Assembly (NCBI RefSeq): GCF_001427385.1
Contig: NZ_LMGJ01000012.1
Coordinates: forward strand, 124,433 to 188,432
Direction of reading: 5' to 3'
From: Mesorhizobium sp. Root157
GTDB lineage: Bacteria > Pseudomonadota > Alphaproteobacteria > Rhizobiales > Rhizobiaceae
DNA: 64,000 nucleotides
Shown one piece after another: positions 1-64,000 of the stretch. The translations under genes and the position numbers were made by a program. Numbering within the stretch: the first letter of the stretch is position 1; each line of letters opens with the position of its first letter. The notes beneath the pieces were generated by a model. The model was not told where the DNA came from. It was given only the letters and a program-made list of their open reading frames with translations, and ran no database searches.

Positions 1-857
1 TGCTTGATGAGTATCCGGCTGCCGCCGCCGTGGGCGAGGTTGGCGATTCCCAGCGCGGATTGGAGGTGGTGGCGGCCTATACGGCCGGCGAGAAGCGCGT
101 CCACATGTGCTATGCCTTCGATTTTCTTGCACCGGAAAAGATCAGCGCCGCCAAAGTCAGGACCGTGCTGGAAACCTTCGGCAAGGTCGCCGGCGACGGT
201 TGGTCGTGCTGGGCGTTCTCCAACCACGACGTGATGCGCCACGCTTCGCGCTGGGCAGCCGGCGAAGCCGACCGCACCGCCTATCTCAAGGTGGTGTCGG
301 CGTTGCTGATGTCGCTGCGCGGCTCGGTCTGCATCTATCAGGGCGAAGAGCTTGGCCTGACCGAAGCCGATCTCGCCTTCGAGGATTTGCAGGACCCTTA
401 CGGCATCCGCTTCTGGCCCGAATTCAAGGGCCGCGACGGTTGCCGCACGCCGATGGTGTGGGATGGAAGTGCGCCGAATGGGGGTTTCTCGACGGCAAAG
501 CCCTGGCTGCCGGTGCCGCCCGAGCATCTGGCCAGCGCGGTCAGTGCGCAGCAGGGCGATGAAGCCTCGCTGCTGGAGCACTACCGCCGCTTCCTGGCTT
601 TCCGCAACGCGCATCCGGCGTTTGCCAAGGGTGACATCGAATTCCTCGCCGGCGAAGGCGACGTAGTGGCCTTCACGCGCCGCGAAGGCAACGAGCAGAT
701 TGTATGCGCCTTCAATCTGGGCAGTTCGCCGGCGGAAATAGGCGTGGGTGACGGACGCTCATTGCAGCCGCTGCCGGGACATGGCCTGTCCGGTCAGGCA
801 ACGGAAGGCAAGGTGCGGCTTGGAGGTTACGGTGCCTGGTTCGGGCGCTTCGCCTGA
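1..857 (+). CDS. aglA: alpha-glucosidase (GH13), 3' part
   Basis: C-terminal 284 residues of a GH13 alpha-glucosidase; the 5' end lies outside the window. It hydrolyses alpha-glucosides taken up by the agl ABC transporter, in the cytoplasm. The fragment opens just before conserved region III, where the VGEV segment (Glu codon at 36-38) carries the general acid. Region IV follows as FSNHDV (Asp codon at 228-230), the transition-state-stabilising Asp. A beta-sandwich tail follows. The next gene is a MalK-type ATPase 58 bases downstream on the same strand, which matches the aglEFGAK order known from Sinorhizobium meliloti. Substrate preference among sucrose, maltose and trehalose cannot be read from this fragment. 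Confidence 0.85.
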   Translation, partial: LDEYPAAAAVGEVGDSQRGLEVVAAYTAGEKRVHMCYAFDFLAPEKISAAKVRTVLETFGKVAGDGWSCWAFSNHDVMRHASRWAAGEADRTAYLKVVSALLMSLRGSVCIYQGEELGLTEADLAFEDLQDPYGIRFWPEFKGRDGCRTPMVWDGSAPNGGFSTAKPWLPVPPEHLASAVSAQQGDEASLLEHYRRFLAFRNAHPAFAKGDIEFLAGEGDVVAFTRREGNEQIVCAFNLGSSPAEIGVGDGRSLQPLPGHGLSGQATEGKVRLGGYGAWFGRFA

Positions 858-915
858 ACAAAACAAAACGCCGGAGCGTTTCGACCGCTCCGGGACTGTT
901 CAACGGGAGGAAATC

Positions 916-2028
916 ATGGCCGATCTGACGCTCAGGCAAGTGAAGAAATCCTACGGCAGCGTGCATATTCTTCACGGCATCGACCTCGACATCAAATCGG
1001 GCGAATTCATCGTCTTCGTCGGGCCGTCCGGATGCGGAAAATCCACGTTGCTGCGGACCATTGCCGGGCTGGAGGAGATCAGTTCGGGCGAACTCAGTAT
1101 CGCCGGCGAACGGGTCAACGACGTGCCGCCGTCGAAGCGCGGCATCGCCATGGTGTTCCAGTCCTACGCGCTCTACCCGCACATGACCGTTTACGACAAC
1201 ATGGCCTTCGGCATGAAGATCGCCCGCGAGGACAAGGCGGAGATCGACCGGCGGGTGAAGCAGGCGGCGGAAATCCTGCAACTGACCAGATATCTCGACC
1301 GCCTGCCGCGCGCTCTCTCCGGCGGGCAGCGCCAGCGCGTCGCCATCGGCCGCGCCATCGTGCGCAATCCCAAGGTGTTCCTGTTCGACGAGCCGTTGTC
1401 GAACCTCGATGCGGCGCTGCGGGTGGCGACCCGCATCGAGATCGCCAAGCTGAAGGAATCCATGCCGGGCACGACGATGATCTATGTCACTCACGACCAG
1501 GTCGAGGCGATGACATTGGCGGACCGCATCGTGGTGCTGAAGGATGGCCATATCGAGCAGGTCGGCACGCCGATGGACCTCTACAAGAAGCCGGGCAATC
1601 TGTTCGTGGCCCAGTTCATCGGCTCGCCGGCGATGAACATATCCCCGGCGACCGTCAGCAAGGCCGGCAAGACGACGATCGTGGAGCATGTCGGCGGGCG
1701 CAAGGCCACGGTGCCGATCGCCTCGCCGGCGAAGGCCGAGGGAGCGGCGATCAGCTTCGGCGTGCGGCCCGAGGATTTGTTCATTGCCACCGGCAAGGAT
1801 TATCTGTTCGAGGGCAAGGTCGACTATGTCGAGCAACTGGGCGAGGTGCAGCTTGTCTATGTCGATATCGGGCGTGGCGATCAGCCCTTGGTGACCAAGT
1901 TGCCCGGCAATGTCGAAGTCGCGCGCGGCAGCATCTTGAAATTGGCCGCCAATGCGGAAGACTTGCACATCTTTGACGGCAACGGCCACTCTTTCGCGCT
2001 CAACGGTGCGGTCGCCGAAGTGGCGTGA
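916..2028 (+). CDS. aglK: alpha-glucoside ABC transporter ATP-binding protein
   Basis: 370-residue MalK/UgpC-type ATPase that energises the alpha-glucoside ABC importer at the inner membrane. Walker A GPSGCGKST is at residues 36-44, the signature LSGGQ at 134-138 and Walker B FLFDEP with the catalytic Glu at 159. A TOBE-type regulatory domain fills the last 130 residues. The ATG at 916 follows GGGAGGAAA at good spacing; an open frame extends upstream to 748 but only by reading through aglA. It is the last gene of the partial agl operon and is followed by a hairpin. The symbol rests on position after aglA; by sequence alone it could serve another CUT1 sugar importer. Confidence 0.88.
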   Translation: MADLTLRQVKKSYGSVHILHGIDLDIKSGEFIVFVGPSGCGKSTLLRTIAGLEEISSGELSIAGERVNDVPPSKRGIAMVFQSYALYPHMTVYDNMAFGMKIAREDKAEIDRRVKQAAEILQLTRYLDRLPRALSGGQRQRVAIGRAIVRNPKVFLFDEPLSNLDAALRVATRIEIAKLKESMPGTTMIYVTHDQVEAMTLADRIVVLKDGHIEQVGTPMDLYKKPGNLFVAQFIGSPAMNISPATVSKAGKTTIVEHVGGRKATVPIASPAKAEGAAISFGVRPEDLFIATGKDYLFEGKVDYVEQLGEVQLVYVDIGRGDQPLVTKLPGNVEVARGSILKLAANAEDLHIFDGNGHSFALNGAVAEVA

Positions 2029-2049
2029 TCGTGACCATTGTGGGATGCG

Positions 2050-2077
2050 GGCCGGCGGCTTTCCCGCCGGCCTTTGC
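2050..2077 (+). terminator. probable terminator after aglK
   Basis: Perfect 9-bp GC stem (GGCCGGCGG at 2050-2058, CCGCCGGCC at 2064-2072) with a 5-base loop and a short T run. It ends 44 bases after the aglK stop. Confidence 0.65.
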
Positions 2078-2203
2078 CATTCGGGCGTGGCACACCCATA
2101 TCGGGCGGGTGAAGCTTGAGGGGCAAGGCAGCGGAGCCTAGAACCACGACCGGATTGACGGTTGGGTAGACACTCGCTCGACCGCGATAACAGGAGCGAT
2201 ACG

Positions 2204-3652
2204 ATGCTGCGCAAGACGGATTTCTTCATCGACGGAAAATGGGTCGCTCCGGCAGTGGCGAATGAACTGGAGGTCATCAACCCGGCCGACGAGCAACCCT
2301 TTGCCGTCATCTCTATGGGCTCTGGCGCCGATGTCGACAAGGCGGTGGCCGCGGCACGGCGCGCCTTTGAAAGCTGGAGCGTGACCAGCCGTGAAGAGCG
2401 GCTGGCAGCGCTGGAGCGCTTGCTCAAGGTCTATAAGACCCGCATGGGCGACATGGCCAAGGCGATTTCCGACGAGATGGGCGCGCCGATCAAGCTGGCC
2501 TTCGAATCGCAGGCGGCAAGCGGCGCAGGCCATATCGAGGCGTTCATCCGCACATTGAGGGACTACACGTTCGAAGCGCCGCTGAGCGACGACAATCGCG
2601 GTGAGCGCATCGTGCATGAACCGATCGGCGTTTGCGGCCTGATCACGCCGTGGAACTGGCCGATGAACCAGGTGACGCTGAAGGTGGTGCCGGCGCTCGC
2701 GGCAGGCTGCACCGTGGTGCTGAAGCCTTCGGAGGTCGCGCCGATCTCGTCGGTGGTCTTTGCCGAGATCATGGAAGAAGCGAATTTCCCGGCTGGCGTG
2801 TTCAACATGGTCAATGGCGACGGGCCGCAGGTCGGCGAGGCGATGTCGCGCCATCCGGGCATCGACATGATGTCGTTCACCGGCTCCACCCGCGCCGGCA
2901 TTGCCGTTGCCAAGGCGGCGTCGGAGACGATCAAGCGCGTGGCGCTGGAGCTGGGCGGCAAGTCGCCCAACATCGTCTTTGCCGACAGCGATCTTGAGGC
3001 GGCAATCAAGCGCGGCGTGCGCCACTGCTTCAACAACACCGGCCAGTCGTGCAACGCACCGACCCGCATGCTGGTCGAACGCCCGGTCTATGACCGCGCC
3101 GTGGGCATTGCCGCCGATGTCGCCGCCACCGTCAAGGTCGGCAGTCCGGCCGACGACGGCAACCACATCGGCCCGCTGTCTTCGGAAGTGCAGTTCACCA
3201 AAGTGCAGAGCCTGATCGAAAAGGGCATCAAGGAAGGCGCGCGGGTGGTGGCCGGCGGGTTGGGAAGGCCGGAAGGCTTCAATCGCGGCTACTATGTGCG
3301 CCCGACCATCTTTGCCGACGTCAACAACGACATGACCATTGCGCGCGAGGAGATATTCGGACCGGTGCTGGCGATGATCCCGTTCGACACGGAAGACGAT
3401 GCGGTGGCCATCGCAAACGACACGCCCTATGGGCTCGCCGCCTATGTGCAATCCGGCGACAAGGTGAGGGCGCAGCGCGTGGCCCGCAAGCTGAGAGCCG
3501 GCATGGTGCAGATCAATGGCGCCAGCCGCCCCTATGGCAGTCCGTTCGGCGGCTACAAGCAGTCGGGCCTTGGCCGCGAGGGCGGCAAATGGGGGCTTGA
3601 GGACTTCCTTGAGGTCAAGGCCGTCAGTGGCTGGGACGAGGCGGTCGGCTGA
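2204..3652 (+). CDS. NAD(P)-dependent aldehyde dehydrogenase
   Basis: 482-residue aldehyde dehydrogenase of the ALDH superfamily, oxidising an aldehyde to the acid with NAD(P). The general base Glu249 sits in ELGGKSP and the catalytic Cys283 in GQSCNAP; the NWP and FGGYKQSG motifs are also present. The ATG at 2204 has CAGGAG at ideal spacing; the longer frame from 2162 lacks a ribosome binding site. It stands alone between the agl operon and a convergent pair on the other strand, with only 3 bases separating it from the MBL stop codon. The physiological aldehyde is not evident from the neighbours. Confidence 0.88.
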   Translation: MLRKTDFFIDGKWVAPAVANELEVINPADEQPFAVISMGSGADVDKAVAAARRAFESWSVTSREERLAALERLLKVYKTRMGDMAKAISDEMGAPIKLAFESQAASGAGHIEAFIRTLRDYTFEAPLSDDNRGERIVHEPIGVCGLITPWNWPMNQVTLKVVPALAAGCTVVLKPSEVAPISSVVFAEIMEEANFPAGVFNMVNGDGPQVGEAMSRHPGIDMMSFTGSTRAGIAVAKAASETIKRVALELGGKSPNIVFADSDLEAAIKRGVRHCFNNTGQSCNAPTRMLVERPVYDRAVGIAADVAATVKVGSPADDGNHIGPLSSEVQFTKVQSLIEKGIKEGARVVAGGLGRPEGFNRGYYVRPTIFADVNNDMTIAREEIFGPVLAMIPFDTEDDAVAIANDTPYGLAAYVQSGDKVRAQRVARKLRAGMVQINGASRPYGSPFGGYKQSGLGREGGKWGLEDFLEVKAVSGWDEAVG

Positions 3653-3655
3653 CCG

Positions 3656-4375
3656 CTACAGATCGGCAGTATCCTTGAGATAGTTTGCCGCGATTTCGCG
3701 CATGCGGTCGCGAGAGAAGCTTGGCCCGTGGCCGCCATGGCCGATGCGGATCGGCAGGTCGAGCAAACGCTGCATGGTGTGGCGATAGGCGGCGCGGTCC
3801 GAATCCGGCAAATCGTCGATCAGCGTGTCGTCGTAGACGGCGTCGCCGCTGAACAAGGTGCCGTCGGCCTCGTCGAACAGGGCGATGGAGTCCGGCGAGT
3901 GGCCTGGAAGGTGCAGCACCTTGAATTGGCGCTTGCCGAGATCGACCACGTCGCCTTCGCTGAGAGTTCGGTTCAGCGGTGCCGGCCTGATTGCATAGTC
4001 CGCCGCGCTCCAGCCCGGTTTCGGCAGTTCGGAGACGGCGTCCGCCATGGCGCGGAACATGTGCGCGTAGGTCGCGCCGTCGCTCATCCGTGCGAATTCG
4101 GCGGCGCTGCAGGCAGGCCCGGCGCGATACGCAAACTCGTGCAGCGAGCCGACATGGTCGAGATGGATGTGGGTGGCGACGACGATCAGCGGCTTGCCGC
4201 GAGGCGTCGGGATTTCCGGTGCGAGCGCACAGATGCCCATGCCGGTATCGATGAGCAGGTCGGCGTCGCGGCCTGCGACATGCCAGATGTTGGCGCGCAT
4301 ATAGGCATTGACGTAGGGCTCGGTCAGATGCGTGGTGACGGCATCGACCTTGCGCCTGGAAAACCAGTTTCGCAT
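3656..4375 (-). CDS. MBL-fold metallo-hydrolase
   Basis: 239-residue metallo-beta-lactamase-fold protein. The zinc motif T-H-I-H-L-D-H is at residues 68-74, and a later GHSPDS histidine and SGDAV aspartate complete the usual metal set. There is no signal peptide, so it should be cytoplasmic. Its start codon overlaps the stop of the upstream phosphofructokinase by one base (TGATG), so the two are translationally coupled. MBL hydrolases act on thioesters, lactones or phosphoesters; nothing here fixes the substrate. Confidence 0.82.
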   Translation of the reverse strand: MRNWFSRRKVDAVTTHLTEPYVNAYMRANIWHVAGRDADLLIDTGMGICALAPEIPTPRGKPLIVVATHIHLDHVGSLHEFAYRAGPACSAAEFARMSDGATYAHMFRAMADAVSELPKPGWSAADYAIRPAPLNRTLSEGDVVDLGKRQFKVLHLPGHSPDSIALFDEADGTLFSGDAVYDDTLIDDLPDSDRAAYRHTMQRLLDLPIRIGHGGHGPSFSRDRMREIAANYLKDTADL

Positions 4376-5541
4376 CAGACGAATGGCCGCCCGATCTGGT
4401 ACTTTGCCGGGATCAGGCGCTTCAGGTAATCGTAGGCGGGTGCGGCAAGCTGGTGGACGTCGGGCTGCATGAAGTCGTCCGGCATGTGGCGGGTCTTGCC
4501 GGCGACGTGGTCGAGCGGCACCTTTTTCAGCACGGTCTGGCGACCGTCGAATTGCAGCGCGACCGAGCCGCCGCCTTCGCCCGCGACCATTGCCGCGAAT
4601 GCGCCGGCCTTGAAGGCTTCTTCGCTGTCTACCGGATTGATGGCCCCGACATAGCCGCGCGGCATGTAGCCGAGCGCATCGACGCGGGCGCGTTTGCCGG
4701 GCAGGTGCGTTGCCAGCGCCTGTTCGAGCGCGGCGGTGAGGTCGCTGCCGGAAAGCTTGACGTTACCATGCGCGTCGCGCTCCAGCCTGTCGGGCGGCAC
4801 GAGGCTTTCGACAAGCGCCTTGCCGTCTGCCGTGGAAACGCCTTCCGAAACCGCGACGATGCAGCGCCGGTGACGGTCGAGCGTGGCGCGCACGTCGTCG
4901 ACGAAGCGGGACACCTCGAAGGCGCGCTCCGGCACATAGACAAGGTGCGGGCCGCTGTCTTCGTCCGCGCGCCACGCTGCCGCAGCGGCGGTGAGGAAGC
5001 CGGCGTGGCGGCCCATGACGATGCCGACATAGATGCCGGGGAGCGCCCGGAAATCGAGATCGACCGACAGGAAGGCGCCGGCGACGAACTCTGCCGCCGA
5101 GATGAAGCCCGGCGTGTGGTCGTTTTCCTCGAGATCGTTGTCGATGGTCTTGGGCGCATGTACGAAGGCCATGCCGCCGCCGGCTGCATCGGTCAGGATC
5201 TGCTGGGTGCCGGCGGTGTCGTTGCCGCCGATATAGATGAAGGCATCGGCGCCGGCCTTGCGCAACCCTTTGAGGATCACCTCGCAATAGGCCGCGTCCG
5301 GCTTGTCGCGGGTCGAGCCGAGTGCGGCGGAGGGGGTTCGCCCGATGAGGCGCAACTGGGCCTCGGGCATGTCGCTCAGATCGACATAATCGCCGTCGCG
5401 AATGCCGCGCACGCCGTGGCGCGAGCCGAGCACATGCGCGCCGGGGTGCCGCTTGCGGATTTCGAGCACGGCGCCCACCAGGGTCTGGTTGATGACGGCG
5501 GTGGGCCCACCGCCTTGTGCGATGACGAATGTCTCGGACAT
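4375..5541 (-). CDS. 6-phosphofructokinase, diphosphate-type
   Basis: 388-residue phosphofructokinase-family enzyme that phosphorylates fructose 6-phosphate, or runs the reverse reaction, in the cytoplasm. The N-terminal nucleotide or diphosphate loop reads AQGGGPTAVIN. GGND at 105-108 carries Asp in the position that is Gly in ATP-dependent enzymes, and PKTIDNDL at 130-137 carries the Lys typical of PPi-dependent forms. MGRHAGFL is the conserved sugar-binding segment. I therefore infer PPi dependence. It is the first gene of a two-gene operon with the overlapping MBL hydrolase. Rhizobia mainly use the Entner-Doudoroff route, so a reversible PPi enzyme may serve gluconeogenesis or the pentose cycle. 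Confidence 0.85.
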   Translation of the reverse strand: MSETFVIAQGGGPTAVINQTLVGAVLEIRKRHPGAHVLGSRHGVRGIRDGDYVDLSDMPEAQLRLIGRTPSAALGSTRDKPDAAYCEVILKGLRKAGADAFIYIGGNDTAGTQQILTDAAGGGMAFVHAPKTIDNDLEENDHTPGFISAAEFVAGAFLSVDLDFRALPGIYVGIVMGRHAGFLTAAAAAWRADEDSGPHLVYVPERAFEVSRFVDDVRATLDRHRRCIVAVSEGVSTADGKALVESLVPPDRLERDAHGNVKLSGSDLTAALEQALATHLPGKRARVDALGYMPRGYVGAINPVDSEEAFKAGAFAAMVAGEGGGSVALQFDGRQTVLKKVPLDHVAGKTRHMPDDFMQPDVHQLAAPAYDYLKRLIPAKYQIGRPFV

Positions 5542-5628
5542 CGATCAAGTCTCCGGCGTGATCGCCTGCACAATCGCGCTTCCGGGTTGGCTGCGCAACA
5601 CCAATTAAATCGGTTGAATATTTTTATT

Positions 5629-6390
5629 TCAGGCGACGACGACCGGGTTCTTTTTCGACACGCGGCTGTAGAGGTCGATGATGTCCTGATTGATCAGCCG
5701 CACGCAGCCAGACGACATCGCCTTGCCGATGCTCCACCATTCCGGCGAGCCGTGGATGCGGTAGCCTGTGTCCTGATTGTTCTGGTAGATGTAGAGGGCG
5801 CGGGCGCCAAGCGGGTTGTCGAGTCCGCCGGGTTGGCCGCCTTGCCACTTCACCAGTTCCGGCTTGCGGGCGATCATTTCGCGCGGCGGCGTCCATGTGG
5901 GCCATTCGCGTCCGTACTGGATGTTGGCGCGGCCCGACCAGCGGAAACCGTCCTTGCCGACGCCTACACCATAGCGGATCGCTTCGCCATCCGGCTGGAC
6001 GAGGTAGAGGAACCGCTCCTGGGTATGCACGACAAGCGTGCCGGGCGCCTCGCCGGTCGGATCGACGACGATCTGGCGGCGGAATTTGGGATCGACCTTA
6101 AGATAAGGGACCTCCGGCACGGCAAAGCCGCCGTCGGTCAACCCGGCATACATGACCTCGGGGCTGGTAATCTGCTTGTCGACGCTGATGGCCGGCCTGA
6201 GCGAGCGGATCGAGCCGGTCGTCGTGCTGTCGAGTTCCAGTGCGGGGAATTCCATCGAGGTACAGCCGCTGGCCGCCAGCAAGGCGGTGGCGCCGATACC
6301 GCGAAGGACCGCGCGGCGAGCAACCGGCGTTTCGCGGACATCGGGCGCGTCGAACAGGGGATAAGGCAGCTTGTTCTGCAACTCGGACAT
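5629..6390 (-). CDS. L,D-transpeptidase (YkuD/ErfK) lipoprotein
   Basis: 253-residue ErfK/YbiS/YkuD-family protein that cross-links peptidoglycan or attaches proteins to it in the periplasm. A twin-Arg-containing N-terminus (RR at 25-26), a hydrophobic stretch and a lipobox-like LAASGC ending at Cys43 suggest a lipoprotein. The catalytic region HGSPEWW...SSGCVR places the nucleophile at Cys229, with the usual His and Arg. It is monocistronic and divergent from the LysE gene. Confidence 0.87.
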   Translation of the reverse strand: MSELQNKLPYPLFDAPDVRETPVARRAVLRGIGATALLAASGCTSMEFPALELDSTTTGSIRSLRPAISVDKQITSPEVMYAGLTDGGFAVPEVPYLKVDPKFRRQIVVDPTGEAPGTLVVHTQERFLYLVQPDGEAIRYGVGVGKDGFRWSGRANIQYGREWPTWTPPREMIARKPELVKWQGGQPGGLDNPLGARALYIYQNNQDTGYRIHGSPEWWSIGKAMSSGCVRLINQDIIDLYSRVSKKNPVVVA

Positions 6391-6588
6391 CTACGCTTTA
6401 CCTTGCAGGATTGCCGCAACCGGAGGGCGGCCATTGAGCGGTATTTTCGGCAGACATGGTTTACAAAACATGAAAGTCCCCGGCTTAACTGCGCCGGTGG
6501 CGCGCGCGATTACCGCACGGGGTTAGCGGTGGGTCTTTACAGGAGACGGAAGGCAGGGATTTATCCTTCCTCTTGAACGGAGAGAACG

Positions 6589-7212
6589 ATGTCTTTCGAA
6601 GCCTGGCTCGCCTTCACCGCCGCCTCGATGGTCCTTCTGGTCATTCCCGGCCCGACCATCCTGCTTGTCGTTTCCTATGCGCTCGGCCAGGGTTGGCGTA
6701 CCGCCTTGCCGATGTCGGTCGGCGTGGCACTGGGCGACTTCACCGCCATGACGCTGTCGATGCTGGGGATCGGCGCGCTTTTGGCTGCATCGGCGAGCGT
6801 ATTCACGGTGCTGAAGGTGATTGGCGCTGCCTATCTTGTCTATCTCGGCATCAAGCTGTTCCGCGCCGGTGGAACGCTCAACGCCGAACCGCGAACCGAT
6901 GCCGTCTCGTCAGCAAGGATGATGGCCCACGCTTGGCTGGTCACGGCGCTGAACCCCAAGAGCATCACCTTTTTCGTGGCGTTCCTGCCGCAGTTCATCG
7001 ACCGCCACACGGATTTCGTGACACAGATGATGATTTTCGAAAGCACGTTCCTGGCGCTGGCCTTCGCCAATGCCTTTGGCTACGCGCTGGTCGCTTCAAG
7101 GGCGCGCAGCCTGGTGAGCAATCCGAGGGCGATCCGCATCTTCAACCGTGCCGGCGGTTCGCTTCTCATCGGGGCCGGCGTCGCCACCATGGCCGTTCGC
7201 TCGGGTTCTTGA
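6589..7212 (+). CDS. LysE/RhtB family amino-acid exporter
   Basis: 207-residue inner-membrane protein of the LysE/RhtB family with five to six hydrophobic segments. The family-typical N-terminus includes IPGPTILLVVSYALGQG, and the central KVIGAAYLVYLGIK segment is also diagnostic. Such proteins export amino acids or related metabolites by proton exchange. The ATG at 6589 follows GGAGAG. The substrate cannot be told from the sequence, and no LysG-type regulator lies beside it. Confidence 0.85.
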   Translation: MSFEAWLAFTAASMVLLVIPGPTILLVVSYALGQGWRTALPMSVGVALGDFTAMTLSMLGIGALLAASASVFTVLKVIGAAYLVYLGIKLFRAGGTLNAEPRTDAVSSARMMAHAWLVTALNPKSITFFVAFLPQFIDRHTDFVTQMMIFESTFLALAFANAFGYALVASRARSLVSNPRAIRIFNRAGGSLLIGAGVATMAVRSGS

Positions 7213-7222
7213 GGCGAGGTCG

Positions 7223-7588
7223 TCAGCCGACCAGCTTGGCGATCTTCGAGACTTCGAAGAAGTCGAACAGGATTGCCAGGGCAACGCCGCCACTGGTCAA
7301 CAGCAGCCCGACCATGAAAATGCGGTTGGCCCGCTCGAAGCGCTGCTTCATCAGGCATTGATGCTTGAGAAGGTCGGAGAGCGCCTTGATCTGAAGGGCG
7401 ATGCCGACAAGGATCGGCAGCAGCGCGAAGCCGTCCTCGGGCTGCCACGGTATGGGGTTGGCCGCCCAATGAGTAACGAAGCCGAGCGAGAAAGCCAGCA
7501 CGATGCCGACCACGGTGAGCGTGCCATTGCGGAAAATCGTCTCGACCAGTTCGTCGGGTTTTTCAGGCTGCATTTGCATACTCAACAT
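7223..7588 (-). CDS. small membrane protein of unknown function
   Basis: 121-residue protein, not recognised. Three hydrophobic segments lie at about residues 24-42, 52-70 and 90-112, separated by charged loops, so an inner-membrane location is likely. Three in-frame Met codons near the start (7588, 7579, 7573) have no strong ribosome binding site, so the exact start is uncertain. It converges on the LysE gene with a 10-base gap and is divergent from the xylose operon. Confidence 0.6.
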   Translation of the reverse strand: MLSMQMQPEKPDELVETIFRNGTLTVVGIVLAFSLGFVTHWAANPIPWQPEDGFALLPILVGIALQIKALSDLLKHQCLMKQRFERANRIFMVGLLLTSGGVALAILFDFFEVSKIAKLVG

Positions 7589-7667
7589 CGACGCCGCGCC
7601 GCTGTCAAACGGTGCCGCGCAGCCGTTCCCAGCCGTAGAATTCGGGTCGGTAAATATTTTTTACGGG

Positions 7668-7707
7668 TATCGAAAAAAATCACTTCAAGGGGCGCGATTT
7701 TTTGATA
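7668..7707. promoter_or_regulatory. inverted repeat upstream of xylB, candidate operator
   Basis: TATCGAAAAAAATC at 7668-7681 is mirrored by GATTTTTTGATA at 7696-7707, an A/T-tract inverted repeat with about 14 bases between arms. It sits about 100 bases before xylB in the only sizeable non-coding gap here. A sugar-responsive repressor site is inferred; no xylR gene is in the neighbourhood. Confidence 0.5.
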
Positions 7708-7806
7708 TGACAGAGTGGCGAGGTGGGAGGCATTGGCGCAGACGCACCGCGCGGCCTTTGGAATTGGTCCGGCATCGGCCCGCTTACCGTGTTCGGGAGG
7801 ACGTCC

Positions 7807-9261
7807 ATGTATCTCGGCCTGGATCTTGGCACGTCTGGCGTGAAGGCCCTGCTGATCGATGCCGAACAGAAGGTGGTCGGCTCCGGCCACGCTTCGCTCG
7901 ATGTGTCGCGGCCGCATCATGGCTGGTCCGAGCAGAGCCCCGCCGACTGGATCGCCGCCTGCGAACAAGCCATTGAAGACCTGAAGGCCGCGCACCCGAA
8001 GCAACTCGCCGCCGTCAAGGGCATCGGCCTTTCCGGGCAGATGCACGGCGCAACGCTGCTCGACGCCTCGGACAAGGTTCTGCGGCCTTGCATTCTGTGG
8101 AACGATACGCGCAGCCATGCCGAGGCAGCCAGGCTCGATGCCGACCCGCGTTTCCGCAAGATCACCGGCAACATCGTCTTTCCAGGCTTTACCGCGCCAA
8201 AGCTCGTCTGGGTCAGAAACAACGAGCCGGACGTCTTTGCTAGGGTCGCCAAGGTGCTGCTGCCGAAGGACTATCTGCGGCTCTGGCTGTCGGGCGAACA
8301 CATATCCGAGATGTCGGATTCGGCGGGAACCGCGTGGCTCGATGTCCAGCAAAGACGCTGGTCCAGTGCGTTGCTTGAGGCGACGGAGCTTGACGAAAAG
8401 CACATGCCGGCCCTGGTCGAGGGCACCGAACGGGCAGGGGTGCTGCGCGCCGAACTGGCGGCGAAATGGGGCATGAAGGCCGGCATTCCGATTGCCGGCG
8501 GGGCCGGCGACAATGCCGCCTCGGCCTGCGGCATGGGAACGGTCGGCGAAGGGCACGCCTTCGTGTCGCTCGGCACATCGGGCGTACTGTTTGCCGCCAA
8601 TGGCGCCTATCTGCCCAGCCCCGAAAGTGCCGTGCATACGTTCTGCCATGCGCTGCCGGCCACATGGCACCAGATGGGCGTCATCCTGTCGGCGACGGAT
8701 TCGCTGAACTGGCTTTCGGAGATCAGCGGCAAGGATGCGGCGCATCTCACCACGGAACTGGGCGACAAGTTGAAGGCGCCGACCGGCGTGACGTTCCTGC
8801 CTTATTTGTCCGGCGAGCGCACGCCGCACAACGACGCTGCCATCAGGGGCGCCTTCATCGGGCTTGCGCATGAATCGAGCCGTGCGGCGCTGACGCAAGC
8901 TGTTCTGGAAGGCGTTGCCTTCGCCTTCCGCGACAGCCTCGAAGCCTTGAACAAGGCCGGCACGAAACTCGATCGCGTAACCGCAATCGGCGGTGGTTCG
9001 CGCTCGCGCTACTGGCTGAAGGCGATAGCGACGGCACTTGGCATTCCGGTCGATGTGCCGGCGGACGGCGACTTCGGCGCGGCTTTCGGGGCGGCGCGGC
9101 TGGGGTTGATCGCCGCCAACGACGCCGATCCGCACGCCATCTGCACGCCGCCGCCCACGGCTGAAACCATCGAACCCGATACGGCCCTGGCCGGCGGCTT
9201 TGCCGATGCCTACCAGCGCTATCGGGCGCTTTATCCTGCTATCAAGGGAGTTCAAGCATGA
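7807..9261 (+). CDS. xylB: xylulokinase
   Basis: 484-residue FGGY-family kinase that phosphorylates D-xylulose to xylulose 5-phosphate with ATP. The N-terminal phosphate loop reads [14 protein letters not shown], a substrate-contact region reads GLSGQMHG, and the segment with [12 protein letters not shown] carries the expected catalytic Asp. The C-terminal ATPase fold has [10 protein letters not shown]. The ATG at 7807 follows GGGAGG; the frame upstream to 7723 has no support. It overlaps xylA by four bases (ATGA), so the pair is translationally coupled. Together they form the isomerase pathway of xylose use. Confidence 0.95.
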
Positions 9262-10583
9262 GCACCGGGTTCTTCGGCGACATCAAGAAGATCAAATACG
9301 AAGGACCGGATTCGACCAATCCGCTGGCCTATCGCTTCTACAATCCCGACGAGATCGTCGCCGGCAAGCGGCTGGAAGACCATTTGCGTTTCGCCGTTGC
9401 CTATTGGCATTCCTTCGCCTGGCCGGGCGGCGACCCGTTCGGCGGCCAGACTTTTGAGCGGCCGTGGTTCCCAAAGGGGGGCGAAGATGACGATATGGAC
9501 AAGGCGCGGCTGAAAGCCGATGTCGCCTTCGAAATGTTCTCTCTATTGGGTGCGCCCTATTACTGTTTCCATGACGCGGATGTGCGGCCTGAAGGCAGGG
9601 ACTTCTCCGAGAGCGCTGCAAATCTTGACGAGATCGTCGACATCTTCGAGACAAAGCAGAAGGAGACGGGCGTCAAGCTTTTGTGGGGCACGGCAAACCT
9701 GTTCTCCAATCGCCGTTACATGGCGGGTGCAGCGACCAATCCCGATCCGGATGTGTTTGCCTATGCGGCTGCCACGGTGAAGACATGCCTCGATGTCACC
9801 AAGCGCCTCAAGGGCGAGAACTATGTGCTGTGGGGCGGGCGCGAGGGCTACGAGACGCTGCTCAACACCGATATTGGGCGCGAGCAGGAACAGGCAGGCC
9901 GCTTCCTGTCCATGGTCGTCGATTACAAGCACAAGATTGGTTTCAAGGGCACGATCCTGATCGAGCCGAAGCCGCAGGAGCCGACCAAGCACCAGTACGA
10001 CTACGATGTTGCCACCGTCTACGGCTTCCTCAAGAGGTTCGGGCTGGAGAAGGAGGTCAAGGTCAATATCGAGCAGGGCCACGCCATTCTCGCCGGCCAT
10101 TCCTTCGAGCATGAACTGGCGATGGCCAACGCGCTTGGCATTTTCGGTTCCATCGATATGAACCGCAACGACTACCAGTCCGGCTGGGATACCGACCAGT
10201 TTCCCAACAACGTGCCGGAAATGGCGCTGGCCTACTATCATGTCCTGCTGGGCGGCGGCTTCAAGAGCGGCGGCACCAATTTCGACGCCAAGCTGCGCCG
10301 CCAGTCGCTCGACCCGCAGGATCTGTTGATCGCCCATATCGGCGGCATGGATTGCTGTGCGCGCGGCCTGAAGGCGGCGGCCAGGATGATCGAGGACAAG
10401 GCGCTGTCCGGCCCGCTGGAGGAGCGCTATGCCGGCTGGAAATCCGCCGAAGCGAAGGCGATGCTGTCAGGCAAGCACACGCTGGAGGAGATTGCCGAGC
10501 GCGTGGTCAAGAACAAGATCGAGCCGCAGCCGAAGTCCGGGCGGCAGGAATATCTGGAAAACATCGTCAACCGCTACGTATAG
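9258..10583 (+). CDS. xylA: xylose isomerase
   Basis: 441-residue class II xylose isomerase converting D-xylose to D-xylulose in the cytoplasm. Diagnostic stretches are [32 protein letters not shown] and SIDMNRND, which together supply the metal-binding Glu, His and Asp residues. Length is normal for the class. It is the second gene of the xylB-xylA operon with a four-base overlap. A xylose importer is not in the window. Confidence 0.96.
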
Positions 10584-10664
10584 AGCAGCACCTCGAACCG
10601 AGATCGCGGCGACGGAAAGGCGCAAATTGTCGTCGTTGCCCAGATGCTGCCTTGATGTCTTCAT

Positions 10665-10685
10665 GAGGCCGTCACGGGCGGCCTC
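10665..10685 (+). terminator. weak hairpin after xylA
   Basis: GAGGCCG and CGGCCTC form a 7-bp stem with a 7-base loop, about 80 bases after the xylA stop and 40 bases before the next small gene. There is no T run, so factor-independent termination is doubtful. Confidence 0.35.
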
Positions 10686-10725
10686 TATATCGGCATCGTA
10701 ACAAGCTCAAAGGAGGCGAACCGAT

Positions 10726-10935
10726 ATGCAGAACGAACGCGAAATCGACGCTCTTCTGTCGAACGAAGCCTGCGATTCCATTATCGACCGGCTGATGACC
10801 TTGCCACGCCCGCCGGACGGGGGGCAGGCTGGCGGCGAGTGGGACCGCGCGGTCGCAAGCCGCTTCGAGGCCCGCCTTGCACGCCGATTGCGCACGCTGC
10901 TCGACCCAGGCGACAGCGATCTCCACGCTGCCTGA
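10726..10935 (+). CDS. 69-residue hypothetical protein
   Basis: Short acidic-to-basic protein, not recognised. The case for a real gene is a near-consensus ribosome binding site (AAAGGAGG at 10710-10717) eight bases before the ATG. The protein is soluble and probably helical: an acidic N-terminal half with one Cys, a Pro/Gly hinge near residues 28-37, and an Arg-rich amphipathic C-terminal half. It lies between xylA and the HAD phosphatase gene and ends 59 bases before the latter, so the two could be co-transcribed. Confidence 0.6.
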   Translation: MQNEREIDALLSNEACDSIIDRLMTLPRPPDGGQAGGEWDRAVASRFEARLARRLRTLLDPGDSDLHAA

Positions 10936-10994
10936 GCCCTCCACATCCTTTCGAACGGTTTGACGAATGGTCGGCCGTTCGTCATCCTTCACCG

Positions 10995-11765
10995 ATGCTG
11001 CGCGGCGTACTTCTGGACCTGGCCGGTGTGGTTTATGACGGCGACACCCGGATACCGGGTGCCGCCGGCGCGATCCGGCGTTTGCGGGCCGCGGGGCTGG
11101 CGGTTCGTTTCGTTAGCAACACGACCCGTTCGCCGCGGCAAACGCTGGTCGAGCAGCTTGCCGGGTTCGGCATCGGGGTTGCCGGCCACGAATTGATCAC
11201 ACCGGCGGCGGCGGCCATCGCCTGGCTGAGGCTGAACAAGCGCACGCCGCTGTTTGTAGTCCATCCGAAGCTGAGGCCGGAGTTCGAAGGTCTGCCCTTT
11301 GCAGGCAAGCCGGCGGTCGTCGTCGGCGATGCCGGTGAAACCTTCGACTACGCGGTGCTCAACGAAGCGTTCCGGCAGTTGATGGCGGGCGCCGATCTCG
11401 TCGCGCTTGCCAACAACCGCATGTTCAAGGATCGCGACGGATTGCCCAGCATGGATGCCGGGGCCTTCGTGGCGGCTCTGGAGTTCGCCAGCGGTGTGAA
11501 GGCAACGGTGATCGGCAAGCCGGCTTCGGCGTTCTTCCAGGCGGCGTTGCGGGATATGGGGTGCGCGGCGCCCGAGGTGGCGATGGTCGGCGACGATGCC
11601 GAAAGCGATGTGGCGGGCGCCTTGAGCGCCGGTCTTGGTGCAGCGCTGCTGGTGCGGACCGGCAAATACCGGCCGGGAGACGAGGCGCGCTTCGATCCGC
11701 CGCCGACGGCCGTGGTCAAAGATCTCGCAGCGGCGGCGGACTGGCTGCTGTCCGACCGTGCCTGA
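10995..11765 (+). CDS. HAD-IIA phosphatase, LHPP-like
   Basis: 256-residue HAD-superfamily subfamily IIA hydrolase. Its whole length resembles animal LHPP (phospholysine/phosphohistidine inorganic pyrophosphate phosphatase): VRFVSNTTRSP, a central LNEAFRQL segment, KATVIGKP, MVGDDAESDV and a C-terminal TGKYRPGDE. The nucleophile is Asp8 in LLDLAGVVYD. The usual second Asp of DxD is Ala here (LHPP has Ser), an unusual general acid position. The ATG at 10995 lacks a strong ribosome binding site; the open frame continues upstream but overlaps the small gene. A cytoplasmic phosphatase role is inferred and the substrate is unknown. Confidence 0.8.
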   Translation: MLRGVLLDLAGVVYDGDTRIPGAAGAIRRLRAAGLAVRFVSNTTRSPRQTLVEQLAGFGIGVAGHELITPAAAAIAWLRLNKRTPLFVVHPKLRPEFEGLPFAGKPAVVVGDAGETFDYAVLNEAFRQLMAGADLVALANNRMFKDRDGLPSMDAGAFVAALEFASGVKATVIGKPASAFFQAALRDMGCAAPEVAMVGDDAESDVAGALSAGLGAALLVRTGKYRPGDEARFDPPPTAVVKDLAAAADWLLSDRA

Positions 11766-11769
11766 GCGT

Positions 11770-12750
11770 CTAGTTTCTCCTGAACTGCGAGGGCGCCTTG
11801 CCGAAACTGTTGGAAAACGCCCGTGAAAATGTCGCGGCGGAGGAGAAGCCGGTTCGCGCCGCGACATCGGCCAGCGGCACACGTGTGTCCACCACCAGCC
11901 GCCGCGCCGCGTTGAGCCGGAGCCTGAGATAATAGGCGCCCGGTGTTTCACCGATTGATTTGCTGAAGATGTTTTCGAGCGTGCGGGGGGTCACGCCGGC
12001 CCGGCGTGCTACCGTGGCGACCGGCAGCGGCTGGTCGACATGCGCTTCCATCAGCCGGATCGATTGCGCCAGCCTGGGGTCGTAGCCGTCGAGACGGCCG
12101 AGCGACACCAGCGGCTGCGCGTCGGTCGATGCCCGCGACTGGTCGTAGATGAACACGCTTGCCACATCTAGCGCCACAGCCATGCCGAGGCGCGAGCGGA
12201 TCAGGTGCAGCATCAGGTCGAAGGTGGGCGCAGCACCCCCGCTGGTGAACACGGGACCGTCGATGACGTAGCGGTCGGGACGCACGTCGGTGCCCGGAAA
12301 GGCGGCGGAAAAGTCCTCCATGTCTTCCCAGTGCGTGGTGGCGGCGCGGCCTTCGAGCAGGCCGGCACGGCCGACCAGCCAGGTTCCGGCCTCGACGCCG
12401 CCGACAGCCCGTGCGGAGCGTGCCGCCTGGCGCAGCCCGGCAAGCAGGACTGCCGTGGCATAGTTCTGCGTGCCGAAGCCGGCGATGACGACCACCATGT
12501 CGGCGACGTCGCGTGCGTCGAAACGGCCGCTGACCGCCACCGGCAGCCCACAGGTGGTGACGGCCGGTTCTCCGGTCATCGACACCAGTTTGAAGTCGAA
12601 CAGCGTTTCCCCCGAGATGCGGTTTGCCGCGCGCAATGGATCGATGGCCGAGGCCACGCACATGATGGACGAGCCGGAGAAAACCAGAAACGTTACCTTG
12701 AGCGGTGTGTGTTCGGCATGGAAGATGGTCGGTTTTTCGCTTTTTGCCAT
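11770..12750 (-). CDS. cdhR: GlxA-type AraC regulator, probable carnitine regulator
   Basis: 326-residue transcription factor. The N-terminal part has a DJ-1/PfpI amidotransferase-like fold (LKVTFLVFSG, VVIAGFGTQN, GVEAGTWLVGRAG). The C-terminal hundred residues are an AraC helix-turn-helix pair (VARRAGVTPRTLENIF and VAARTGFSSAATFSRAF). This architecture is that of CdhR, the carnitine regulator of Pseudomonas. The ATG at 12750 was preferred because the longer frame overlaps the divergent BKACE gene. It is divergent from the carnitine degradation genes with a 73-base gap, which fits local control. The symbol is by homology of design and context. Confidence 0.78.
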   Translation of the reverse strand: MAKSEKPTIFHAEHTPLKVTFLVFSGSSIMCVASAIDPLRAANRISGETLFDFKLVSMTGEPAVTTCGLPVAVSGRFDARDVADMVVVIAGFGTQNYATAVLLAGLRQAARSARAVGGVEAGTWLVGRAGLLEGRAATTHWEDMEDFSAAFPGTDVRPDRYVIDGPVFTSGGAAPTFDLMLHLIRSRLGMAVALDVASVFIYDQSRASTDAQPLVSLGRLDGYDPRLAQSIRLMEAHVDQPLPVATVARRAGVTPRTLENIFSKSIGETPGAYYLRLRLNAARRLVVDTRVPLADVAARTGFSSAATFSRAFSNSFGKAPSQFRRN

Positions 12751-12823
12751 TCTGTATTCGTAAATCGCGAAGCAGACGGCTGCAAGGGGCGCGATGATGG
12801 CTGAGCTTTCAGGGAGGATTGCC

Positions 12824-13741
12824 ATGCCGCTCGAGATGAATCGCGAGGTCTTCATCACCTGTGCCGTCACCGGATCGGGCGGCACGCAGGACCGCAGCCC
12901 GCACGTGCCGCGCTCGCCCAAGCAGATCGCCGACTCGGCCATCGAGGCGGCCAAGGCAGGTGCGGCGGTGGTGCACTGCCACGTGCGCGACCCCGTAACC
13001 GGCAAGCCCAGGCGCGACGTGCATCTCTACCGCGAAGTGACGGAACGCATTCGCGCCGCGGACGTCGACGTGGTGCTGAACCTCACCGCCGGCATGGGCG
13101 GCGACATGGTGTTCGGCTCGCCGGACAGCCCGCTTCCGCTGAAGGTGGACGGCACGGATATGGCCGGTGCCGCCGAGCGCGTCGAGCATGTGCGTCAGTG
13201 CCTGCCCGAGATCTGCACGCTCGACTGCGGCACGATGAATTTCGCCGAGGCCGACTATGTCATGACCAATACGCCCGGCATGCTGCGCGCCATGGGCGCC
13301 ATGATGACCGAACTCGGCGTCAAGCCGGAGATCGAGGCTTTCGATACCGGGCATCTGTGGTTCGCCAAGCAATTGGTTGCAGAAAAGGTGCTGGAGCCGG
13401 ATGCGCTGGTGCAGCTTTGCATGGGCGTGCCGTGGGGTGCGCCGGACGATCTCAACACCTTCATGGCCATGGTCAACAACGTGCCGAAGGAGTGGACGTG
13501 GTCGGCGTTTTCGCTTGGCCGCAACCAGATGGCCTATGTGGCGGCCGCGGTGCTGGCCGGCGGCAATGTCCGCGTCGGGCTGGAAGACAATTTGTGGCTG
13601 GGCAAGGGCGTTCTCGCCACCAACGCGCAACTGGTCGAGCGAGCGGTGACGGTGGTTTCCAATATGGGCGCGCGCGTCATCGGGCCGGAAGAAGTGCGCA
13701 AGAAGCTGAACCTCACCAAGCGCGTCCCGTTGACTGCGTAA
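12824..13741 (+). CDS. cdhC: 3-dehydrocarnitine cleavage enzyme (BKACE family)
   Basis: 305-residue beta-keto acid cleavage enzyme (DUF849). These zinc enzymes condense a beta-keto acid with acetyl-CoA and cleave it to acetoacetate and a new CoA ester; with dehydrocarnitine the product would be betainyl-CoA. The zinc-binding HCHVRD is at 51-56, early conserved residues are TCAVTGSGGTQ, and VRVGLEDN lies near the C-terminus. The ATG at 12824 has GGGAGG at good spacing; the ORF opens earlier at 12794. The carnitine dehydrogenase downstream and CdhR-like regulator upstream support the dehydrocarnitine assignment. Confidence 0.82.
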   Translation: MPLEMNREVFITCAVTGSGGTQDRSPHVPRSPKQIADSAIEAAKAGAAVVHCHVRDPVTGKPRRDVHLYREVTERIRAADVDVVLNLTAGMGGDMVFGSPDSPLPLKVDGTDMAGAAERVEHVRQCLPEICTLDCGTMNFAEADYVMTNTPGMLRAMGAMMTELGVKPEIEAFDTGHLWFAKQLVAEKVLEPDALVQLCMGVPWGAPDDLNTFMAMVNNVPKEWTWSAFSLGRNQMAYVAAAVLAGGNVRVGLEDNLWLGKGVLATNAQLVERAVTVVSNMGARVIGPEEVRKKLNLTKRVPLTA

Positions 13742-13766
13742 AGTTCGTTTGGACATGGCTAGAGGC

Positions 13767-13899
13767 TTGCTCCCCCTCCACCGCCTGCGCCGGTTCCCCT
13801 CCCTCGTAGACGGGGGAGGGTCCGCGGTCGCGCCGTTGGCACGATCCAGATATTCCCATGCGAAGCGGGGGAGGTAGGCCGAAGGGCCGGAGGGAGCAA
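13767..13899. repeat. GC-rich palindromic intergenic repeat
   Basis: About 133 bases between the BKACE and carnitine dehydrogenase genes. The outer arms TTGCTCCCCCTCC (13767-13779) and GGAGGGAGCAA (13889-13899) are inverted. An inner hairpin has CCCTCCC at 13797-13803 and GGGAGGG at 13814-13820, and a gggggaggta motif follows. It resembles the short mosaic palindromes common between rhizobial genes. A related piece sits inside the CoA ligase gene. Confidence 0.7.
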
Positions 13900-13924
13900 T
13901 ATCGGGGGAAGTGGAGGTATTTCA

Positions 13925-14992
13925 ATGACCATTATCGCAAAGGCTGCCGCCATCGGTGGCGGGGTTATCGGCGCCGGTTGGGTCGCGCGCCTGTTGCTGA
14001 ACGGCATCGACGTTTCGATCTTCGATCCCGATCCGGAAGCGTCCCGCAAGGTCTCGGAAGTGATGAAGGGCGCGCGCCGCGCCTACAAACAGATGCTGCC
14101 CGACGGCCTGCCCAAGGAAGGCAAGCTGACCTTCGCCAAGACCATCGCGGAAGCCGTGGCCGACGCAGATTTCATCCAGGAAAGCGTGCCGGAACGGCTT
14201 GACCTCAAGCACAAGGTGCTGGCCGAGATCGACTTGCACGCGCCGGCCAACGCCATCATCGGCTCGTCCACCTCCGGCATCAAGCCCACCGACATGCAGG
14301 TGGCGATGAAGAAGCATCCCGAGCGGCTGGTCGTCGGCCATCCGTTCAACCCGGTCTACCTGTTGCCGCTGGTCGAGATCGTCGGCGGCGAGCAGACGTT
14401 CCCCGAGGCCATCGAGGTCGCCAAGGAAATCTATGCCTCGATCGGCATGAAGCCGGTGGTGATCCGCAAGGAGATAGAGGCTTTCGTCGGCGACCGTTTG
14501 CTCGAGGCGGCATGGCGCGAGGCGCTGTGGCTGATCAAGGACGGCATCTGCACGGTCGAGGAACTGGACGACATCATGCGCTACGGCTTCGGCCTGCGCT
14601 GGGCGCAGATGGGCATGTTCCAGGTCTACCGCGTGGCCGGCGGCGAGGCCGGCATGCGCCACTTCATGGCGCAGTTCGGGCCGTGCCTGAAATGGCCGTG
14701 GACCAAGCTGATGGACGTGCCGGAGTTCAACGACGAACTGGTCGACCTGATCGCCACACAGTCGGACGAGCAGTCGGACAAATGGTCGATCCGCGAGTTG
14801 GAAAAGATCCGCGACGACAATCTGGTGGCGATCATGGATGCGCTGTCGAAGCAGAACAAGGGCAAGGGCTGGGGCGCCGGCGCGCTCCACAAGGACTACA
14901 CCAAGCAACTCGCCAAGCAGGCGGCGAAGCCACGCACCTCCAAGGCCGCCACAAAGGCAAAAGCCGAGAAGCTGAAAAAGAAAAAGGGCTGA
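13925..14992 (+). CDS. cdhA: L-carnitine 3-dehydrogenase
   Basis: 355-residue member of the 3-hydroxyacyl-CoA dehydrogenase superfamily, oxidising L-carnitine to 3-dehydrocarnitine with NAD. The Rossmann motif GGGVIGAGW is at residues 11-19. GSSTSGIKPT and VGHPFNPVYLLPLVE are the characteristic central segments. Stand-alone carnitine dehydrogenases are about 320 residues, and many rhizobial ones continue into a thioesterase domain of about 170 residues. This one instead ends in a Lys/Ala-rich tail of about 29 residues (327-355). It is followed three bases later by the acyl-CoA dehydrogenase gene. Confidence 0.83.
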   Translation: MTIIAKAAAIGGGVIGAGWVARLLLNGIDVSIFDPDPEASRKVSEVMKGARRAYKQMLPDGLPKEGKLTFAKTIAEAVADADFIQESVPERLDLKHKVLAEIDLHAPANAIIGSSTSGIKPTDMQVAMKKHPERLVVGHPFNPVYLLPLVEIVGGEQTFPEAIEVAKEIYASIGMKPVVIRKEIEAFVGDRLLEAAWREALWLIKDGICTVEELDDIMRYGFGLRWAQMGMFQVYRVAGGEAGMRHFMAQFGPCLKWPWTKLMDVPEFNDELVDLIATQSDEQSDKWSIRELEKIRDDNLVAIMDALSKQNKGKGWGAGALHKDYTKQLAKQAAKPRTSKAATKAKAEKLKKKKG

Positions 14993-14995
14993 GCC

Positions 14996-16159
14996 ATGGA
15001 TTTTGGCCTTTCGGAAGAACAACAACTCATCGTCGACACCACGCGCGCCTTTGTCGAGAACGAGCTTTACCCGCATGAGCGCGAGGTGGAGCGCACCGGC
15101 AAGCTCGAAATGGACCTCATCAAGGAACTGCAGGCCAAGGCGATTGCCGCCGGCCTTTACGCTGCCAACATGCCGGCGGACGTGGGCGGTGCCGGCCTCG
15201 ATACGTTGACCTGGCTGCTCTACGAAAAGGAACTTGGCCGCGCCAACTACGCGCTGCACTGGACCTGCGTGGCGCGGCCTTCCAACATCCTGCTGGCCGG
15301 CACCGACGAGCAGAAGGAGAAATATCTCTATCCCTGCATTCGCGGCGAAAAGTGGGATTGCCTTGCCATGACCGAGCCGGGCGCGGGCTCCGATCTGCGC
15401 GGCATGAAGGCGAGCGCGGTGCAGGACGGCGACGATTTCGTCCTCAACGGCACCAAGCATTTCATCTCCCATGCCGACATCGCCGATTTCGCCATCTGCT
15501 TCATGGCCACCGGCGAGGAAGAAACGTCTCGCGGCAAGCGCAAGAAGATCACGGCGTTCTTCGTCGACAAGGGCACCAAGGGCTTCACCGTGCGCGACGG
15601 CTATCGCAACGTTTCGCATCGCGGTTACACCAACGCCATCCTCGAATTCGATGACTGCCGCTTGCCCGCGAGTCAGGTGTTGGGTGAGGTCCACAAGGGC
15701 TTCGAGGTGGCGAATTCATGGCTGGGCGCGACGAGGCTCCAGGTTGCCTCGACCTGCCTTGGCCGTGCCGAGCGCGCGCTTGGCCACGCCATCGAATATG
15801 CCGCGCAGCGTCAGCAATTCGGCCAGCAGATCGGCAAGTTCCAGGGCGTATCCTTCAAGCTCGCCGACATGGCGATGGAACTGAAGTCGGCAGAACTGCT
15901 CACCCGCGAAGCCGGCTGGAAATACGACCAGGGCACGGTCACCGACGAGGACATGGCGATGGCCAAGCTCAAGGCCACCGAGGTGCTGGCCTTCATCGCC
16001 GACGAGGCGATCCAGATCCACGGCGGCATGGGATTGATGGACGACCTGCCGCTGGAACGCATCTGGCGCGACGCCCGCGTCGAACGCATCTGGGAAGGCA
16101 CTTCGGAAATCCAGAGGCACATTATCAGCCGGGCGCTGCTGCGGGCGGTGGGCGGGTGA
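14996..16159 (+). CDS. acyl-CoA dehydrogenase, probable gamma-butyrobetainyl-CoA dehydrogenase
   Basis: 387-residue FAD acyl-CoA dehydrogenase. TEPGAGSDLRGMKA contacts the flavin, RQQFGQQIGKFQ and QIHGGMG are family signatures, and the catalytic base is Glu367 in IWEGTSEI. It starts three bases after the carnitine dehydrogenase stop and runs straight into the CoA ligase gene. By context it would desaturate gamma-butyrobetainyl-CoA to crotonobetainyl-CoA, feeding CaiD. Sequence alone shows only a short-to-medium-chain type enzyme; a generic fatty acyl role is possible. Confidence 0.85.
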   Translation: MDFGLSEEQQLIVDTTRAFVENELYPHEREVERTGKLEMDLIKELQAKAIAAGLYAANMPADVGGAGLDTLTWLLYEKELGRANYALHWTCVARPSNILLAGTDEQKEKYLYPCIRGEKWDCLAMTEPGAGSDLRGMKASAVQDGDDFVLNGTKHFISHADIADFAICFMATGEEETSRGKRKKITAFFVDKGTKGFTVRDGYRNVSHRGYTNAILEFDDCRLPASQVLGEVHKGFEVANSWLGATRLQVASTCLGRAERALGHAIEYAAQRQQFGQQIGKFQGVSFKLADMAMELKSAELLTREAGWKYDQGTVTDEDMAMAKLKATEVLAFIADEAIQIHGGMGLMDDLPLERIWRDARVERIWEGTSEIQRHIISRALLRAVGG

Positions 16160-16161
16160 AA

Positions 16162-18297
16162 ATGCATCGTCTTGACCGGCTGCTTCGCCCGAAATCCATC
16201 GCCGTCATCGGCGGCGGGGCGTTCGGCACCAATGTCGTCGAGCAATGCCTGAAGATGAATTACGCAGGCGCGATCTGGCCGGTGCATCCAAGCCGGCCGG
16301 ACGTCCGTGGCGTGCCCGCTTTCAAATCGGTTGCCGATCTGCCCGGCGCGCCCGATGCGGCGTTTGTGGCCGTCAATCGCAATCTCACCATCGACATTAT
16401 CGGCCAGCTTTCCAGGCTGGGCGCAGGCGGCGCGATCTGCTTTGCCGCCGGCTTTCGCGAGACCGGCAACGACGATGCCGACGGCGAGCGCTTGCAGCAG
16501 GAACTGGTGGCTGCGGCTGGCGCAATGCCGATCATCGGCCCGAACTGCTATGGCCTCATCAACTACGCCGATGGCGCGCTGTTGTGGCCCGACCAGCACG
16601 GCGGCAAGCGGCTGGAGCAAGGCGAGCGCGGCGTGGCGATCATCACCCAATCGTCAAACATCGCCTGCAACCTCACCATGCAGCAGCGCGGCCTGCCGGT
16701 CGCCTTCCTGATGACGGCCGGCAACCAGGCGCAGACCGGCCTGTCCGAAATGGCGCTGGGGTTGATCGAGGACGAACGCGTCACCGCCCTTGGCCTGCAC
16801 ATCGAGGGCTTCGATTCCGTCGCCGGCTTCGAGCGCCTTGCCGCCCGCGCGCGTGAACTGAAAAAGCCGATCGTCGCCATGAAGGTCGGCCGCTCGGAAC
16901 AAGCGCGCGCCGCCACGATTTCGCACACAGCCTCGCTGGCAGGGTCTGACGCAGGCTCGGATGCCTTCCTCAAGCGGCTGGGTATCGCGCGCGTGCATTC
17001 GATCCCGTCCTTCCTCGAAACGTTGAAGCTGCTGCACACGGTCGGTCCGCTGCCGGGAAGACGGCTGTCGTCGATGAGTTGTTCGGGCGGCGAAGCGTCG
17101 GTGATGGCCGACACCGCCGAGGGGCGCGGGGTCGGTTTCCCGGCGCTTGCCAGCGGCCACAAATCCCGCGTGAAGGAAGCGCTCGGCCCGCTGGTGGCGG
17201 TCGCCAATCCGCTCGACTACAACACCTTCATCTGGAACGACGAGCCGGCCATGACGGCGGCATTCGGCGCGTTCGTGTCCGGCAGTTTCGACCTCAACAT
17301 GCTGGTGCTGGACTTCCCGCGCAACGACCGCTGCTCGGATGCCGACTGGTGGACGGCGGTGAGCGCCTTCGAAGCTGCCTTGAAGGCAAATGATGCGCGC
17401 GGCGCCATTGTCGCTTCCATGCTGGAGAATTTGCCTGAAGCGCATGCGATGGACCTGATGAAGCGGGGCGTCGTGCCGCTTCACGGCATCGTCGAGGCGT
17501 TCGATGCGGCTGAAGCGGCGGCGTTTATCGGTGCGGCGTGGAAGAGACCGACCCCACTGGCGGTAGGGTCGGTGCGAAGTGACGGGATGGAGCCTCTCTC
17601 CACAACACCCCCACCCGCGCCTATGGCGCGACCTCCCCGCAAGGGGGAGGTAGGGGCCAGCGCCACGCTCGATGAGGCCGAAGCCAAGGCGCTGTTGCGC
17701 GAGGCGGGCCTTGCCGTGCCCAAGGGCGAGCGTGTCGCCAATGCGGATGAAGCGGTTGCTGTGGCGCGGGAACTTGGCTTTCCGGTTGCGCTGAAGGCGC
17801 TGGGCGTCGCTCACAAGTCAGAAGCTGGCGCGGTTAAACTCAACTTGCACAGCGAAGGGGCTGTGCGTTCTGCTGCAACGGCGCTCCTGCCGCTCGGCTC
17901 CGGCCTCTATGTCGAACGCATGGTGCAGGGTGGGGTGGCGGAACTGATCGTCGGCTTCACCCGCGATCCGGTGTTCGGCCCGACCATGACGCTGGGCAGC
18001 GGCGGCGTGCTGGTGGAATTGCTGCAAGACAGCGCCATGCTGCTTTTGCCGGCTTCGCCAGGCGAGATCGAGGTGGCGTTGCGGTCGCTGAAGCTGTTTC
18101 CGTTGCTCGACGGCTATCGCGGTCGCCCGAAGGCCGATATCGCGGTCGCCGTCGAGGCGGTTGCGGCCATTGCCGCCTTCGTTTCCGAGCGGGCGGACGG
18201 TATCGAGGAACTCGACATCAATCCGCTCATTGTCTGCAGGCAAGGCGAGGGTGTGTGGATCGCCGACGCGCTGCTGGTTTCAAGGGACGCATCATGA
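16162..18297 (+). CDS. two-domain CoA ligase (ADP-forming acetyl-CoA synthetase type)
   Basis: 711-residue acid-CoA ligase of the NDP-forming family. An N-terminal CoA-binding Rossmann domain (RPKSIAVIGGG) is followed by succinyl-CoA-synthetase-like domains with the phosphorylated His255 in TISHTASLAGS. A C-terminal ATP-grasp domain includes PVALKALGVAHKSEAGAVKL and ELDINPL. Between them, about residues 461-501 form a Pro/Arg-rich linker encoded by a palindromic repeat inserted in frame. The ATG at 16162 is three bases after the preceding stop; a GTG at 16156 overlapping that stop is possible. The context suggests activation of gamma-butyrobetaine, crotonobetaine or carnitine. Confidence 0.82.
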   Translation: MHRLDRLLRPKSIAVIGGGAFGTNVVEQCLKMNYAGAIWPVHPSRPDVRGVPAFKSVADLPGAPDAAFVAVNRNLTIDIIGQLSRLGAGGAICFAAGFRETGNDDADGERLQQELVAAAGAMPIIGPNCYGLINYADGALLWPDQHGGKRLEQGERGVAIITQSSNIACNLTMQQRGLPVAFLMTAGNQAQTGLSEMALGLIEDERVTALGLHIEGFDSVAGFERLAARARELKKPIVAMKVGRSEQARAATISHTASLAGSDAGSDAFLKRLGIARVHSIPSFLETLKLLHTVGPLPGRRLSSMSCSGGEASVMADTAEGRGVGFPALASGHKSRVKEALGPLVAVANPLDYNTFIWNDEPAMTAAFGAFVSGSFDLNMLVLDFPRNDRCSDADWWTAVSAFEAALKANDARGAIVASMLENLPEAHAMDLMKRGVVPLHGIVEAFDAAEAAAFIGAAWKRPTPLAVGSVRSDGMEPLSTTPPPAPMARPPRKGEVGASATLDEAEAKALLREAGLAVPKGERVANADEAVAVARELGFPVALKALGVAHKSEAGAVKLNLHSEGAVRSAATALLPLGSGLYVERMVQGGVAELIVGFTRDPVFGPTMTLGSGGVLVELLQDSAMLLLPASPGEIEVALRSLKLFPLLDGYRGRPKADIAVAVEAVAAIAAFVSERADGIEELDINPLIVCRQGEGVWIADALLVSRDAS
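17547..17651. repeat. palindromic repeat inside the CoA ligase ORF
   Basis: Two perfect hairpins lie in coding sequence: ACCGACCC/GGGTCGGT (17547-17554 with 17566-17573) and ACCTCCCC/GGGGAGGT (17631-17638 with 17644-17651). The second matches the style and the gggggaggta motif of the intergenic element at 13767-13899. The reading frame stays open and the segment encodes the low-complexity linker between the succinyl-CoA-synthetase-like and ATP-grasp parts. Confidence 0.75.
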
Positions 18298-19076
18298 CCG
18301 AAGTTATTTCGACGCGCCGCGAAGGTTCCATCCTGGAAGTCACGCTCGACCGCCCGAAGGCTAACGCCATCGATCTCAATACCTCGCGGTTGATGGGCGA
18401 GACCTTCAAGGCGTTCCGCGACGATCCGGACCTGCGTGTCGCCATCGTGAAAACGGCCGGCGAAAAATTCTTTTCGGCCGGCTGGGACTTGAAAGCGGCG
18501 GCGGGCGGCGACGCGGTCGATGGCGATTATGGCGTCGGCGGCTTCGCCGGGCTGCAGGAACTGCGCGACTTGAACAAGCCGGTCATCGCCTGCATCAACG
18601 GCATGGCGGTCGGCGGCGGCTTTGAACTGGCGCTGTCCTGCGACCTCATCTACGCCTCCGACCATTCGTCGTTTGCGCTGCCGGAGATCAAGGCCGGCAC
18701 GCTGGCCGACGCCGCCACGATCAAGCTGCCGAAACGCATTCCCTATCACGTCGCCATGGACCTGTTGCTCACCGGGCGCTGGATGGATGTTCAGGAAGCG
18801 CATCGCTGGGGGTTGGTCAACGAGGTGCTGCCCAGGGACAAGCTGGAGGAGCGGGTCTGGGAGATCGCGCGGCTGCTGGCTGGCGGCCCGCCGCTGGTGT
18901 TCGCCGCGATCAAGGAAACCGCGCGCATCGCCGAATCGCTGACCTTCCAAGAGGCGATGAACAGGGTCACGCGCCGGCAATTGCCGACGGTCGACATCCT
19001 CTACGGTTCGGAGGACAATCTGGAAGGCTTCAAGGCGTTTGCCGAGAAGCGCGACCCGGTGTGGAAGGGGCGGTAA
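18294..19076 (+). CDS. caiD: carnitinyl-CoA dehydratase / crotonobetainyl-CoA hydratase
   Basis: 260-residue crotonase-fold enzyme that hydrates crotonobetainyl-CoA to L-carnitinyl-CoA. It matches the Escherichia coli CaiD sequence closely from end to end: GSILEVTLDRPKANAID at the N-terminus, AGEKFFSAGWDLKAA for the first oxyanion-hole strand, VGGGFELALSCD for the second, and an identical C-terminus FAEKRDPVWKGR. Length is the same within one residue. The ATG overlaps the CoA ligase stop (ATGA). This gene anchors the assignment of the whole cluster to carnitine or gamma-butyrobetaine. Confidence 0.9.
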   Translation: MTEVISTRREGSILEVTLDRPKANAIDLNTSRLMGETFKAFRDDPDLRVAIVKTAGEKFFSAGWDLKAAAGGDAVDGDYGVGGFAGLQELRDLNKPVIACINGMAVGGGFELALSCDLIYASDHSSFALPEIKAGTLADAATIKLPKRIPYHVAMDLLLTGRWMDVQEAHRWGLVNEVLPRDKLEERVWEIARLLAGGPPLVFAAIKETARIAESLTFQEAMNRVTRRQLPTVDILYGSEDNLEGFKAFAEKRDPVWKGR

Positions 19077-19106
19077 AGGCCCTGGTAGTGATGATGGCGC
19101 ACGCCG

Positions 19107-20048
19107 ATGACCGATTACAAGAAGCTGATCGACGCGGAAACCTGGGCGTTCATCGACCGGACCAACTCGTATTACCCGCCGGATGCCGTCGATCTCACGA
19201 TAGCTGAACAGCGCGTTATCTACGACCGCATGTGCCGCGGGTTCTTTGCCGGATACCCCGACAACGTGACGGCGAAAACCAGCGCGATCTCGACACCGAC
19301 ACACGATATCCCGATCCGTATCTATCGGGCGGGTGAGGCCGGCAATGCTGCGGTGGTCCTCTATTTCCACGGCGGCGGTTTCATCCTGGGCGGTCTGGAA
19401 AGCCACGACGATGTCTGTGCCGAGTTGTGCGGGCGCACCGGCTTCGAGGTGGTGTCGGTCGACTATCGCCTCTCGCCCGAACACGTGCATCCTGCTCACT
19501 TTGACGACGCGATGAGCGCCTTCGAATGGGCGACGAGGGTCTACTCCTGTCCGGTCGTGCTGTGCGGCGACAGCGCGGGAGGCAATCTCGCCGCTGCCGT
19601 CAGCCACGCCACGCGCGGCCACAAGGTCAAGCCAGCCGGGCAGGTGCTGGTCTATCCGGCGCTGGGCGGCGACATGTCGCGCGGCTCCTATGTCCGGCAC
19701 GCCGAAGCGCCGATGCTGACCACCCGCGACGTCCGCTACTACGAACATGTGCGCACGGGCGGTGCCGACCATACCGGCGACATTGCCATGGCCCCGCTGG
19801 CCGATGCCAACTTTGCCTACCTGCCGCCAACGGTGATCTTCACCGCCGGATGCGATCCACTGGCGTCGGATGGCGAGGCCTATCGCGATCATGTAGTGGC
19901 CGGTGGCGGGCTGGCCTTCTGGTTCGACGAGGCGGGGCTCGTCCACGGCTATTTGAGGGCACGGCACACGGTCGGGCGCGCCCGCGCCAGCTTCACCCGC
20001 ATCGTCGGTGCCGTGCGCGCGCTGGGGCAAGGCGCGTGGATCTGGTGA
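19107..20048 (+). CDS. alpha/beta hydrolase, HSL/GDXG family
   Basis: 313-residue hormone-sensitive-lipase-type hydrolase. The oxyanion motif HGGGF, the nucleophile elbow GDSAGG, and a late Asp and His (TAGCDPLASDGE, GLVHGYLR) give a complete catalytic triad set. No signal peptide is seen, so a cytoplasmic enzyme is likely. It follows caiD by 30 bases on the same strand and is the last gene of the carnitine cluster. It could hydrolyse acylcarnitine esters, or supply the betainyl-CoA or carnitinyl-CoA thioesterase activity that the short carnitine dehydrogenase lacks; both are inferences. Confidence 0.82.
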   Translation: MTDYKKLIDAETWAFIDRTNSYYPPDAVDLTIAEQRVIYDRMCRGFFAGYPDNVTAKTSAISTPTHDIPIRIYRAGEAGNAAVVLYFHGGGFILGGLESHDDVCAELCGRTGFEVVSVDYRLSPEHVHPAHFDDAMSAFEWATRVYSCPVVLCGDSAGGNLAAAVSHATRGHKVKPAGQVLVYPALGGDMSRGSYVRHAEAPMLTTRDVRYYEHVRTGGADHTGDIAMAPLADANFAYLPPTVIFTAGCDPLASDGEAYRDHVVAGGGLAFWFDEAGLVHGYLRARHTVGRARASFTRIVGAVRALGQGAWIW

Positions 20049-20051
20049 GGC

Positions 20052-20891
20052 TCAAGTCAGGAAGGGTTTGGCCTTCATCGTGGCAGGGACCTTGACGCCG
20101 AGCCTCTTCAGCACTGTCGGGGCCAATTGCAACTGGTCGAGTAGGGCGTCGGGCCTTGGTCCTTTCGCCGGGCCGAAATAATAGAGCGCAAAGTCCTGCT
20201 GCAATTCGTCATGGCCGCCATGGTGGCCGCGATCGGTCTGGCCGTGGTCGGCGGTGACAATGACCTCATAGCCGGCTTCCAGCCAGCGCGGCAGGAAAGC
20301 GGCGAGTTGCGCATCGATGGTGAACAGCGCCTTGTCCATCTCCGCGCAGTCGTGGCCGAAGCGGTGGCCCATCGAATCCAGCGTGCAGGTGTGGAGGATG
20401 CCGTAGTCTATGCCGAAACGCTGGGTGAGCATTGTCAGCGTGGCGAACAGGTCGGCGTCGCTCGGCGTCATCTGGTTGATGAGGTTGTAGCCGGTCATGG
20501 TGTGGAAGCGGCCATGGTGGATGGGACCGTCGGGCTCGTCATATTCGATGTCGCGGACGAAATCGAAAGGCGCACGGTTGAAAAAGGCCGACCAGAAAGA
20601 ATGCGTCACCGCTCCCGTCTTGCCGCCGGCCTTGCTCACCTCGGAAAAGATATCCGGCCGCTCGACCCGGAAAACGACTTCGTTGGAAAGGATGCCATGC
20701 GCCTGCGGCGCAACGCCGGTATGGATGGAGGCGTAGCAGGAGGCCGAGGTCGAGGGCAGCACCGAGCGCATGCGCCAGACCTGCGCCGCGCCGGACTGTA
20801 CCCAGCCTTCGAGGTTTCCCATGTAGCGGCGCCAGTTGCGCCATGGCAGGCCGTCTAGAACGATGAGCAGCAGCTTCGTTTTCAAGGCCAT
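20052..20891 (-). CDS. alkaline phosphatase-fold phosphodiesterase (NPP type)
   Basis: 279-residue type I phosphodiesterase/nucleotide pyrophosphatase-like protein. The first metal Asp is in LLIVLDGLPWRN, a Ser/Thr nucleophile region reads LPSTSASCYASIHTG, and later metal ligands are in DSMGHRFGHD and TADHGQTDRGHHGG. No secretion signal is visible, so it probably acts in the cytoplasm. It begins three bases after the stop of the ABC ATPase gene and is the last gene of that operon, so it may process a phosphoester brought in by the transporter. It converges on the HSL hydrolase gene. Confidence 0.8.
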   Translation of the reverse strand: MALKTKLLLIVLDGLPWRNWRRYMGNLEGWVQSGAAQVWRMRSVLPSTSASCYASIHTGVAPQAHGILSNEVVFRVERPDIFSEVSKAGGKTGAVTHSFWSAFFNRAPFDFVRDIEYDEPDGPIHHGRFHTMTGYNLINQMTPSDADLFATLTMLTQRFGIDYGILHTCTLDSMGHRFGHDCAEMDKALFTIDAQLAAFLPRWLEAGYEVIVTADHGQTDRGHHGGHDELQQDFALYYFGPAKGPRPDALLDQLQLAPTVLKRLGVKVPATMKAKPFLT

Positions 20892-20894
20892 GAA

Positions 20895-22544
20895 CTAATT
20901 TCCCGCGCTCTCCATGCGCCGGTTCTTGATCGCCTTTTCCAGCCAGCCCATTTCCATTTCGGGCACGGAGGACAGAAGTAGATCGGTGTAGGCGTCAAAG
21001 GGAGGCTTCAGCACTTCGGACTTCGGTCCGTAGCGCACCACCTCGCCGCGATACATCACCGCGATCGAATCGGCGATCGACTTCACCGTGGCGAGATCGT
21101 GGGTGATGAACAGATAGGCGACGTTTTCTTCCGCCTGCAGGTCGAGCAGCAGCTTGAGGATGCCGTTTGCCACCAGCGGGTCGAGGGCGGATGTCACCTC
21201 GTCGCAGATGATGAGCTTGGGCTTGGCCGCCAGCGAACGCGCAATACAGACGCGCTGCTTCTGCCCGCCTGACAACTCGGCCGGATAGCGGTCGTTGAAG
21301 CCCTTGCCCATCTCGATCTTGTCGAGCAGTTCGTTGACGCGCGCATCGCGTTCGCGCCCGCGCATGCCGAAATAGAACTCCAGAGGCCTCCCGATGATTG
21401 TGCCGACGGTCTGGCGCGGGTTCATGGCCACATCGGCCATCTGGTAGATCATTTGCAACTGCCGCAGATCTTCCTTTGGCCGGTCGGCAAGCCGGTTGGC
21501 CAGCGGCCGGCCGTCAAAGGTGATGGAGCCTTGTTCGGGCGGCAGCAGCCCGGTGACGGCGCGCGCCAGTGTCGACTTGCCCGAACCGGATTCGCCGACG
21601 ACCGCCAGCGTCTGGCCGGGGTAGATGTCGACCGAGACGTTTTTCAGAACCTTGACCTTGCCGCCGCCATAGGCCGCCGTGACGTTCTTGACCGACAGGA
21701 ACGATGCCGTACCCGGCTTCTTTTCCTCGTGCTCGATCTCGTGCACCGAAACCAGCGCGTTGGTATAGTCCTGCCGCGGCTCCTTGATAATCTGGCGGGT
21801 GCCGCCCCATTCGACCAGCCGTCCATGGCGAAGCACCATGATTTCGTCGGACACCTGGGCGACGACGGCAAGATCGTGGGTGATGTAAAGCGCCGCCACC
21901 CCCGTCTCGCGGATGGCCACCTTGATCGCCGCCAGCACGTCGATCTGCGTCGTCACGTCGAGCGCAGTGGTCGGCTCGTCGAAGACGATCAGATCGGGCT
22001 CGGAGCACAGCGCCATGGCCGTCATCACGCGCTGCAACTGACCGCCGGAAACCTGATGCGGGAAGCGTTCTCCGATATGTTCGGGATCGGGCAGGCTGAG
22101 CGCCTTGAACAGCTTGATGGCCCGCTTCTCGGCTTCGGCGCGCGTCGCCCTGCCATGCAAAAGGGTTGCCTCGACAACCTGGTCCATGAGACGGTGGGCT
22201 GGGTTGAAGGCGGCGGCCGCCGACTGCGCGACGTAGCATACTTCGTGCCCGCGCAGCTTGCGCAGGCCCTGCTTGCCACCCTTCAATATATCGCGGCCGT
22301 TCAGGAGAACCTCGCCGCCGGTGATGCGAACACCGCCGCGTCCATAGCCCATCGACGACAGGCCGATGGTCGATTTTCCGGCCCCCGATTCGCCGATCAG
22401 GCCAAGCACCTTGCCCTTTTCCAGCGTCAGCGACACATCGTGAACGATGACGATGTTCTTCGGCGGCTCGCCGGGTGGATAGACCGTCGCCTCGATGCGC
22501 AGATTGCGGATGTCGAGCAGGAGGTTGGACTTTTTATCAGCCAT
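20895..22544 (-). CDS. peptide/opine-type ABC transporter, double ATP-binding protein
   Basis: 549-residue protein with two complete ABC ATPase domains in one chain (DppD-DppF type). Walker A motifs are at about 51-59 (GESGAGKST) and 317-325 (GESGSGKST). Signatures are VSGGQLQRV in the first domain and LSGGQKQRV in the second, with Walker B FDEPTTALD and CDEVTSALD. The ATG at 22544 overlaps the end of the upstream permease gene by 8 bases; the frame continues upstream only inside that permease. It powers the two permeases and binding protein encoded just before it. Confidence 0.9.
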   Translation of the reverse strand: MADKKSNLLLDIRNLRIEATVYPPGEPPKNIVIVHDVSLTLEKGKVLGLIGESGAGKSTIGLSSMGYGRGGVRITGGEVLLNGRDILKGGKQGLRKLRGHEVCYVAQSAAAAFNPAHRLMDQVVEATLLHGRATRAEAEKRAIKLFKALSLPDPEHIGERFPHQVSGGQLQRVMTAMALCSEPDLIVFDEPTTALDVTTQIDVLAAIKVAIRETGVAALYITHDLAVVAQVSDEIMVLRHGRLVEWGGTRQIIKEPRQDYTNALVSVHEIEHEEKKPGTASFLSVKNVTAAYGGGKVKVLKNVSVDIYPGQTLAVVGESGSGKSTLARAVTGLLPPEQGSITFDGRPLANRLADRPKEDLRQLQMIYQMADVAMNPRQTVGTIIGRPLEFYFGMRGRERDARVNELLDKIEMGKGFNDRYPAELSGGQKQRVCIARSLAAKPKLIICDEVTSALDPLVANGILKLLLDLQAEENVAYLFITHDLATVKSIADSIAVMYRGEVVRYGPKSEVLKPPFDAYTDLLLSSVPEMEMGWLEKAIKNRRMESAGN

Positions 22545-23367
22545 TTCCACGTCCCCCCTTGAGGTCGGCCGTGCGGTTGAGAACCCAGTCGGCAACCAGG
22601 TTGACTGAGATGGCCAGCATGGCGATCGCGGCAGCCGGGATGAGGGCCGCCCCGATGCCAAAGACGATGCCGTCCTTGTTTTCCTTGACCATGCCGCCCC
22701 AGTCGGCGTCCGGCGGCTGGACGCCCAGCCCGAGGAAGGACAGGGCCGACAGGAACAGGATAGCATAGATGAAGCGCAAGCCGAGTTCCGAGATCAGCGG
22801 GGAGAGCGCATTGGGCAGGATTTCGCGAAAGATGATCCAACGCATGCCTTCGCCGCGCAGCTTGGCTGCCTCGACGAAGTCCATGACCTCGATATCGACG
22901 GCGATGGCGCGCGACAGCCGGTAGACGCGCGTGGAGTCCAGTATGCCCATGACCAGGATCAGCGTGACCAGCGTGGAAGGCAGCACCGACAGCACGACGA
23001 GCGCGAAGATCAGCGTCGGGATCGCCATCAAGAGGTCGACGAAACGCGACATCAGCGTGTCGAACCAGCCACCCAGAACCGCCGCGCAAAAGCCCAGCGT
23101 AGCGCCCAGCGTAAACGACAGGGCCGTGGCCAGAACCGCGATGAAGATCGTGGTGCGCGCACCGTAGATCATGCGCGACAGAAGATCCCGGCCGAGATTG
23201 TCGGTGCCAAGCCAGAATTGATCCGACATGGGCTGCCAGACGTCGCCAACGATTTGTGCATTGCCATAAGGGGCGATCCACGGCGCGAAGACCGCCGCGA
23301 TGACGAACAGGACCGTCAGGACGATCCCTATCAGTGCCGGAATGGGGATGCGTTTGATGTCCAGCAT
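22537..23367 (-). CDS. ABC transporter permease, DppC type
   Basis: 276-residue inner-membrane permease of the dipeptide/oligopeptide/nickel class. An N-terminal anchor helix is followed by the periplasmic segment with LGTDNLGRDLLSRMIYGAR, typical of DppC. The cytoplasmic EAA loop reads EAAKLRGEGMRWIIFREILPN. About six transmembrane helices are visible. It is the fourth gene from the promoter side's binding protein and permease pair, spaced 9 bases after the DppB-type gene. Confidence 0.92.
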   Translation of the reverse strand: MLDIKRIPIPALIGIVLTVLFVIAAVFAPWIAPYGNAQIVGDVWQPMSDQFWLGTDNLGRDLLSRMIYGARTTIFIAVLATALSFTLGATLGFCAAVLGGWFDTLMSRFVDLLMAIPTLIFALVVLSVLPSTLVTLILVMGILDSTRVYRLSRAIAVDIEVMDFVEAAKLRGEGMRWIIFREILPNALSPLISELGLRFIYAILFLSALSFLGLGVQPPDADWGGMVKENKDGIVFGIGAALIPAAAIAMLAISVNLVADWVLNRTADLKGGRGNG

Positions 23368-23376
23368 GGCGCCGCC

Positions 23377-24336
23377 CTACTTCGGATGTCTGAGGCGCGG
23401 ATTTGCGACGATGGACGCGATATCCGCAACGATGTTGAGCGCGATGTAGACGGCGGCGAAGATCAGCCCGACGGCCTGAACGACCGGCACGTCGCGTTTG
23501 GAGACGTGATCGACGAGATACTGGCCCATCCCGGGATAGACGAAGATGACTTCGACCACGACGACGCCGACGATCAGATAGGCAAGGTTGAGCATCACGA
23601 CATTGATGATCGGGGCAACCGCGTTGGGCAAAGCGTGCTTGCGGATAATGGAAAACGCCGACAGGCCCTTGAGTTCGGCCGTCTCGACATAGGCCGACTG
23701 CATGACGTTGAGGATGGCGGCGCGTGTCATGCGCATCATCTGCGCCAGAACGACCAGCGTCAGCGCCGCCGCCGGCAGCGCGATCGCCTGCATTCGCTCG
23801 AGGAACGGCATGCCGTCATAGACGGTGGAGATGCCGGGGAATATCTGCCACTGCACGGCAAAGAAATAGACGAGCAGATAGCCGATGAAGAATTCGGGAA
23901 ACGAGGTCGAGGCGAGCGCCAGGCCCGAAATCAGCTTGTCGACCCAGCCGTTGCGGTAGCGCACGGCCAGAAGCCCGAGAAGGATCGCCAGCGGCACCGA
24001 TATGAGCGCGGCGCAGAAGGCAAGAAACAGCGTGTTCCACAGCCGCCCGCCGATCGAGGTGGCGATATCCTGCCCGCTCGAAAGCGCCGTGCCGAGATCG
24101 CCGGTCATGACGCCGCCCAGCCATCGGAAGTAACGGATATAGGCCGGATCGTTCAGCCCCAGTTCCGCCCTCAGATTGGCGAGCGATTCCGGCGTGGCCG
24201 CCTGGCCCAGGATGGACTGCGCGACATCGCCGGGCAGCACCTGGGTGCCGGCGAAAATCAGGACCGAAACGGCCAGCAGGAGAAGGATGCCCAGCGCAAC
24301 GCGCTGGGCCACCAGTTTCAGGATGGGTGAGGACAT
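23377..24336 (-). CDS. ABC transporter permease, DppB type
   Basis: 319-residue inner-membrane permease with six predicted helices. The N-terminus has QVLPGDVAQSILGQAATPE, the standard DppB periplasmic motif, and the EAA loop reads ETAELKGLSAFSIIRKHALPNA. It starts 16 bases after the binding protein stop and is followed directly by the DppC-type gene. Substrate class cannot be read from permeases of this family. Confidence 0.92.
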   Translation of the reverse strand: MSSPILKLVAQRVALGILLLLAVSVLIFAGTQVLPGDVAQSILGQAATPESLANLRAELGLNDPAYIRYFRWLGGVMTGDLGTALSSGQDIATSIGGRLWNTLFLAFCAALISVPLAILLGLLAVRYRNGWVDKLISGLALASTSFPEFFIGYLLVYFFAVQWQIFPGISTVYDGMPFLERMQAIALPAAALTLVVLAQMMRMTRAAILNVMQSAYVETAELKGLSAFSIIRKHALPNAVAPIINVVMLNLAYLIVGVVVVEVIFVYPGMGQYLVDHVSKRDVPVVQAVGLIFAAVYIALNIVADIASIVANPRLRHPK

Positions 24337-24352
24337 GCGCTCACGGCCGGCC

Positions 24353-25942
24353 TTAAGCTTCTAGCCAGCAGAGCGACAGCGCGTAGCCGCCGCACATTTC
24401 CTGCGCGGGATTGTTCACCCAGCCCTGCACGCCCTTGCCGGAGGCGTCGATATACTGGTTGAAGAACGGAACCAGCAGGCCGCCCTCGTCGCGCATCACC
24501 ATGGCGATGTCGCGATACATGCCCTTGCGCTTGTCCTGGTCGAGTTCGCCGCGCGCGGTCAACACCATCTTGTCGAAGTCCGGCCGCTTGAAGCGCGTGT
24601 CGTTCCAGTCGGCCCCTGAAACATAGGCCGTGGAATACATCTGGTCCTGCGTTGCCCGCCCTCCCCAATAGGAAAGCGAGAAGGGCTGCTTGTTCCAGAC
24701 TTCCGACCAGTAGCCGTCGCCCGGTTCGCGCTTGATCTCGATCTGGATGCCCGCCTTGGCGCAGCTCTGCTGATAAAGCTGTGCCGCATCGACGGCACCG
24801 GGGAAGGCGACGTCGGAAGTGCGCAGCAGGATCGAGCCGGAATGGCCCGACTTCTTGTAGAATTCGGCCGCCTTCTCGGGGTCGAACTTGCGCTGTTCGA
24901 GGTCGTCGGGGAACAGCGGATAGGCTTCGTTGACCGGAATGTCGTTGCCGACCTTGCCGTAGCCGCGCAGGATCTTGTCCAGCAGTTCCTCGCGGTCCAT
25001 GGCCAGCTTCAGCGCCATGCGCAAATCGTTGTTGTCGAAGGGTGCGGTGTCGCAGAACATGTTGAACGGGTAGAAGCCGCGTCCGGAGACGTTCTGGATG
25101 GTCACGCCCGGCACGCGCTTGACCAGATCGACGACCTTCGGCTCGACGCGGTTGATCATGTTGACCTGACCGCCCTGTAGGGCTGCGGTGCGTGCGGTCG
25201 CGTCGTTGATGACGACGATCTCGATCTGAGCTGCGTGGCCGAGCTTGTCGCCCTGCCAGTAGTTGGCGAACTTTTCGCCGCCATAGCGCACACCCGGCTC
25301 GTCGATGGTCACCTTGTAGGGGCCGGCACTGATGCCGGCATTAGGATTGTCCTTGCCGCCATTGGGCTGAATGACCAGATGGTAGTCGGCCATCAGATAG
25401 GGGAAGTCGGCGTTCGGGTCTTTCAGCGAGATGACGACCTCGTCGCCGCTGGCCTTCATGCTATCGATGCCCTGCAGGATGCCGAGGGCCGCCGATTTCG
25501 ACTTTTCGTCGCTGTGGCGCTCAAGCGTGGCGACCACGTCCTCGGCCGAAACGGTCTTGCCGTCGTGGAATTCGATACCTTTGCGGATTTTCATGGTCCA
25601 GACTTTGGCGTCGTCAGATGAACCGATGTCTTCGGCGATGCGGTTCTCGAGGCTGCCGTCGGGGTTCAGTTCGACCAGCAACTCGCCCCACGCCTTGCCG
25701 AAGGAGAAGTTCACCTGGCTGAGGTTCAGGGCCGGGTCGAGAACGTTGGAGGATTCGCCACCCTGCAGGCCGGCCTTGAGCACACCGCCCTTGACCGGGC
25801 CTTCGGCGAGCGCCGCGTCCGAAAGCAGCGTGTTGGCAAAAGCCGCACTCACTCCCAGTGCAGCAGCACGGCCAAGAAAATCGCGCCGGCTAAGTTTTCC
25901 GGTCGCGACACGGCGGCTTAGGAATTCGAGTTCATTGGACAT
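24353..25942 (-). CDS. ABC transporter substrate-binding protein, SBP family 5
   Basis: 529-residue periplasmic binding protein of the DppA/OppA class. The N-terminus has a twin-arginine signal, SRRDFLGRAA followed by a hydrophobic stretch and ALA cleavage site near residue 47. The mature protein contains KIRKGIEFHDGKTVSAEDV, a hallmark of the family. The ATG at 25942 has GAGGAG seven bases upstream; the GTG at 25957 would overlap that ribosome binding site. It is the first gene of the operon with two permeases, a double ATPase and a phosphodiesterase. The ligand is unknown; position next to the ureide genes makes a nitrogen-rich compound possible. Confidence 0.88.
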   Translation of the reverse strand: MSNELEFLSRRVATGKLSRRDFLGRAAALGVSAAFANTLLSDAALAEGPVKGGVLKAGLQGGESSNVLDPALNLSQVNFSFGKAWGELLVELNPDGSLENRIAEDIGSSDDAKVWTMKIRKGIEFHDGKTVSAEDVVATLERHSDEKSKSAALGILQGIDSMKASGDEVVISLKDPNADFPYLMADYHLVIQPNGGKDNPNAGISAGPYKVTIDEPGVRYGGEKFANYWQGDKLGHAAQIEIVVINDATARTAALQGGQVNMINRVEPKVVDLVKRVPGVTIQNVSGRGFYPFNMFCDTAPFDNNDLRMALKLAMDREELLDKILRGYGKVGNDIPVNEAYPLFPDDLEQRKFDPEKAAEFYKKSGHSGSILLRTSDVAFPGAVDAAQLYQQSCAKAGIQIEIKREPGDGYWSEVWNKQPFSLSYWGGRATQDQMYSTAYVSGADWNDTRFKRPDFDKMVLTARGELDQDKRKGMYRDIAMVMRDEGGLLVPFFNQYIDASGKGVQGWVNNPAQEMCGGYALSLCWLEA

Positions 25943-25990
25943 GCTGAGGCTCCTCACTCTGTGGTTGGACCTTGTGGTCCGTTTTCTTAG

Positions 25991-26098
25991 TTATTCATTT
26001 GCCTTGAATAATGACGGCAAGGTCAAGCTGGACGCAAGACCGAATGCGACATCGCGTGGCGTAAATCGCATGTCGCGCTTGGACCAATGATTATTCAA
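25991..26098. promoter_or_regulatory. TTATTCA repeats upstream of the ABC operon
   Basis: A perfect 7-bp inverted repeat, TTATTCA (25991-25997) and TGAATAA (26005-26011), is spaced by 7 bases. A third copy, TTATTCA, lies at 26091-26097 within TGATTATTCAA. They are 50-155 bases upstream of the binding-protein start, in a non-coding gap of 298 bases. A hairpin GGACC/GGTCC also lies at 25967-25980. A regulator site is inferred. Confidence 0.4.
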
Positions 26099-26240
26099 TC
26101 ACTGATTGCGTTGAAGGGCAAAGTCGCGGGGTTTGCCGAGATTATCAAGGCTGCTCGTGCGCAAGTGTCGAACGAGGGGATGAATCGAGACGTCGCAATG
26201 CAGGTCGCGCCGGCATGCGCGCTTGCCGCAGGAACAACGG

Positions 26241-26834
26241 TCAGTTGAGCGGGATGTCGTTGTCGGCCTTGCTAGCCTGATACGTATCGGAAAGCGCGTC
26301 GTAGCGCCTTGAGATCGCCTCTATGCGCGCTTCAAGGCGGGTGCGGTCGGCCGGCGGCAGTTCGCGCACCAGCTTGCGGATCGAGAAGCTTTTCCAATAG
26401 GCGTTCTCGGCATTGTAACCGCCGGGATCGAGCCTGAACACTTCTTTCAGGATCTTCAGGTCATGCGGAATGGCGAAGCTGTCGCGCGAATCCTCATGGC
26501 TGAACAGATAGTAGAAATTGTCGAAACCGGCCCAGGTGATCGCCGACAGGCACAGCGAACAGGGTTCGTGCGTGGCGACGAAGATGGCGTCGCTGGTATC
26601 GACGCGTTCGGCCTTCGGCATCTCGTAGAACCGCTTCAGGCAGTGGATCTCGCCATGCCACAGAGGGTTCTCGATCTCGTTGTTGGTTTCGGCGATGATC
26701 AGTGAGCGATCGCTCTTTCTGAGGATCGCCGCGCCGAACAGCTTGTTGCCCTGTCTCACGCCGTCTGCGGTTTTCGGCACGATATCGTGCTCCACGACAT
26801 CGAGCAGGCGATCGATCAACGAGGCATCGCTCAT
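26241..26834 (-). CDS. CDA-fold nucleoside/base deaminase
   Basis: 197-residue zinc deaminase of the cytidine/deoxycytidylate deaminase superfamily. HGE at 60-62 supplies the His ligand and catalytic Glu, and PCSLC at 91-95 supplies the two Cys ligands. The C-terminal third, after about residue 125, is an extension rich in charged residues not needed for the basic fold. Its start overlaps the stop of the ureidoglycolate lyase gene (ATGA), so it belongs to the ureide operon. A purine base such as guanine, or a ureide-related amidine, is a reasonable substrate, but the window already has an amidohydrolase-type guanine deaminase. Confidence 0.82.
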   Translation of the reverse strand: MSDASLIDRLLDVVEHDIVPKTADGVRQGNKLFGAAILRKSDRSLIIAETNNEIENPLWHGEIHCLKRFYEMPKAERVDTSDAIFVATHEPCSLCLSAITWAGFDNFYYLFSHEDSRDSFAIPHDLKILKEVFRLDPGGYNAENAYWKSFSIRKLVRELPPADRTRLEARIEAISRRYDALSDTYQASKADNDIPLN

Positions 26835-27340
26835 GGCTTGAATCCGTCAGGCAGATGGACCTCGTAGGGATGCGAGAAGTAGAATTCCTCAAGGTTCGAC
26901 CCGTCGCCGCCACGGTCGACCATGACAAAATCCTGGGTTTCGCCGACCGGCGTGAGCACGCCGTGCCACACATTTCGGCGATAATTCACGCCTTGGCCGG
27001 GGGCCGTCAGGAATGCTTGCGGCGTGCCTGGCCCGTCCGGTCCGTCGTCGGGGCACACGATCACGACGAACGGCTTGGGCGACATCGGAATGAAAGCCTG
27101 GCTGCCCAAAGGATGGCGCTCGACCATGGTCAGCTTGAGCGGGAATTCGTAGGGCGTGCCGCGCGCGATGGAAATCAGCACGCGCGCATTCGGCCCCGTC
27201 ACGTCCGGCCGGGCAAGGTCATGGTAGCGCTCGCACTTGCCGTCGTTGATCGGGTAGTGGTTGCTGGTTTCCACATCGATCACGTCGCCGAAAGCGGCAA
27301 AGCTTTCGCGCGTCAGCGGCTGGGCGGCAATGCGGGTCAT
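26831..27340 (-). CDS. allA: ureidoglycolate lyase
   Basis: 169-residue AllA-family enzyme splitting ureidoglycolate into glyoxylate and urea. Characteristic segments are QPLTRESFAAFGDVID at the N-terminus, ERHPLGSQAFIPM centrally, and NVWHGVLTPV toward the end. The ATG at 27340 overlaps the stop of the aminohydrolase gene (ATGA); an upstream in-frame GTG at 27466 lies inside that gene and is rejected. It is the third gene of the fused allantoinase operon and catalyses its last step. Confidence 0.9.
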   Translation of the reverse strand: MTRIAAQPLTRESFAAFGDVIDVETSNHYPINDGKCERYHDLARPDVTGPNARVLISIARGTPYEFPLKLTMVERHPLGSQAFIPMSPKPFVVIVCPDDGPDGPGTPQAFLTAPGQGVNYRRNVWHGVLTPVGETQDFVMVDRGGDGSNLEEFYFSHPYEVHLPDGFKP

Positions 27341-28200
27341 GGCGCGCGCCTCGGCGCGAAGGTGCCGCCGAGCCTGGGGTGGCGGTTGACGTCCTTGTAG
27401 AGCAGATAGCGGAAATTGCCAGGACCGCCGGCATAGCAGGCCTGCGGGCAGAAGGCGCGCAGCCACATATAGTCGCCGGCCTGCACTTCCACCCAGTCCT
27501 GGTTCAGCCGGTAGACGGCCTTGCCTTCGAGCACGTAGAGGCCGTGCTCCATGACGTGGGTTTCGGGGAAGGGGATGACCGCACCCGGCTTCAGCGTGAC
27601 GATGGTCACGTGCATGTCGTGGCGCAGATCCGACGGATCGACGAAGCGCGTCGTTGCCCAGCCGCCATGGGTGTCGGGCATGGCAAGCGGGGCGATGTCG
27701 TTCTCGTTGGCGAAAATCGCTTGCGGCGCTTCGAGGCCGTCGACGAATTCATAGGCCTTGCGCACCCAGTGAAAACGCGCCGCGCCGCTGCCGTTGTTGC
27801 GCAGGCGCCAGTCGCTGGCCGGCGGCAGGAAGGCGTAGCCGCCCGGCGTCAGCCTGTGCGCCTCGCCGCCAAGCGTGACCGTGACCTCGCCTTCGACGAC
27901 GAACAGCACGCCCTCGGCCCCGGCATCAGGCTCGGGCCGGTCGCTGCCGCCGCCGGGTTGAACCTCCATGATGTATTGCGAGAAGGTCTCGGCAAAGCCG
28001 GAGAGCGGGCGGGCGATGATCCACGCCCGTGTCTTGTCCCAGAAGGGCAGGAAGCTGGCGACGATATCGCTGAACTCCCGCTTCGGAATGACGGCATAGG
28101 CTTCGGTGAAGACGGCGCGGTCGGTGACCAGATCGCTTTGCGGCGGAAGTCCGCCTTGCGGGGCATAATAGGTGCGGTCGGCCATGGTTTTCTTATCCAT
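27337..28200 (-). CDS. allE: (S)-ureidoglycine aminohydrolase
   Basis: 287-residue bicupin that releases ammonia from (S)-ureidoglycine to give ureidoglycolate. The metal site is visible as Glu213, His215 and His219 in ETHVMEHG with Gln253 in CPQACYAGG, the same residues and spacing as the manganese site known in the plant enzyme. The N-terminal cupin lacks an equivalent set. Start is either 28200 (MDKKTMADR) or 28185; neither has a strong ribosome binding site, and both lie just after the allantoinase stop. It is the second gene of the operon. Confidence 0.9.
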   Translation of the reverse strand: MDKKTMADRTYYAPQGGLPPQSDLVTDRAVFTEAYAVIPKREFSDIVASFLPFWDKTRAWIIARPLSGFAETFSQYIMEVQPGGGSDRPEPDAGAEGVLFVVEGEVTVTLGGEAHRLTPGGYAFLPPASDWRLRNNGSGAARFHWVRKAYEFVDGLEAPQAIFANENDIAPLAMPDTHGGWATTRFVDPSDLRHDMHVTIVTLKPGAVIPFPETHVMEHGLYVLEGKAVYRLNQDWVEVQAGDYMWLRAFCPQACYAGGPGNFRYLLYKDVNRHPRLGGTFAPRRAP

Positions 28201-28210
28201 CGATTGAATC

Positions 28211-29644
28211 TTAGAGCGGCAGCATGTCTTTGAGGCGCAGCAGGGCGATGCGCTCGACCTGCTTGCAGGCGGTCCGGAGTTCGGTTTCGCGGTCGTTGCC
28301 GATGCGGGTCTCGAACTCGGCGAGGATTTCTTCCTTGGTCCGGCCCTTGGCGGCGATGATGAAGGGGAAGCCGAAATTGGTGACATAGGCGGCGTTGAGC
28401 TTGGAAAACAGTTCGCGCTCCTTGTCCGTGAGGGCGTCAAGCCCTGCGGAAGCCTGTTCCCTGGTCGATTCGGGCGTCAGTTGCTTCGCCGCCGCCAGCT
28501 TGCCGGCAAGGTCCGGGTGCGCCTTGAGCACGCCAAGCCGTTCCGTATCGGTGGCCGACCTGAACACGCGGCAAAGTGCGTTGTGCAGGCCGCCTGCGCT
28601 GTCATGTGCGGGGCCGAGTTCCAGCTTGTAGGCGCGTTCCGCGATCCACGGCGAATGCTCGAACACGCCGCCGAAGCTTTTCACGAAGTCGGCCTTGCTC
28701 ATGCGCGAAGGGCGAAGGGCTGCTGCCTCGTAGGGATGGTGCTCGTGCCAGTGGCGGGCGATGTCGATGCGCCGCGCCAGCCAAACCTTGTCATGGCTTT
28801 TGACGTATTCGATGAAGCGCTTCAGCGCGCCGAAACGGCCGGGCCGGCCGATGAGCCGGCAATGCAGGCCGATGGTCATCATTTTCGGCCGGCCGTTCAT
28901 GCCTTCTTCGTAGAGCGTGTCGAAGGCATCCTTCAGGTAGGTGAAGAACTGCTCGCCGTTCGAAAACCCGGCCTGGATGCCGAAGCGCATGTCGTTGGCG
29001 TCGAGCGTATAGGGGATGATGAGCAGCGGCTCCATGGCGTTGCCGTGGCCGTCATGGTTGATCCAGTAGGGCAGGTCGTCGTCATAGGTGTCGGAGCAGT
29101 AGGCAAAGCCGCCCGCCTCGGCAACCAGCCGCACCGTGTTTTCCGACGTGCGGCCGGTGTACCAGCCGGTCGGCCGCTCGCCGGTGACTTCGGTGTGCAG
29201 CCGGATCGATTCCTCGATATCCCGGCGCTCGTCTTCGGGAGAGTGGTCGCGGTAGTCGACCCATTTCAGCCCGTGCGTTGCGATCTCCCAGCCAGCCTCC
29301 TGCATGGCCGTCAACTGGTCGGGCGATCGCGCCAGCGCGCTGGCCACGCCGTAGCAGGTGGCAGGCACATTGGCCTCGGTGAACAGGCGATGGACCCGCC
29401 AGAAGCCGGCGCGCGCGCCGTATTCGTAGATCGATTCCATGTTCCAGTGGCGCTGGCCGACCCACGGTGAGGCACCGGTGATCTCCGACAGGAAAGCCTC
29501 GGAAGCCTTGTCGCCATGCAGGATGCAGTTTTCGCCGCCTTCTTCAAAATTGACGACGAATTGGACTGCGACATGCGCACCGTCCGGCCATTTCGGGTCC
29601 GGCGGGTTGGCGCCATAGCCGCGCATGTCACGCTGATAACGCAT
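28211..29644 (-). CDS. puuE: bifunctional allantoinase PuuE / OHCU decarboxylase UraD
   Basis: 477-residue fusion. Residues 1 to about 308 are a polysaccharide-deacetylase-like allantoinase (HGLKWVDYRDHSPE, FSNGEQFFTYLKDAFD, GLHCRLIGRPGR). Residues about 315-477 are a 2-oxo-4-hydroxy-4-carboxy-5-ureidoimidazoline decarboxylase (FGGVFEHSPWIAE, KAHPDLAGKLA, NFGFPFIIAAKG). The two parts catalyse consecutive steps, OHCU to S-allantoin and allantoin to allantoate, although the later step comes first in the chain. The ATG at 29644 follows GGAGAGG. It is the first gene of the minus-strand ureide operon and is divergent from the HIU hydrolase gene. Confidence 0.92.
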   Translation of the reverse strand: MRYQRDMRGYGANPPDPKWPDGAHVAVQFVVNFEEGGENCILHGDKASEAFLSEITGASPWVGQRHWNMESIYEYGARAGFWRVHRLFTEANVPATCYGVASALARSPDQLTAMQEAGWEIATHGLKWVDYRDHSPEDERRDIEESIRLHTEVTGERPTGWYTGRTSENTVRLVAEAGGFAYCSDTYDDDLPYWINHDGHGNAMEPLLIIPYTLDANDMRFGIQAGFSNGEQFFTYLKDAFDTLYEEGMNGRPKMMTIGLHCRLIGRPGRFGALKRFIEYVKSHDKVWLARRIDIARHWHEHHPYEAAALRPSRMSKADFVKSFGGVFEHSPWIAERAYKLELGPAHDSAGGLHNALCRVFRSATDTERLGVLKAHPDLAGKLAAAKQLTPESTREQASAGLDALTDKERELFSKLNAAYVTNFGFPFIIAAKGRTKEEILAEFETRIGNDRETELRTACKQVERIALLRLKDMLPL

Positions 29645-29710
29645 CACAAACCTCTCCCGCTTCGAAAATGCCGTAGTAGAGACTATCAAAGGGGATGGCG
29701 GACATTCCCC

Positions 29711-29723
29711 TCAAAAATTTTGA
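29711..29723. promoter_or_regulatory. A/T palindrome in the puuE-uraH divergent promoter region
   Basis: TCAAAAATTTTGA is a perfect 6-bp inverted repeat around one central base, about midway in the 169-base gap between the two divergent purine operons. It is an operator candidate by position only. Confidence 0.35.
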
Positions 29724-29813
29724 AAGTGTTTTTGGGCCGCCCGGCCCGACCGGCCCTTATGCTACGCGGTTAAATGGCGCACAATCCAATCTCTCGTGTT
29801 TGAATGGACCGGA

Positions 29814-30203
29814 ATGGGAGGCGATCAATTGGGAGGAACCGCGCAAGCTGAGGGCGGGCGTTTGACGACGCATGTCCTCGATACGGCCAGCGGCAAGCCC
29901 GCTGAAGGCCTTTCGATCGAGTTCTTCAAGGTGGCCGGCGAAACGCGCACCCATCTCAAGACCGTCGTCACCAATGCGGATGGCCGATGCGACGCCCCGC
30001 TTCTGGCCGGTGGCGATTTCCGCACCGGTGAATACGAATTGGTGTTCGCAGCCGGCGACTATCTGCGGCGGCAGGGCACTACGCTGCCCGAGCCCGCCTT
30101 CCTTGACCGTGTGCCGATCCGCTTCGGCATGGCGGAGCAAAAACACTACCATGTCCCGCTTCTGATCTCGCCCTACGGATATTCGACCTACAGGGGGAGC
30201 TGA
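29814..30203 (+). CDS. uraH: 5-hydroxyisourate hydrolase
   Basis: Transthyretin-like HIU hydrolase opening the ring of 5-hydroxyisourate to OHCU. The core begins with [15 protein letters not shown], has [15 protein letters not shown] and ends in the diagnostic YSTYRGS. Start is uncertain: ATG at 29814 gives 129 residues but has no ribosome binding site, ATG at 29796 gives 135, and a TTG at 29862 preceded by GAGGGCGG gives 113, the normal family length. It is one base from xdhA on the same strand and divergent from the allantoinase fusion. Confidence 0.88.
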
Positions 30204-30204
30204 C

Positions 30205-31686
30205 ATGGCTGGCGTGAAAATTCGCGACGAAATCCGCTTCATCCTCAACGACCGCGACGTGTCGCTCAAGGATGTCGCGCCCGACCTGACGCTGCTCGAC
30301 TGGCTGCGCCTGTCGAAGAGCCTGGTGGGTACCAAGGAAGGCTGCGCCGAGGGCGACTGCGGCGCCTGCACCGTTTTGGTCGGCAAGCGGGTCGGTAGCG
30401 GCCTGGTCTATGAAAGCGTCAATGCCTGCATCCGCTTTGTCGGCTCGCTCGACGCCTGCCATGTGGTAACGGTCGAGCATCTGGCAGCCGACGCCGCCAG
30501 GCTGCACCCGGTCCAGCAGGCGATGGTCGATTTCCACGGCTCGCAATGCGGCTTCTGCACGCCGGGCTTCGTGATGTCCCTCTATGGCCTGTGGATGGAG
30601 ACACCCCAGCCTTCCGACCTCGACATCGAAAAGGCATTGCAGGGCAATTTGTGCCGCTGCACCGGCTACGAGGCGATCATGCGCGCCGGCCGCGCCATTT
30701 CGAGCTACGGCAAGGCCGCCAACGATCCGCTGGCGAAGGAGCGTGCGGCGATCATCGTGCGGCTGAGCGCTATGGATGACGGCACACGGGTCGAGATCGG
30801 CGAAGGCAAGCACCGCCTCATCATCCCCGCCGATGTCGACGACCTCGCGGCCATTCTGGAAGCCGAGCCGAAGTCGACGGTGGTCGCCGGCTCGACCGAT
30901 GTCGGGTTGTGGGTGACCAAGATGATGCGCGACATCTCGCCGGCGGTGTTCATCGGCAATGTCGAAGGGTTGCGTTCCATCAGCGAGCGCGACGGCGTCA
31001 TCTCCATCGGCGCCGGCGTCACCTATACGGAAGCGTTCGAATTGCTTGCCGCCAGGATTCGGGCGCTTGGCACCCTGATCGACCGCATCGGCGGCCAGCA
31101 GGTGCGCAACATGGGCACCATCGGCGGCAACATCGCCAACGGGTCGCCGATCGGCGACACGCCGCCGCCGCTGATCGCGCTCGGCGCGCGCCTGACGCTG
31201 CGCAAGGGCAGGGAAAGGCGAACCATTCCGCTCGAAGATTTCTTCATTGCCTATGGCAAGCAGGATCGCCAGCCGGGGGAATTCGTCGAGGCCGTGCATG
31301 TTCCGGTGCCGGCCAAGGACGAATTCTTTGCCGCCTACAAGATTTCCAAGCGCCGCGACGAAGACATTACCGCCGCCCTTGGCGCCTTCCATATGAAACT
31401 GGCGCCGGACAATACGGTCGCCGCGATCCGCATCGCCTATGGCGGCATGGCGGCCACGCCCAAACGGGCCAAGGCCGTGGAGGCAGCGCTTGCAGGCAAG
31501 CCGTGGACAGAAGCAACGGTTGAGGCCGCTCTGGAAGCCTATTCGCGGGATTTCGCGCCGCTGAGCGACATGCGCGCCACGGCGGAATACCGCATGCTGG
31601 CGTCGAAGAACTTGCTGCGCCGCTTCTTCGCCGAAACCCAAGCCGGCGGCGCACCGACCCAGGTTTCGCGGCACCGGGCCGCGTGA
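30205..31686 (+). CDS. xdhA: xanthine dehydrogenase small subunit (2Fe-2S, FAD)
   Basis: 493-residue subunit carrying electrons from the molybdenum site to NAD. The N-terminal plant-type ferredoxin cluster is CAEGDCGACT, and the second [2Fe-2S] domain has CGFCTPGFVMS and LCRCTGYE. An FAD-binding domain follows (VVAGSTDVGL, NMGTIGGNIANGSPIGDTPP) with the CO-dehydrogenase-like C-terminal domain. It starts one base after uraH and ends against xdhB, so uraH-xdhABC is one operon. Confidence 0.95.
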   Translation: MAGVKIRDEIRFILNDRDVSLKDVAPDLTLLDWLRLSKSLVGTKEGCAEGDCGACTVLVGKRVGSGLVYESVNACIRFVGSLDACHVVTVEHLAADAARLHPVQQAMVDFHGSQCGFCTPGFVMSLYGLWMETPQPSDLDIEKALQGNLCRCTGYEAIMRAGRAISSYGKAANDPLAKERAAIIVRLSAMDDGTRVEIGEGKHRLIIPADVDDLAAILEAEPKSTVVAGSTDVGLWVTKMMRDISPAVFIGNVEGLRSISERDGVISIGAGVTYTEAFELLAARIRALGTLIDRIGGQQVRNMGTIGGNIANGSPIGDTPPPLIALGARLTLRKGRERRTIPLEDFFIAYGKQDRQPGEFVEAVHVPVPAKDEFFAAYKISKRRDEDITAALGAFHMKLAPDNTVAAIRIAYGGMAATPKRAKAVEAALAGKPWTEATVEAALEAYSRDFAPLSDMRATAEYRMLASKNLLRRFFAETQAGGAPTQVSRHRAA

Positions 31687-31697
31687 GGCAGATGGTC

Positions 31698-34058
31698 ATG
31701 ACCAAGCATTCCCCAAATCTCAAGGCAGAAAAGATCGCCGGCGGTGTCCACACCGGCCAGCGTCACGACTCGGCTCACAAGCATGTCACCGGCGCGGCCG
31801 TCTACATCGACGACATCGCCGAGCCGGCGGGCACGCTGCACGCCGGCTTCGGCCTGTCCTCGGCTACCCATGCGTTGTTGAAATCGGTCGATTTGTCGGC
31901 GGTGCGCGCAGCACCCGGCGTCGTCGATGTGCTGACCTATGCCGACGTTCCCGGCGAAAACGACATCTCGCCCAGCGGCATGCACGACGATCCGATCCTG
32001 GCGGAAGGCAAGGTCGAATTCCACGGCCAGCCGATCTTTTGCGTGATCGCAAAAACGCGCGAGCAGGCCCGCCATGCCGCGAGCTTGGCCAGGATCGAAT
32101 ATGAAGAGCTACCGGCAATCGTCGATATCTGGAACCTCGACCCGGTCAAGGACAAACTGGTCACCACGCGGCTGGTCCTGAAGCGCGGCGATGCGGAGGC
32201 CGCGATCAATGATGCGCCCCGCCGTATCACCGGACGCATGCGCCTTGGCGGCCAGGACCATTTCTATCTCGAAGGCCAGGTGTCGCTTGCCGTGCCGGGT
32301 GAAGATGATGAAGTCATCGTGCATTGCTCGACGCAGGGTCCGAGCGAAACCCAGCACCTGGTTGCCCATGCGCTGGGCGTGCCGAGCCACGCCGTGACGG
32401 TGGAGGTGCGCCGCATGGGGGGCGGCTTCGGCGGCAAGGAAACCCAGGCCAACCAGTGCGCGGCGCTTGCCGCCATTGCCGCCAAGAAGCTGAAGCGCGC
32501 CGTCAAGGTCCGCATGGACCGCGACGAGGATATGACCGCGACCGGCAAGCGGCACGATTTCGTCATCGACTACGATGTCGGCTTCGACGAAGAGGGCAAC
32601 ATCCTCGGCATCGACTACATGTATGCGCTGCGCAGCGGGTTCTCGGCCGACCTGTCTGGCCCGGTCGGCGACCGCGCACTGTTTCATTGCGACAACGCCT
32701 ATTACTATCCGCATGTGCATGCGCGGTCGGCGCCGCTTTACACCAATACGGTGTCCAACACCGCCTTTCGCGGTTTCGGCGGCCCGCAAGGCATGGTCGG
32801 GGCCGAACGCGTCATCGACGAAGTGGCTTTCGCCGTGGGCAAGGACCCGCTCGAAATCCGCAAGCTCAATTTCTATGACGCGATGGGCACGAAAGGCCAT
32901 CGCAACGTCACGCCCTATCACCAGAAGGTCGAGGACTGCATCATCCAGCGCATCGTCGCGGAACTGGAAGAGAGCGCCGATTATGCCGGCCGCCGCCGCG
33001 AGATCGCGGCGTTCAATGCCAACAGCCGCTACATCAAGCGCGGTATGGCGCTGACCCCGGTCAAGTTCGGCATCTCGTTCACCAAGACGGAGTCCAACCA
33101 GGCCGGCGCGCTGGTCCATGTCTACACCGATGGTTCGGTGCACATGAACCACGGCGGCACCGAGATGGGGCAGGGCCTGCACCTGAAGGTGGCGCAGGTG
33201 GTGGCCGAGGAATTCCAGATCGATATCGACCAGGTGAAGATCACCGCCACCACCACGGCCAAGGTTCCCAACACCTCGCCGACCGCAGCGTCGTCAGGCG
33301 CTGACCTGAACGGCATGGCCGCGCAGGATGCGGCGCGCCAGATCAAGAACCGCCTCATCGACTTCGCCGCCGAAGCGCACCAGATTCCAAAGGATCAGGT
33401 CGTGTTCCTGCCCAACCGGGTTCGGGTCGGCAATGAGGAAATCAGCTTCGCCGAACTGGTCAGGCAGGCCTACATGGCGCGCGTGCATCTATCGGCGGCG
33501 GGCTTCTACAAGACGCCGAAAATCCATTGGGACCGCAGCCGTGGCAGGGGCCACGCCTTCTACTACTACGCCTATGGCGCAGCCTGTTCCGAAGTTTCGG
33601 TGGATACGCTGACCGGCGAATATGTGGTCGAGCGCACCGACATCCTGCATGACACCGGCCGCTCGCTCAATCCGGCCATCGACATCGGCCAGATCGAAGG
33701 CGGCTTCGTGCAGGGCATGGGCTGGCTGACGACGGAGGAGCTTGTCTGGGACGACAAGGGAAGGCTGCGCACCCACGCGCCTTCGACTTACAAGATTCCG
33801 CTCGCTTCGGATCGCCCCAAGATATTCAATGTCGCGTTGACCGATTGGTCGCAGGCCTACGAGCCGACGATCCATCGCTCGAAGGCCGTAGGCGAGCCGC
33901 CGCTGCCGCTAGGCCTGTCGGTCCTGCATGCCCTGTCGGATGCGGTGGCGAGTGTGGCCGGCCACAAGATCTGCCCGCGCCTCGATGCACCGGCGACGCC
34001 TGAGCGCGTGCTGATGGCGATCGAGAGGCTGCGGACGGAAGGGCGCGGCGCGGCCTGA
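31698..34058 (+). CDS. xdhB: xanthine dehydrogenase molybdopterin-binding subunit
   Basis: About 786-residue molybdenum subunit oxidising hypoxanthine and xanthine to urate. GGGFGGKETQANQCA, RGFGGPQG, HGGTEMGQGLH and the late GEPPLPLGLSV (catalytic Glu) are the cofactor-binding motifs. The ATG at 31698 is placed at good distance from GAGGCAG; ATG 31692 and GTG 31683, which overlaps the xdhA stop, are alternatives. It is followed after 62 bases by the maturation gene xdhC. Confidence 0.95.
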   Translation: MTKHSPNLKAEKIAGGVHTGQRHDSAHKHVTGAAVYIDDIAEPAGTLHAGFGLSSATHALLKSVDLSAVRAAPGVVDVLTYADVPGENDISPSGMHDDPILAEGKVEFHGQPIFCVIAKTREQARHAASLARIEYEELPAIVDIWNLDPVKDKLVTTRLVLKRGDAEAAINDAPRRITGRMRLGGQDHFYLEGQVSLAVPGEDDEVIVHCSTQGPSETQHLVAHALGVPSHAVTVEVRRMGGGFGGKETQANQCAALAAIAAKKLKRAVKVRMDRDEDMTATGKRHDFVIDYDVGFDEEGNILGIDYMYALRSGFSADLSGPVGDRALFHCDNAYYYPHVHARSAPLYTNTVSNTAFRGFGGPQGMVGAERVIDEVAFAVGKDPLEIRKLNFYDAMGTKGHRNVTPYHQKVEDCIIQRIVAELEESADYAGRRREIAAFNANSRYIKRGMALTPVKFGISFTKTESNQAGALVHVYTDGSVHMNHGGTEMGQGLHLKVAQVVAEEFQIDIDQVKITATTTAKVPNTSPTAASSGADLNGMAAQDAARQIKNRLIDFAAEAHQIPKDQVVFLPNRVRVGNEEISFAELVRQAYMARVHLSAAGFYKTPKIHWDRSRGRGHAFYYYAYGAACSEVSVDTLTGEYVVERTDILHDTGRSLNPAIDIGQIEGGFVQGMGWLTTEELVWDDKGRLRTHAPSTYKIPLASDRPKIFNVALTDWSQAYEPTIHRSKAVGEPPLPLGLSVLHALSDAVASVAGHKICPRLDAPATPERVLMAIERLRTEGRGAA

Positions 34059-34120
34059 TCGCGTGCCGATGAAGCAATTGAACCCGGTATCTGCTATATT
34101 CCCATGAGGGAATGACGACC

Positions 34121-35008
34121 ATGACCTCGAAACTGCAAAGCCTCAAAGCCTTTCTCGCCGGCGCGCAACGCTTCGCGCTGGTCGAGGTGGCGGACGCGAA
34201 GGGCTCCACTCCGCGTGAGACGGGGACGACGATGCTGGTTTCCACCACCGGCACACATGGCACCATCGGCGGCGGGCAACTCGAATACATGGCCATCGAC
34301 AAGGCCCGGCAGTTGCTGTCTCCCCGGCGGGGAAAAAGCACGGGCGCTCCTCTGTTCGATGCCGATCGGCTTGCCACGACCCTCGATATCCCGCTCGGCC
34401 CGGAAATCGGCCAGTGCTGCGGCGGCCGGGTAGCGGTATCCATTCGTCTTGGCGACCCGGAGATCGCGGCCGACCTGGTGCAGCGGGAAGAAGGTGAGGA
34501 GGAACGCTTGCCGCACCTCTACATTTTCGGCGGCGGCCATGTCGGCCATGCGATGGCCGCGTCCTGCGCCTTGATGCCGGTGCGCACCATCGTGGTGGAT
34601 ACACGTGCCGATGCGCTGGAAGGTCTGCCGGAAGGTGTCGAGGCCCGGTTGACGCCAGTCCCCGAGGACGTGGTCAGGGATGCGCCTTCATGCTCGGCAT
34701 TTGCCGTGCTGACCCATGACCATGCGCTTGATTTCCTCATCGTGGCCGAGGCGTTGCAGCGAACCGACACGGCTTACGTGGGCATGATCGGGTCCAAGAC
34801 CAAGAAGGCCACCTTCAAAAGCTGGTTCCTGAAAACCGCCGGCGGCACCGAGGCGGAGTTTGCCCGCCTCGTATCGCCGATCGGCGGCGATGGTGTGAAG
34901 GACAAGCGTCCCACCGTAATCGCAGCACTGGCCGCAGCCGAGATCATGACGGCTTTTGCCCTTCAACCGGCGCCAGCGCCCGGCGTAAGGACGCGAGCGG
35001 CCGGCTGA
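34121..35008 (+). CDS. xdhC: xanthine dehydrogenase maturation protein XdhC
   Basis: 295-residue cofactor-insertion chaperone of the XdhC/CoxI family. The N-terminal XdhC domain has VADAKGSTPRETGTTMLV and GTIGGGQLE, and the C-terminal Rossmann domain has LYIFGGGHVGHAM and VGMIGSKTKKATF. It sulphurates and inserts the molybdenum cofactor into XdhB. ATG 34121 is nine bases from GAGGGA; ATG 34112 would be too close. It ends directly against the dps stop codon on the other strand. Confidence 0.92.
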   Translation: MTSKLQSLKAFLAGAQRFALVEVADAKGSTPRETGTTMLVSTTGTHGTIGGGQLEYMAIDKARQLLSPRRGKSTGAPLFDADRLATTLDIPLGPEIGQCCGGRVAVSIRLGDPEIAADLVQREEGEEERLPHLYIFGGGHVGHAMAASCALMPVRTIVVDTRADALEGLPEGVEARLTPVPEDVVRDAPSCSAFAVLTHDHALDFLIVAEALQRTDTAYVGMIGSKTKKATFKSWFLKTAGGTEAEFARLVSPIGGDGVKDKRPTVIAALAAAEIMTAFALQPAPAPGVRTRAAG

Positions 35009-35497
35009 TCACTCCTTTTCCTGGGTATGGGCTTCCAGGAACCACAAAGCCTTGTCCAGCGAGCGCGAATAGCCCGTCAAGATGTCGGCGGCGTCGGCAT
35101 CGCCCGCCTCGTCCGTTTCGTCGATGGCGGAACGCGCGTTGTTTGCCGCGACGGCGTAACGCTCGATCAGAGCGGCGAGGTGGTCCGTCGTCTTGTAGAT
35201 ATCGGTCGGATAGGGCTTCAGCGGCGTAGCCTTGGCGACGGCCTGTGTCGTGCCGATGGCGGTGCCGCCAATTTGCACGACCCGTTCGGCAATGGTGTCG
35301 ACATGCACGTCCAGTTCGGCGCGGAAGCCGTCCAGCATCTCATGGATGGCGATGAATTGCGGCCCCTTGACGTTCCAGTGAGCCTGCTTGGTGATCAACG
35401 CCAGATCGATTGCGTCGGCAAGCCGTGCATTGAGGATTTCAATCGAAACCTTCTTGGCGTTGGACTTGAGGTCGTTATGTGTGGGGTGAGACGGCAT
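35009..35497 (-). CDS. dps: Dps ferritin-like DNA-protection protein
   Basis: 162-residue Dps-family protein that oxidises and stores iron and shields DNA. The ferroxidase signature spans AHWNVKGPQFIAIHE and the following DxHxDxxAER segment, with the His, Asp and Glu ligands in place. The ATG at 35497 has GGAG seven bases upstream; the open frame extends to 35521. It converges on xdhC with no gap. Xanthine dehydrogenase and urate oxidase make peroxide, so proximity may be useful, but it is probably an independent gene. Confidence 0.9.
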   Translation of the reverse strand: MPSHPTHNDLKSNAKKVSIEILNARLADAIDLALITKQAHWNVKGPQFIAIHEMLDGFRAELDVHVDTIAERVVQIGGTAIGTTQAVAKATPLKPYPTDIYKTTDHLAALIERYAVAANNARSAIDETDEAGDADAADILTGYSRSLDKALWFLEAHTQEKE

Positions 35498-35698
35498 CAG
35501 GAACTCCATAGGCTGGGGCACCGGACCGAAAAGAAAATCCGGTCTTCCGGATCGTTCCGATGCTGGATCAAATGCTGGAGCCCATGCGTCCGCTTGGATG
35601 CACGGAACTCAGGTGAGCGGCAAACGGCGTCGAATTGATTGCCGCCTGCTTCACGTCTTAATGTGCGGCTTGCGATCCGGTTCCTCAAGGGAATGCGG

Positions 35699-36619
35699 CT
35701 ATTTGCCCGCAAGCAGTTCCTTGATCAGTTTTTGGCAGCGTTCGGCCATGAAATCGAGCAGCAGGCGCACCTTTGGGTCCTGCAGCTTCTTGTGCGGATA
35801 AACCGCTGCAAGCTGCACCGGCACCGGCGGTGACTTGGTCAGGATGACGCGCAGGCGCCCGTCGCGCAGATAAGGCTCGACCTCGAAGCGCGGCTTGTTG
35901 ACGATACCGCGTCCGGCCAGCGCCCAGCCGGTCAAGACGTCGCCGTCGTCGCTGTCGAACGGACCCTGGAATTCGAATTTCTGCGGTCCGTTCTCCGTCT
36001 GCAATATCCAGTAGAACTCGCGCGAACCGGGATAGCGCAGCATCAGGCAGTCGTGCTTCCTGCCGACCAGTTCCTGGACATCGGTCGGTTCTCCGCGCGT
36101 TTGCAGATATTCGGGAGAGGCAACCAGCACGCGCTCGCAATCCAGGATGCCGCGCAGGCGCAGCGACGAATCCTCGATGACGCCAAGCCGGAAGGCAACG
36201 TCGATGCCTTCCTTCAGGATATCGACAGTGTGGTCAGACAGCCTCAGGCGGACCTCGATGTCGGGGTACTTATCGTGGAAATCCGGAATGCCGGAGGCGA
36301 TCAGCCGGCGGCCGAGCCCGAGCGGGGCGGTGACGCGGATGGTGCCGCGCGGCTGGCCGGAGAGGGCGGAGACTGCCGCTTCCGCCTCGGTGATCGCGTC
36401 TAGAACCTGCTTGGCGCCACCGTAGAACACCGTTCCGTGTTCCGTGGGCATGAGTTGGCGGGTGGTGCGGTTGAACAGCCTCACGCCGAGGTATTTTTCC
36501 AGTTCCTTGATGCGGTTGGACGCAACCGCTGGTGAAATGCGCATGTCGCGCCCCGCCGCGGAAAGGTTGCCAAGCTCCACAACGCGGACGAAGACGGCGA
36601 TATTGTCGAGATAGGCCAT
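35699..36619 (-). CDS. LysR family transcriptional regulator
   Basis: 306-residue LysR-type regulator. The helix-turn-helix is in residues 2-62 (VELGNLSAAGRDMRISPAVASNRIKEL begins about residue 14; LGVRLFNRTTRQL follows) and a LysR substrate domain fills the rest. It belongs to the CrgA-like subgroup with RGTIRVTAPLGLGRR. It is divergent from puuD with a 144-base gap, so control of the puuD-guaD operon is likely. The effector is unknown; a purine or ureide is the natural guess. Confidence 0.88.
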   Translation of the reverse strand: MAYLDNIAVFVRVVELGNLSAAGRDMRISPAVASNRIKELEKYLGVRLFNRTTRQLMPTEHGTVFYGGAKQVLDAITEAEAAVSALSGQPRGTIRVTAPLGLGRRLIASGIPDFHDKYPDIEVRLRLSDHTVDILKEGIDVAFRLGVIEDSSLRLRGILDCERVLVASPEYLQTRGEPTDVQELVGRKHDCLMLRYPGSREFYWILQTENGPQKFEFQGPFDSDDGDVLTGWALAGRGIVNKPRFEVEPYLRDGRLRVILTKSPPVPVQLAAVYPHKKLQDPKVRLLLDFMAERCQKLIKELLAGK

Positions 36620-36649
36620 GCGCTGGTTTCGTGGCTCTCATCTGGCTGC

Positions 36650-36672
36650 GTAAAGTGACCCTAGTATTTTAC
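36650..36672. promoter_or_regulatory. candidate LysR box between LysR gene and puuD
   Basis: GTAAA at 36650-36654 and TTTAC at 36668-36672 form an interrupted dyad with 13 bases between arms, next to an AT-rich run (ACATTTTTTTTT). Position in the divergent promoter region fits a LysR-type T-N11-A site. Confidence 0.35.
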
Positions 36673-36763
36673 ATTTTTTTTTGAAAGTCATCGTGTTTCC
36701 CGCCTCTTTCCGTTTAGCGTGCACTCCACGTAATGTCCGAGCTTCGGCGAGAAGGGATGGAGC

Positions 36764-37981
36764 ATGCTGGACTTCGTGATTTTCTGGGATTGGCTGGCGT
36801 TCGGTGTGCGCTGGCTGCACGTCATTACCGCCATCGCCTGGATCGGTTCGTCGTTCTATTTCGTGGCGCTGGACCTTGGGCTGCGCCAGCGGCCGAACCT
36901 TCCCGCCGGAGCCTTTGGCGAGGAGTGGCAGGTTCACGGGGGCGGCTTCTACCACATCCAGAAATACCTCGTCGCACCGGCCGAGATGCCGGAGCACCTG
37001 ACCTGGTTCAAATGGGAATCCTACGCCACCTGGCTGTCGGGCTTCGCCCTCCTGTGCGTGGTCTACTATGCGGGCGCCGATCTTTTCCTCATCGATCCCA
37101 ACGTGCTCGACGTGTCCGTGCCGGTCGGCATCGCCATTTCGCTGGCCACCATCGGCGTCGGCTGGGTGTTCTACGATCTTTTGTGCAAGCTCTTCCTCGG
37201 CAAGAGCGACACCGGCCTGATGCTGTTCCTCTACTGCGTGCTGGTTTTCATTGCCTGGGGGCTGACGCATCTGTTCACCGGCCGCGCCGCCTTCCTTCAT
37301 CTGGGCGCCATTACCGCGACCATCATGTCGGCCAACGTCTTCATGGTCATCATCCCCAACCAGAAGATCGTCGTCGCCGACCTCATCGCCGGCCGCAAGC
37401 CGGACCCGAAATACGGCAAGATCGCCAAGCAGCGCTCGCTGCACAACAATTACCTGACCCTGCCCGTCCTGTTCCTGATGCTGTCGAACCACTATCCGCT
37501 GGCATTCGGCACCGAGTTCAACTGGGTCATCGCCTCGCTGGTGTTCATCATCGGCGTGCTGATCCGCCATTTCTTCAACACCCAGCATGCCCGCAAGGGC
37601 AACCCGACATGGACCTGGCTCGCCGCCGGCATCCTGTTCATCGTCATCATCTGGCTTTCGACCGTGCCTAAGGTGCTGACTGGCGAAGCCAAGGTGAGTG
37701 CGGCGGGCGAACAGTACGTCGTTTCCACTCACTTTCCCGCCGTGCGCGACACCGTGCTTGGCCGCTGCGCCATGTGCCATGCCACTGAGCCTTCCTATGA
37801 GGGCATCTACCATGCGCCCAAGGGCGTGATGCTCGACACCGATGCCGGTATCGCCGCGCACGCCAAGGAAATCTACCTGCAGGCCGGCCGCAGCCATGCC
37901 ATGCCTCCGGCCAACGTCACCCAGATGACCGACAAGGAACGCGCCATGCTGGTTGCCTGGTTCGAGGAAGCGAAGAAGTGA
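36764..37981 (+). CDS. puuD: membrane urate oxidase with cytochrome c domain
   Basis: 405-residue urate hydroxylase of the PuuD type, converting urate to 5-hydroxyisourate with electrons passed to a c heme rather than to oxygen. The first 310 residues contain about eight transmembrane helices (FGVRWLHVITAIAWIGSSFY, SANVFMVIIPNQK). The periplasmic C-terminal domain has the heme motif CAMCH at 335-339 and a probable axial Met in SHAMPP. It is the first gene of an operon with guaD (four-base overlap) and is divergent from the LysR gene. Confidence 0.93.
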   Translation: MLDFVIFWDWLAFGVRWLHVITAIAWIGSSFYFVALDLGLRQRPNLPAGAFGEEWQVHGGGFYHIQKYLVAPAEMPEHLTWFKWESYATWLSGFALLCVVYYAGADLFLIDPNVLDVSVPVGIAISLATIGVGWVFYDLLCKLFLGKSDTGLMLFLYCVLVFIAWGLTHLFTGRAAFLHLGAITATIMSANVFMVIIPNQKIVVADLIAGRKPDPKYGKIAKQRSLHNNYLTLPVLFLMLSNHYPLAFGTEFNWVIASLVFIIGVLIRHFFNTQHARKGNPTWTWLAAGILFIVIIWLSTVPKVLTGEAKVSAAGEQYVVSTHFPAVRDTVLGRCAMCHATEPSYEGIYHAPKGVMLDTDAGIAAHAKEIYLQAGRSHAMPPANVTQMTDKERAMLVAWFEEAKK

Positions 37982-39306
37982 CGGCCGGTAGCATGACCAC
38001 CACCCTCCTGCGCGGGCGCACGCTGACCTTCATCCGTTGGCCCGACACGATCGACGACCATGCCGCCTATGCTTATGAGGAAGACGGCGGGCTGTTGTTG
38101 CGCGACGGCAAGATCGTTGCCGCCGGCCCCTATGCAGAAATTGAGAAACAGGCGGGTGAGGGGGTCAAGGTCACAGACCATCGCCCGCATCTCCTTATGC
38201 CGGGCTTTATCGACGCGCATATGCATTTCCCGCAGATGCAGGTCATTGCCAGCTATGGCGCCGAACTGCTGGAGTGGCTGAACACCTACACTTTTCCAGA
38301 AGAAACCAAGTTCCAGGACGCGCAGCACGGCCGCCGCATAGCGCGCCTGTTCCTGGACGAGGTGATCCGCCACGGCACCACGACCGTCGCGGCCTATTGC
38401 TCGGTCCACAAGGCATCCGCCGAAGCCTTCTTTGCCGAGTCGCACGGGCGCAACATGCTCAATATCGCCGGCAAGGTGATGATGGACCGCAACGCCCCGG
38501 ACGGCGTCACCGACACGCCGCAATCAAGTTACGACGACACCAAGGCATTGATCGGCGAATGGCACGGCAAGGGCCGCCAGCTTTATGCCATCACGCCGCG
38601 CTTCGCCATCACGTCCTCGCCTCAGCAGATGGAGATGGCGGGCGCATTGGCGCGCGAGTTCCCCGATCTGCATATCCAGACCCATCTGTCGGAAAACCAC
38701 GCCGAGATCGCCTTCACCCAGGAGCTTTTCCCGAGGTCGAAGGATTACACCGACGTTTACGAGCACTATGGCTTGCTGGGGTCGAAGACCTTGCTCGGCC
38801 ATTGTATCCATCTTTCGGAACGCGAGGCGGATGCGCTGTCGGGTTCCGGTTCGATTGCGGTGTTCTGCCCGACCTCGAACCTGTTCCTCGGCTCGGGGCT
38901 GTTTCCTTACCAGCGGCTGCGCTCGCGCGATAACCCGGTTCGCATCGCAACCGCCACCGATGTCGGCGGCGGCACCAACTATTCGATGCTGCGCACCATG
39001 GATGAAGGCTACAAGGTCATCGCACTGCAGGGCGAGAAACTGAACCCGTTCCAGTCGTTCTGGCAGATCACGCGCGGCAATGCAGAGGCGCTGTCGATTG
39101 CGGACAAGGTAGGCACGCTGGAGCCGGGTACCGACGCCGACATCATCGTGCTCGACGCCGGCGCAACGCCGGTCATGCGGCTGAGAATGGAGACGGTCAA
39201 GACGCTGGCCGAAGAGCTTTTCCTGTTACAGACGGTAGGCGATGACCGCGTGGTAGCCGAGGTTTATGTCGCCGGAAACCCGGCCAAGAGCGAACTCGCC
39301 GCCTGA
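37978..39306 (+). CDS. guaD: guanine deaminase, amidohydrolase type
   Basis: 442-residue amidohydrolase converting guanine to xanthine and ammonia. Zinc ligands His81 and His83 lie in PGFIDAHMHFPQM, later ligands in THLSENHAEI and GHCIHLSE, and the Asp in ATDVGGGTNYS. SNLFLGSGLF is a guanine deaminase hallmark. The GTG at 37978 overlaps the puuD stop and has GAGGAAG upstream; an ATG at 37993 is the alternative. The product feeds XdhAB. Confidence 0.92.
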   Translation: MTAGSMTTTLLRGRTLTFIRWPDTIDDHAAYAYEEDGGLLLRDGKIVAAGPYAEIEKQAGEGVKVTDHRPHLLMPGFIDAHMHFPQMQVIASYGAELLEWLNTYTFPEETKFQDAQHGRRIARLFLDEVIRHGTTTVAAYCSVHKASAEAFFAESHGRNMLNIAGKVMMDRNAPDGVTDTPQSSYDDTKALIGEWHGKGRQLYAITPRFAITSSPQQMEMAGALAREFPDLHIQTHLSENHAEIAFTQELFPRSKDYTDVYEHYGLLGSKTLLGHCIHLSEREADALSGSGSIAVFCPTSNLFLGSGLFPYQRLRSRDNPVRIATATDVGGGTNYSMLRTMDEGYKVIALQGEKLNPFQSFWQITRGNAEALSIADKVGTLEPGTDADIIVLDAGATPVMRLRMETVKTLAEELFLLQTVGDDRVVAEVYVAGNPAKSELAA

Positions 39307-39393
39307 ATCGATTCACCTGCTCGGCCCAACTCCTGCTTGACCCGACGGCACTGATCGGCGAAAGCGTCTGGCGACTTTCCGGGAGGAGTGCCG

Positions 39394-39900
39394 ATGGCCG
39401 TCGCCGACGATATCGAGACCATCAAACGCCAGGAGGCGAGGCTTGTCTTCGACGTGTTCGACGAGCAGGCGGCCTTTGCCATTGGTTCCGCCATCCGGAC
39501 GCGGGCGCTCAAGGAAAGCCTGCCGATCGTCGTCGATATCCGCACCTTCGATCGCCCCCTGTTTTATGCCGCGATGCCGGGTTCCAACGGCGCCAATCCC
39601 GACTGGGCGCGGCGCAAGATCAACGTCGTCAAGCGCTTCCTTAAAAGCACGTACCGCATGGTGCTGGAGCAGGAACGCCCCGATCGAACCTTCAGGGTCG
39701 GCGAGGGGCTGGATAGTGCCGACTACGTGCTTGCCGGCGGCGGCTTTCCCATTGAGGTCAAGGGCGCCGGCGTCATCGGCGTCATCGCCGTGTCGGGCCT
39801 GCCGGAGCGTGACGATCATGGCATCGTGGTGGATGCCTTGTGCGACCATCTCGGCCACGACCGCAACGAACTGACCTTGCCTGCCCAGAAATCCAACTAG
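39394..39900 (+). CDS. UPF0303/DUF336 (HbpS-like) protein
   Basis: 168-residue protein of the UPF0303 group in the heme-degrading-domain (DUF336) superfamily. The recognisable parts are the YAAMPGSNGANPDWARRK segment and the Gly-rich GGGFPIEVKGAGVIG followed by VSGLPERDDHG. No transmembrane segment or signal is present. The ATG at 39394 follows GGGAGGAG. It lies between guaD (87 bases) and the glycerate kinase gene (16 bases) on the same strand. The function is not known; a link to purine or glycolate metabolism is suggested by position. Confidence 0.8.
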   Translation: MAVADDIETIKRQEARLVFDVFDEQAAFAIGSAIRTRALKESLPIVVDIRTFDRPLFYAAMPGSNGANPDWARRKINVVKRFLKSTYRMVLEQERPDRTFRVGEGLDSADYVLAGGGFPIEVKGAGVIGVIAVSGLPERDDHGIVVDALCDHLGHDRNELTLPAQKSN

Positions 39901-39916
39901 AAGAGCGACCCCCTGC

Positions 39917-41173
39917 ATGGATTCCAAGCGCTTCCTGACATCCATCTTCGACGCCGCCGTTGCCGCCGCCGATCCGGAAAAGACCATTCGCGATCATCTG
40001 CCGGCCAGGCCGAAAGGCAGGACCATCGTCATCGGCCTGGGCAAGGGCGCGGCGCAGATGGCCGCCGCCTTCGAGAAGGTTTGGGACGGGCCGGTCGATG
40101 GGTTGATCGTTACCCGCTACGGATACGGTGCGCCGACGAAACACCTTGAAGTGGTCGAGGCGGCGCACCCGGTTCCGGATGCGGCGGGGCTCGAAGCCGC
40201 TCGGCGGTTGATGGAGAAGGTTTCCGGCCTGAGCGAGGACGATCTGGTGATCGCGCTGGTCTGCGGCGGCGGCTCTGCCTTGCTGCCGGCCCCGGCTGGT
40301 GGCCTGACCCTGGCCGACGAGATTGCCGTCAACGAGGCACTGCTGGCCTCCGGCGCGCCGATTGCCGCGATGAACACCATCCGCAAGCACCTTTCCAACA
40401 TCAAGGGCGGCCGGCTCGCCGCCGCGGCTCATCCGGCCAGGGTGGTGTCGCTGGTGGTGTCGGACATTCCCGGCGACGACCCGTCGCTGGTGGCTTCAGG
40501 TCCGACCGTGCCTAGTACGGGAAGCCGCGCCGACGCCCTGAAAGCCATCGAAACCTACGCGATCAAATTGCCGGCGGCTGTCATGGCGCACATCAATTCG
40601 CCCGTAGCCGATGCGCCTCGTCCCGGCGATGCGATATTCGCCCGCAACGAAGTCAAGGTCATCGCTTCCGCCGCCGTGTCGCTGGAAGCTGCCGCTGCCG
40701 AGGCCAAGCGGCAAGGCATCGAGGCGGTCATCCTGTCGGATTCCATGGAAGGCGAGGCGCGCGAGGTCGGTGCGATCCATGCGGCAATCGCCCGCGAGAT
40801 CGCCACCCGCAACCGTCCGTTCAAGAAGCCGGTGCTGCTATTGTCCGGCGGCGAAACGACGGTGACGTTGAAGGCAAAAGGCAAGGGCGGCCGCAACAGC
40901 GAATTCCTGCTCGCCTTCGCCATCGGCATCGACGGCCATGACGGCATCGAGGCACTTGCCGCCGACACCGACGGCATCGACGGCTCGGAAGACAATGCCG
41001 GCGCCTTCGCCAATGGTTCCACAGTGGCCCGCATGCGCGCGGCCGGCGTCGATGCCAAGGCGATGCTGGCCGGCAATAACGCCTGGACGGCTTTCAACGC
41101 GGTCGGCGACCTGTTCGTTCCCGGCCCGACCGGCACCAACGTCAACGATTTGCGGGCGATCCTGATAAGATAA
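39917..41173 (+). CDS. glycerate kinase type 2 (MOFRL family)
   Basis: 418-residue glycerate 2-kinase (GckA/TtuD type). The N-terminal domain has IVIGLGKGAAQMAAAFE and CGGGSALLPAPAGGLTL, and the C-terminal MOFRL domain has LSGGETTVTLKAKGKGGRN. It phosphorylates D-glycerate for entry into central metabolism. In this operon it would serve glyoxylate released by ureidoglycolate lyase, after conversion to tartronate semialdehyde and glycerate by enzymes not in the window. Confidence 0.9.
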   Translation: MDSKRFLTSIFDAAVAAADPEKTIRDHLPARPKGRTIVIGLGKGAAQMAAAFEKVWDGPVDGLIVTRYGYGAPTKHLEVVEAAHPVPDAAGLEAARRLMEKVSGLSEDDLVIALVCGGGSALLPAPAGGLTLADEIAVNEALLASGAPIAAMNTIRKHLSNIKGGRLAAAAHPARVVSLVVSDIPGDDPSLVASGPTVPSTGSRADALKAIETYAIKLPAAVMAHINSPVADAPRPGDAIFARNEVKVIASAAVSLEAAAAEAKRQGIEAVILSDSMEGEAREVGAIHAAIAREIATRNRPFKKPVLLLSGGETTVTLKAKGKGGRNSEFLLAFAIGIDGHDGIEALAADTDGIDGSEDNAGAFANGSTVARMRAAGVDAKAMLAGNNAWTAFNAVGDLFVPGPTGTNVNDLRAILIR

Positions 41174-41211
41174 AGGCTGGCCTGCGCCCGATTGCCGGGC
41201 CGCGATTTGCC

Positions 41212-42597
41212 TCACACCTCGTGCAAATAGAGGTGGTAGTCGAGTTCGCTGACGGTGCGGGCGACCCTCAGATATTCGGATTGCTTGATCGCCACGAAGG
41301 TGCGGTGCAGGTCTTCTCCCAGCGCACCTTTCAGAAAGGACGAAGCCTTTGCCGCCTCGATTGCGGCGCGCCAGTCGACCGGCATCGTGGTGCGCGTTTC
41401 AACTGCTTCATAGCCGTTGCCGGTTGTTTCGGGGCCGGGATCGAGGCCTTCGTCCAGCCCTTTGACGATGCCCGCCAAAACGGTCGCGGCCACCAGATAG
41501 GGATTGGCGTCGACGCCTGAAGGCCGGTGCTCGATGCGCCGGCTTTTCGCGTCACCGGCCGGCACGCGCAACGCCACCGAGCGGTTGTTGACGCCCCATG
41601 TCGGCGCTACCGGCGCATAAGATTGCGACACGAACCGCCGCCACGAATTGGCGTGCGGCGCAAACACCAGCATGGATTCCGCCATGGTCTGGATAAGCCC
41701 GCCCAAACCTTGGAGCAAGGGCAGCGACCGGGTTTCGCCGTCCGTTTCCGTAAAGACGTTTCGGCCTTTCCCGTTGAGCAGCGAGACGTGGAAATGCATG
41801 CCGGAACCCGCATACTTCTCGATCGGCTTGGCCATGAAGCAGGCGGTGACGCCGTGGCGGCGTGCCTGTGCCCGCACGATGCGCTTCAATAAGATGAGGT
41901 CATCGGCTGCCCGCATCACATCCTTGCGGTAGTTCAGTGTCAGTTCGTACTGGCCCGGCGCGTATTCGGAGATGACCGTTTCGGTCGGGACGCCCTGTTG
42001 CTTCGCGGCGGCATAGATGTCGGAAAACAGCGGCTCCATGCCGTGCAGATGGTCGACGGAATAGACCTCGGTCTTGCCGCTCTTGCGGCCATCGAGAACC
42101 GCGCGGGCGGGCTGTACCTTGCCCTCGGCATCGCGCTCGTTCGACAGCAGGAAGAACTCCAGTTCGAATGCGCCGGCCGGGTGCAGGCCCTTTTTCGCCA
42201 ATGCCTCGACCTGCCTCGCCAGCGCAAGGCGCGGATCGGAGGTCATGGGCGCGCCGTCGAGGTGGTACATCGCCATCAACACCTGGCCGCGCGGCGGCTT
42301 GGTGCCGAAAAGCGGCGTCAGCGTGCCGGGGATCGGCCAGGCGCGCAGGTCGCCGTCGCCGGAGTCCCAGATCAGGCCGGTCTCGTGCACGTCCTCGCCG
42401 GTGATGTCGAGGCCGAGGATCGAGATCGGCATATGCCGTCCGCCCTCATAGATGCTCATCAATTCGTGCCGGCGCACGATCTTGCCTCGCCCGATGCCGT
42501 TGGCGTCGGTCAGCACGATGTCGAAGGCTTCGATCTGCGGATGCTGGTCGAGAAAAGCCTTGGCTTCGCTGGGCATCGAGCCCGAAGGTGAGGTCAT
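41212..42597 (-). CDS. glutamine synthetase-family enzyme (gamma-glutamyl-amine type)
   Basis: 461-residue glutamine-synthetase-fold ligase. Catalytic segments are GAFELEFFLL (first metal Glu), SEYAPGQYELTL, GSGMHFHVSLL, and NNRSVALRVP with the ATP-binding RIEHRPSGVDANPYL. Length and variation suggest the gamma-glutamylpolyamine or gamma-glutamylamide synthetase branch rather than housekeeping GlnA. The ATG at 42597 is 32 bases after the aminotransferase stop; a GTG at 42636 overlapping that stop would add 13 residues. Co-transcription with an aminotransferase supports amine or polyamine catabolism. Confidence 0.85.
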   Translation of the reverse strand: MTSPSGSMPSEAKAFLDQHPQIEAFDIVLTDANGIGRGKIVRRHELMSIYEGGRHMPISILGLDITGEDVHETGLIWDSGDGDLRAWPIPGTLTPLFGTKPPRGQVLMAMYHLDGAPMTSDPRLALARQVEALAKKGLHPAGAFELEFFLLSNERDAEGKVQPARAVLDGRKSGKTEVYSVDHLHGMEPLFSDIYAAAKQQGVPTETVISEYAPGQYELTLNYRKDVMRAADDLILLKRIVRAQARRHGVTACFMAKPIEKYAGSGMHFHVSLLNGKGRNVFTETDGETRSLPLLQGLGGLIQTMAESMLVFAPHANSWRRFVSQSYAPVAPTWGVNNRSVALRVPAGDAKSRRIEHRPSGVDANPYLVAATVLAGIVKGLDEGLDPGPETTGNGYEAVETRTTMPVDWRAAIEAAKASSFLKGALGEDLHRTFVAIKQSEYLRVARTVSELDYHLYLHEV

Positions 42598-42629
42598 GAT
42601 GAAACTCTGTTGGACGATATCTGCTTTTC

Positions 42630-44006
42630 TCACGCCGCCAGTTTCGCGGCAACCTCGCCAAAGGCCGAGACCAGCCGGTTGACCTGTGCGGCTCGGGTGG
42701 CGGGCGAGATCAGCATCATGTTGTGGAACGGCGCGATCAGCACGCCGCGATTGACCAGCGCGACGTGAATTGCCGCCTCGAGTTCCGGCGCATGCGCGCC
42801 TTCCGCTTCGCCGCCATTCTTGAGCGGGCCGGGCGCGCAGATGAACTCGACGCGGGCGCCGACACGCGCCACATGCCACGGCAGCCTGTTGCGGTCGATG
42901 ACTGCCGTCAGCCCGGCATCGAGCCGTCGCGCCAGATGCTCCATATGGGCGTAGTTTTTGGCCGTCATCACCTCTTCGAGTGCCGCCCGCATCGCCGCGA
43001 ACTGCAACGGATTGGCCGACAGCGTCGTGCCCATGCCGGAGTAGCCAGGCTCCTTGGTCCGTTCATAGGCGGCGAAACGTGAGGCCACCTCGTCGCTCAT
43101 GCCCCAGATGCTGGCCGGGATACCACCGGCAATCGGCTTGCCGAGCACGAACAAATCCGGCTCCAGTCCGTGGACCCTGGTGTAGCCGCCAGGACCGGTC
43201 GAAATCGTATGCGTCTCGTCGATGAGAAGCAGCGTACCAGCATCGCGCGTCTGCCGGCGCAGCGCGTCGTGGAAACGGGGATCGGGCAGTACCATGCAGG
43301 AATTGGTCAGCACCGGCTCGGTGATGACACAGGCGACGGATTTGTCTTTCAGCGCGGCTTCAAGCGCCGGGATGTCGTTGAACTCGACGATGCGCGTCGC
43401 GCGGGTCAGGTCGCGGAATTCGCCGGCAAGGCCGGGGCGATTGATGGCGCGGCCTGCCTTCAGCCGCACCATCGTCTCGTCCACCGAGCCATGATAGCAG
43501 CCGTTGAAGACGAGGACGGTTTCGCGCGCCGTAACCGCGCGGGCCACGCGCAGCGCGAAACGGTTGGCGTCGGTGGCAGTCGTGGCGATCTGCCAGAACG
43601 GCAGGCCGAACCGCTCCTGCAACAGCGGGCCGATGGCCAGAGCGTCGTCGGAGGGCAGCATGTAAGTGAGACCGCGTCCCGCCTGCCGGCGAATGGCGCG
43701 GGTGACCGGCGGTGGCGAGTGGCCGAACATCGAGCCGGTATCGCCAAGGCAGAAATCGTCCAGCCTGTTGCCGTCGATGTCGGTGATGGTGGCACCCCTG
43801 GCCTGATCGACGAGGATCGGGAAGGGCGTCGGCCAATCCTTCATCCAATGCATCGGCACGCCGCCGAGAAAGCCTTCGATGCCGTTGCCGATCCTGGCCT
43901 CGCTTTTCGGGCGCGCCGTGCGGAACGCCACGGCTTCCGCCTCGCGCATCTGCTCGATGCGGCTGCGGGCGATGCCGCCCAAGGTCGTTGTGTCGCGTGT
44001 TGTCAT
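42630..44006 (-). CDS. class III aminotransferase
   Basis: 458-residue PLP-dependent aminotransferase of the acetylornithine/GABA class. The PLP-binding Lys290 lies in FVLGKPIAGGIPASIWG; LLIDETHTI gives the Asp pairing with the PLP nitrogen, and NGCYHGSVDET is the phosphate-side motif. The ATG at 44006 follows GAGGGG. It is the first gene of an operon with the gamma-glutamylation enzyme and has a near-perfect palindrome 21 bases upstream. The amino donor could be putrescine, GABA or a related amine. Confidence 0.87.
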   Translation of the reverse strand: MTTRDTTTLGGIARSRIEQMREAEAVAFRTARPKSEARIGNGIEGFLGGVPMHWMKDWPTPFPILVDQARGATITDIDGNRLDDFCLGDTGSMFGHSPPPVTRAIRRQAGRGLTYMLPSDDALAIGPLLQERFGLPFWQIATTATDANRFALRVARAVTARETVLVFNGCYHGSVDETMVRLKAGRAINRPGLAGEFRDLTRATRIVEFNDIPALEAALKDKSVACVITEPVLTNSCMVLPDPRFHDALRRQTRDAGTLLLIDETHTISTGPGGYTRVHGLEPDLFVLGKPIAGGIPASIWGMSDEVASRFAAYERTKEPGYSGMGTTLSANPLQFAAMRAALEEVMTAKNYAHMEHLARRLDAGLTAVIDRNRLPWHVARVGARVEFICAPGPLKNGGEAEGAHAPELEAAIHVALVNRGVLIAPFHNMMLISPATRAAQVNRLVSAFGEVAAKLAA

Positions 44007-44026
44007 GACGGCCCCTCTTGGCCTTC

Positions 44027-44050
44027 CCTCATAGCCAATTGGGTATGAGG
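44027..44050. promoter_or_regulatory. 24-bp palindrome upstream of the aminotransferase operon
   Basis: CCTCATA (44027-44033) is mirrored by TATGAGG (44044-44050), and the centre CCAATTGG (44035-44042) is itself a perfect palindrome; 22 of 24 positions are symmetric. It ends 21 bases before the aminotransferase start. A homodimeric repressor site is the likely meaning. Confidence 0.6.
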
Positions 44051-44101
44051 ACGGCAATCCGGCCAGTGGGCGTGTTTCAACTGGGCAAGGGGTAGGACGG
44101 C

Positions 44102-45076
44102 TCAGCCCGCTATGTCGATGACGCCGCAATCGCCGGCGGCGCTGCCGAACACGATGCGACGCTCCTCGCGATCCCACATCATCGAGGTGATGGCGCCCTT
44201 GCCGGGACGGCGCAGCAGCACCTCCTTGGTGTCGGTGAAGCGCGCGGCGATGACCATCCCGTCTTCATAACCGATAGCGACCACATCCTGGCTGGGATGG
44301 CAGGCAACGCATGTCACCATGGTGTTGCCGCGCGTCCCGAGTTCCAGCGGCGCCTTGCCCATAGGCCCGTCCTTGGCCTGGAACGGCCAAACGATCGCCG
44401 CCGGTGCGCCGGAACTTGCCAGCCATTTGCCTTTCGCAGCCCACGACAGGCTTTTCACCTTGGCCGGATAGCCGCTCATGCGCATGTGCTTGCCGTCGGC
44501 AAGTTTCCAGCCGTGAAGCGCATTTTCCTGCATGGTGGTGACGAGGAAATTGCCGTCGGGCGAAAACGCGATGCCGGTATGGGCGCCTGCCCATTCCAGT
44601 TCGACCGGCTTGCCATCGGCGGCCGGGAAATGCAGCGTTGCGCCATTGTAGCGGGCGACGCCGATGCGCATGCCCTTCGGCGCGAAGGCCACGGCCTCAA
44701 CCGAGCGCGGGTGGGATAGTTCCTTCACCTTGCCGTCCGCGAAGCGCACATAGGCGGTCTTGCCTGACGCATAGGCGATTGCGCCTTGCGGACCGGCGCT
44801 GACGCTGGTGATCCATTTGCGGCCAGCCTCGGCCAGTTGCTCGACCGTGCCGTCATTCTTGACGGCAAACACCTTGCCGTCCTCACCAGCCGTGAGCAGC
44901 CGGTCGTTCGCCGCGTCGTGAAATGCCGCGAGCAGGCCGTCATTGGCTTGCTCAGTCTTGTGGCCATGGTCGAGGCGATGCACCACGCCGTCGGCGAGTG
45001 CGAAATGCGGCACGTTGTTCAGGAAGACGGCGGCGAGGCAATGGCCGTCGAGATCAAGGGGAGCGACTGTCGGCAT
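44102..45076 (-). CDS. WD40 repeat protein
   Basis: 324-residue beta-propeller protein. Several degenerate WD40 blades are visible, for example AFHDAANDRLLTAGEDGKVF, GIAFSPDGNFLVTT, VKSLSWAAKGKWLASSG and ACHPSQDVVAIGYEDG, suggesting six or seven blades. There is no signal peptide or membrane segment, so it is probably cytoplasmic. It begins three bases after the stop of the CobW-type GTPase gene, so the two are an operon. WD40 proteins are scaffolds; here the partner may be the GTPase or its client metalloprotein. Confidence 0.83.
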   Translation of the reverse strand: MPTVAPLDLDGHCLAAVFLNNVPHFALADGVVHRLDHGHKTEQANDGLLAAFHDAANDRLLTAGEDGKVFAVKNDGTVEQLAEAGRKWITSVSAGPQGAIAYASGKTAYVRFADGKVKELSHPRSVEAVAFAPKGMRIGVARYNGATLHFPAADGKPVELEWAGAHTGIAFSPDGNFLVTTMQENALHGWKLADGKHMRMSGYPAKVKSLSWAAKGKWLASSGAPAAIVWPFQAKDGPMGKAPLELGTRGNTMVTCVACHPSQDVVAIGYEDGMVIAARFTDTKEVLLRRPGKGAITSMMWDREERRIVFGSAAGDCGVIDIAG

Positions 45077-45079
45077 GGG

Positions 45080-46165
45080 TCAGTTGGCAGTCATGGCCTG
45101 GCAGGCCTCGAAGCTGTTCTTCAGCCGCTCGGCGTCGAGTTCGCGGCCGATGAAAACCAACCGGCTCTCATGCTTTTCGCCATCTTTCCAGGCGCGCTGG
45201 TGATCGCCCTCGAGGATCATGTGCACGCCCTGCACGACGTAGCGGTCCGGATCGTCCTTGAAGGCGATGATGCCCTTGAGGCGCAGGATGTTCGGCCCTT
45301 CCAGCTGCGTGATTTTCTCGATCCACGGAAAGAACTTTTTGGAATCCATCTCGCCGCCGCGCAGCGATACCGACTGCACCGTCACGTCGTGAATGGCCGA
45401 CGGATGCGCATGGTCGTGGTGGTCATGATCATGATGGTCGTGATCGTGATGATGGTGGTGGTCGTGGTCGCAATCCGGGCCGCATTCATGGTCATGATCA
45501 TGATCGTCATGCGCGTCGAGGAAATGCGGATCGTTTTCCAGCGCGCGGGAAAGATCGAAGGCGCCGCGGTCGAGCACTTCGCCGAGATCGACGCCCGAGC
45601 GCTGGGTGCGATGGATCTTCGCTGCCGGGTTGATGGCGCGCACGGTGGCTTCCACGGCGCGCAGTTCATCTTCCGTCACAAGGTCGGTTTTGTTCAGCAC
45701 GACGACGTCGGCAAAAGCGATCTGGTCTTCGGCTTCCTTCGAGTCCTTAAGGCGCAGCGGCAGATGCTTGGCGTCGACCAGGGCTACGACCGCGTCGAGC
45801 TTGGTCTTGGAGCGCACATCCTCGTCCATGAAGAATGTTTGCGCGACGGGAACAGGGTCTGCGAGGCCAGTCGTTTCCACCACGATTGCATCGAAGCGGC
45901 CCGGCCTGCGCATCAGGCCTTCCACGACGCGGATCAGGTCGCCGCGCACCGTGCAGCACACGCAGCCATTGTTCATCTCGTAGATTTCCTCGTCGGATTC
46001 CACGATCAGGTCGTTGTCGATGCCGATCTCGCCGAACTCGTTGACGATGACGGCATAGCGCTTGCCGTGGTTCTCCGACAGGATCCGGTTGAGCAGGGTC
46101 GTCTTGCCGGAGCCGAGATAGCCGGTGAGAACGGTTACGGGAATTTGCGTCTGGGTGTCGCTCAT
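45080..46165 (-). CDS. CobW/ZNG-family GTPase metallochaperone with His-rich loop
   Basis: 361-residue G3E P-loop GTPase. Walker A GYLGSGKT is at 15-22, the metal-binding CxCC motif GCVCC at 67-71 and NKTD at 158-161. Residues 214-259 are a loop very rich in His and Asp, broken by one Cys-containing turn, likely to hold zinc or cobalt. A CobW C-terminal domain follows. It is the first gene of an operon with a WD40 protein. Family members insert zinc into client enzymes, or act in cobalamin synthesis; no cobalamin genes are near, so a zinc role is favoured. Confidence 0.88.
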
Positions 46166-46334
46166 GTCGCGCCTCGAAGGGGAATTGTTGCCTCCATATA
46201 GGATGACGGCGAACGTTTTGCACGATCAATCCCAGCCGTTTCGCATTGGGCCAGATTATCGGTCGGTGCGATGAAATTACGATGCAACGTCCCGGTCAAA
46301 GGCTATAGAGGATTTCTTTTGTCGGGGACGTCGC

Positions 46335-47513
46335 GTGGATTCGGTCGATGTATTGATCATTGGGGCGGGTGCTGCCGGCATGATGTGCGCGATAGAGGCG
46401 GCCGGGCGCGGCCGTCAGGTGCTCGTCATCGACCATGCGCGGAGCGCCGGCGAAAAGATTCGCATCTCCGGCGGCGGCCGCTGCAATTTTACCAATATCC
46501 ACGCCGCCCCGAAAAACTTCCTTTCTCAGAATCCGCATTTCTGCATTTCGGCGCTGAAGCGTTACACGCAGCACGATTTCGTCGCGCTGGTCAAAAGCCA
46601 TGGCATCGCGTTCCACGAAAAGACGCTGGGGCAATTGTTTTGCGACGGCTCGGCCATGCAGGTCATCCAGCTTTTGCTGGACGAGATGAAGCGCCACGGT
46701 GCGATGCTGAGGCTGAATACGCGCGTGGAGACAATCGAAAGGGCATCCGACGGTTTTGTCGTCAAGCTTGAGGACGGGCCGGTACACTGCGCATCGTTGG
46801 TCGTGGCGAGCGGTGGCAAGTCGATCCCCAAGATGGGCGCGACGGGGCTCGGCTATGAGATCGCCGCGCAATTCGGCGTGCGCGTTGTCGATCCGCGACC
46901 GGCGCTGGTGCCGCTGACCTTCGAGCCGAATACACTGGAGCGCCTCAAGCCGCTCTCCGGTATCGCCTTGGATGCCGTGGTTTCGTGCGGCAAGACGCAA
47001 TTTGCGGAAGCCATGCTGTTTACCCATCGCGGCATCAGCGGTCCGTCCATCCTGCAAATCTCGTCCTACTGGCGCGAGGGCGACGAAATCGGCATTGCCA
47101 TGTTGCCCGGCGTCGATGTGTTCGAAGCGCTGCGTGCCGCCCGCACCGAGAACGGCAAGCAGGCCGTGCAGACGGTGCTGGCTTCCTTGCTGCCGAAGAA
47201 GCTTGCCCAGACCATCGTCGAGCAATTGGCGATATCGAGAAATATGGCTGACCTGCCGGACAGGGAGCTACGGCGCGTCGAAGCTGCCGTCAACGACTGG
47301 CGCATCAAGCCTGCCGGTTCGGAAGGCTACCGGACCGCGGAAGTGACGTTGGGTGGCGTCGATACGCGCGACCTCGATTCGAAGACCATGGCGGTCAAGG
47401 CCCTGCCGGGCCTCTATTTCATCGGCGAGGTCGTCGATGTCACCGGCTGGCTCGGCGGCTATAATTTCCAATGGGCATGGTCGTCCGGCTGGTGTGCCGG
47501 GCAATCCGTCTAG
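46335..47513 (+). CDS. BaiN/HI0933-family flavoprotein oxidoreductase
   Basis: 392-residue FAD/NAD(P)-binding protein. The N-terminal dinucleotide-binding motif reads DVLIIGAGAAGMM and is followed by ISGGGRCNFTN, the hallmark of this family. SGGKSIPKMGATGLGYEIA lies in the second Rossmann region, and FIGEVVDVTGWLGGYN with FQWAWSSG ends the FAD domain. The start is a GTG at 46335. It is monocistronic and divergent from the CobW operon. The cellular substrate of most family members is unknown. Confidence 0.87.
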   Translation: MDSVDVLIIGAGAAGMMCAIEAAGRGRQVLVIDHARSAGEKIRISGGGRCNFTNIHAAPKNFLSQNPHFCISALKRYTQHDFVALVKSHGIAFHEKTLGQLFCDGSAMQVIQLLLDEMKRHGAMLRLNTRVETIERASDGFVVKLEDGPVHCASLVVASGGKSIPKMGATGLGYEIAAQFGVRVVDPRPALVPLTFEPNTLERLKPLSGIALDAVVSCGKTQFAEAMLFTHRGISGPSILQISSYWREGDEIGIAMLPGVDVFEALRAARTENGKQAVQTVLASLLPKKLAQTIVEQLAISRNMADLPDRELRRVEAAVNDWRIKPAGSEGYRTAEVTLGGVDTRDLDSKTMAVKALPGLYFIGEVVDVTGWLGGYNFQWAWSSGWCAGQSV

Positions 47514-47706
47514 GGCATTCCGCCAGCGGCGTTCGCAAAACAAGTCAGCCGGATAAACACTGTCATGAAACTGCAATGCGGCTCTGTCATAAGCATGCCG
47601 CTGCGGTTTCGCTTGCCGGCAAAAGGGTTTCTCCGGCGCGGAAAACAAAACGAATGCAAGCGGCGGCGCATGCTATCCTGCCGCCTGTCCGGATTGAGAG
47701 GAAGAC

Positions 47707-48174
47707 ATGGCCAAGGCTGACAGAACAGCGACAATGAGCCGGCTGCATTCGGCTGCACGATTGGCGCGCACCGCGCTTGCGTCACGACTTCTGGCGCACG
47801 GCTTCTATGCCGGCCAGGACCAGATCATGCTGACGCTGGACCGCGAGGACGGGCAGACGCCGGGTGCTCTTGCCGATCGGCTGGGCGTTCGCCCGCCGAC
47901 CATCACCAAGACCATCAACCGCTTGCAGGCGCAGGGCTTTCTTGACAAGCGCGCCTCCAATTCCGATGCCCGGCAGGCCCACATCTTCCTGACCGATTCA
48001 GGCCGCGAAATGATCATGGCCATCGAGAAGTCGGTGAAGAAGACGGAAAAGCAGGCGTTGAAGGGCCTCGACAAGAAGGACCAGAAAGCGCTGCACAAGC
48101 TGCTCGCCCGCATCGAAGCGAACCTGTCGGGTGCCGACGCCACCGTCGAGGAAGAGGCGGAAGCCGAAGAATAG
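47707..48174 (+). CDS. MarR family transcriptional regulator
   Basis: 155-residue winged-helix regulator. The recognition region reads TPGALADRLGVRPPTITKTI and the wing contains RASNSDARQAHIFLTD, both typical of MarR. The C-terminus ends in a Glu-rich tail (EEEAEAEE). The ATG follows GAGAGGAAG. It is followed 92 bases later by the EamA transporter gene on the same strand, which may be a target. Confidence 0.88.
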   Translation: MAKADRTATMSRLHSAARLARTALASRLLAHGFYAGQDQIMLTLDREDGQTPGALADRLGVRPPTITKTINRLQAQGFLDKRASNSDARQAHIFLTDSGREMIMAIEKSVKKTEKQALKGLDKKDQKALHKLLARIEANLSGADATVEEEAEAEE

Positions 48175-48266
48175 CTTTCGGTTAGGTCAGCCGCTTTTGC
48201 GCTTGCAGCCTCGGTCGGGCTGGCCCAAAGCTCACGGATGGTTTTGGAGCAAGTTCAGGTCCTGGT

Positions 48267-49208
48267 GTGAGCACTTCCCGTCGATTCGATGATAGCGTGA
48301 CGCCTGTCGCGGCGATCTTGTACATGGTCGTCGCCTACATTCTTTTCACCTTCCTCGATTCGTCCAGCAAATATCTGGTGCTTGCGGGCATTGCGCCCCT
48401 GTTCATCGCATGGATGCGCTTTGCCGGGCATGTGGTGCTGGTGGCCGTGCTGTTTCGGGGCTGGCGCGATATCGGGCGCTTCCGCGCGGCAAGCCCGACG
48501 GCGCATATTGTGCGCGGCGCTTTCCTGGCCGGCTCGACCGTGTTCAATATTCTCGCGCTGCGCTATCTTCAGTTGGTGGAGACGACCTCGATCTATTTTT
48601 TCGGCCCGATGATCATCACGGCGCTGGCTGGGCCTTTGCTGGGTGAATGGGCCGGCTGGCGGCGCTGGTCGGCCATCTTTGCCGGCTTCATCGGTGTGCT
48701 GGTGATTACGCGTCCCGGCATCGGCGTGTTCGGGATTGGCCATTTCCTTGCCTTGGGTTCCATGTTGTCGAACAGCTTCTACGTCATCATGACCCGGCGC
48801 ATGTCGGCCTCCGAAACGCCTGAAAGTCTCGTCTTCTATTCCGCGCTGGCGCCTTTGGTGCTGTTGACGCCGACATTGCCGTTCACGGCGTCGATGCCCG
48901 GCGATGCCTGGCAATGGCTCCTGCTGGCGCTGCTGGGCGTCTTCGGCGGGCTCAGCCACTGGTGCCTGATCCAGGCTTACCGGCAGGCCACGGCAACGGC
49001 GCTCGCCCCCTATCCCTACCTGCAAATGGTCTGGATGATCGCCTTCGGCTGGTTCATTTTCGATCAGTTCCCCGACAACTGGACCCTGGCTGGCGCGGCC
49101 ATCATCGTCGCCAGCGGGCTCTATATCGTCCATCGCGAGCATCGGCTGCGCGTACGCAACCGGGCGGCCCCCGGCTCGGAAACCGAAGCGGTGGCAAAAA
49201 AGCTTTGA
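48267..49208 (+). CDS. EamA/DMT family transporter
   Basis: 313-residue inner-membrane protein with ten predicted helices in two EamA repeats. Recognisable are the first helix LYMVVAYILFTFLDSSSKY, LRYLQLVETTSIYFFGP in the first repeat, and LIQAYRQATATALAPYPYLQM in the second. The start is a GTG with no clear ribosome binding site. It ends 24 bases before a large palindrome that precedes the LacI gene. The substrate is unknown. Confidence 0.87.
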   Translation: MSTSRRFDDSVTPVAAILYMVVAYILFTFLDSSSKYLVLAGIAPLFIAWMRFAGHVVLVAVLFRGWRDIGRFRAASPTAHIVRGAFLAGSTVFNILALRYLQLVETTSIYFFGPMIITALAGPLLGEWAGWRRWSAIFAGFIGVLVITRPGIGVFGIGHFLALGSMLSNSFYVIMTRRMSASETPESLVFYSALAPLVLLTPTLPFTASMPGDAWQWLLLALLGVFGGLSHWCLIQAYRQATATALAPYPYLQMVWMIAFGWFIFDQFPDNWTLAGAAIIVASGLYIVHREHRLRVRNRAAPGSETEAVAKKL

Positions 49209-49232
49209 TTTGCTGCGGAACGATGGCATAAG

Positions 49233-49257
49233 CCGCTTTTAAACAGTTTAAAAGCGG
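49233..49257. promoter_or_regulatory. 25-bp perfect palindrome upstream of LacI gene
   Basis: CCGCTTTTAAAC (49233-49244) and GTTTAAAAGCGG (49246-49257) are exact inverted copies around a single A. The core TTTAAACAGTTTAAA has the size and symmetry of LacI-family operators. It lies immediately before the LacI coding region, which fits autoregulation. It lacks a T run, so a terminator for the EamA gene is less likely. Confidence 0.7.
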
Positions 49258-49273
49258 TGGGGGACAAGCGGCT

Positions 49274-50296
49274 CTGGCGCAGAAAATCAAGCTTTCGACG
49301 ATCGCGGACGCGTTGGGCGTCTCGACCGCAACCGTCTCGCTGGCGCTGCGAGACAGCCCGCTGGTGGCCGCCACCACGCGTGACCGCATCAAGGAACATG
49401 CGCGCGAGATCGGCTACATCTACAACCGCCGTGCCGCCAGCCTGCGCACGTCGCGCTCGGGGATTGTCGGCGTCGTCGTGCACGACATCATGAACCCGTT
49501 TTATGCCGAGATCCTGCGCTCCATCGAGCACGAGCTCGACCGCTCGCGCCAGACCTTCATCCTGTCCAACCACTACGACCAGTTGGACAAGCAGCGCACT
49601 TTCATCGACACGCTTCTGCAACTCGGCGCCGACGGCGTGATCATGTCGCCGGCCATCGACACGCCAGCCTCCGATATCCTCATGGCCGAGGAGAACGGCC
49701 TGCCGGCGGTGCTCATCGCCCGCGATGTCGAGGACGCGCATGTGCCGGTGTTCCGCGGTGATGATGCCTACGGGACGGCGCTTGCAACCAACCACCTGAT
49801 CTCGCTTGGCCACAAGCGCATCGCCATGATCGGCGGCACCGACCAGACCTCCACCGGCCGCGACCGCTACCAGGGCTATGTCCACGCGATGGAGGAGGCA
49901 GGCCTTGAGGTCAAACCGTCCTGGCGCATTGCCGGCCCACGCACCAAGCAGGGCGGTTTCGAGGCCGCCAACCAGTTGCTGGCGCTGAAGGACAAGCCGA
50001 CGGCGGCGTGCTGCTGGAACGACCTCGTTGCCATTGGCCTGATGAACGGCATTGCGCGCGCCGGGCTGGTGCCGGGCGTCGATATTTCCGTGACCGGTTA
50101 CGACGACCTGGAAGAGGCGGCCATTGCCACGCCGGCGTTGACCACGGTCTGGAACGGCCAGCGCGAAGTCGGCCGCCGTGCCGCCAGCGCCCTGCTCGAC
50201 AAGCTCAACGGCCAGACCGTTCGTCCATCGCAGGAACTCATCAAGCCTGAATTGCATGTGCGCCAGTCGACCGGGCGCCCCGTGGAACGTTCATGA
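49274..50296 (+). CDS. LacI family transcriptional regulator, non-standard start
   Basis: About 340-residue LacI-type repressor. The helix-turn-helix reads LSTIADALGVSTATVSLAL, followed by a hinge and a periplasmic-binding-protein-like effector domain (VGVVVHDIMNPFYAEIL, LGHKRIAMIGG). No ATG, GTG or TTG lies in frame ahead of the helix-turn-helix; the upstream in-frame stop is at 49227-49229. The first usable codon is CTG at 49274, with GGGGGA ten bases upstream. A TTG at 49313 would remove the first helix. A GTG at 49257 is in another frame. The coding end overlaps the dehydrogenase gene (ATGA). Confidence 0.82.
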   Translation: MAQKIKLSTIADALGVSTATVSLALRDSPLVAATTRDRIKEHAREIGYIYNRRAASLRTSRSGIVGVVVHDIMNPFYAEILRSIEHELDRSRQTFILSNHYDQLDKQRTFIDTLLQLGADGVIMSPAIDTPASDILMAEENGLPAVLIARDVEDAHVPVFRGDDAYGTALATNHLISLGHKRIAMIGGTDQTSTGRDRYQGYVHAMEEAGLEVKPSWRIAGPRTKQGGFEAANQLLALKDKPTAACCWNDLVAIGLMNGIARAGLVPGVDISVTGYDDLEEAAIATPALTTVWNGQREVGRRAASALLDKLNGQTVRPSQELIKPELHVRQSTGRPVERS

Positions 50297-51273
50297 CCGA
50301 TCCGATACCGTCAACGCCCGTGACCATATTGGTTCCGGGGAAGTTCCACGACCATGCGCTGAACCGTATCGCGGGCGAATTCCGGCTTGTCGCCATCGAA
50401 CGCGCCGACGCCTCTCTCGTGGATAAAGCCGAGTGCGAGGCGGTGCGCGGCATTGCAGCCTTTGGCGGTGTCGATGCTGCCTTCATCGACGCCTTTCCCA
50501 ATCTGGAGATCATTGCCAATTTCGGCGTCGGCTACGATTCCGTCGATGCCGCCCATGCCGCGACGCGTGGCGTGATGGTGACCAATACGCCCGATGTCCT
50601 GACCGAGGAGGTGGCGGATACCACCGTTGGCCTGCTGATCTCGACCTTGCGCGAACTGCCGAAAGCGGAAGCCTGGCTGCGCGCCGGCAAATGGGCCTCG
50701 CAAGGGCCGATACCGGTGAGCCCGCTGACGCTACGCACGCGCAGCATCGGCATTTTCGGCATGGGCCGCATCGGCCTTGCCATCGCCAAGCGGCTGGAAA
50801 GTTTCGGGCTGCCGATCGCTTATCACAACCGTCGTCCCGTCGAGGGCGTGGCCTATACCTATTACCGTTCGCTCAAGGCGCTGGCCAAGGCGGTTGACAC
50901 GCTGATCTGCATTGCACCGGGCGGTGCGGCGACCGAGAAGGCGATCAACGCCGAAATCCTGGCGGCGCTGGGGCCGAACGGGGTTTTCGTCAACTCCGGG
51001 CGCGGCAGCACGGTCGATGAGGACGCACTGGCCAAGGCGCTATCGGATGGAACGATCGCCGCCGCCGGGCTTGATGTGTTTGCCAACGAACCGCACGTGC
51101 CGCAGGCGCTGCTCGATGCGCCCAACACCGTGCTGTTGCCGCATGTAGCCTCGGGCTCGGCTTTCACCCGTCGGGCGATGGCCGATCTGTGCGTGGACAA
51201 TCTGGTGTCGTGGTTCTCGACCGGCAAGCCGCTGACCCCGGTTCCGGAAACGGCTAGGATCAAAAAGCAGTAA
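50293..51273 (+). CDS. D-2-hydroxyacid dehydrogenase
   Basis: 326-residue NAD(P)-dependent 2-hydroxyacid dehydrogenase. The cofactor loop is GIFGMGRIGLAIAKRL. The catalytic Arg is in the CIAPGG to NSGRGSTVDE region, a Glu follows in FANEPHVP, and the catalytic His is in LLPHVASGS. The family contains glyoxylate/hydroxypyruvate reductases. The ATG overlaps the LacI stop, so the repressor and enzyme are co-expressed. It could reduce hydroxypyruvate or glyoxylate to feed the glycerate kinase, but that gene is 9 kb away. Confidence 0.87.
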   Translation: MTDPIPSTPVTILVPGKFHDHALNRIAGEFRLVAIERADASLVDKAECEAVRGIAAFGGVDAAFIDAFPNLEIIANFGVGYDSVDAAHAATRGVMVTNTPDVLTEEVADTTVGLLISTLRELPKAEAWLRAGKWASQGPIPVSPLTLRTRSIGIFGMGRIGLAIAKRLESFGLPIAYHNRRPVEGVAYTYYRSLKALAKAVDTLICIAPGGAATEKAINAEILAALGPNGVFVNSGRGSTVDEDALAKALSDGTIAAAGLDVFANEPHVPQALLDAPNTVLLPHVASGSAFTRRAMADLCVDNLVSWFSTGKPLTPVPETARIKKQ

Positions 51274-51277
51274 GAAC

Positions 51278-52051
51278 CTACTCCGCTGCGGCACGAGTTC
51301 CGGTACGTGCGGCGGCGTGCAGCCGAGCGGCATCACCGAAGGCCTTGAACACCTTTTGCGAGACGCTGTCGGAGTTCACCCAATATTCCGGATGCCACTG
51401 GACGCCGACGGCAAATGCGAGCGAATCCTTGACCGATACCGCCTCGACCGTGCCGTCCTCGGCCACGGCTTCGATCTGCAGCTTCGGCCCCAGCCGGTCG
51501 ACGGCCTGCCGGTGAACGGAGTTGACGGAAATATCACCGGCGCCGAAGACGCTCGCCAGGCAGCTTCCGGGCTTGATCGACAGTTTCTGGCGGATGGCGA
51601 AGCGTTCGTCCTGATTGTCGCTGGCCGGGGCGCGGTGGTCGAGCACGCCTTCCCGCTCCTGGATTTCGGTTGCCAGCGTACCGCCCAGCGCGACGTTCAT
51701 CTCCTGGATGCCGCGGCAGATCGCCAGCAGCGGAACGCCCCGTTCGATGGCCTTGCGGATCAGCGGCAAGGTGGTGGCGTCGCGCGCAGGGTCGTAGGGG
51801 CCATTGGCTTCGCTGGCGTCGCCGCCATAGAGCGAGGGATGCACGTTCGACTTCGAGCCTGTCAGCATGACGCCGTCGACTGACGACAACAGCTCGTCGA
51901 GATCGAGCCGATCGCCGAGGCCCGGCACCAGGACCGGCAGCACGCCGGCACCCGTGATAGCCGCCTCGAGATATTGCTGGGGTGTCGCGTGCCAGGTGTA
52001 ATTCTCGAATTGCTTGACGTCTGTGGAGACGGCGACGAGCGGCTGAAGCAT
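51278..52051 (-). CDS. gamma-glutamyl-GABA hydrolase-like glutamine amidotransferase
   Basis: 257-residue class I glutamine amidotransferase-like hydrolase (peptidase C26). The nucleophile Cys112 is in LLAICRGIQEMN, and the His/Glu pair is in GVQWHPEYW. An oxyanion segment reads VMLTGSKSNVHPS. The family includes PuuD of polyamine catabolism, which frees GABA from its gamma-glutamyl conjugate. This would match the gamma-glutamylation enzyme at 41-42 kb. ATG 52051 gives the normal length; the frame opens at 52129. It converges on the hydroxyacid dehydrogenase gene with a 4-base gap. Confidence 0.85.
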   Translation of the reverse strand: MLQPLVAVSTDVKQFENYTWHATPQQYLEAAITGAGVLPVLVPGLGDRLDLDELLSSVDGVMLTGSKSNVHPSLYGGDASEANGPYDPARDATTLPLIRKAIERGVPLLAICRGIQEMNVALGGTLATEIQEREGVLDHRAPASDNQDERFAIRQKLSIKPGSCLASVFGAGDISVNSVHRQAVDRLGPKLQIEAVAEDGTVEAVSVKDSLAFAVGVQWHPEYWVNSDSVSQKVFKAFGDAARLHAAARTGTRAAAE

Positions 52052-52308
52052 TTTGCGTGTTGATCCGTTAGCGGCGTGGAACTTAGCTACATTCAAGATA
52101 GGCAATATGAAGGCGGTTTGCCACGTCAAGTTTTGCCTTGCCGCTGCGCCGGCCGGGAGGCCGTTCGACTATAGTTGCAAGCGTTTGGGCCGCATAAGAG
52201 AAGCTGCAACCATATTGTCTATGCTATCGTCCGGCCCGCTGGACTACGCAAGTCCGGCGTGTATTGTTTCATTGCACCGATTGCCAATAGCGAAATGAAT
52301 CCACGGTG

Positions 52309-53457
<1,149 letters not shown>

Positions 53458-53480
53458 TCCACTGGCGTCGAACTGAAACA

Positions 53481-53513
53481 AAAACCCCGGAGGCCAGGCC
53501 TCCGGGGTTTTTT
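53481..53513. terminator. strong, probably bidirectional terminator
   Basis: AAAACCCCGGAGGCC (53481-53495) and GGCCTCCGGGGTTTT (53497-53511) are exact inverted copies, with A runs on the left and a T6 run on the right. It ends both the binding protein transcript from the left and the dctQM transcript from the right. Confidence 0.9.
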
Positions 53514-53557
53514 GTTGGGCTTGGGAAATAGTCCCGAAACTGCTCTCTTCCCGCAGT

Positions 53558-55270
53558 TCAGTTGAAGCTGGGCGGGGCGGAGAGATTGTTGCCCGGCTGT
53601 GGCGCTGCAGGTGCCGTTCCGTTGTCTGGCGCGGGCATACCGAGCGGAGCTCCGAGGCCCGGCATTTGCGGCAGTTCGATCTTGATGGTTGAAGGATCGA
53701 CCACCTTGCCCTTGTAGTGCATGACCATCTGCGGGAAGAAGATCAGGATGCCGACCATAAGCACCTGGATCAGCACGAAGGGCACCGCGCCCCAATAGAT
53801 CTGGGCGGTGGTGACCGGCTCGATCTTCTTGCCGATGACCTTGTCGATATAGGGCACCCTGGCCGCCACCGAGCGCAGATAGAACAGGGCAAAGCCGAAT
53901 GGCGGGTGCATGAAGCTCGTCTGCATGTTGACGCCCAAGAGCACACCGAACCAGATCAGGTCGATGCCGAGTATCTCGGCGGCCGGTGCCAGCAGCGGCA
54001 CGATGATGAAGGCCAACTCGAAGAAGTCGAGGAAGAAGGCCAGGAAGAAGACGAGGATGTTGACGACGATGAGGAAGCCGGTTGCACCGCCCGGCAGCGA
54101 CGTCAGCAGATGCTCGACCCAGACATGGCCGTTGACGCCGTAGAAGGTCAGCGAGAAGACGCGTGCGCCGATCAGGATGAACATCACGAAAGACGAAAGC
54201 TTGGTGGTGGCGATCAGCGCCGAGCGCGTCACCGCGTAGCTGAGCCGGCCCTTGGCGGCAGCCATCGCCAGTGCGCCGACCGCGCCCATCGCTCCGCCCT
54301 CGGTGGGGGTGGCGATGCCGAGGAAGATCGTGCCCAACACCAGGAAGATCAGCGCCAGCGGCGGGATCAGCACGATGATGACCTGCTGGGCCAGCCGCGA
54401 CATGATGCCGAACTTCATGCCACGGTCGATGACGGCGAAGGCATAGATGACGACGACGCCGACCGTTGCGCCCCAGATATCGGCGTTGACGCCGACTGCA
54501 GGCGTGAGCAGGACATGGGCGGTGTAGGCGATGCTGCCGGCCACGATGAGAGCGATGATCAGCGAGGTGACGCCGTGCCCCAGAGTGCGGGCCTCCAGCG
54601 GCAGTGCCGGCATCGACGCCGGCTTGAAGATCGACATCGCCAGGATATAGCTGGCGTAAAGCGCGGTCAGGAAAAGACCGGGAATGAGCGCGCCGGCATA
54701 CATGTCGCCGACCGAGCGGCCGAGCTGGTCGGCCAGAACGATCAGTACCAGCGACGGCGGAATGATCTGCGCCAGTGTCCCGGAAGCGGCGATCACGCCT
54801 GATGCCACGCGCCGGTCATAACCATAGCGCATCATGATCGGCAGCGAGATCAAGCCCATGGCGATGACGGAAGCCGCCACGACGCCGGTGGTGGCGGCAA
54901 GCAGGGCGCCGACGAAGATGACGGCATAAGCAAGCCCGCCCCGGATCGGGCCGAACAACTGGCCGATCGTGTCGAGCAGGTCCTCGGCCATGCCGGACCG
55001 TTCCAGCACGATGCCCATGAAGGTGAAGAAGGGGATGGCCAGCAGCGTCTCGTTGGACATGACGCCCCACAGACGCTCCGGCATCGCATAGAGCAGCGGC
55101 CAGGACAGGTTGATGGCGTTGCCCGAGAAGGGGGCCAATTCGACCCCGATGACGAAGAACATCAGGCCGTTGGCTGCCAGCGAAAACGCGACGGGATAGC
55201 CGATCAGCAGGAACACGACGAGCGAGCAGAACATGATCGGGGCCATGTTCTCGGCGATGAGATGGATCAC
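53558..55270 (-). CDS. TRAP transporter large permease (DctM family)
   Basis: 570-residue membrane subunit of the importer, longer than the usual 430 residues. N-terminal helices include PIMFCSLVVFLLIGYPVAF and the family motif GGLAYAVIFVGALLAATTGVVAAS; ASGTLAQIIPPSLVLIVLAD is diagnostic. An additional segment lies at about residues 230-290, and the C-terminus is a 40-residue Pro-rich tail. The start is a GTG overlapping the dctQ stop (GTGA). It works with the small subunit and the binding protein. Confidence 0.9.
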   Translation of the reverse strand: MIHLIAENMAPIMFCSLVVFLLIGYPVAFSLAANGLMFFVIGVELAPFSGNAINLSWPLLYAMPERLWGVMSNETLLAIPFFTFMGIVLERSGMAEDLLDTIGQLFGPIRGGLAYAVIFVGALLAATTGVVAASVIAMGLISLPIMMRYGYDRRVASGVIAASGTLAQIIPPSLVLIVLADQLGRSVGDMYAGALIPGLFLTALYASYILAMSIFKPASMPALPLEARTLGHGVTSLIIALIVAGSIAYTAHVLLTPAVGVNADIWGATVGVVVIYAFAVIDRGMKFGIMSRLAQQVIIVLIPPLALIFLVLGTIFLGIATPTEGGAMGAVGALAMAAAKGRLSYAVTRSALIATTKLSSFVMFILIGARVFSLTFYGVNGHVWVEHLLTSLPGGATGFLIVVNILVFFLAFFLDFFELAFIIVPLLAPAAEILGIDLIWFGVLLGVNMQTSFMHPPFGFALFYLRSVAARVPYIDKVIGKKIEPVTTAQIYWGAVPFVLIQVLMVGILIFFPQMVMHYKGKVVDPSTIKIELPQMPGLGAPLGMPAPDNGTAPAAPQPGNNLSAPPSFN

Positions 55271-55959
55271 TGGCGGATCTCCTTGGCGAGCGCCTCGGCT
55301 TCCACTTCGGCCATTTCATGGGACGAGATGAACGGATTGGGGTCGTCCATGTTGCCGCGCAGGATCGCGATCTTCTTGATGATTTCGGAAATCCCCTGGA
55401 ACAGGAGCATGATGAAACTGATCAGCAAAAGCGATTTGGCCGGCCATAAGATGAGGCCGCCGGCATTGTTCGACATCTCGCCCGAGCGGTAGGAAAGGCC
55501 GACATAGGGGAACAGATAGAGCACCATCAGAATGGTAAAGGGCATCAGGAACAAGACGTGGCCGAACAGGTCGATCAGGTGCTGGGTGCGGCGCGAGAAC
55601 ATGCCGTAGACGATGTCGACCCGGATATGCTCGTTGTCGCGCAAGGTGTAGGCGGCGGCGAGCAGGAATGCGGCGCCGAACAGATACCATTGCAATTCCA
55701 GCCAGGCATTGGACGACATGCTGAAGGCTTTGCGGATGATGGCGTTTCCGGCGCTGACCAGCACCGCAGCCAGGATCAGCCAGGCAACCCATTTGCCGAT
55801 GAATTCGTTGACCCGGTCGATGCCGCGCGAGATCGCAAGCAGCACCGTCATGTTGCGGTCCCGCGTGCGCGTCCATAAGCCAGCAATGATCACGAGCAGC
55901 GCGACGCCAAGCAAGACTTGCCCGGTCGGCGAACGCCAAACGGCGTCGATCAGGTTCAT
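55267..55959 (-). CDS. TRAP transporter small permease (DctQ family)
   Basis: 230-residue small membrane subunit. It has five hydrophobic segments, one more than the usual four, the extra being near residues 9-30. The DctQ motif region is FSMSSNAWLELQWYLFGAAFLLAAAYTL with NEHIRVDIVY. The ATG at 55959 follows GGGAGGAA; a TTG at 55980 is less likely. It is the first gene of the dctQM pair, and the pair's binding protein gene faces it from the other side. Confidence 0.88.
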   Translation of the reverse strand: MNLIDAVWRSPTGQVLLGVALLVIIAGLWTRTRDRNMTVLLAISRGIDRVNEFIGKWVAWLILAAVLVSAGNAIIRKAFSMSSNAWLELQWYLFGAAFLLAAAYTLRDNEHIRVDIVYGMFSRRTQHLIDLFGHVLFLMPFTILMVLYLFPYVGLSYRSGEMSNNAGGLILWPAKSLLLISFIMLLFQGISEIIKKIAILRGNMDDPNPFISSHEMAEVEAEALAKEIRQ

Positions 55960-56148
55960 CGGAATTCCTCCCTTGGACAACAGTCCCGTGTTCCGCCGAG
56001 CGTCAGGCGCTCTTTTGGACCAACGATATGCAGGATGCTGGCTTGGCCCGTCAACTTGTGAATTTCGGCGTGCCGGCTGTCCGAAATGAAGAAAGCAGCG
56101 GAAAATCAGGGCTTTCGCGCGTCACTCCAACGAAAGTCTGACAGGCTG

Positions 56149-56185
56149 AAGCACGTCCTGTCGAACGAATTCATGTGACGTGCTT
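56149..56185 (-). terminator. hairpin downstream of the LivH-type permease
   Basis: AAGCACGTC (56149-56157) and GACGTGCTT (56177-56185) form a 9-bp stem with a 19-base loop, 39 bases after the permease stop. There is no T run, so it could be a repeat or RNA-stability element instead. Confidence 0.4.
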
Positions 56186-56223
56186 TAGGCTCTCGAGTTT
56201 CGCGTGTCGTGTTCCGACCTGCT

Positions 56224-57129
56224 TCAGGCGGCTTTGACCGTGTCGCGCCCGGCACCCACAAGCACCAGCATGGCGGCCAGCAGCGCCAGCATCCAGGCGT
56301 CGCGCCATTCGGTGGGGAAATAGCCGGCCCAGAGCGATTCCCCCAATCCAAAGGCGGCTGCGCCAAGAGCTGCCCGAAACGGCGACAGGTATCCGCCGAC
56401 CGCCGTGACGAACAGGATCTTCAGACCGTAGATGAGGCCGGCGCCGAAACCGATATTCCCATAGTAGAGGCCGGCCATGACCCCGGCGAGCGCAGCGTAC
56501 AATCCGCCCGCGACCACGGAACGGCGAAAAACAGTCCTGGTATCGATGCCGCACAACGCGGCCGCGTGCGGATCGTCGCAAACGGCACGCCAGGTCCTGC
56601 CGAGACCGGAGCGGGCAAGCACAAGACCGCCGAAGCCCAGCGCGGCTGCCGCGATGAGGCAATTCGCGAGTTGGATGACTGTCATCGTCACCTCGAAGCC
56701 GCCCGACCGCGCGAACACCACCGGTATGGCCAGCATCGGCGGCAGCCAGAAGTCGTGCGTGTCGGCGGCGATGCGGCTGAATTCGGTGAGCGCCAGAAGG
56801 ACGCCGAGCGTGGCGGTAACGATGGCGTTTGGCGAGGCGTTGGCGAGCGGCTGGAACACGCCGGACGCCAGGATGGTGCTGACCAGGGCGGTGTAGGCGA
56901 TTGCCACCGCAATGCCGAGCGCGACCGTTGCCGGCAGGGTCAACCACAGTACGTTCCAGCCGAACACCGAAACGAGGATCATCGTTTGGCCGCTGAAAGC
57001 GAACAGGCCGCCATAGGCAAGGTTGGTGCGATGCAGGACACCGTTGGTCAGCGCGTAGCCGAAGGCCAGCAAGGCGTAGAGCGCACCCGAATGCAGCCCG
57101 TTCAACACCTGCTGGAGCAAGTAGAGCAT
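56224..57129 (-). CDS. solitary LivH-type ABC permease
   Basis: 301-residue permease of the branched-chain amino acid (LivH) class with about eight helices: LLQQVLNGLHSGALYALLAFG at the N-terminus, HRTNLAYGGLFAFSGQ, and GLGRTWRAVCDDPHAAALCGID as the cytoplasmic EAA-like loop. ILFVTAVGGYLSPFRAALGAA is typical of the C-terminal half. No LivM, LivG, LivF or binding protein gene is adjacent on either side, which is unusual. ATG 57129 is assumed; a GTG at 57174 would add 15 residues and overlap a palindrome (GCGAAAGCTTTCGC, 57130-57143). Confidence 0.8.
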   Translation of the reverse strand: MLYLLQQVLNGLHSGALYALLAFGYALTNGVLHRTNLAYGGLFAFSGQTMILVSVFGWNVLWLTLPATVALGIAVAIAYTALVSTILASGVFQPLANASPNAIVTATLGVLLALTEFSRIAADTHDFWLPPMLAIPVVFARSGGFEVTMTVIQLANCLIAAAALGFGGLVLARSGLGRTWRAVCDDPHAAALCGIDTRTVFRRSVVAGGLYAALAGVMAGLYYGNIGFGAGLIYGLKILFVTAVGGYLSPFRAALGAAAFGLGESLWAGYFPTEWRDAWMLALLAAMLVLVGAGRDTVKAA

Positions 57130-57176
57130 GCGAAAGCTTTCGCGCCAGACGCCTCGGCAATAGTCTTGATGCACAG

Positions 57177-57212
57177 AATCTAACTTGTCAAATATCTTTT
57201 ACCAGTTAGATT
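57177..57212. promoter_or_regulatory. inverted repeat between LivH-type gene and ABATE regulator
   Basis: AATCTAACT (57177-57185) and AGTTAGATT (57204-57212) are perfect inverted copies with 18 bases between, covering the only promoter space between the two divergent genes. A TTGTCA/TAGATT-like promoter pair overlaps it. The ABATE protein probably binds here. Confidence 0.55.
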
Positions 57213-57220
57213 ATGTCTTC

Positions 57221-57847
57221 ATGACGGTTTCCTGGATCAAGCATCGGTTTGCCGGCGGCGTGCTGGCGCTGGATACCGCCAACACGGTGGTGCTGCGCGG
57301 CCATACCGACAGGACATTCGACAGGTTCGACGACCCTGACGAGATCGCGCGCTTCGCCGAGGCAGCGAGCGGTTTCAGGGCTGGGGAACTGGGCGGCCGG
57401 AGACTGTCGGCACCCAGGCCTCGCGAAATCGCGACGACCGTGCTGTCGATTCGGGAAGCCACCGATCGACTGTTTAGGGACGCGGCACTGAGCGGCGCAA
57501 TGGCGGCCGACGACCTCGCCGCTTTTCTCGTGGCCTGTGCGGCAGGGCTGCACGGCAAGACGGAAACAACCGGCCAGCCGGGCAGGCCTTTCGGAGATCC
57601 CGCAACGCCGATTGCTTTCGAGGCGGCACTTGCCGTTTCGGCGCTGTCGCTGCTCTCAGGCGAAAGCCGTACGAGGCTGCGGATCTGTCCCAACTGCAAT
57701 TGGCTGTTCCTCGACAAGAGCCGCAACGCTAGCCGCCTGTGGTGCGACATGGCCGTCTGCGGCAACCGCCGCAAGGCAAGCCGCCACTACCATCGCAAGG
57801 TCGCAAGCCGCAGCGCCGGCACATCAGGGGAGGTCGGCAATGCATAG
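57221..57847 (+). CDS. ABATE/CGNR zinc-finger regulator
   Basis: 208-residue protein with an N-terminal ABATE (stress-induced regulator) domain (FAGGVLALDTANTVVLRG) and a C-terminal CGNR zinc finger, whose four cysteines are in CPNCNWLFLDKSRN and CDMAVCGNRRKASRHY. Such proteins are presumed transcription factors. The ATG at 57221 has no ribosome binding site and may be leaderless; a TTG at 57185 is the only earlier in-frame start. It is divergent from the solitary permease and overlaps the lipoprotein gene by eight bases. Confidence 0.8.
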   Translation: MTVSWIKHRFAGGVLALDTANTVVLRGHTDRTFDRFDDPDEIARFAEAASGFRAGELGGRRLSAPRPREIATTVLSIREATDRLFRDAALSGAMAADDLAAFLVACAAGLHGKTETTGQPGRPFGDPATPIAFEAALAVSALSLLSGESRTRLRICPNCNWLFLDKSRNASRLWCDMAVCGNRRKASRHYHRKVASRSAGTSGEVGNA

Positions 57848-58370
57848 CGGGTTCGTGCGCATGATCCTCGTGGCGGCAATGTTCGCTGCCGCCGTCGCCC
57901 TTGGGGCTTGCCGCGACACCGGCAAGGACGCCTTGTTCGAGATTTCCGGGCGGCTCGTCGTGTTCAACTATCGCGAGGCGACGCTGACCTATCTGGTGAC
58001 GCTGAAACCGCTCAAGCCCATCGGCGAAGGGCAAGTAGTCGTGACGACCATGGACAACCCCGCAGGTGGCGCTCCCCTCGTCTTCAGCCAGAAGCTTTTC
58101 CCCGGCCAGGCCAAGGTCACCGTCGAAAGTCCGCCGCTGGAATGCGTTGTCAAGGACAAGCCCTACAACGTCGCCATCCGCATAGAGTACACCGATGGCG
58201 GCCTGTTGCAGCAGATCGACACGACCATGGTTTCGGCGCAGAACCAGGACATGCTGCCGGACCGCAAGCTGGTCGTCGGACCCGGCTACAAGCCGAATCC
58301 CGAGCTTGCCGGTCATCCTGACGGCAAGTTGCCGGGCGGACGCGGCGTGACCTGTCCGGCGGCAAGCTGA
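57840..58370 (+). CDS. putative lipoprotein of unknown function
   Basis: 176-residue protein, not recognised. A short basic N-terminus and hydrophobic stretch lead to a lipobox ALGAC with Cys at residue 24. The mature part looks like an immunoglobulin-like beta fold: VFNYREATLTYLVTLKPLKP, VESPPLECVVKDKPYNV, and a C-terminal GHPDGKLPGGRGVTC. The ATG at 57840 follows GGGGAGG. It overlaps the ABATE regulator gene and is likely co-transcribed with it. Confidence 0.65.
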   Translation: MHSGFVRMILVAAMFAAAVALGACRDTGKDALFEISGRLVVFNYREATLTYLVTLKPLKPIGEGQVVVTTMDNPAGGAPLVFSQKLFPGQAKVTVESPPLECVVKDKPYNVAIRIEYTDGGLLQQIDTTMVSAQNQDMLPDRKLVVGPGYKPNPELAGHPDGKLPGGRGVTCPAAS

Positions 58371-58375
58371 TCGCC

Positions 58376-58393
58376 CGACGGCGCCCGCCGTCG
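58376..58393 (+). terminator. hairpin after the lipoprotein gene
   Basis: CGACGGCG and CGCCGTCG form an 8-bp stem around two bases, five bases after the lipoprotein stop, followed by a weak T-containing stretch. Confidence 0.5.
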
Positions 58394-58504
58394 TTGGCCT
58401 TATGCACCGATTTCGTTTGACCTCTTGGGTTTGGGGCGAAAGACTGCGACATCCGTTCTCGACGTTGGTCTGCTTCGCGGCAGCCTCCGCAGAGGTGAAA
58501 CCTG

Positions 58505-61500
58505 ATGACGCTGCATGCCGTCGCGCTCGACGACAAATTCGACCTTGCCAAGGAGCGCGTCTTCCTCTCCGGCGCGCAGGCTGTGGTTCGCATGCTGCTC
58601 ATGCAGCGCGAGCGCGACCGCATGGCCGGCCTGAACACGGCAGGCTTCATTTCGGGGTATCGCGGCTCGCCGCTGGGCGGCCTCGACCAGCAATTGTGGA
58701 AGGCGAAGAGCCAGCTTGCCGGCTCCGGCATCGTCTTCCAGCCAGGCCTCAATGAAGAACTCGCCGCCACCGCCTGCTGGGGCGCGCAGCAGACGGAACT
58801 GCTTGGCGAAGGCAAGTATGACGGCGTCTTTTCGGTCTGGTACGGCAAAGGGCCGGGCGTCGACCGCACCGGCGACGTGTTCCGTCACGCCAACCTTGCC
58901 GGCACTTCGAAAAATGGCGGCGTGCTGGCCCTGATGGGCGACGACCACATGGCCGAATCGTCCACCAACGCCCATGCCACCGAGTTCGCCTTCGTCGACG
59001 CCATGATCCCGGTGTTCAATCCCGCCGGCGTGCAGGAACTGATCGACTACGGCCTTTACGGCTTTGCCCTGTCGCGCTTTGCCGGCACCTGGGCGGCGAT
59101 CAAATGCGTCAAGGACAATATCGAATCGACGGCGTCGGTCGATGCCTCGCTCGGTCATCTCGGCATCGTCATTCCCGAATTCGACATGCCGCCGGGGGGT
59201 CTCGGCATCCGCCACGAAATCAACATGCTCGGCCAGGAGGAGCGCCTGTTCGAGCACAAGCGCGCCGCTGCCGCCGCTTTCATCCGCGCCAACAAATTGA
59301 ACCGCATCGTCTATTCCGGCGGCCGGCAGCCGAAGCTCGGCATCGTCACCGTCGGCAAGAGCTATCTCGACGTGCGCCAGGCGCTGGAAGATATTGGCAT
59401 CGACGAGGCAGCCGCCAACCGCATTGGTATCAGGCTGTTCAAGGTCGGCTGTCCCTGGCCGCTCGATTTCGAGCACATCGCCGATTTCGCGCGCGGCCTC
59501 GACACGGTTGTCGTGGTTGAGGAAAAGCGTTCGCTGATCGAGGTGCAACTGCGCGAAGGCCTCTACGGCAGCGCCATCCAGCCGAGGATCGTCGGCAAGA
59601 AGGACGAGCGCGGCGACTGGCTGTTCCCGGCCAAGGGCGCGCTCGACCCCAACGACATCGCCATTGCGCTGGGCGAACGCATCCTCATGACGATCGGGCC
59701 GTCGGAAGAGATTGCGGCGCGGGTCGCCAATCTGCGCCAGTTCCAGGCGATGTTGGCCGATACCAAGGATGTCGGTTCGCGCACGCCTTATTTCTGCTCG
59801 GGCTGCCCGCACAATTCCTCGACCAAGGTGCCGGAAGGCTCGCTCGCCGCTGCCGGCATCGGCTGCCACTTCATGGCATTGTGGATGGACCGCTCCACGG
59901 TCGGCTTCACGCAGATGGGCGGCGAGGGCGCGCAATGGGTCGGCCAGGCGCCGTTCTCCACGCGCGACCATATTTTCCAGAATCTCGGCGACGGCACCTA
60001 CAATCACTCGGGCGCGCTGGCCGTCCGCTTTGCCCGTTCGAGCGGCGTCAACATCACCTACAAGATCCTCTACAACGATGCCGTCGCCATGACCGGGGGG
60101 CAGCCGCATGACGGCGGCCTGACCGTCGATGCCATCGCAAGGCAGGTGCGTGCCGAAGGCGTCGAGCGCATTGCGGTGGTCACCGACGAGCCGGACAAAT
60201 ATGCCGGCCGCACCGAATTCCCTTCAGGCACGACCATCCATCATCGCGAGGAACTGGACCGGGTCCAGCGCGATCTGCGCGAAGTGAAAGGCGTCTCGGT
60301 CCTGCTCTACGACCAGACCTGCGCCGCCGAGAAACGCCGCCGCCGCAAGCGCGGCGCGTTCCCCGACCCCGACAAGCGCATCTTCATCAACGAACTGGTC
60401 TGCGAAGGTTGCGGCGATTGCGGCGTCGCCTCCAACTGCGTCTCCGTGCAGCCGGTCGAGACCGAGTTCGGACGCAAGCGCCGCATCGATCAATCCTCCT
60501 GCAACAAGGATTTCTCCTGCGTCGACGGCTTCTGCCCGTCCTTCGTCACCGTTCATGGCGCGAAGATCAAGAAGGCGGCAGGGCTTGCCGGAGCTGCCGA
60601 CCCGCTGGAGGGCGTGCCAGAGCCCTCACCTTTCCCGCTGGGTCGAGACGGCTGGGCGGCGGTCATTGACGGTGTCGGCGGCACCGGCGTCGTCACCATC
60701 GGCGCCATTCTCGGCATGGCCGCGCATCTGGAGGGCAAGGGTTGCGGCATGATCGACATGGCCGGCCTTGCCCAGAAGGGCGGTGCCGTGTTCACCCATG
60801 TCCGCATCGCGCCCGGCCCGGCTGACATCCATGCCATCCGCGTCTCCGCCGGCAAGGCCGATCTGGTCCTCGGCTGCGACCTCGTCGTCTCGGGCGCAAA
60901 AAAGGTGCTGGCCTCGGTGCGTGAGGGCCACACGCTTTTCCTCGCCAACACCGCCGAGATCATGCCGGGCGATTTCACCCGTTCGGCGGATTTCTTCCTG
61001 CCGGTCGAGCGGCTGAAGAAAGCCATCCGGTCGGCAGCCGGCGACGACAAGACGCACTTGGTCGATGCGACCAGCACCGCCACCGTGCTGTTCGGCAATT
61101 CTCTCGGTGCCAACATGTTCATGCTCGGCTTCGCCTTCCAGCATGGCGGCCTGCCGCTGTCTGCGGAAGCGGTCGAGAAGGCGATAGAACTCAACGGCGA
61201 GGCTGTCGCCATGAATGTCGCCGCGTTCCGCTGGGGACGCCGGGCGGCTCACGATCCCGCCTTCGTGCGCGATCTGGTTGAAAGCAAGGGCAAGGCGCGG
61301 TCTGAACAGTCGGCGGCCCAAACGCTGGATGAGGTCATCGCGCGCCGAGTCGAATTCCTCACTGCCTATCAGAACGCCGCCTATGCTAGCCGTTACGCCG
61401 ACAGGGTTGCGGCTGTGCGTGCTGCCGAAACGAAAACCGCGCCGGGTTCCACGATGGTGACGGAAGCCGTGGCCCGCAACCTGTTCAAGCTGATGGCGGT

Positions 61501-61984
61501 CAAGGACGAATACGAAGTCGCGCGCCTTTATACGGACAGCTCCTTCGCCCGCCAACTGGCCAGCCAGTTCGGCAGCTACGACCGGCTGGAATTCCATCTG
61601 GCACCGCCGATCCTCGGCCGGCGCGACGCTGAGGGCCGCCCACGCAAATCCAGTTTTGGCCCCTGGATGATGACCGGGTTTCGGCTCCTGGCTGCCCTGA
61701 AAGGCTTGCGCGGCACCATGTTCGACGCGTTTGGCTATACGGCCGAGCGGCGGCTTGAGCAGCAATTGTTGGCGGATTACGAGAAGGATATGGACACTGT
61801 CGTGAGCCGGCTGGAGCCCGGCCGTCTTGAAGCCGCCGCAGCCCTTGTCTCGGTGCCGGCTCTCATCCGCGGTTATGGCCACGTCAAGCATGCGTCCATC
61901 GAAAGGGCTGCAGGTGAGAGGGCTCGCCTTGTCGCCAGGCTCGAGGGACAACTCGTCCAGCCGCAACTTCAGGCTGCAGAATGA
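58505..61984 (+). CDS. indolepyruvate ferredoxin oxidoreductase, fused alpha/beta subunits
   Basis: 1159-residue thiamine-diphosphate enzyme of the IOR family, joining IorA and IorB functions. It oxidatively decarboxylates aryl or other 2-oxo acids to acyl-CoA, passing electrons to ferredoxin or another carrier. ThDP-binding regions include GLNEELAATACWGAQQTEL, CSGCPHNSS and GGEGAQWVGQAPF. A cysteine-rich stretch (CEGCGDCGVASNC) in the middle can hold an iron-sulphur cluster. The gamma-like IorB region begins near residue 718 (GWAAVIDGVGGTGVVTIGA). Fused forms of this length occur in aerobic proteobacteria. Confidence 0.9.
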   Translation: MTLHAVALDDKFDLAKERVFLSGAQAVVRMLLMQRERDRMAGLNTAGFISGYRGSPLGGLDQQLWKAKSQLAGSGIVFQPGLNEELAATACWGAQQTELLGEGKYDGVFSVWYGKGPGVDRTGDVFRHANLAGTSKNGGVLALMGDDHMAESSTNAHATEFAFVDAMIPVFNPAGVQELIDYGLYGFALSRFAGTWAAIKCVKDNIESTASVDASLGHLGIVIPEFDMPPGGLGIRHEINMLGQEERLFEHKRAAAAAFIRANKLNRIVYSGGRQPKLGIVTVGKSYLDVRQALEDIGIDEAAANRIGIRLFKVGCPWPLDFEHIADFARGLDTVVVVEEKRSLIEVQLREGLYGSAIQPRIVGKKDERGDWLFPAKGALDPNDIAIALGERILMTIGPSEEIAARVANLRQFQAMLADTKDVGSRTPYFCSGCPHNSSTKVPEGSLAAAGIGCHFMALWMDRSTVGFTQMGGEGAQWVGQAPFSTRDHIFQNLGDGTYNHSGALAVRFARSSGVNITYKILYNDAVAMTGGQPHDGGLTVDAIARQVRAEGVERIAVVTDEPDKYAGRTEFPSGTTIHHREELDRVQRDLREVKGVSVLLYDQTCAAEKRRRRKRGAFPDPDKRIFINELVCEGCGDCGVASNCVSVQPVETEFGRKRRIDQSSCNKDFSCVDGFCPSFVTVHGAKIKKAAGLAGAADPLEGVPEPSPFPLGRDGWAAVIDGVGGTGVVTIGAILGMAAHLEGKGCGMIDMAGLAQKGGAVFTHVRIAPGPADIHAIRVSAGKADLVLGCDLVVSGAKKVLASVREGHTLFLANTAEIMPGDFTRSADFFLPVERLKKAIRSAAGDDKTHLVDATSTATVLFGNSLGANMFMLGFAFQHGGLPLSAEAVEKAIELNGEAVAMNVAAFRWGRRAAHDPAFVRDLVESKGKARSEQSAAQTLDEVIARRVEFLTAYQNAAYASRYADRVAAVRAAETKTAPGSTMVTEAVARNLFKLMAVKDEYEVARLYTDSSFARQLASQFGSYDRLEFHLAPPILGRRDAEGRPRKSSFGPWMMTGFRLLAALKGLRGTMFDAFGYTAERRLEQQLLADYEKDMDTVVSRLEPGRLEAAAALVSVPALIRGYGHVKHASIERAAGERARLVARLEGQLVQPQLQAAE

Positions 61985-62126
61985 TCGATACTTCTTGTTT
62001 ACCTGAAGCGAAGATTGTTGAGTTTTGGTGCGTTTCGTGCCGATCAGAAACCCTTGAAGGCCGTGTCTCTAAAGGTTTTTTAAGGCGGATCGTGGCATGA
62101 CTGCGTTTCGTGCGGCGGCGTAGGCC

Positions 62127-64000
62127 ATGAACGTAGACAAACCCGACGACATATCTGAGGACGTATATCTGGGCTTCGTTCGCTCGTTGTTTGACAACGC
62201 GAGCCTTCTGTTCGTTGCGGCGTTTTCTCAGGCAGTCATCGGCAGTCTGGTCTACTGGAAGACGTCTGCCACCATCTACCTCGTGCTCACGATCCTGATG
62301 GTGGTCGTTACTCTGGGCAGATATTACGCCATTCAAAGGGTGCGGCCTGAAACCATCGATACCTACCAGTCCGCACTGGAATGGGAGCGCTACTACCTGA
62401 TCGCCGGGACCATCCATGGTTCGGTGGTCGGCTTTTTCGCCTTCACCAGCCTCTATATCGCGCCCGATCTGTTTGGCGAGATAGCCGCCATATCCATGGT
62501 GCTGGCGAGCGCCATCACCATCGCAGGCAGGAATTTCGGCTCGCGCAAGATGGTGGTCATCCTGACCGTTTCCGTCATTGCGCCGATTGCCGCCGGCCTG
62601 ATGCTGAAGGGTGATTTCTACAATTTCATCCTCGGCCTGTTCATCGTCCCCTTCATCTTCACCATCAACACGATGGCGCGGATCGTGCGTACGGTGCTCT
62701 TCGCCGCCATCAGCCAGGAGAAGAAGGCAACGCGCCTGGCCCAGCGTTTCAACCGCGCGCTGAACACCATGTCGCACGGCCTCATCATGCTCGGCCCCGA
62801 CGGGAGCGTGGTGGTTGCCAACGCCGAGGCGGCCCACCTGATGTCCCTGAAATCACCGGATCTGTTGCTGGGGCGAACGGTTCATTCCTTGCTCATGCGC
62901 GGCGTGGCCGGCGGCATGCTGACGGTGAAGGACTGTCAATATGTAGAAGCGCAACTGACCAGGGCCTTGCGCGAGGGCAGGGACCGCAAGGTCCTTGTCG
63001 GCTTTTCGAACGGGCAGCACTATGAATTCTCGGCGCGGGAAGGCAGCCTGGAACTCGGTGTCATCACCTTCGAGGATGTCACCGCCCGCGTGGAGGCCGA
63101 AGAGCGTATCCGCTTCATGGCGCGCTATGACAGCCTGACCGGACTCATCAATCGCGCCTATTTCCACGAACTGGCCGAGGAATGCATGTCGTCGGGCAAC
63201 AAGGAACGCTATTGCGCCCTTGCCGCCATCGACCTCGACGACTTCAAGAGCGTCAACGATACGCTGGGCCATCCCGTTGGCGACGGGTTGATCTACGCGA
63301 TCGCCGAACGGCTTACTGCCTTTTCCGCACCCGGCATCAAGGTCAGCCGCTTCGGCGGCGACGAATTCATGATCTTCTTCGACCGCATCGAGAGCGAGAG
63401 CGATCTTGCGAGCCTGCTCGACGACATCTTCGCCAGCCTGCAAGGCGAGGTCGACGTTGCCGGCCACGTCCTGCGCATCCAGGCCAGTGCAGGCGCGGTG
63501 ATGGCGCGCGTGGAAAGCAGCGATATCGACGAGATGATCGTCAAGGCGGATCTAGCCCTCTACAAGGCCAAGGAACTGGGCAAGAACGGCTGGCGCATGT
63601 TCGAGTCCGCCATGGATGCCGCCTTCCGCAACCGGCAGATGATGAAAGCCGATCTGCGCAGTGCGGTGGAAGCCGCCAGCTTGCGCGTCGTCTACCAGCC
63701 GATCGTCGCCATGACCACCATGCGCATTGCCGGCTGCGAGGCGCTCTGCCGCTGGGATCACCCGGAACTCGGCCCGATTTCGCCCAGCGTCTTCATTCCG
63801 CTGGCCGAGGAAATGGGCATCATATCCGAGATCAGCACTTTCGTTCTCAATGCGGCTTGTGCGGAATGCGCCAAGTGGCCGGAACACACCAACGTGTCGG
63901 TCAATCTGTCGGCGCGCGATTTCCGCAACCGCAATGTCATCCACAAGGTGCGCGATGCGCTGGTCGGTTCCGGCCTTGCCCCGCATCGGCTGGAGGTCGA
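62127..64000 (+). CDS. membrane GGDEF-EAL protein, truncated by the window end
   Basis: First 624 residues of a cyclic-di-GMP enzyme; the frame is open to the edge. The N-terminal third has several hydrophobic segments (about residues 25-65 and 95-190) forming a membrane sensor, then a PAS-like stretch (about 215-330). The GGDEF domain has an intact active site, RFGGDEF, with GGDEF at 410-414, so cyclase activity is possible. The RxxD inhibitory site is absent (APGI occupies it). The EAL domain begins with YQPIVAM and has CEALCRW at 537-543. The ATG at 62127 has only a weak ribosome binding site. Confidence 0.9.
   Translation, partial: MNVDKPDDISEDVYLGFVRSLFDNASLLFVAAFSQAVIGSLVYWKTSATIYLVLTILMVVVTLGRYYAIQRVRPETIDTYQSALEWERYYLIAGTIHGSVVGFFAFTSLYIAPDLFGEIAAISMVLASAITIAGRNFGSRKMVVILTVSVIAPIAAGLMLKGDFYNFILGLFIVPFIFTINTMARIVRTVLFAAISQEKKATRLAQRFNRALNTMSHGLIMLGPDGSVVVANAEAAHLMSLKSPDLLLGRTVHSLLMRGVAGGMLTVKDCQYVEAQLTRALREGRDRKVLVGFSNGQHYEFSAREGSLELGVITFEDVTARVEAEERIRFMARYDSLTGLINRAYFHELAEECMSSGNKERYCALAAIDLDDFKSVNDTLGHPVGDGLIYAIAERLTAFSAPGIKVSRFGGDEFMIFFDRIESESDLASLLDDIFASLQGEVDVAGHVLRIQASAGAVMARVESSDIDEMIVKADLALYKAKELGKNGWRMFESAMDAAFRNRQMMKADLRSAVEAASLRVVYQPIVAMTTMRIAGCEALCRWDHPELGPISPSVFIPLAEEMGIISEISTFVLNAACAECAKWPEHTNVSVNLSARDFRNRNVIHKVRDALVGSGLAPHRLEV

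Follow-up and report, generated by a model that had tools for sequence, protein, structure and literature searches.

The window analysed here, a stretch of 64,000 nucleotides from Mesorhizobium sp. Root157, contains an acyl-CoA synthetase gene whose linker harbours, in frame, one half of a palindromic repeat that probably entered the coding sequence by insertion; several families of such repeats would multiply in these genomes, and the same tolerant loops of proteins would have been invaded repeatedly. The coordinates of the features are collected in Table 1.

Table 1. Features of the window, numbered from its first nucleotide.
Feature	Coordinates	Strand	Basis
Intergenic palindromic element, other family	13765..13905	+	Relatives at C12:235468-235596 and C1:229368-229479
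Acyl-CoA synthetase (NDP-forming type), host gene of the insert	16162..18297	+	ORF, translation, Pfam, solved homologues
43-codon Pro/Arg-rich linker, alpha/beta fusion joint, predicted disordered	17542..17670	+	Orthologue alignment, AlphaFold2
First hairpin ACCGACCC/GGGTCGGT, perfect 8-bp stem 17547-17554/17566-17573	17547..17573	+	Within the linker, outside the repeat
Half of a palindromic repeat, in frame, read as TPPPAPMARPPRKGEVG	~17606..17656	+	Alignment with cobN and other copies; divergence
Inner hairpin CGCGCC/GGCGCG, 6-bp stem 17616-17621/17625-17630	17616..17630	+	Stem sequence varies among copies, pairing retained
Outer hairpin ACCTCCCC/GGGGAGGT, perfect 8-bp stem 17631-17638/17644-17651	17631..17651	+	Folding, copy alignment

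The Ligase Gene and Its Linker

The product of the ligase gene counts 711 residues and comprises CoA-binding, succinyl-CoA-ligase-like and ATP-grasp parts (Pfam: CoA_binding_2, residues 11-133; Succ_CoA_lig, 157-291; ATP-grasp_5, 501-704). In the solved homologue 4xyl, alpha and beta are found on two distinct chains, A and B, which makes the linker the joint of an alpha/beta fusion. A first, sequence-only reading of this DNA had placed a Pro/Arg-rich peptide of about 40 residues between the synthetase-like and the ATP-grasp parts, and both Pfam and 4xyl agree with this location, the length being 43 residues. The AlphaFold2 model, built from an alignment of 33 sequences, had a mean pLDDT of 83.9, with values below 50 at residues 471-498, in the linker, which is predicted to be disordered.

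The repeat proper, at about 17606-17656, matched 11 non-homologous places and consists of the 6-bp and then the 8-bp hairpin, both following ACCCCCACCC. The two perfect 8-bp hairpins reported in the sequence-only reading do exist; however, the first of them is absent from the ligase of the sister Root552 (L088), 89% identical, and is thus not part of the shared repeat. Full copies of the repeat, as seen in M. ephedrae and in the cobN inserts, contain a pair of hairpins per half, and their two halves face each other in inverted orientation across a variable centre; the copy in the ligase of the window is one half only. Folded as single-stranded DNA, the 126-base segment gave a z-score of −2.95, and none of 200 shuffles folded equally well. 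Moreover, inner stems of at least 5 bp were found in 62 of 154 copies, versus 2.1 in shuffles, with 15 different stem sequences: pairing that is kept while the sequence of the stem changes is general among the copies. No Rfam family matched the window at gathering scores, and a plasmid search with the linker DNA returned two weak ones.

Copies of the Repeat in the Same Genome

When the segment 17540-17665 was searched by blastn against the whole genome, further copies were indeed present: the closest was at C34:14806-14854 (90% over 49 bp, E 3e-12), and C1:248456-248481 was also matched (E 4e-4). The pattern CTCCCC-N(2-10)-GGGGAG occurs at 14 places of the genome, versus 2 for the same pattern read backwards. 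We examined 12 element places, namely the ligase and 11 others, which account for the 13 other pattern places as well as for the 13765 element. At three of the 12 the element lies in frame within a genuine gene. Besides the ligase, these are C34:14806, where the copy is inside cobN (CobN-Mg_chel, E 8e-148), oriented opposite to that of the ligase and with a different inner stem, and C36:24914, where a repeat of another kind is inside polA, recognised by its DNA_pol_A domain and both exonuclease domains (5'-3' and 3'-5'). For the other nine places, C12:235468 among them, no gene placement was established. The proposal that the repeat had entered the ligase in frame without breaking it is supported: neither of the outcomes named in the sequence-only reading as refuting it was observed, as the segment has other copies in the genome and the linker sequence is not conserved among orthologues.

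The partner of the ligase copy is not the one first suggested. The intergenic element at 13767-13899 does have the motif GGGGGAGGTAG and the general hairpin layout in common with the ligase insert, but blastn across the whole genome matched it neither with 17540-17665 (E up to 0.01) nor with 17600-17660 (E up to 10); for this reason, and since its own best relatives are elsewhere (Table 1), we assign it to another family. The actual partner copy sits in cobN.

In-Gene and Intergenic Copies in Other Genomes

One linker peptide was searched in 12 genomes and had matches in 9. Ten frames, picked from 19 long ones, were submitted to Pfam, and domains were found in eight of them: glyQ, glyS, a UvrD-type helicase, a hydantoinase/oxoprolinase, cobN, an Lhr-type helicase and two xdhC; the other two (L172, L181) had no Pfam family. 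The glyQ loop is 5-10 residues long in 23 of 26 genomes and 40-50 in three. The three glyQ inserts differ in sequence, but their assignment to different types finds no support in the coarse clustering, which groups all three together.

In M. ephedrae, glyS is a single frame of 938 codons with three inserts at three places. A region of 400 kb of this genome, chosen partly because it contains glyQ and glyS, held 28 element loci, of which four are certainly genic (one in glyQ, three in glyS) and most were not placed in genes. One further candidate in-frame copy lies at C3:158957, its frame being judged without Pfam. The codon-score filters flagged as in frame only 2 of 39 fragments, or 2 of the 28 merged loci; the glyQ copy, like two of the three in glyS, was recognised from the ORFs.

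Two groups of candidates were set aside. Five hutH rows in Rhizobium plasmids had appeared as in-gene copies, and in the three examined the repeat proved to be intergenic, reaching a few bases into the end of the gene; the other two rows, H37 and H45, and single rows naming a sugar ABC protein (H50) and phnK (H52) are candidates. Eight weak matches in core Mesorhizobium were judged spurious or intergenic, on unusual codon-position GC or short flanks and without Pfam.

Some further observations were made in these genomes. The first loop of glyS in P. manganicus (L201) is extended to a gap of 111 nt by an in-frame palindromic repeat of quite different sequence, of the CCTCATCCTGAGG type, which is common in related bacteria. 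In M. sediminum (L268, L269), polA was matched as two pieces in different frames. The spacer directly 3' of the ligase carries palindromic repeats whose kinds differ among genomes of the Aminobacter group (L065, L066, L067, L071, L074, L097, at ~7100-7300), and the corresponding spacer of L078 has none. Relatives of the repeat in the ligase linker of M. ephedrae are spread over 182 plasmid records, among them those of Rhizobium and Sinorhizobium (H65-H124), at no fewer than 950 places.

Filling of Orthologous Loops

The linker is not conserved among orthologous ligases, as the idea of an insert had implied: in core Mesorhizobium it measures about 23-25 residues and is free of repeats, and in 28 of 108 orthologues it is filled by repeats of several kinds. 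The repeat-bearing linkers are 39-75 residues long in 25 of these 28 rows and 24-32 in the remaining three. Linkers of 54 (L092) and 42 (L096) residues have no known repeat inside, so long linkers arise in other ways too.

These counts come from a test that compared every loop with a further 1.20 Mb of DNA, from which the polA and cobN loci had been removed and in which ligase, glyQ and glyS were masked. The strict rule asked for a match at four or more non-homologous places with E up to 1e-3, and the loose rule for one place at the same E; the controls were segments of the same genes that lay 120 nt upstream or downstream and were no shorter than the loop. Three rows were excluded, L054 (taken for the L135 contig, with which it agrees in length and organism group), L134 (own copy) and L094, whose linker region has a frameshift. 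Under the strict rule, matches were found for 28/108 ligase, 16/24 cobN, 5/26 polA and 3/26 glyQ loops, 52/184 in total, compared with 0/184 upstream controls (none in any of the four genes) and 1/184 downstream controls (glyQ 1/26; ligase 0/108, cobN 0/24, polA 0/26). The sole matching control, from LHD-90, contains a second element, located at the C-terminus of glyQ. Under the loose rule, the matching loops were 32 for ligase, 16 for cobN, 8 for polA and 3 for glyQ, and controls matched as well, both upstream (ligase 6/108, cobN 3/24, polA 1/26, glyQ 0/26) and downstream (7/108, 2/24, 2/26 and 2/26, respectively). The glyQ, polA and cobN genomes were chosen by us, largely among those whose ligase locus was in hand and many of which bear repeats, and 3/26, 5/26 and 16/24 are thus not the rates of a random sample; in addition, the plain loops of glyQ, with their 15-30 nt, can hardly give good matches. 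In Aliihoeflea sp. 2WW (L094, ~5430-5480), the frame changes between the two ligase halves, in the linker region, and this change may be either genuine or a sequencing error.

The ligase linker is a recurrent hotspot for repeats. On a tree of 56 ligases built without the linker, the repeat labels assigned by eye require 22 changes (compared with a minimum of 7 and a mean of 25.8 after shuffling) and the automatic coarse clusters 18, and a tree of 24 cobN rows without the loop requires 12 changes of coarse cluster, both being quick trees without bootstrap. Some sister species hold different clusters at the same site, as observed for the ligases of M. composti and the MAG L056 (support 100) and of LHD-90 and M. 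ephedrae (99), and for cobN of M. camelthorni and M. alhagi (98). The cobN loop is filled in the genome of the window and empty in Root552. Of the marks of a MITE, terminal inverted repeats and a target site duplication, the inverted arms are clear, and the divergence between filled and empty loops of related species is too great for a duplication to show. Empty and filled alleles were not seen within one species, and for this reason the insertion itself is something that we infer.

We suggest that the flexible linker between what were once separate alpha and beta subunits of the acyl-CoA synthetase would have received, in frame, a copy of a palindromic repeat. Several repeat families would multiply, presumably by transposition, in the genomes of Mesorhizobium, Aminobacter and Pseudaminobacter, largely between genes. 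Most insertions into genes would be lost, probably through purifying selection, and the survivors would be those in frame, free of stops and located in loops or interdomain linkers; the same tolerant loops, that is the ligase linker, the CobN loop, the PolA linker and the GlyRS loops, would consequently be invaded repeatedly, and one family could replace another at the same loop. The insert would be translated and would be tolerated rather than beneficial. Frames without stops do not appear to be a special property of these elements: 13 intergenic copies had on average 3.6 of six frames stop-free, versus 2.0 after shuffling; positions drawn at random from the same DNA gave 3.1, so the excess is weak and reading through a copy is easy.

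Constancy of the Repeats and Variation of the Peptide

Between the window and Root552, the changes in the ligase linker at the first, second and third codon positions were 6/9/11, versus 51/29/210 in the flanks (p = 4e-4). The encoded linker peptide has no codon-position bias, and the peptide itself is not conserved. The repeat, instead, differed at 2/51 sites, compared with 24/78 in the rest of the linker and 210/668 third positions. In the ligases of four Aminobacter strains and of a MAG that groups with them, 8/96 arm sites were variable versus 14/34 in the centre and 122/200 flanking third positions, and, without choosing limits, 11/50 third positions of the linker were variable; the inner stem of the element is identical in all five. 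Three Aminobacter cobN genes gave 0/96 variable sites in the arms and 18/37 in the centre, with arm limits set after seeing the variable sites, whereas a count free of that choice gave 11/51 third positions in the loop versus 86/200 in the flank. By eye, the arms of orthologous intergenic copies beside the ligase (L065, L097) are similarly constant, and the constancy may therefore belong to the repeat rather than to the gene.

Plain toleration does not predict repeats that stay nearly constant within coding sequence, and this counts against the explanation given above. The constancy of the arms could be due to selection on RNA or DNA, to one arm serving to correct the other, or to exchange with other copies. 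Tentatively, conserved loops might be long-lived docking sites at which repeat families replace one another, with the arms maintained as nucleic acid by selection, self-templated correction or exchange while the peptide drifts; if this were true, a mobile element would impose on coding DNA a constraint of a non-coding kind.

The constancy also bears on whether the repeats are retained for a function at the loop, either as an RNA or DNA hairpin (acting in mRNA stability, translation pausing or protein binding) or as a useful spacer peptide. The few variable arm sites of the five ligases and the few variable third positions of the three cobN loops would fit such a role, as would the pairing kept in stems of changed sequence, but many orthologues do without the repeat, families are swapped between sister species, the peptide is not conserved and the intergenic copies appear similarly constant in their arms; we thus regard a function as unlikely. 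It seems similarly improbable that each loop was invaded only once, long ago, the resident repeat being later overwritten in place by recombination with other copies in the genome, through shared hairpin arms, to give a mosaic of families. The nearly identical fill point in different lineages is in agreement with this history, and arms nearly constant around a variable centre are what homogenisation would produce, yet plain short loops at the same sites in related genomes would require many losses, and all five ligases of the Aminobacter clade have the same inner stem, although stems vary among copies. Finally, a chance likeness of GC-rich, Pro/Ala-rich linkers to GC-rich repeats, for which one could cite the controls that match under the loose rule and the many polA linkers rich in Ala/Pro without repeats, is hardly conceivable given the strict-rule counts and best matches of about 190 bases with E down to 3e-44, and for the 52 strict-rule loops it is refuted.

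Repeated in-frame invasion of tolerant loops, the explanation that we prefer, would mean that palindromes code for protein in Mesorhizobium, Aminobacter and Pseudaminobacter, even in essential enzymes such as both subunits of glycyl-tRNA synthetase, and it would explain the odd Pro/Gly-rich linkers of these proteins. One loop that in many species is either empty or holds different repeats represents a natural replicated experiment, and makes it possible to test how the repeats spread, how they are filtered, whether they alter the protein and why their arms remain constant inside genes.

Comparison with Known Repeat Systems

The resemblance to the Rickettsia palindromic elements (RPE) proposed in the sequence-only reading is apt as regards the way of entering genes. 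According to the part of the source available to us, RPE are of about 150 bp, belong to several families and lie in frame in unrelated metabolic genes (PMC10969869). Compared by description, the repeats reported here are likewise palindromic, of similar size, of several families and inserted in frame in unrelated protein-coding genes, but they presumably have other sequences, their hosts have genomes of 4-7 Mb and are not obligate intracellular bacteria, and the same loop holds different families in sister species. The in-frame insertion by which RPE are recognised was found in ligase, cobN and polA of the same genome, and in glyQ, glyS, the UvrD-type, hydantoinase, Lhr-type and xdhC genes of other genomes.

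RIME and AB/C palindromes are abundant in rhizobial genomes and, in the accessible text, are described as intergenic (PMC2573895). The repeats studied here share with them this abundance as palindromes of rhizobial genomes and differ, on a comparison by description and not with the published RIME sequence, in being also in frame within genes.

The full copies of M. ephedrae and the cobN inserts, with two palindromic halves inverted around a spacer, recall REPINs, the REP doublets mobilised by RAYT. Unlike in that system, the RAYT family PF01797 (Y1_Tnp) was not found in 16 of 19 genomes, that of the window included, while the same search was positive in 5 of 14 control genomes, and RAYT as a general mobiliser was therefore rejected.

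E. litoralis and S. alaskensis are free-living alphaproteobacteria. Together with oryzae, they are among the hosts named for the in-gene GTAG and CGTC REPs, hairpin repeats of coding regions, often inverted dimers, of 20-40 bp, for which the available portion of the article gives one shared site, recB of two Xanthomonas (Di Nocera 2013, PMC3733652). As far as that description goes, our inserts are similar in being hairpin repeats inside coding regions and often inverted dimers, and different in being mostly of 100-200 bp and in recurring at orthologous loops across many genomes. The name Mesorhizobium is absent from the text of PMC3733652, and no report of such repeats within Mesorhizobium genes was present in the literature searched, which covers subscription journals thinly. 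In-gene palindromic repeats outside Rickettsia are already published (PMC3733652), and what is added here is the layout of the repeat and the repeated use of orthologous loops.
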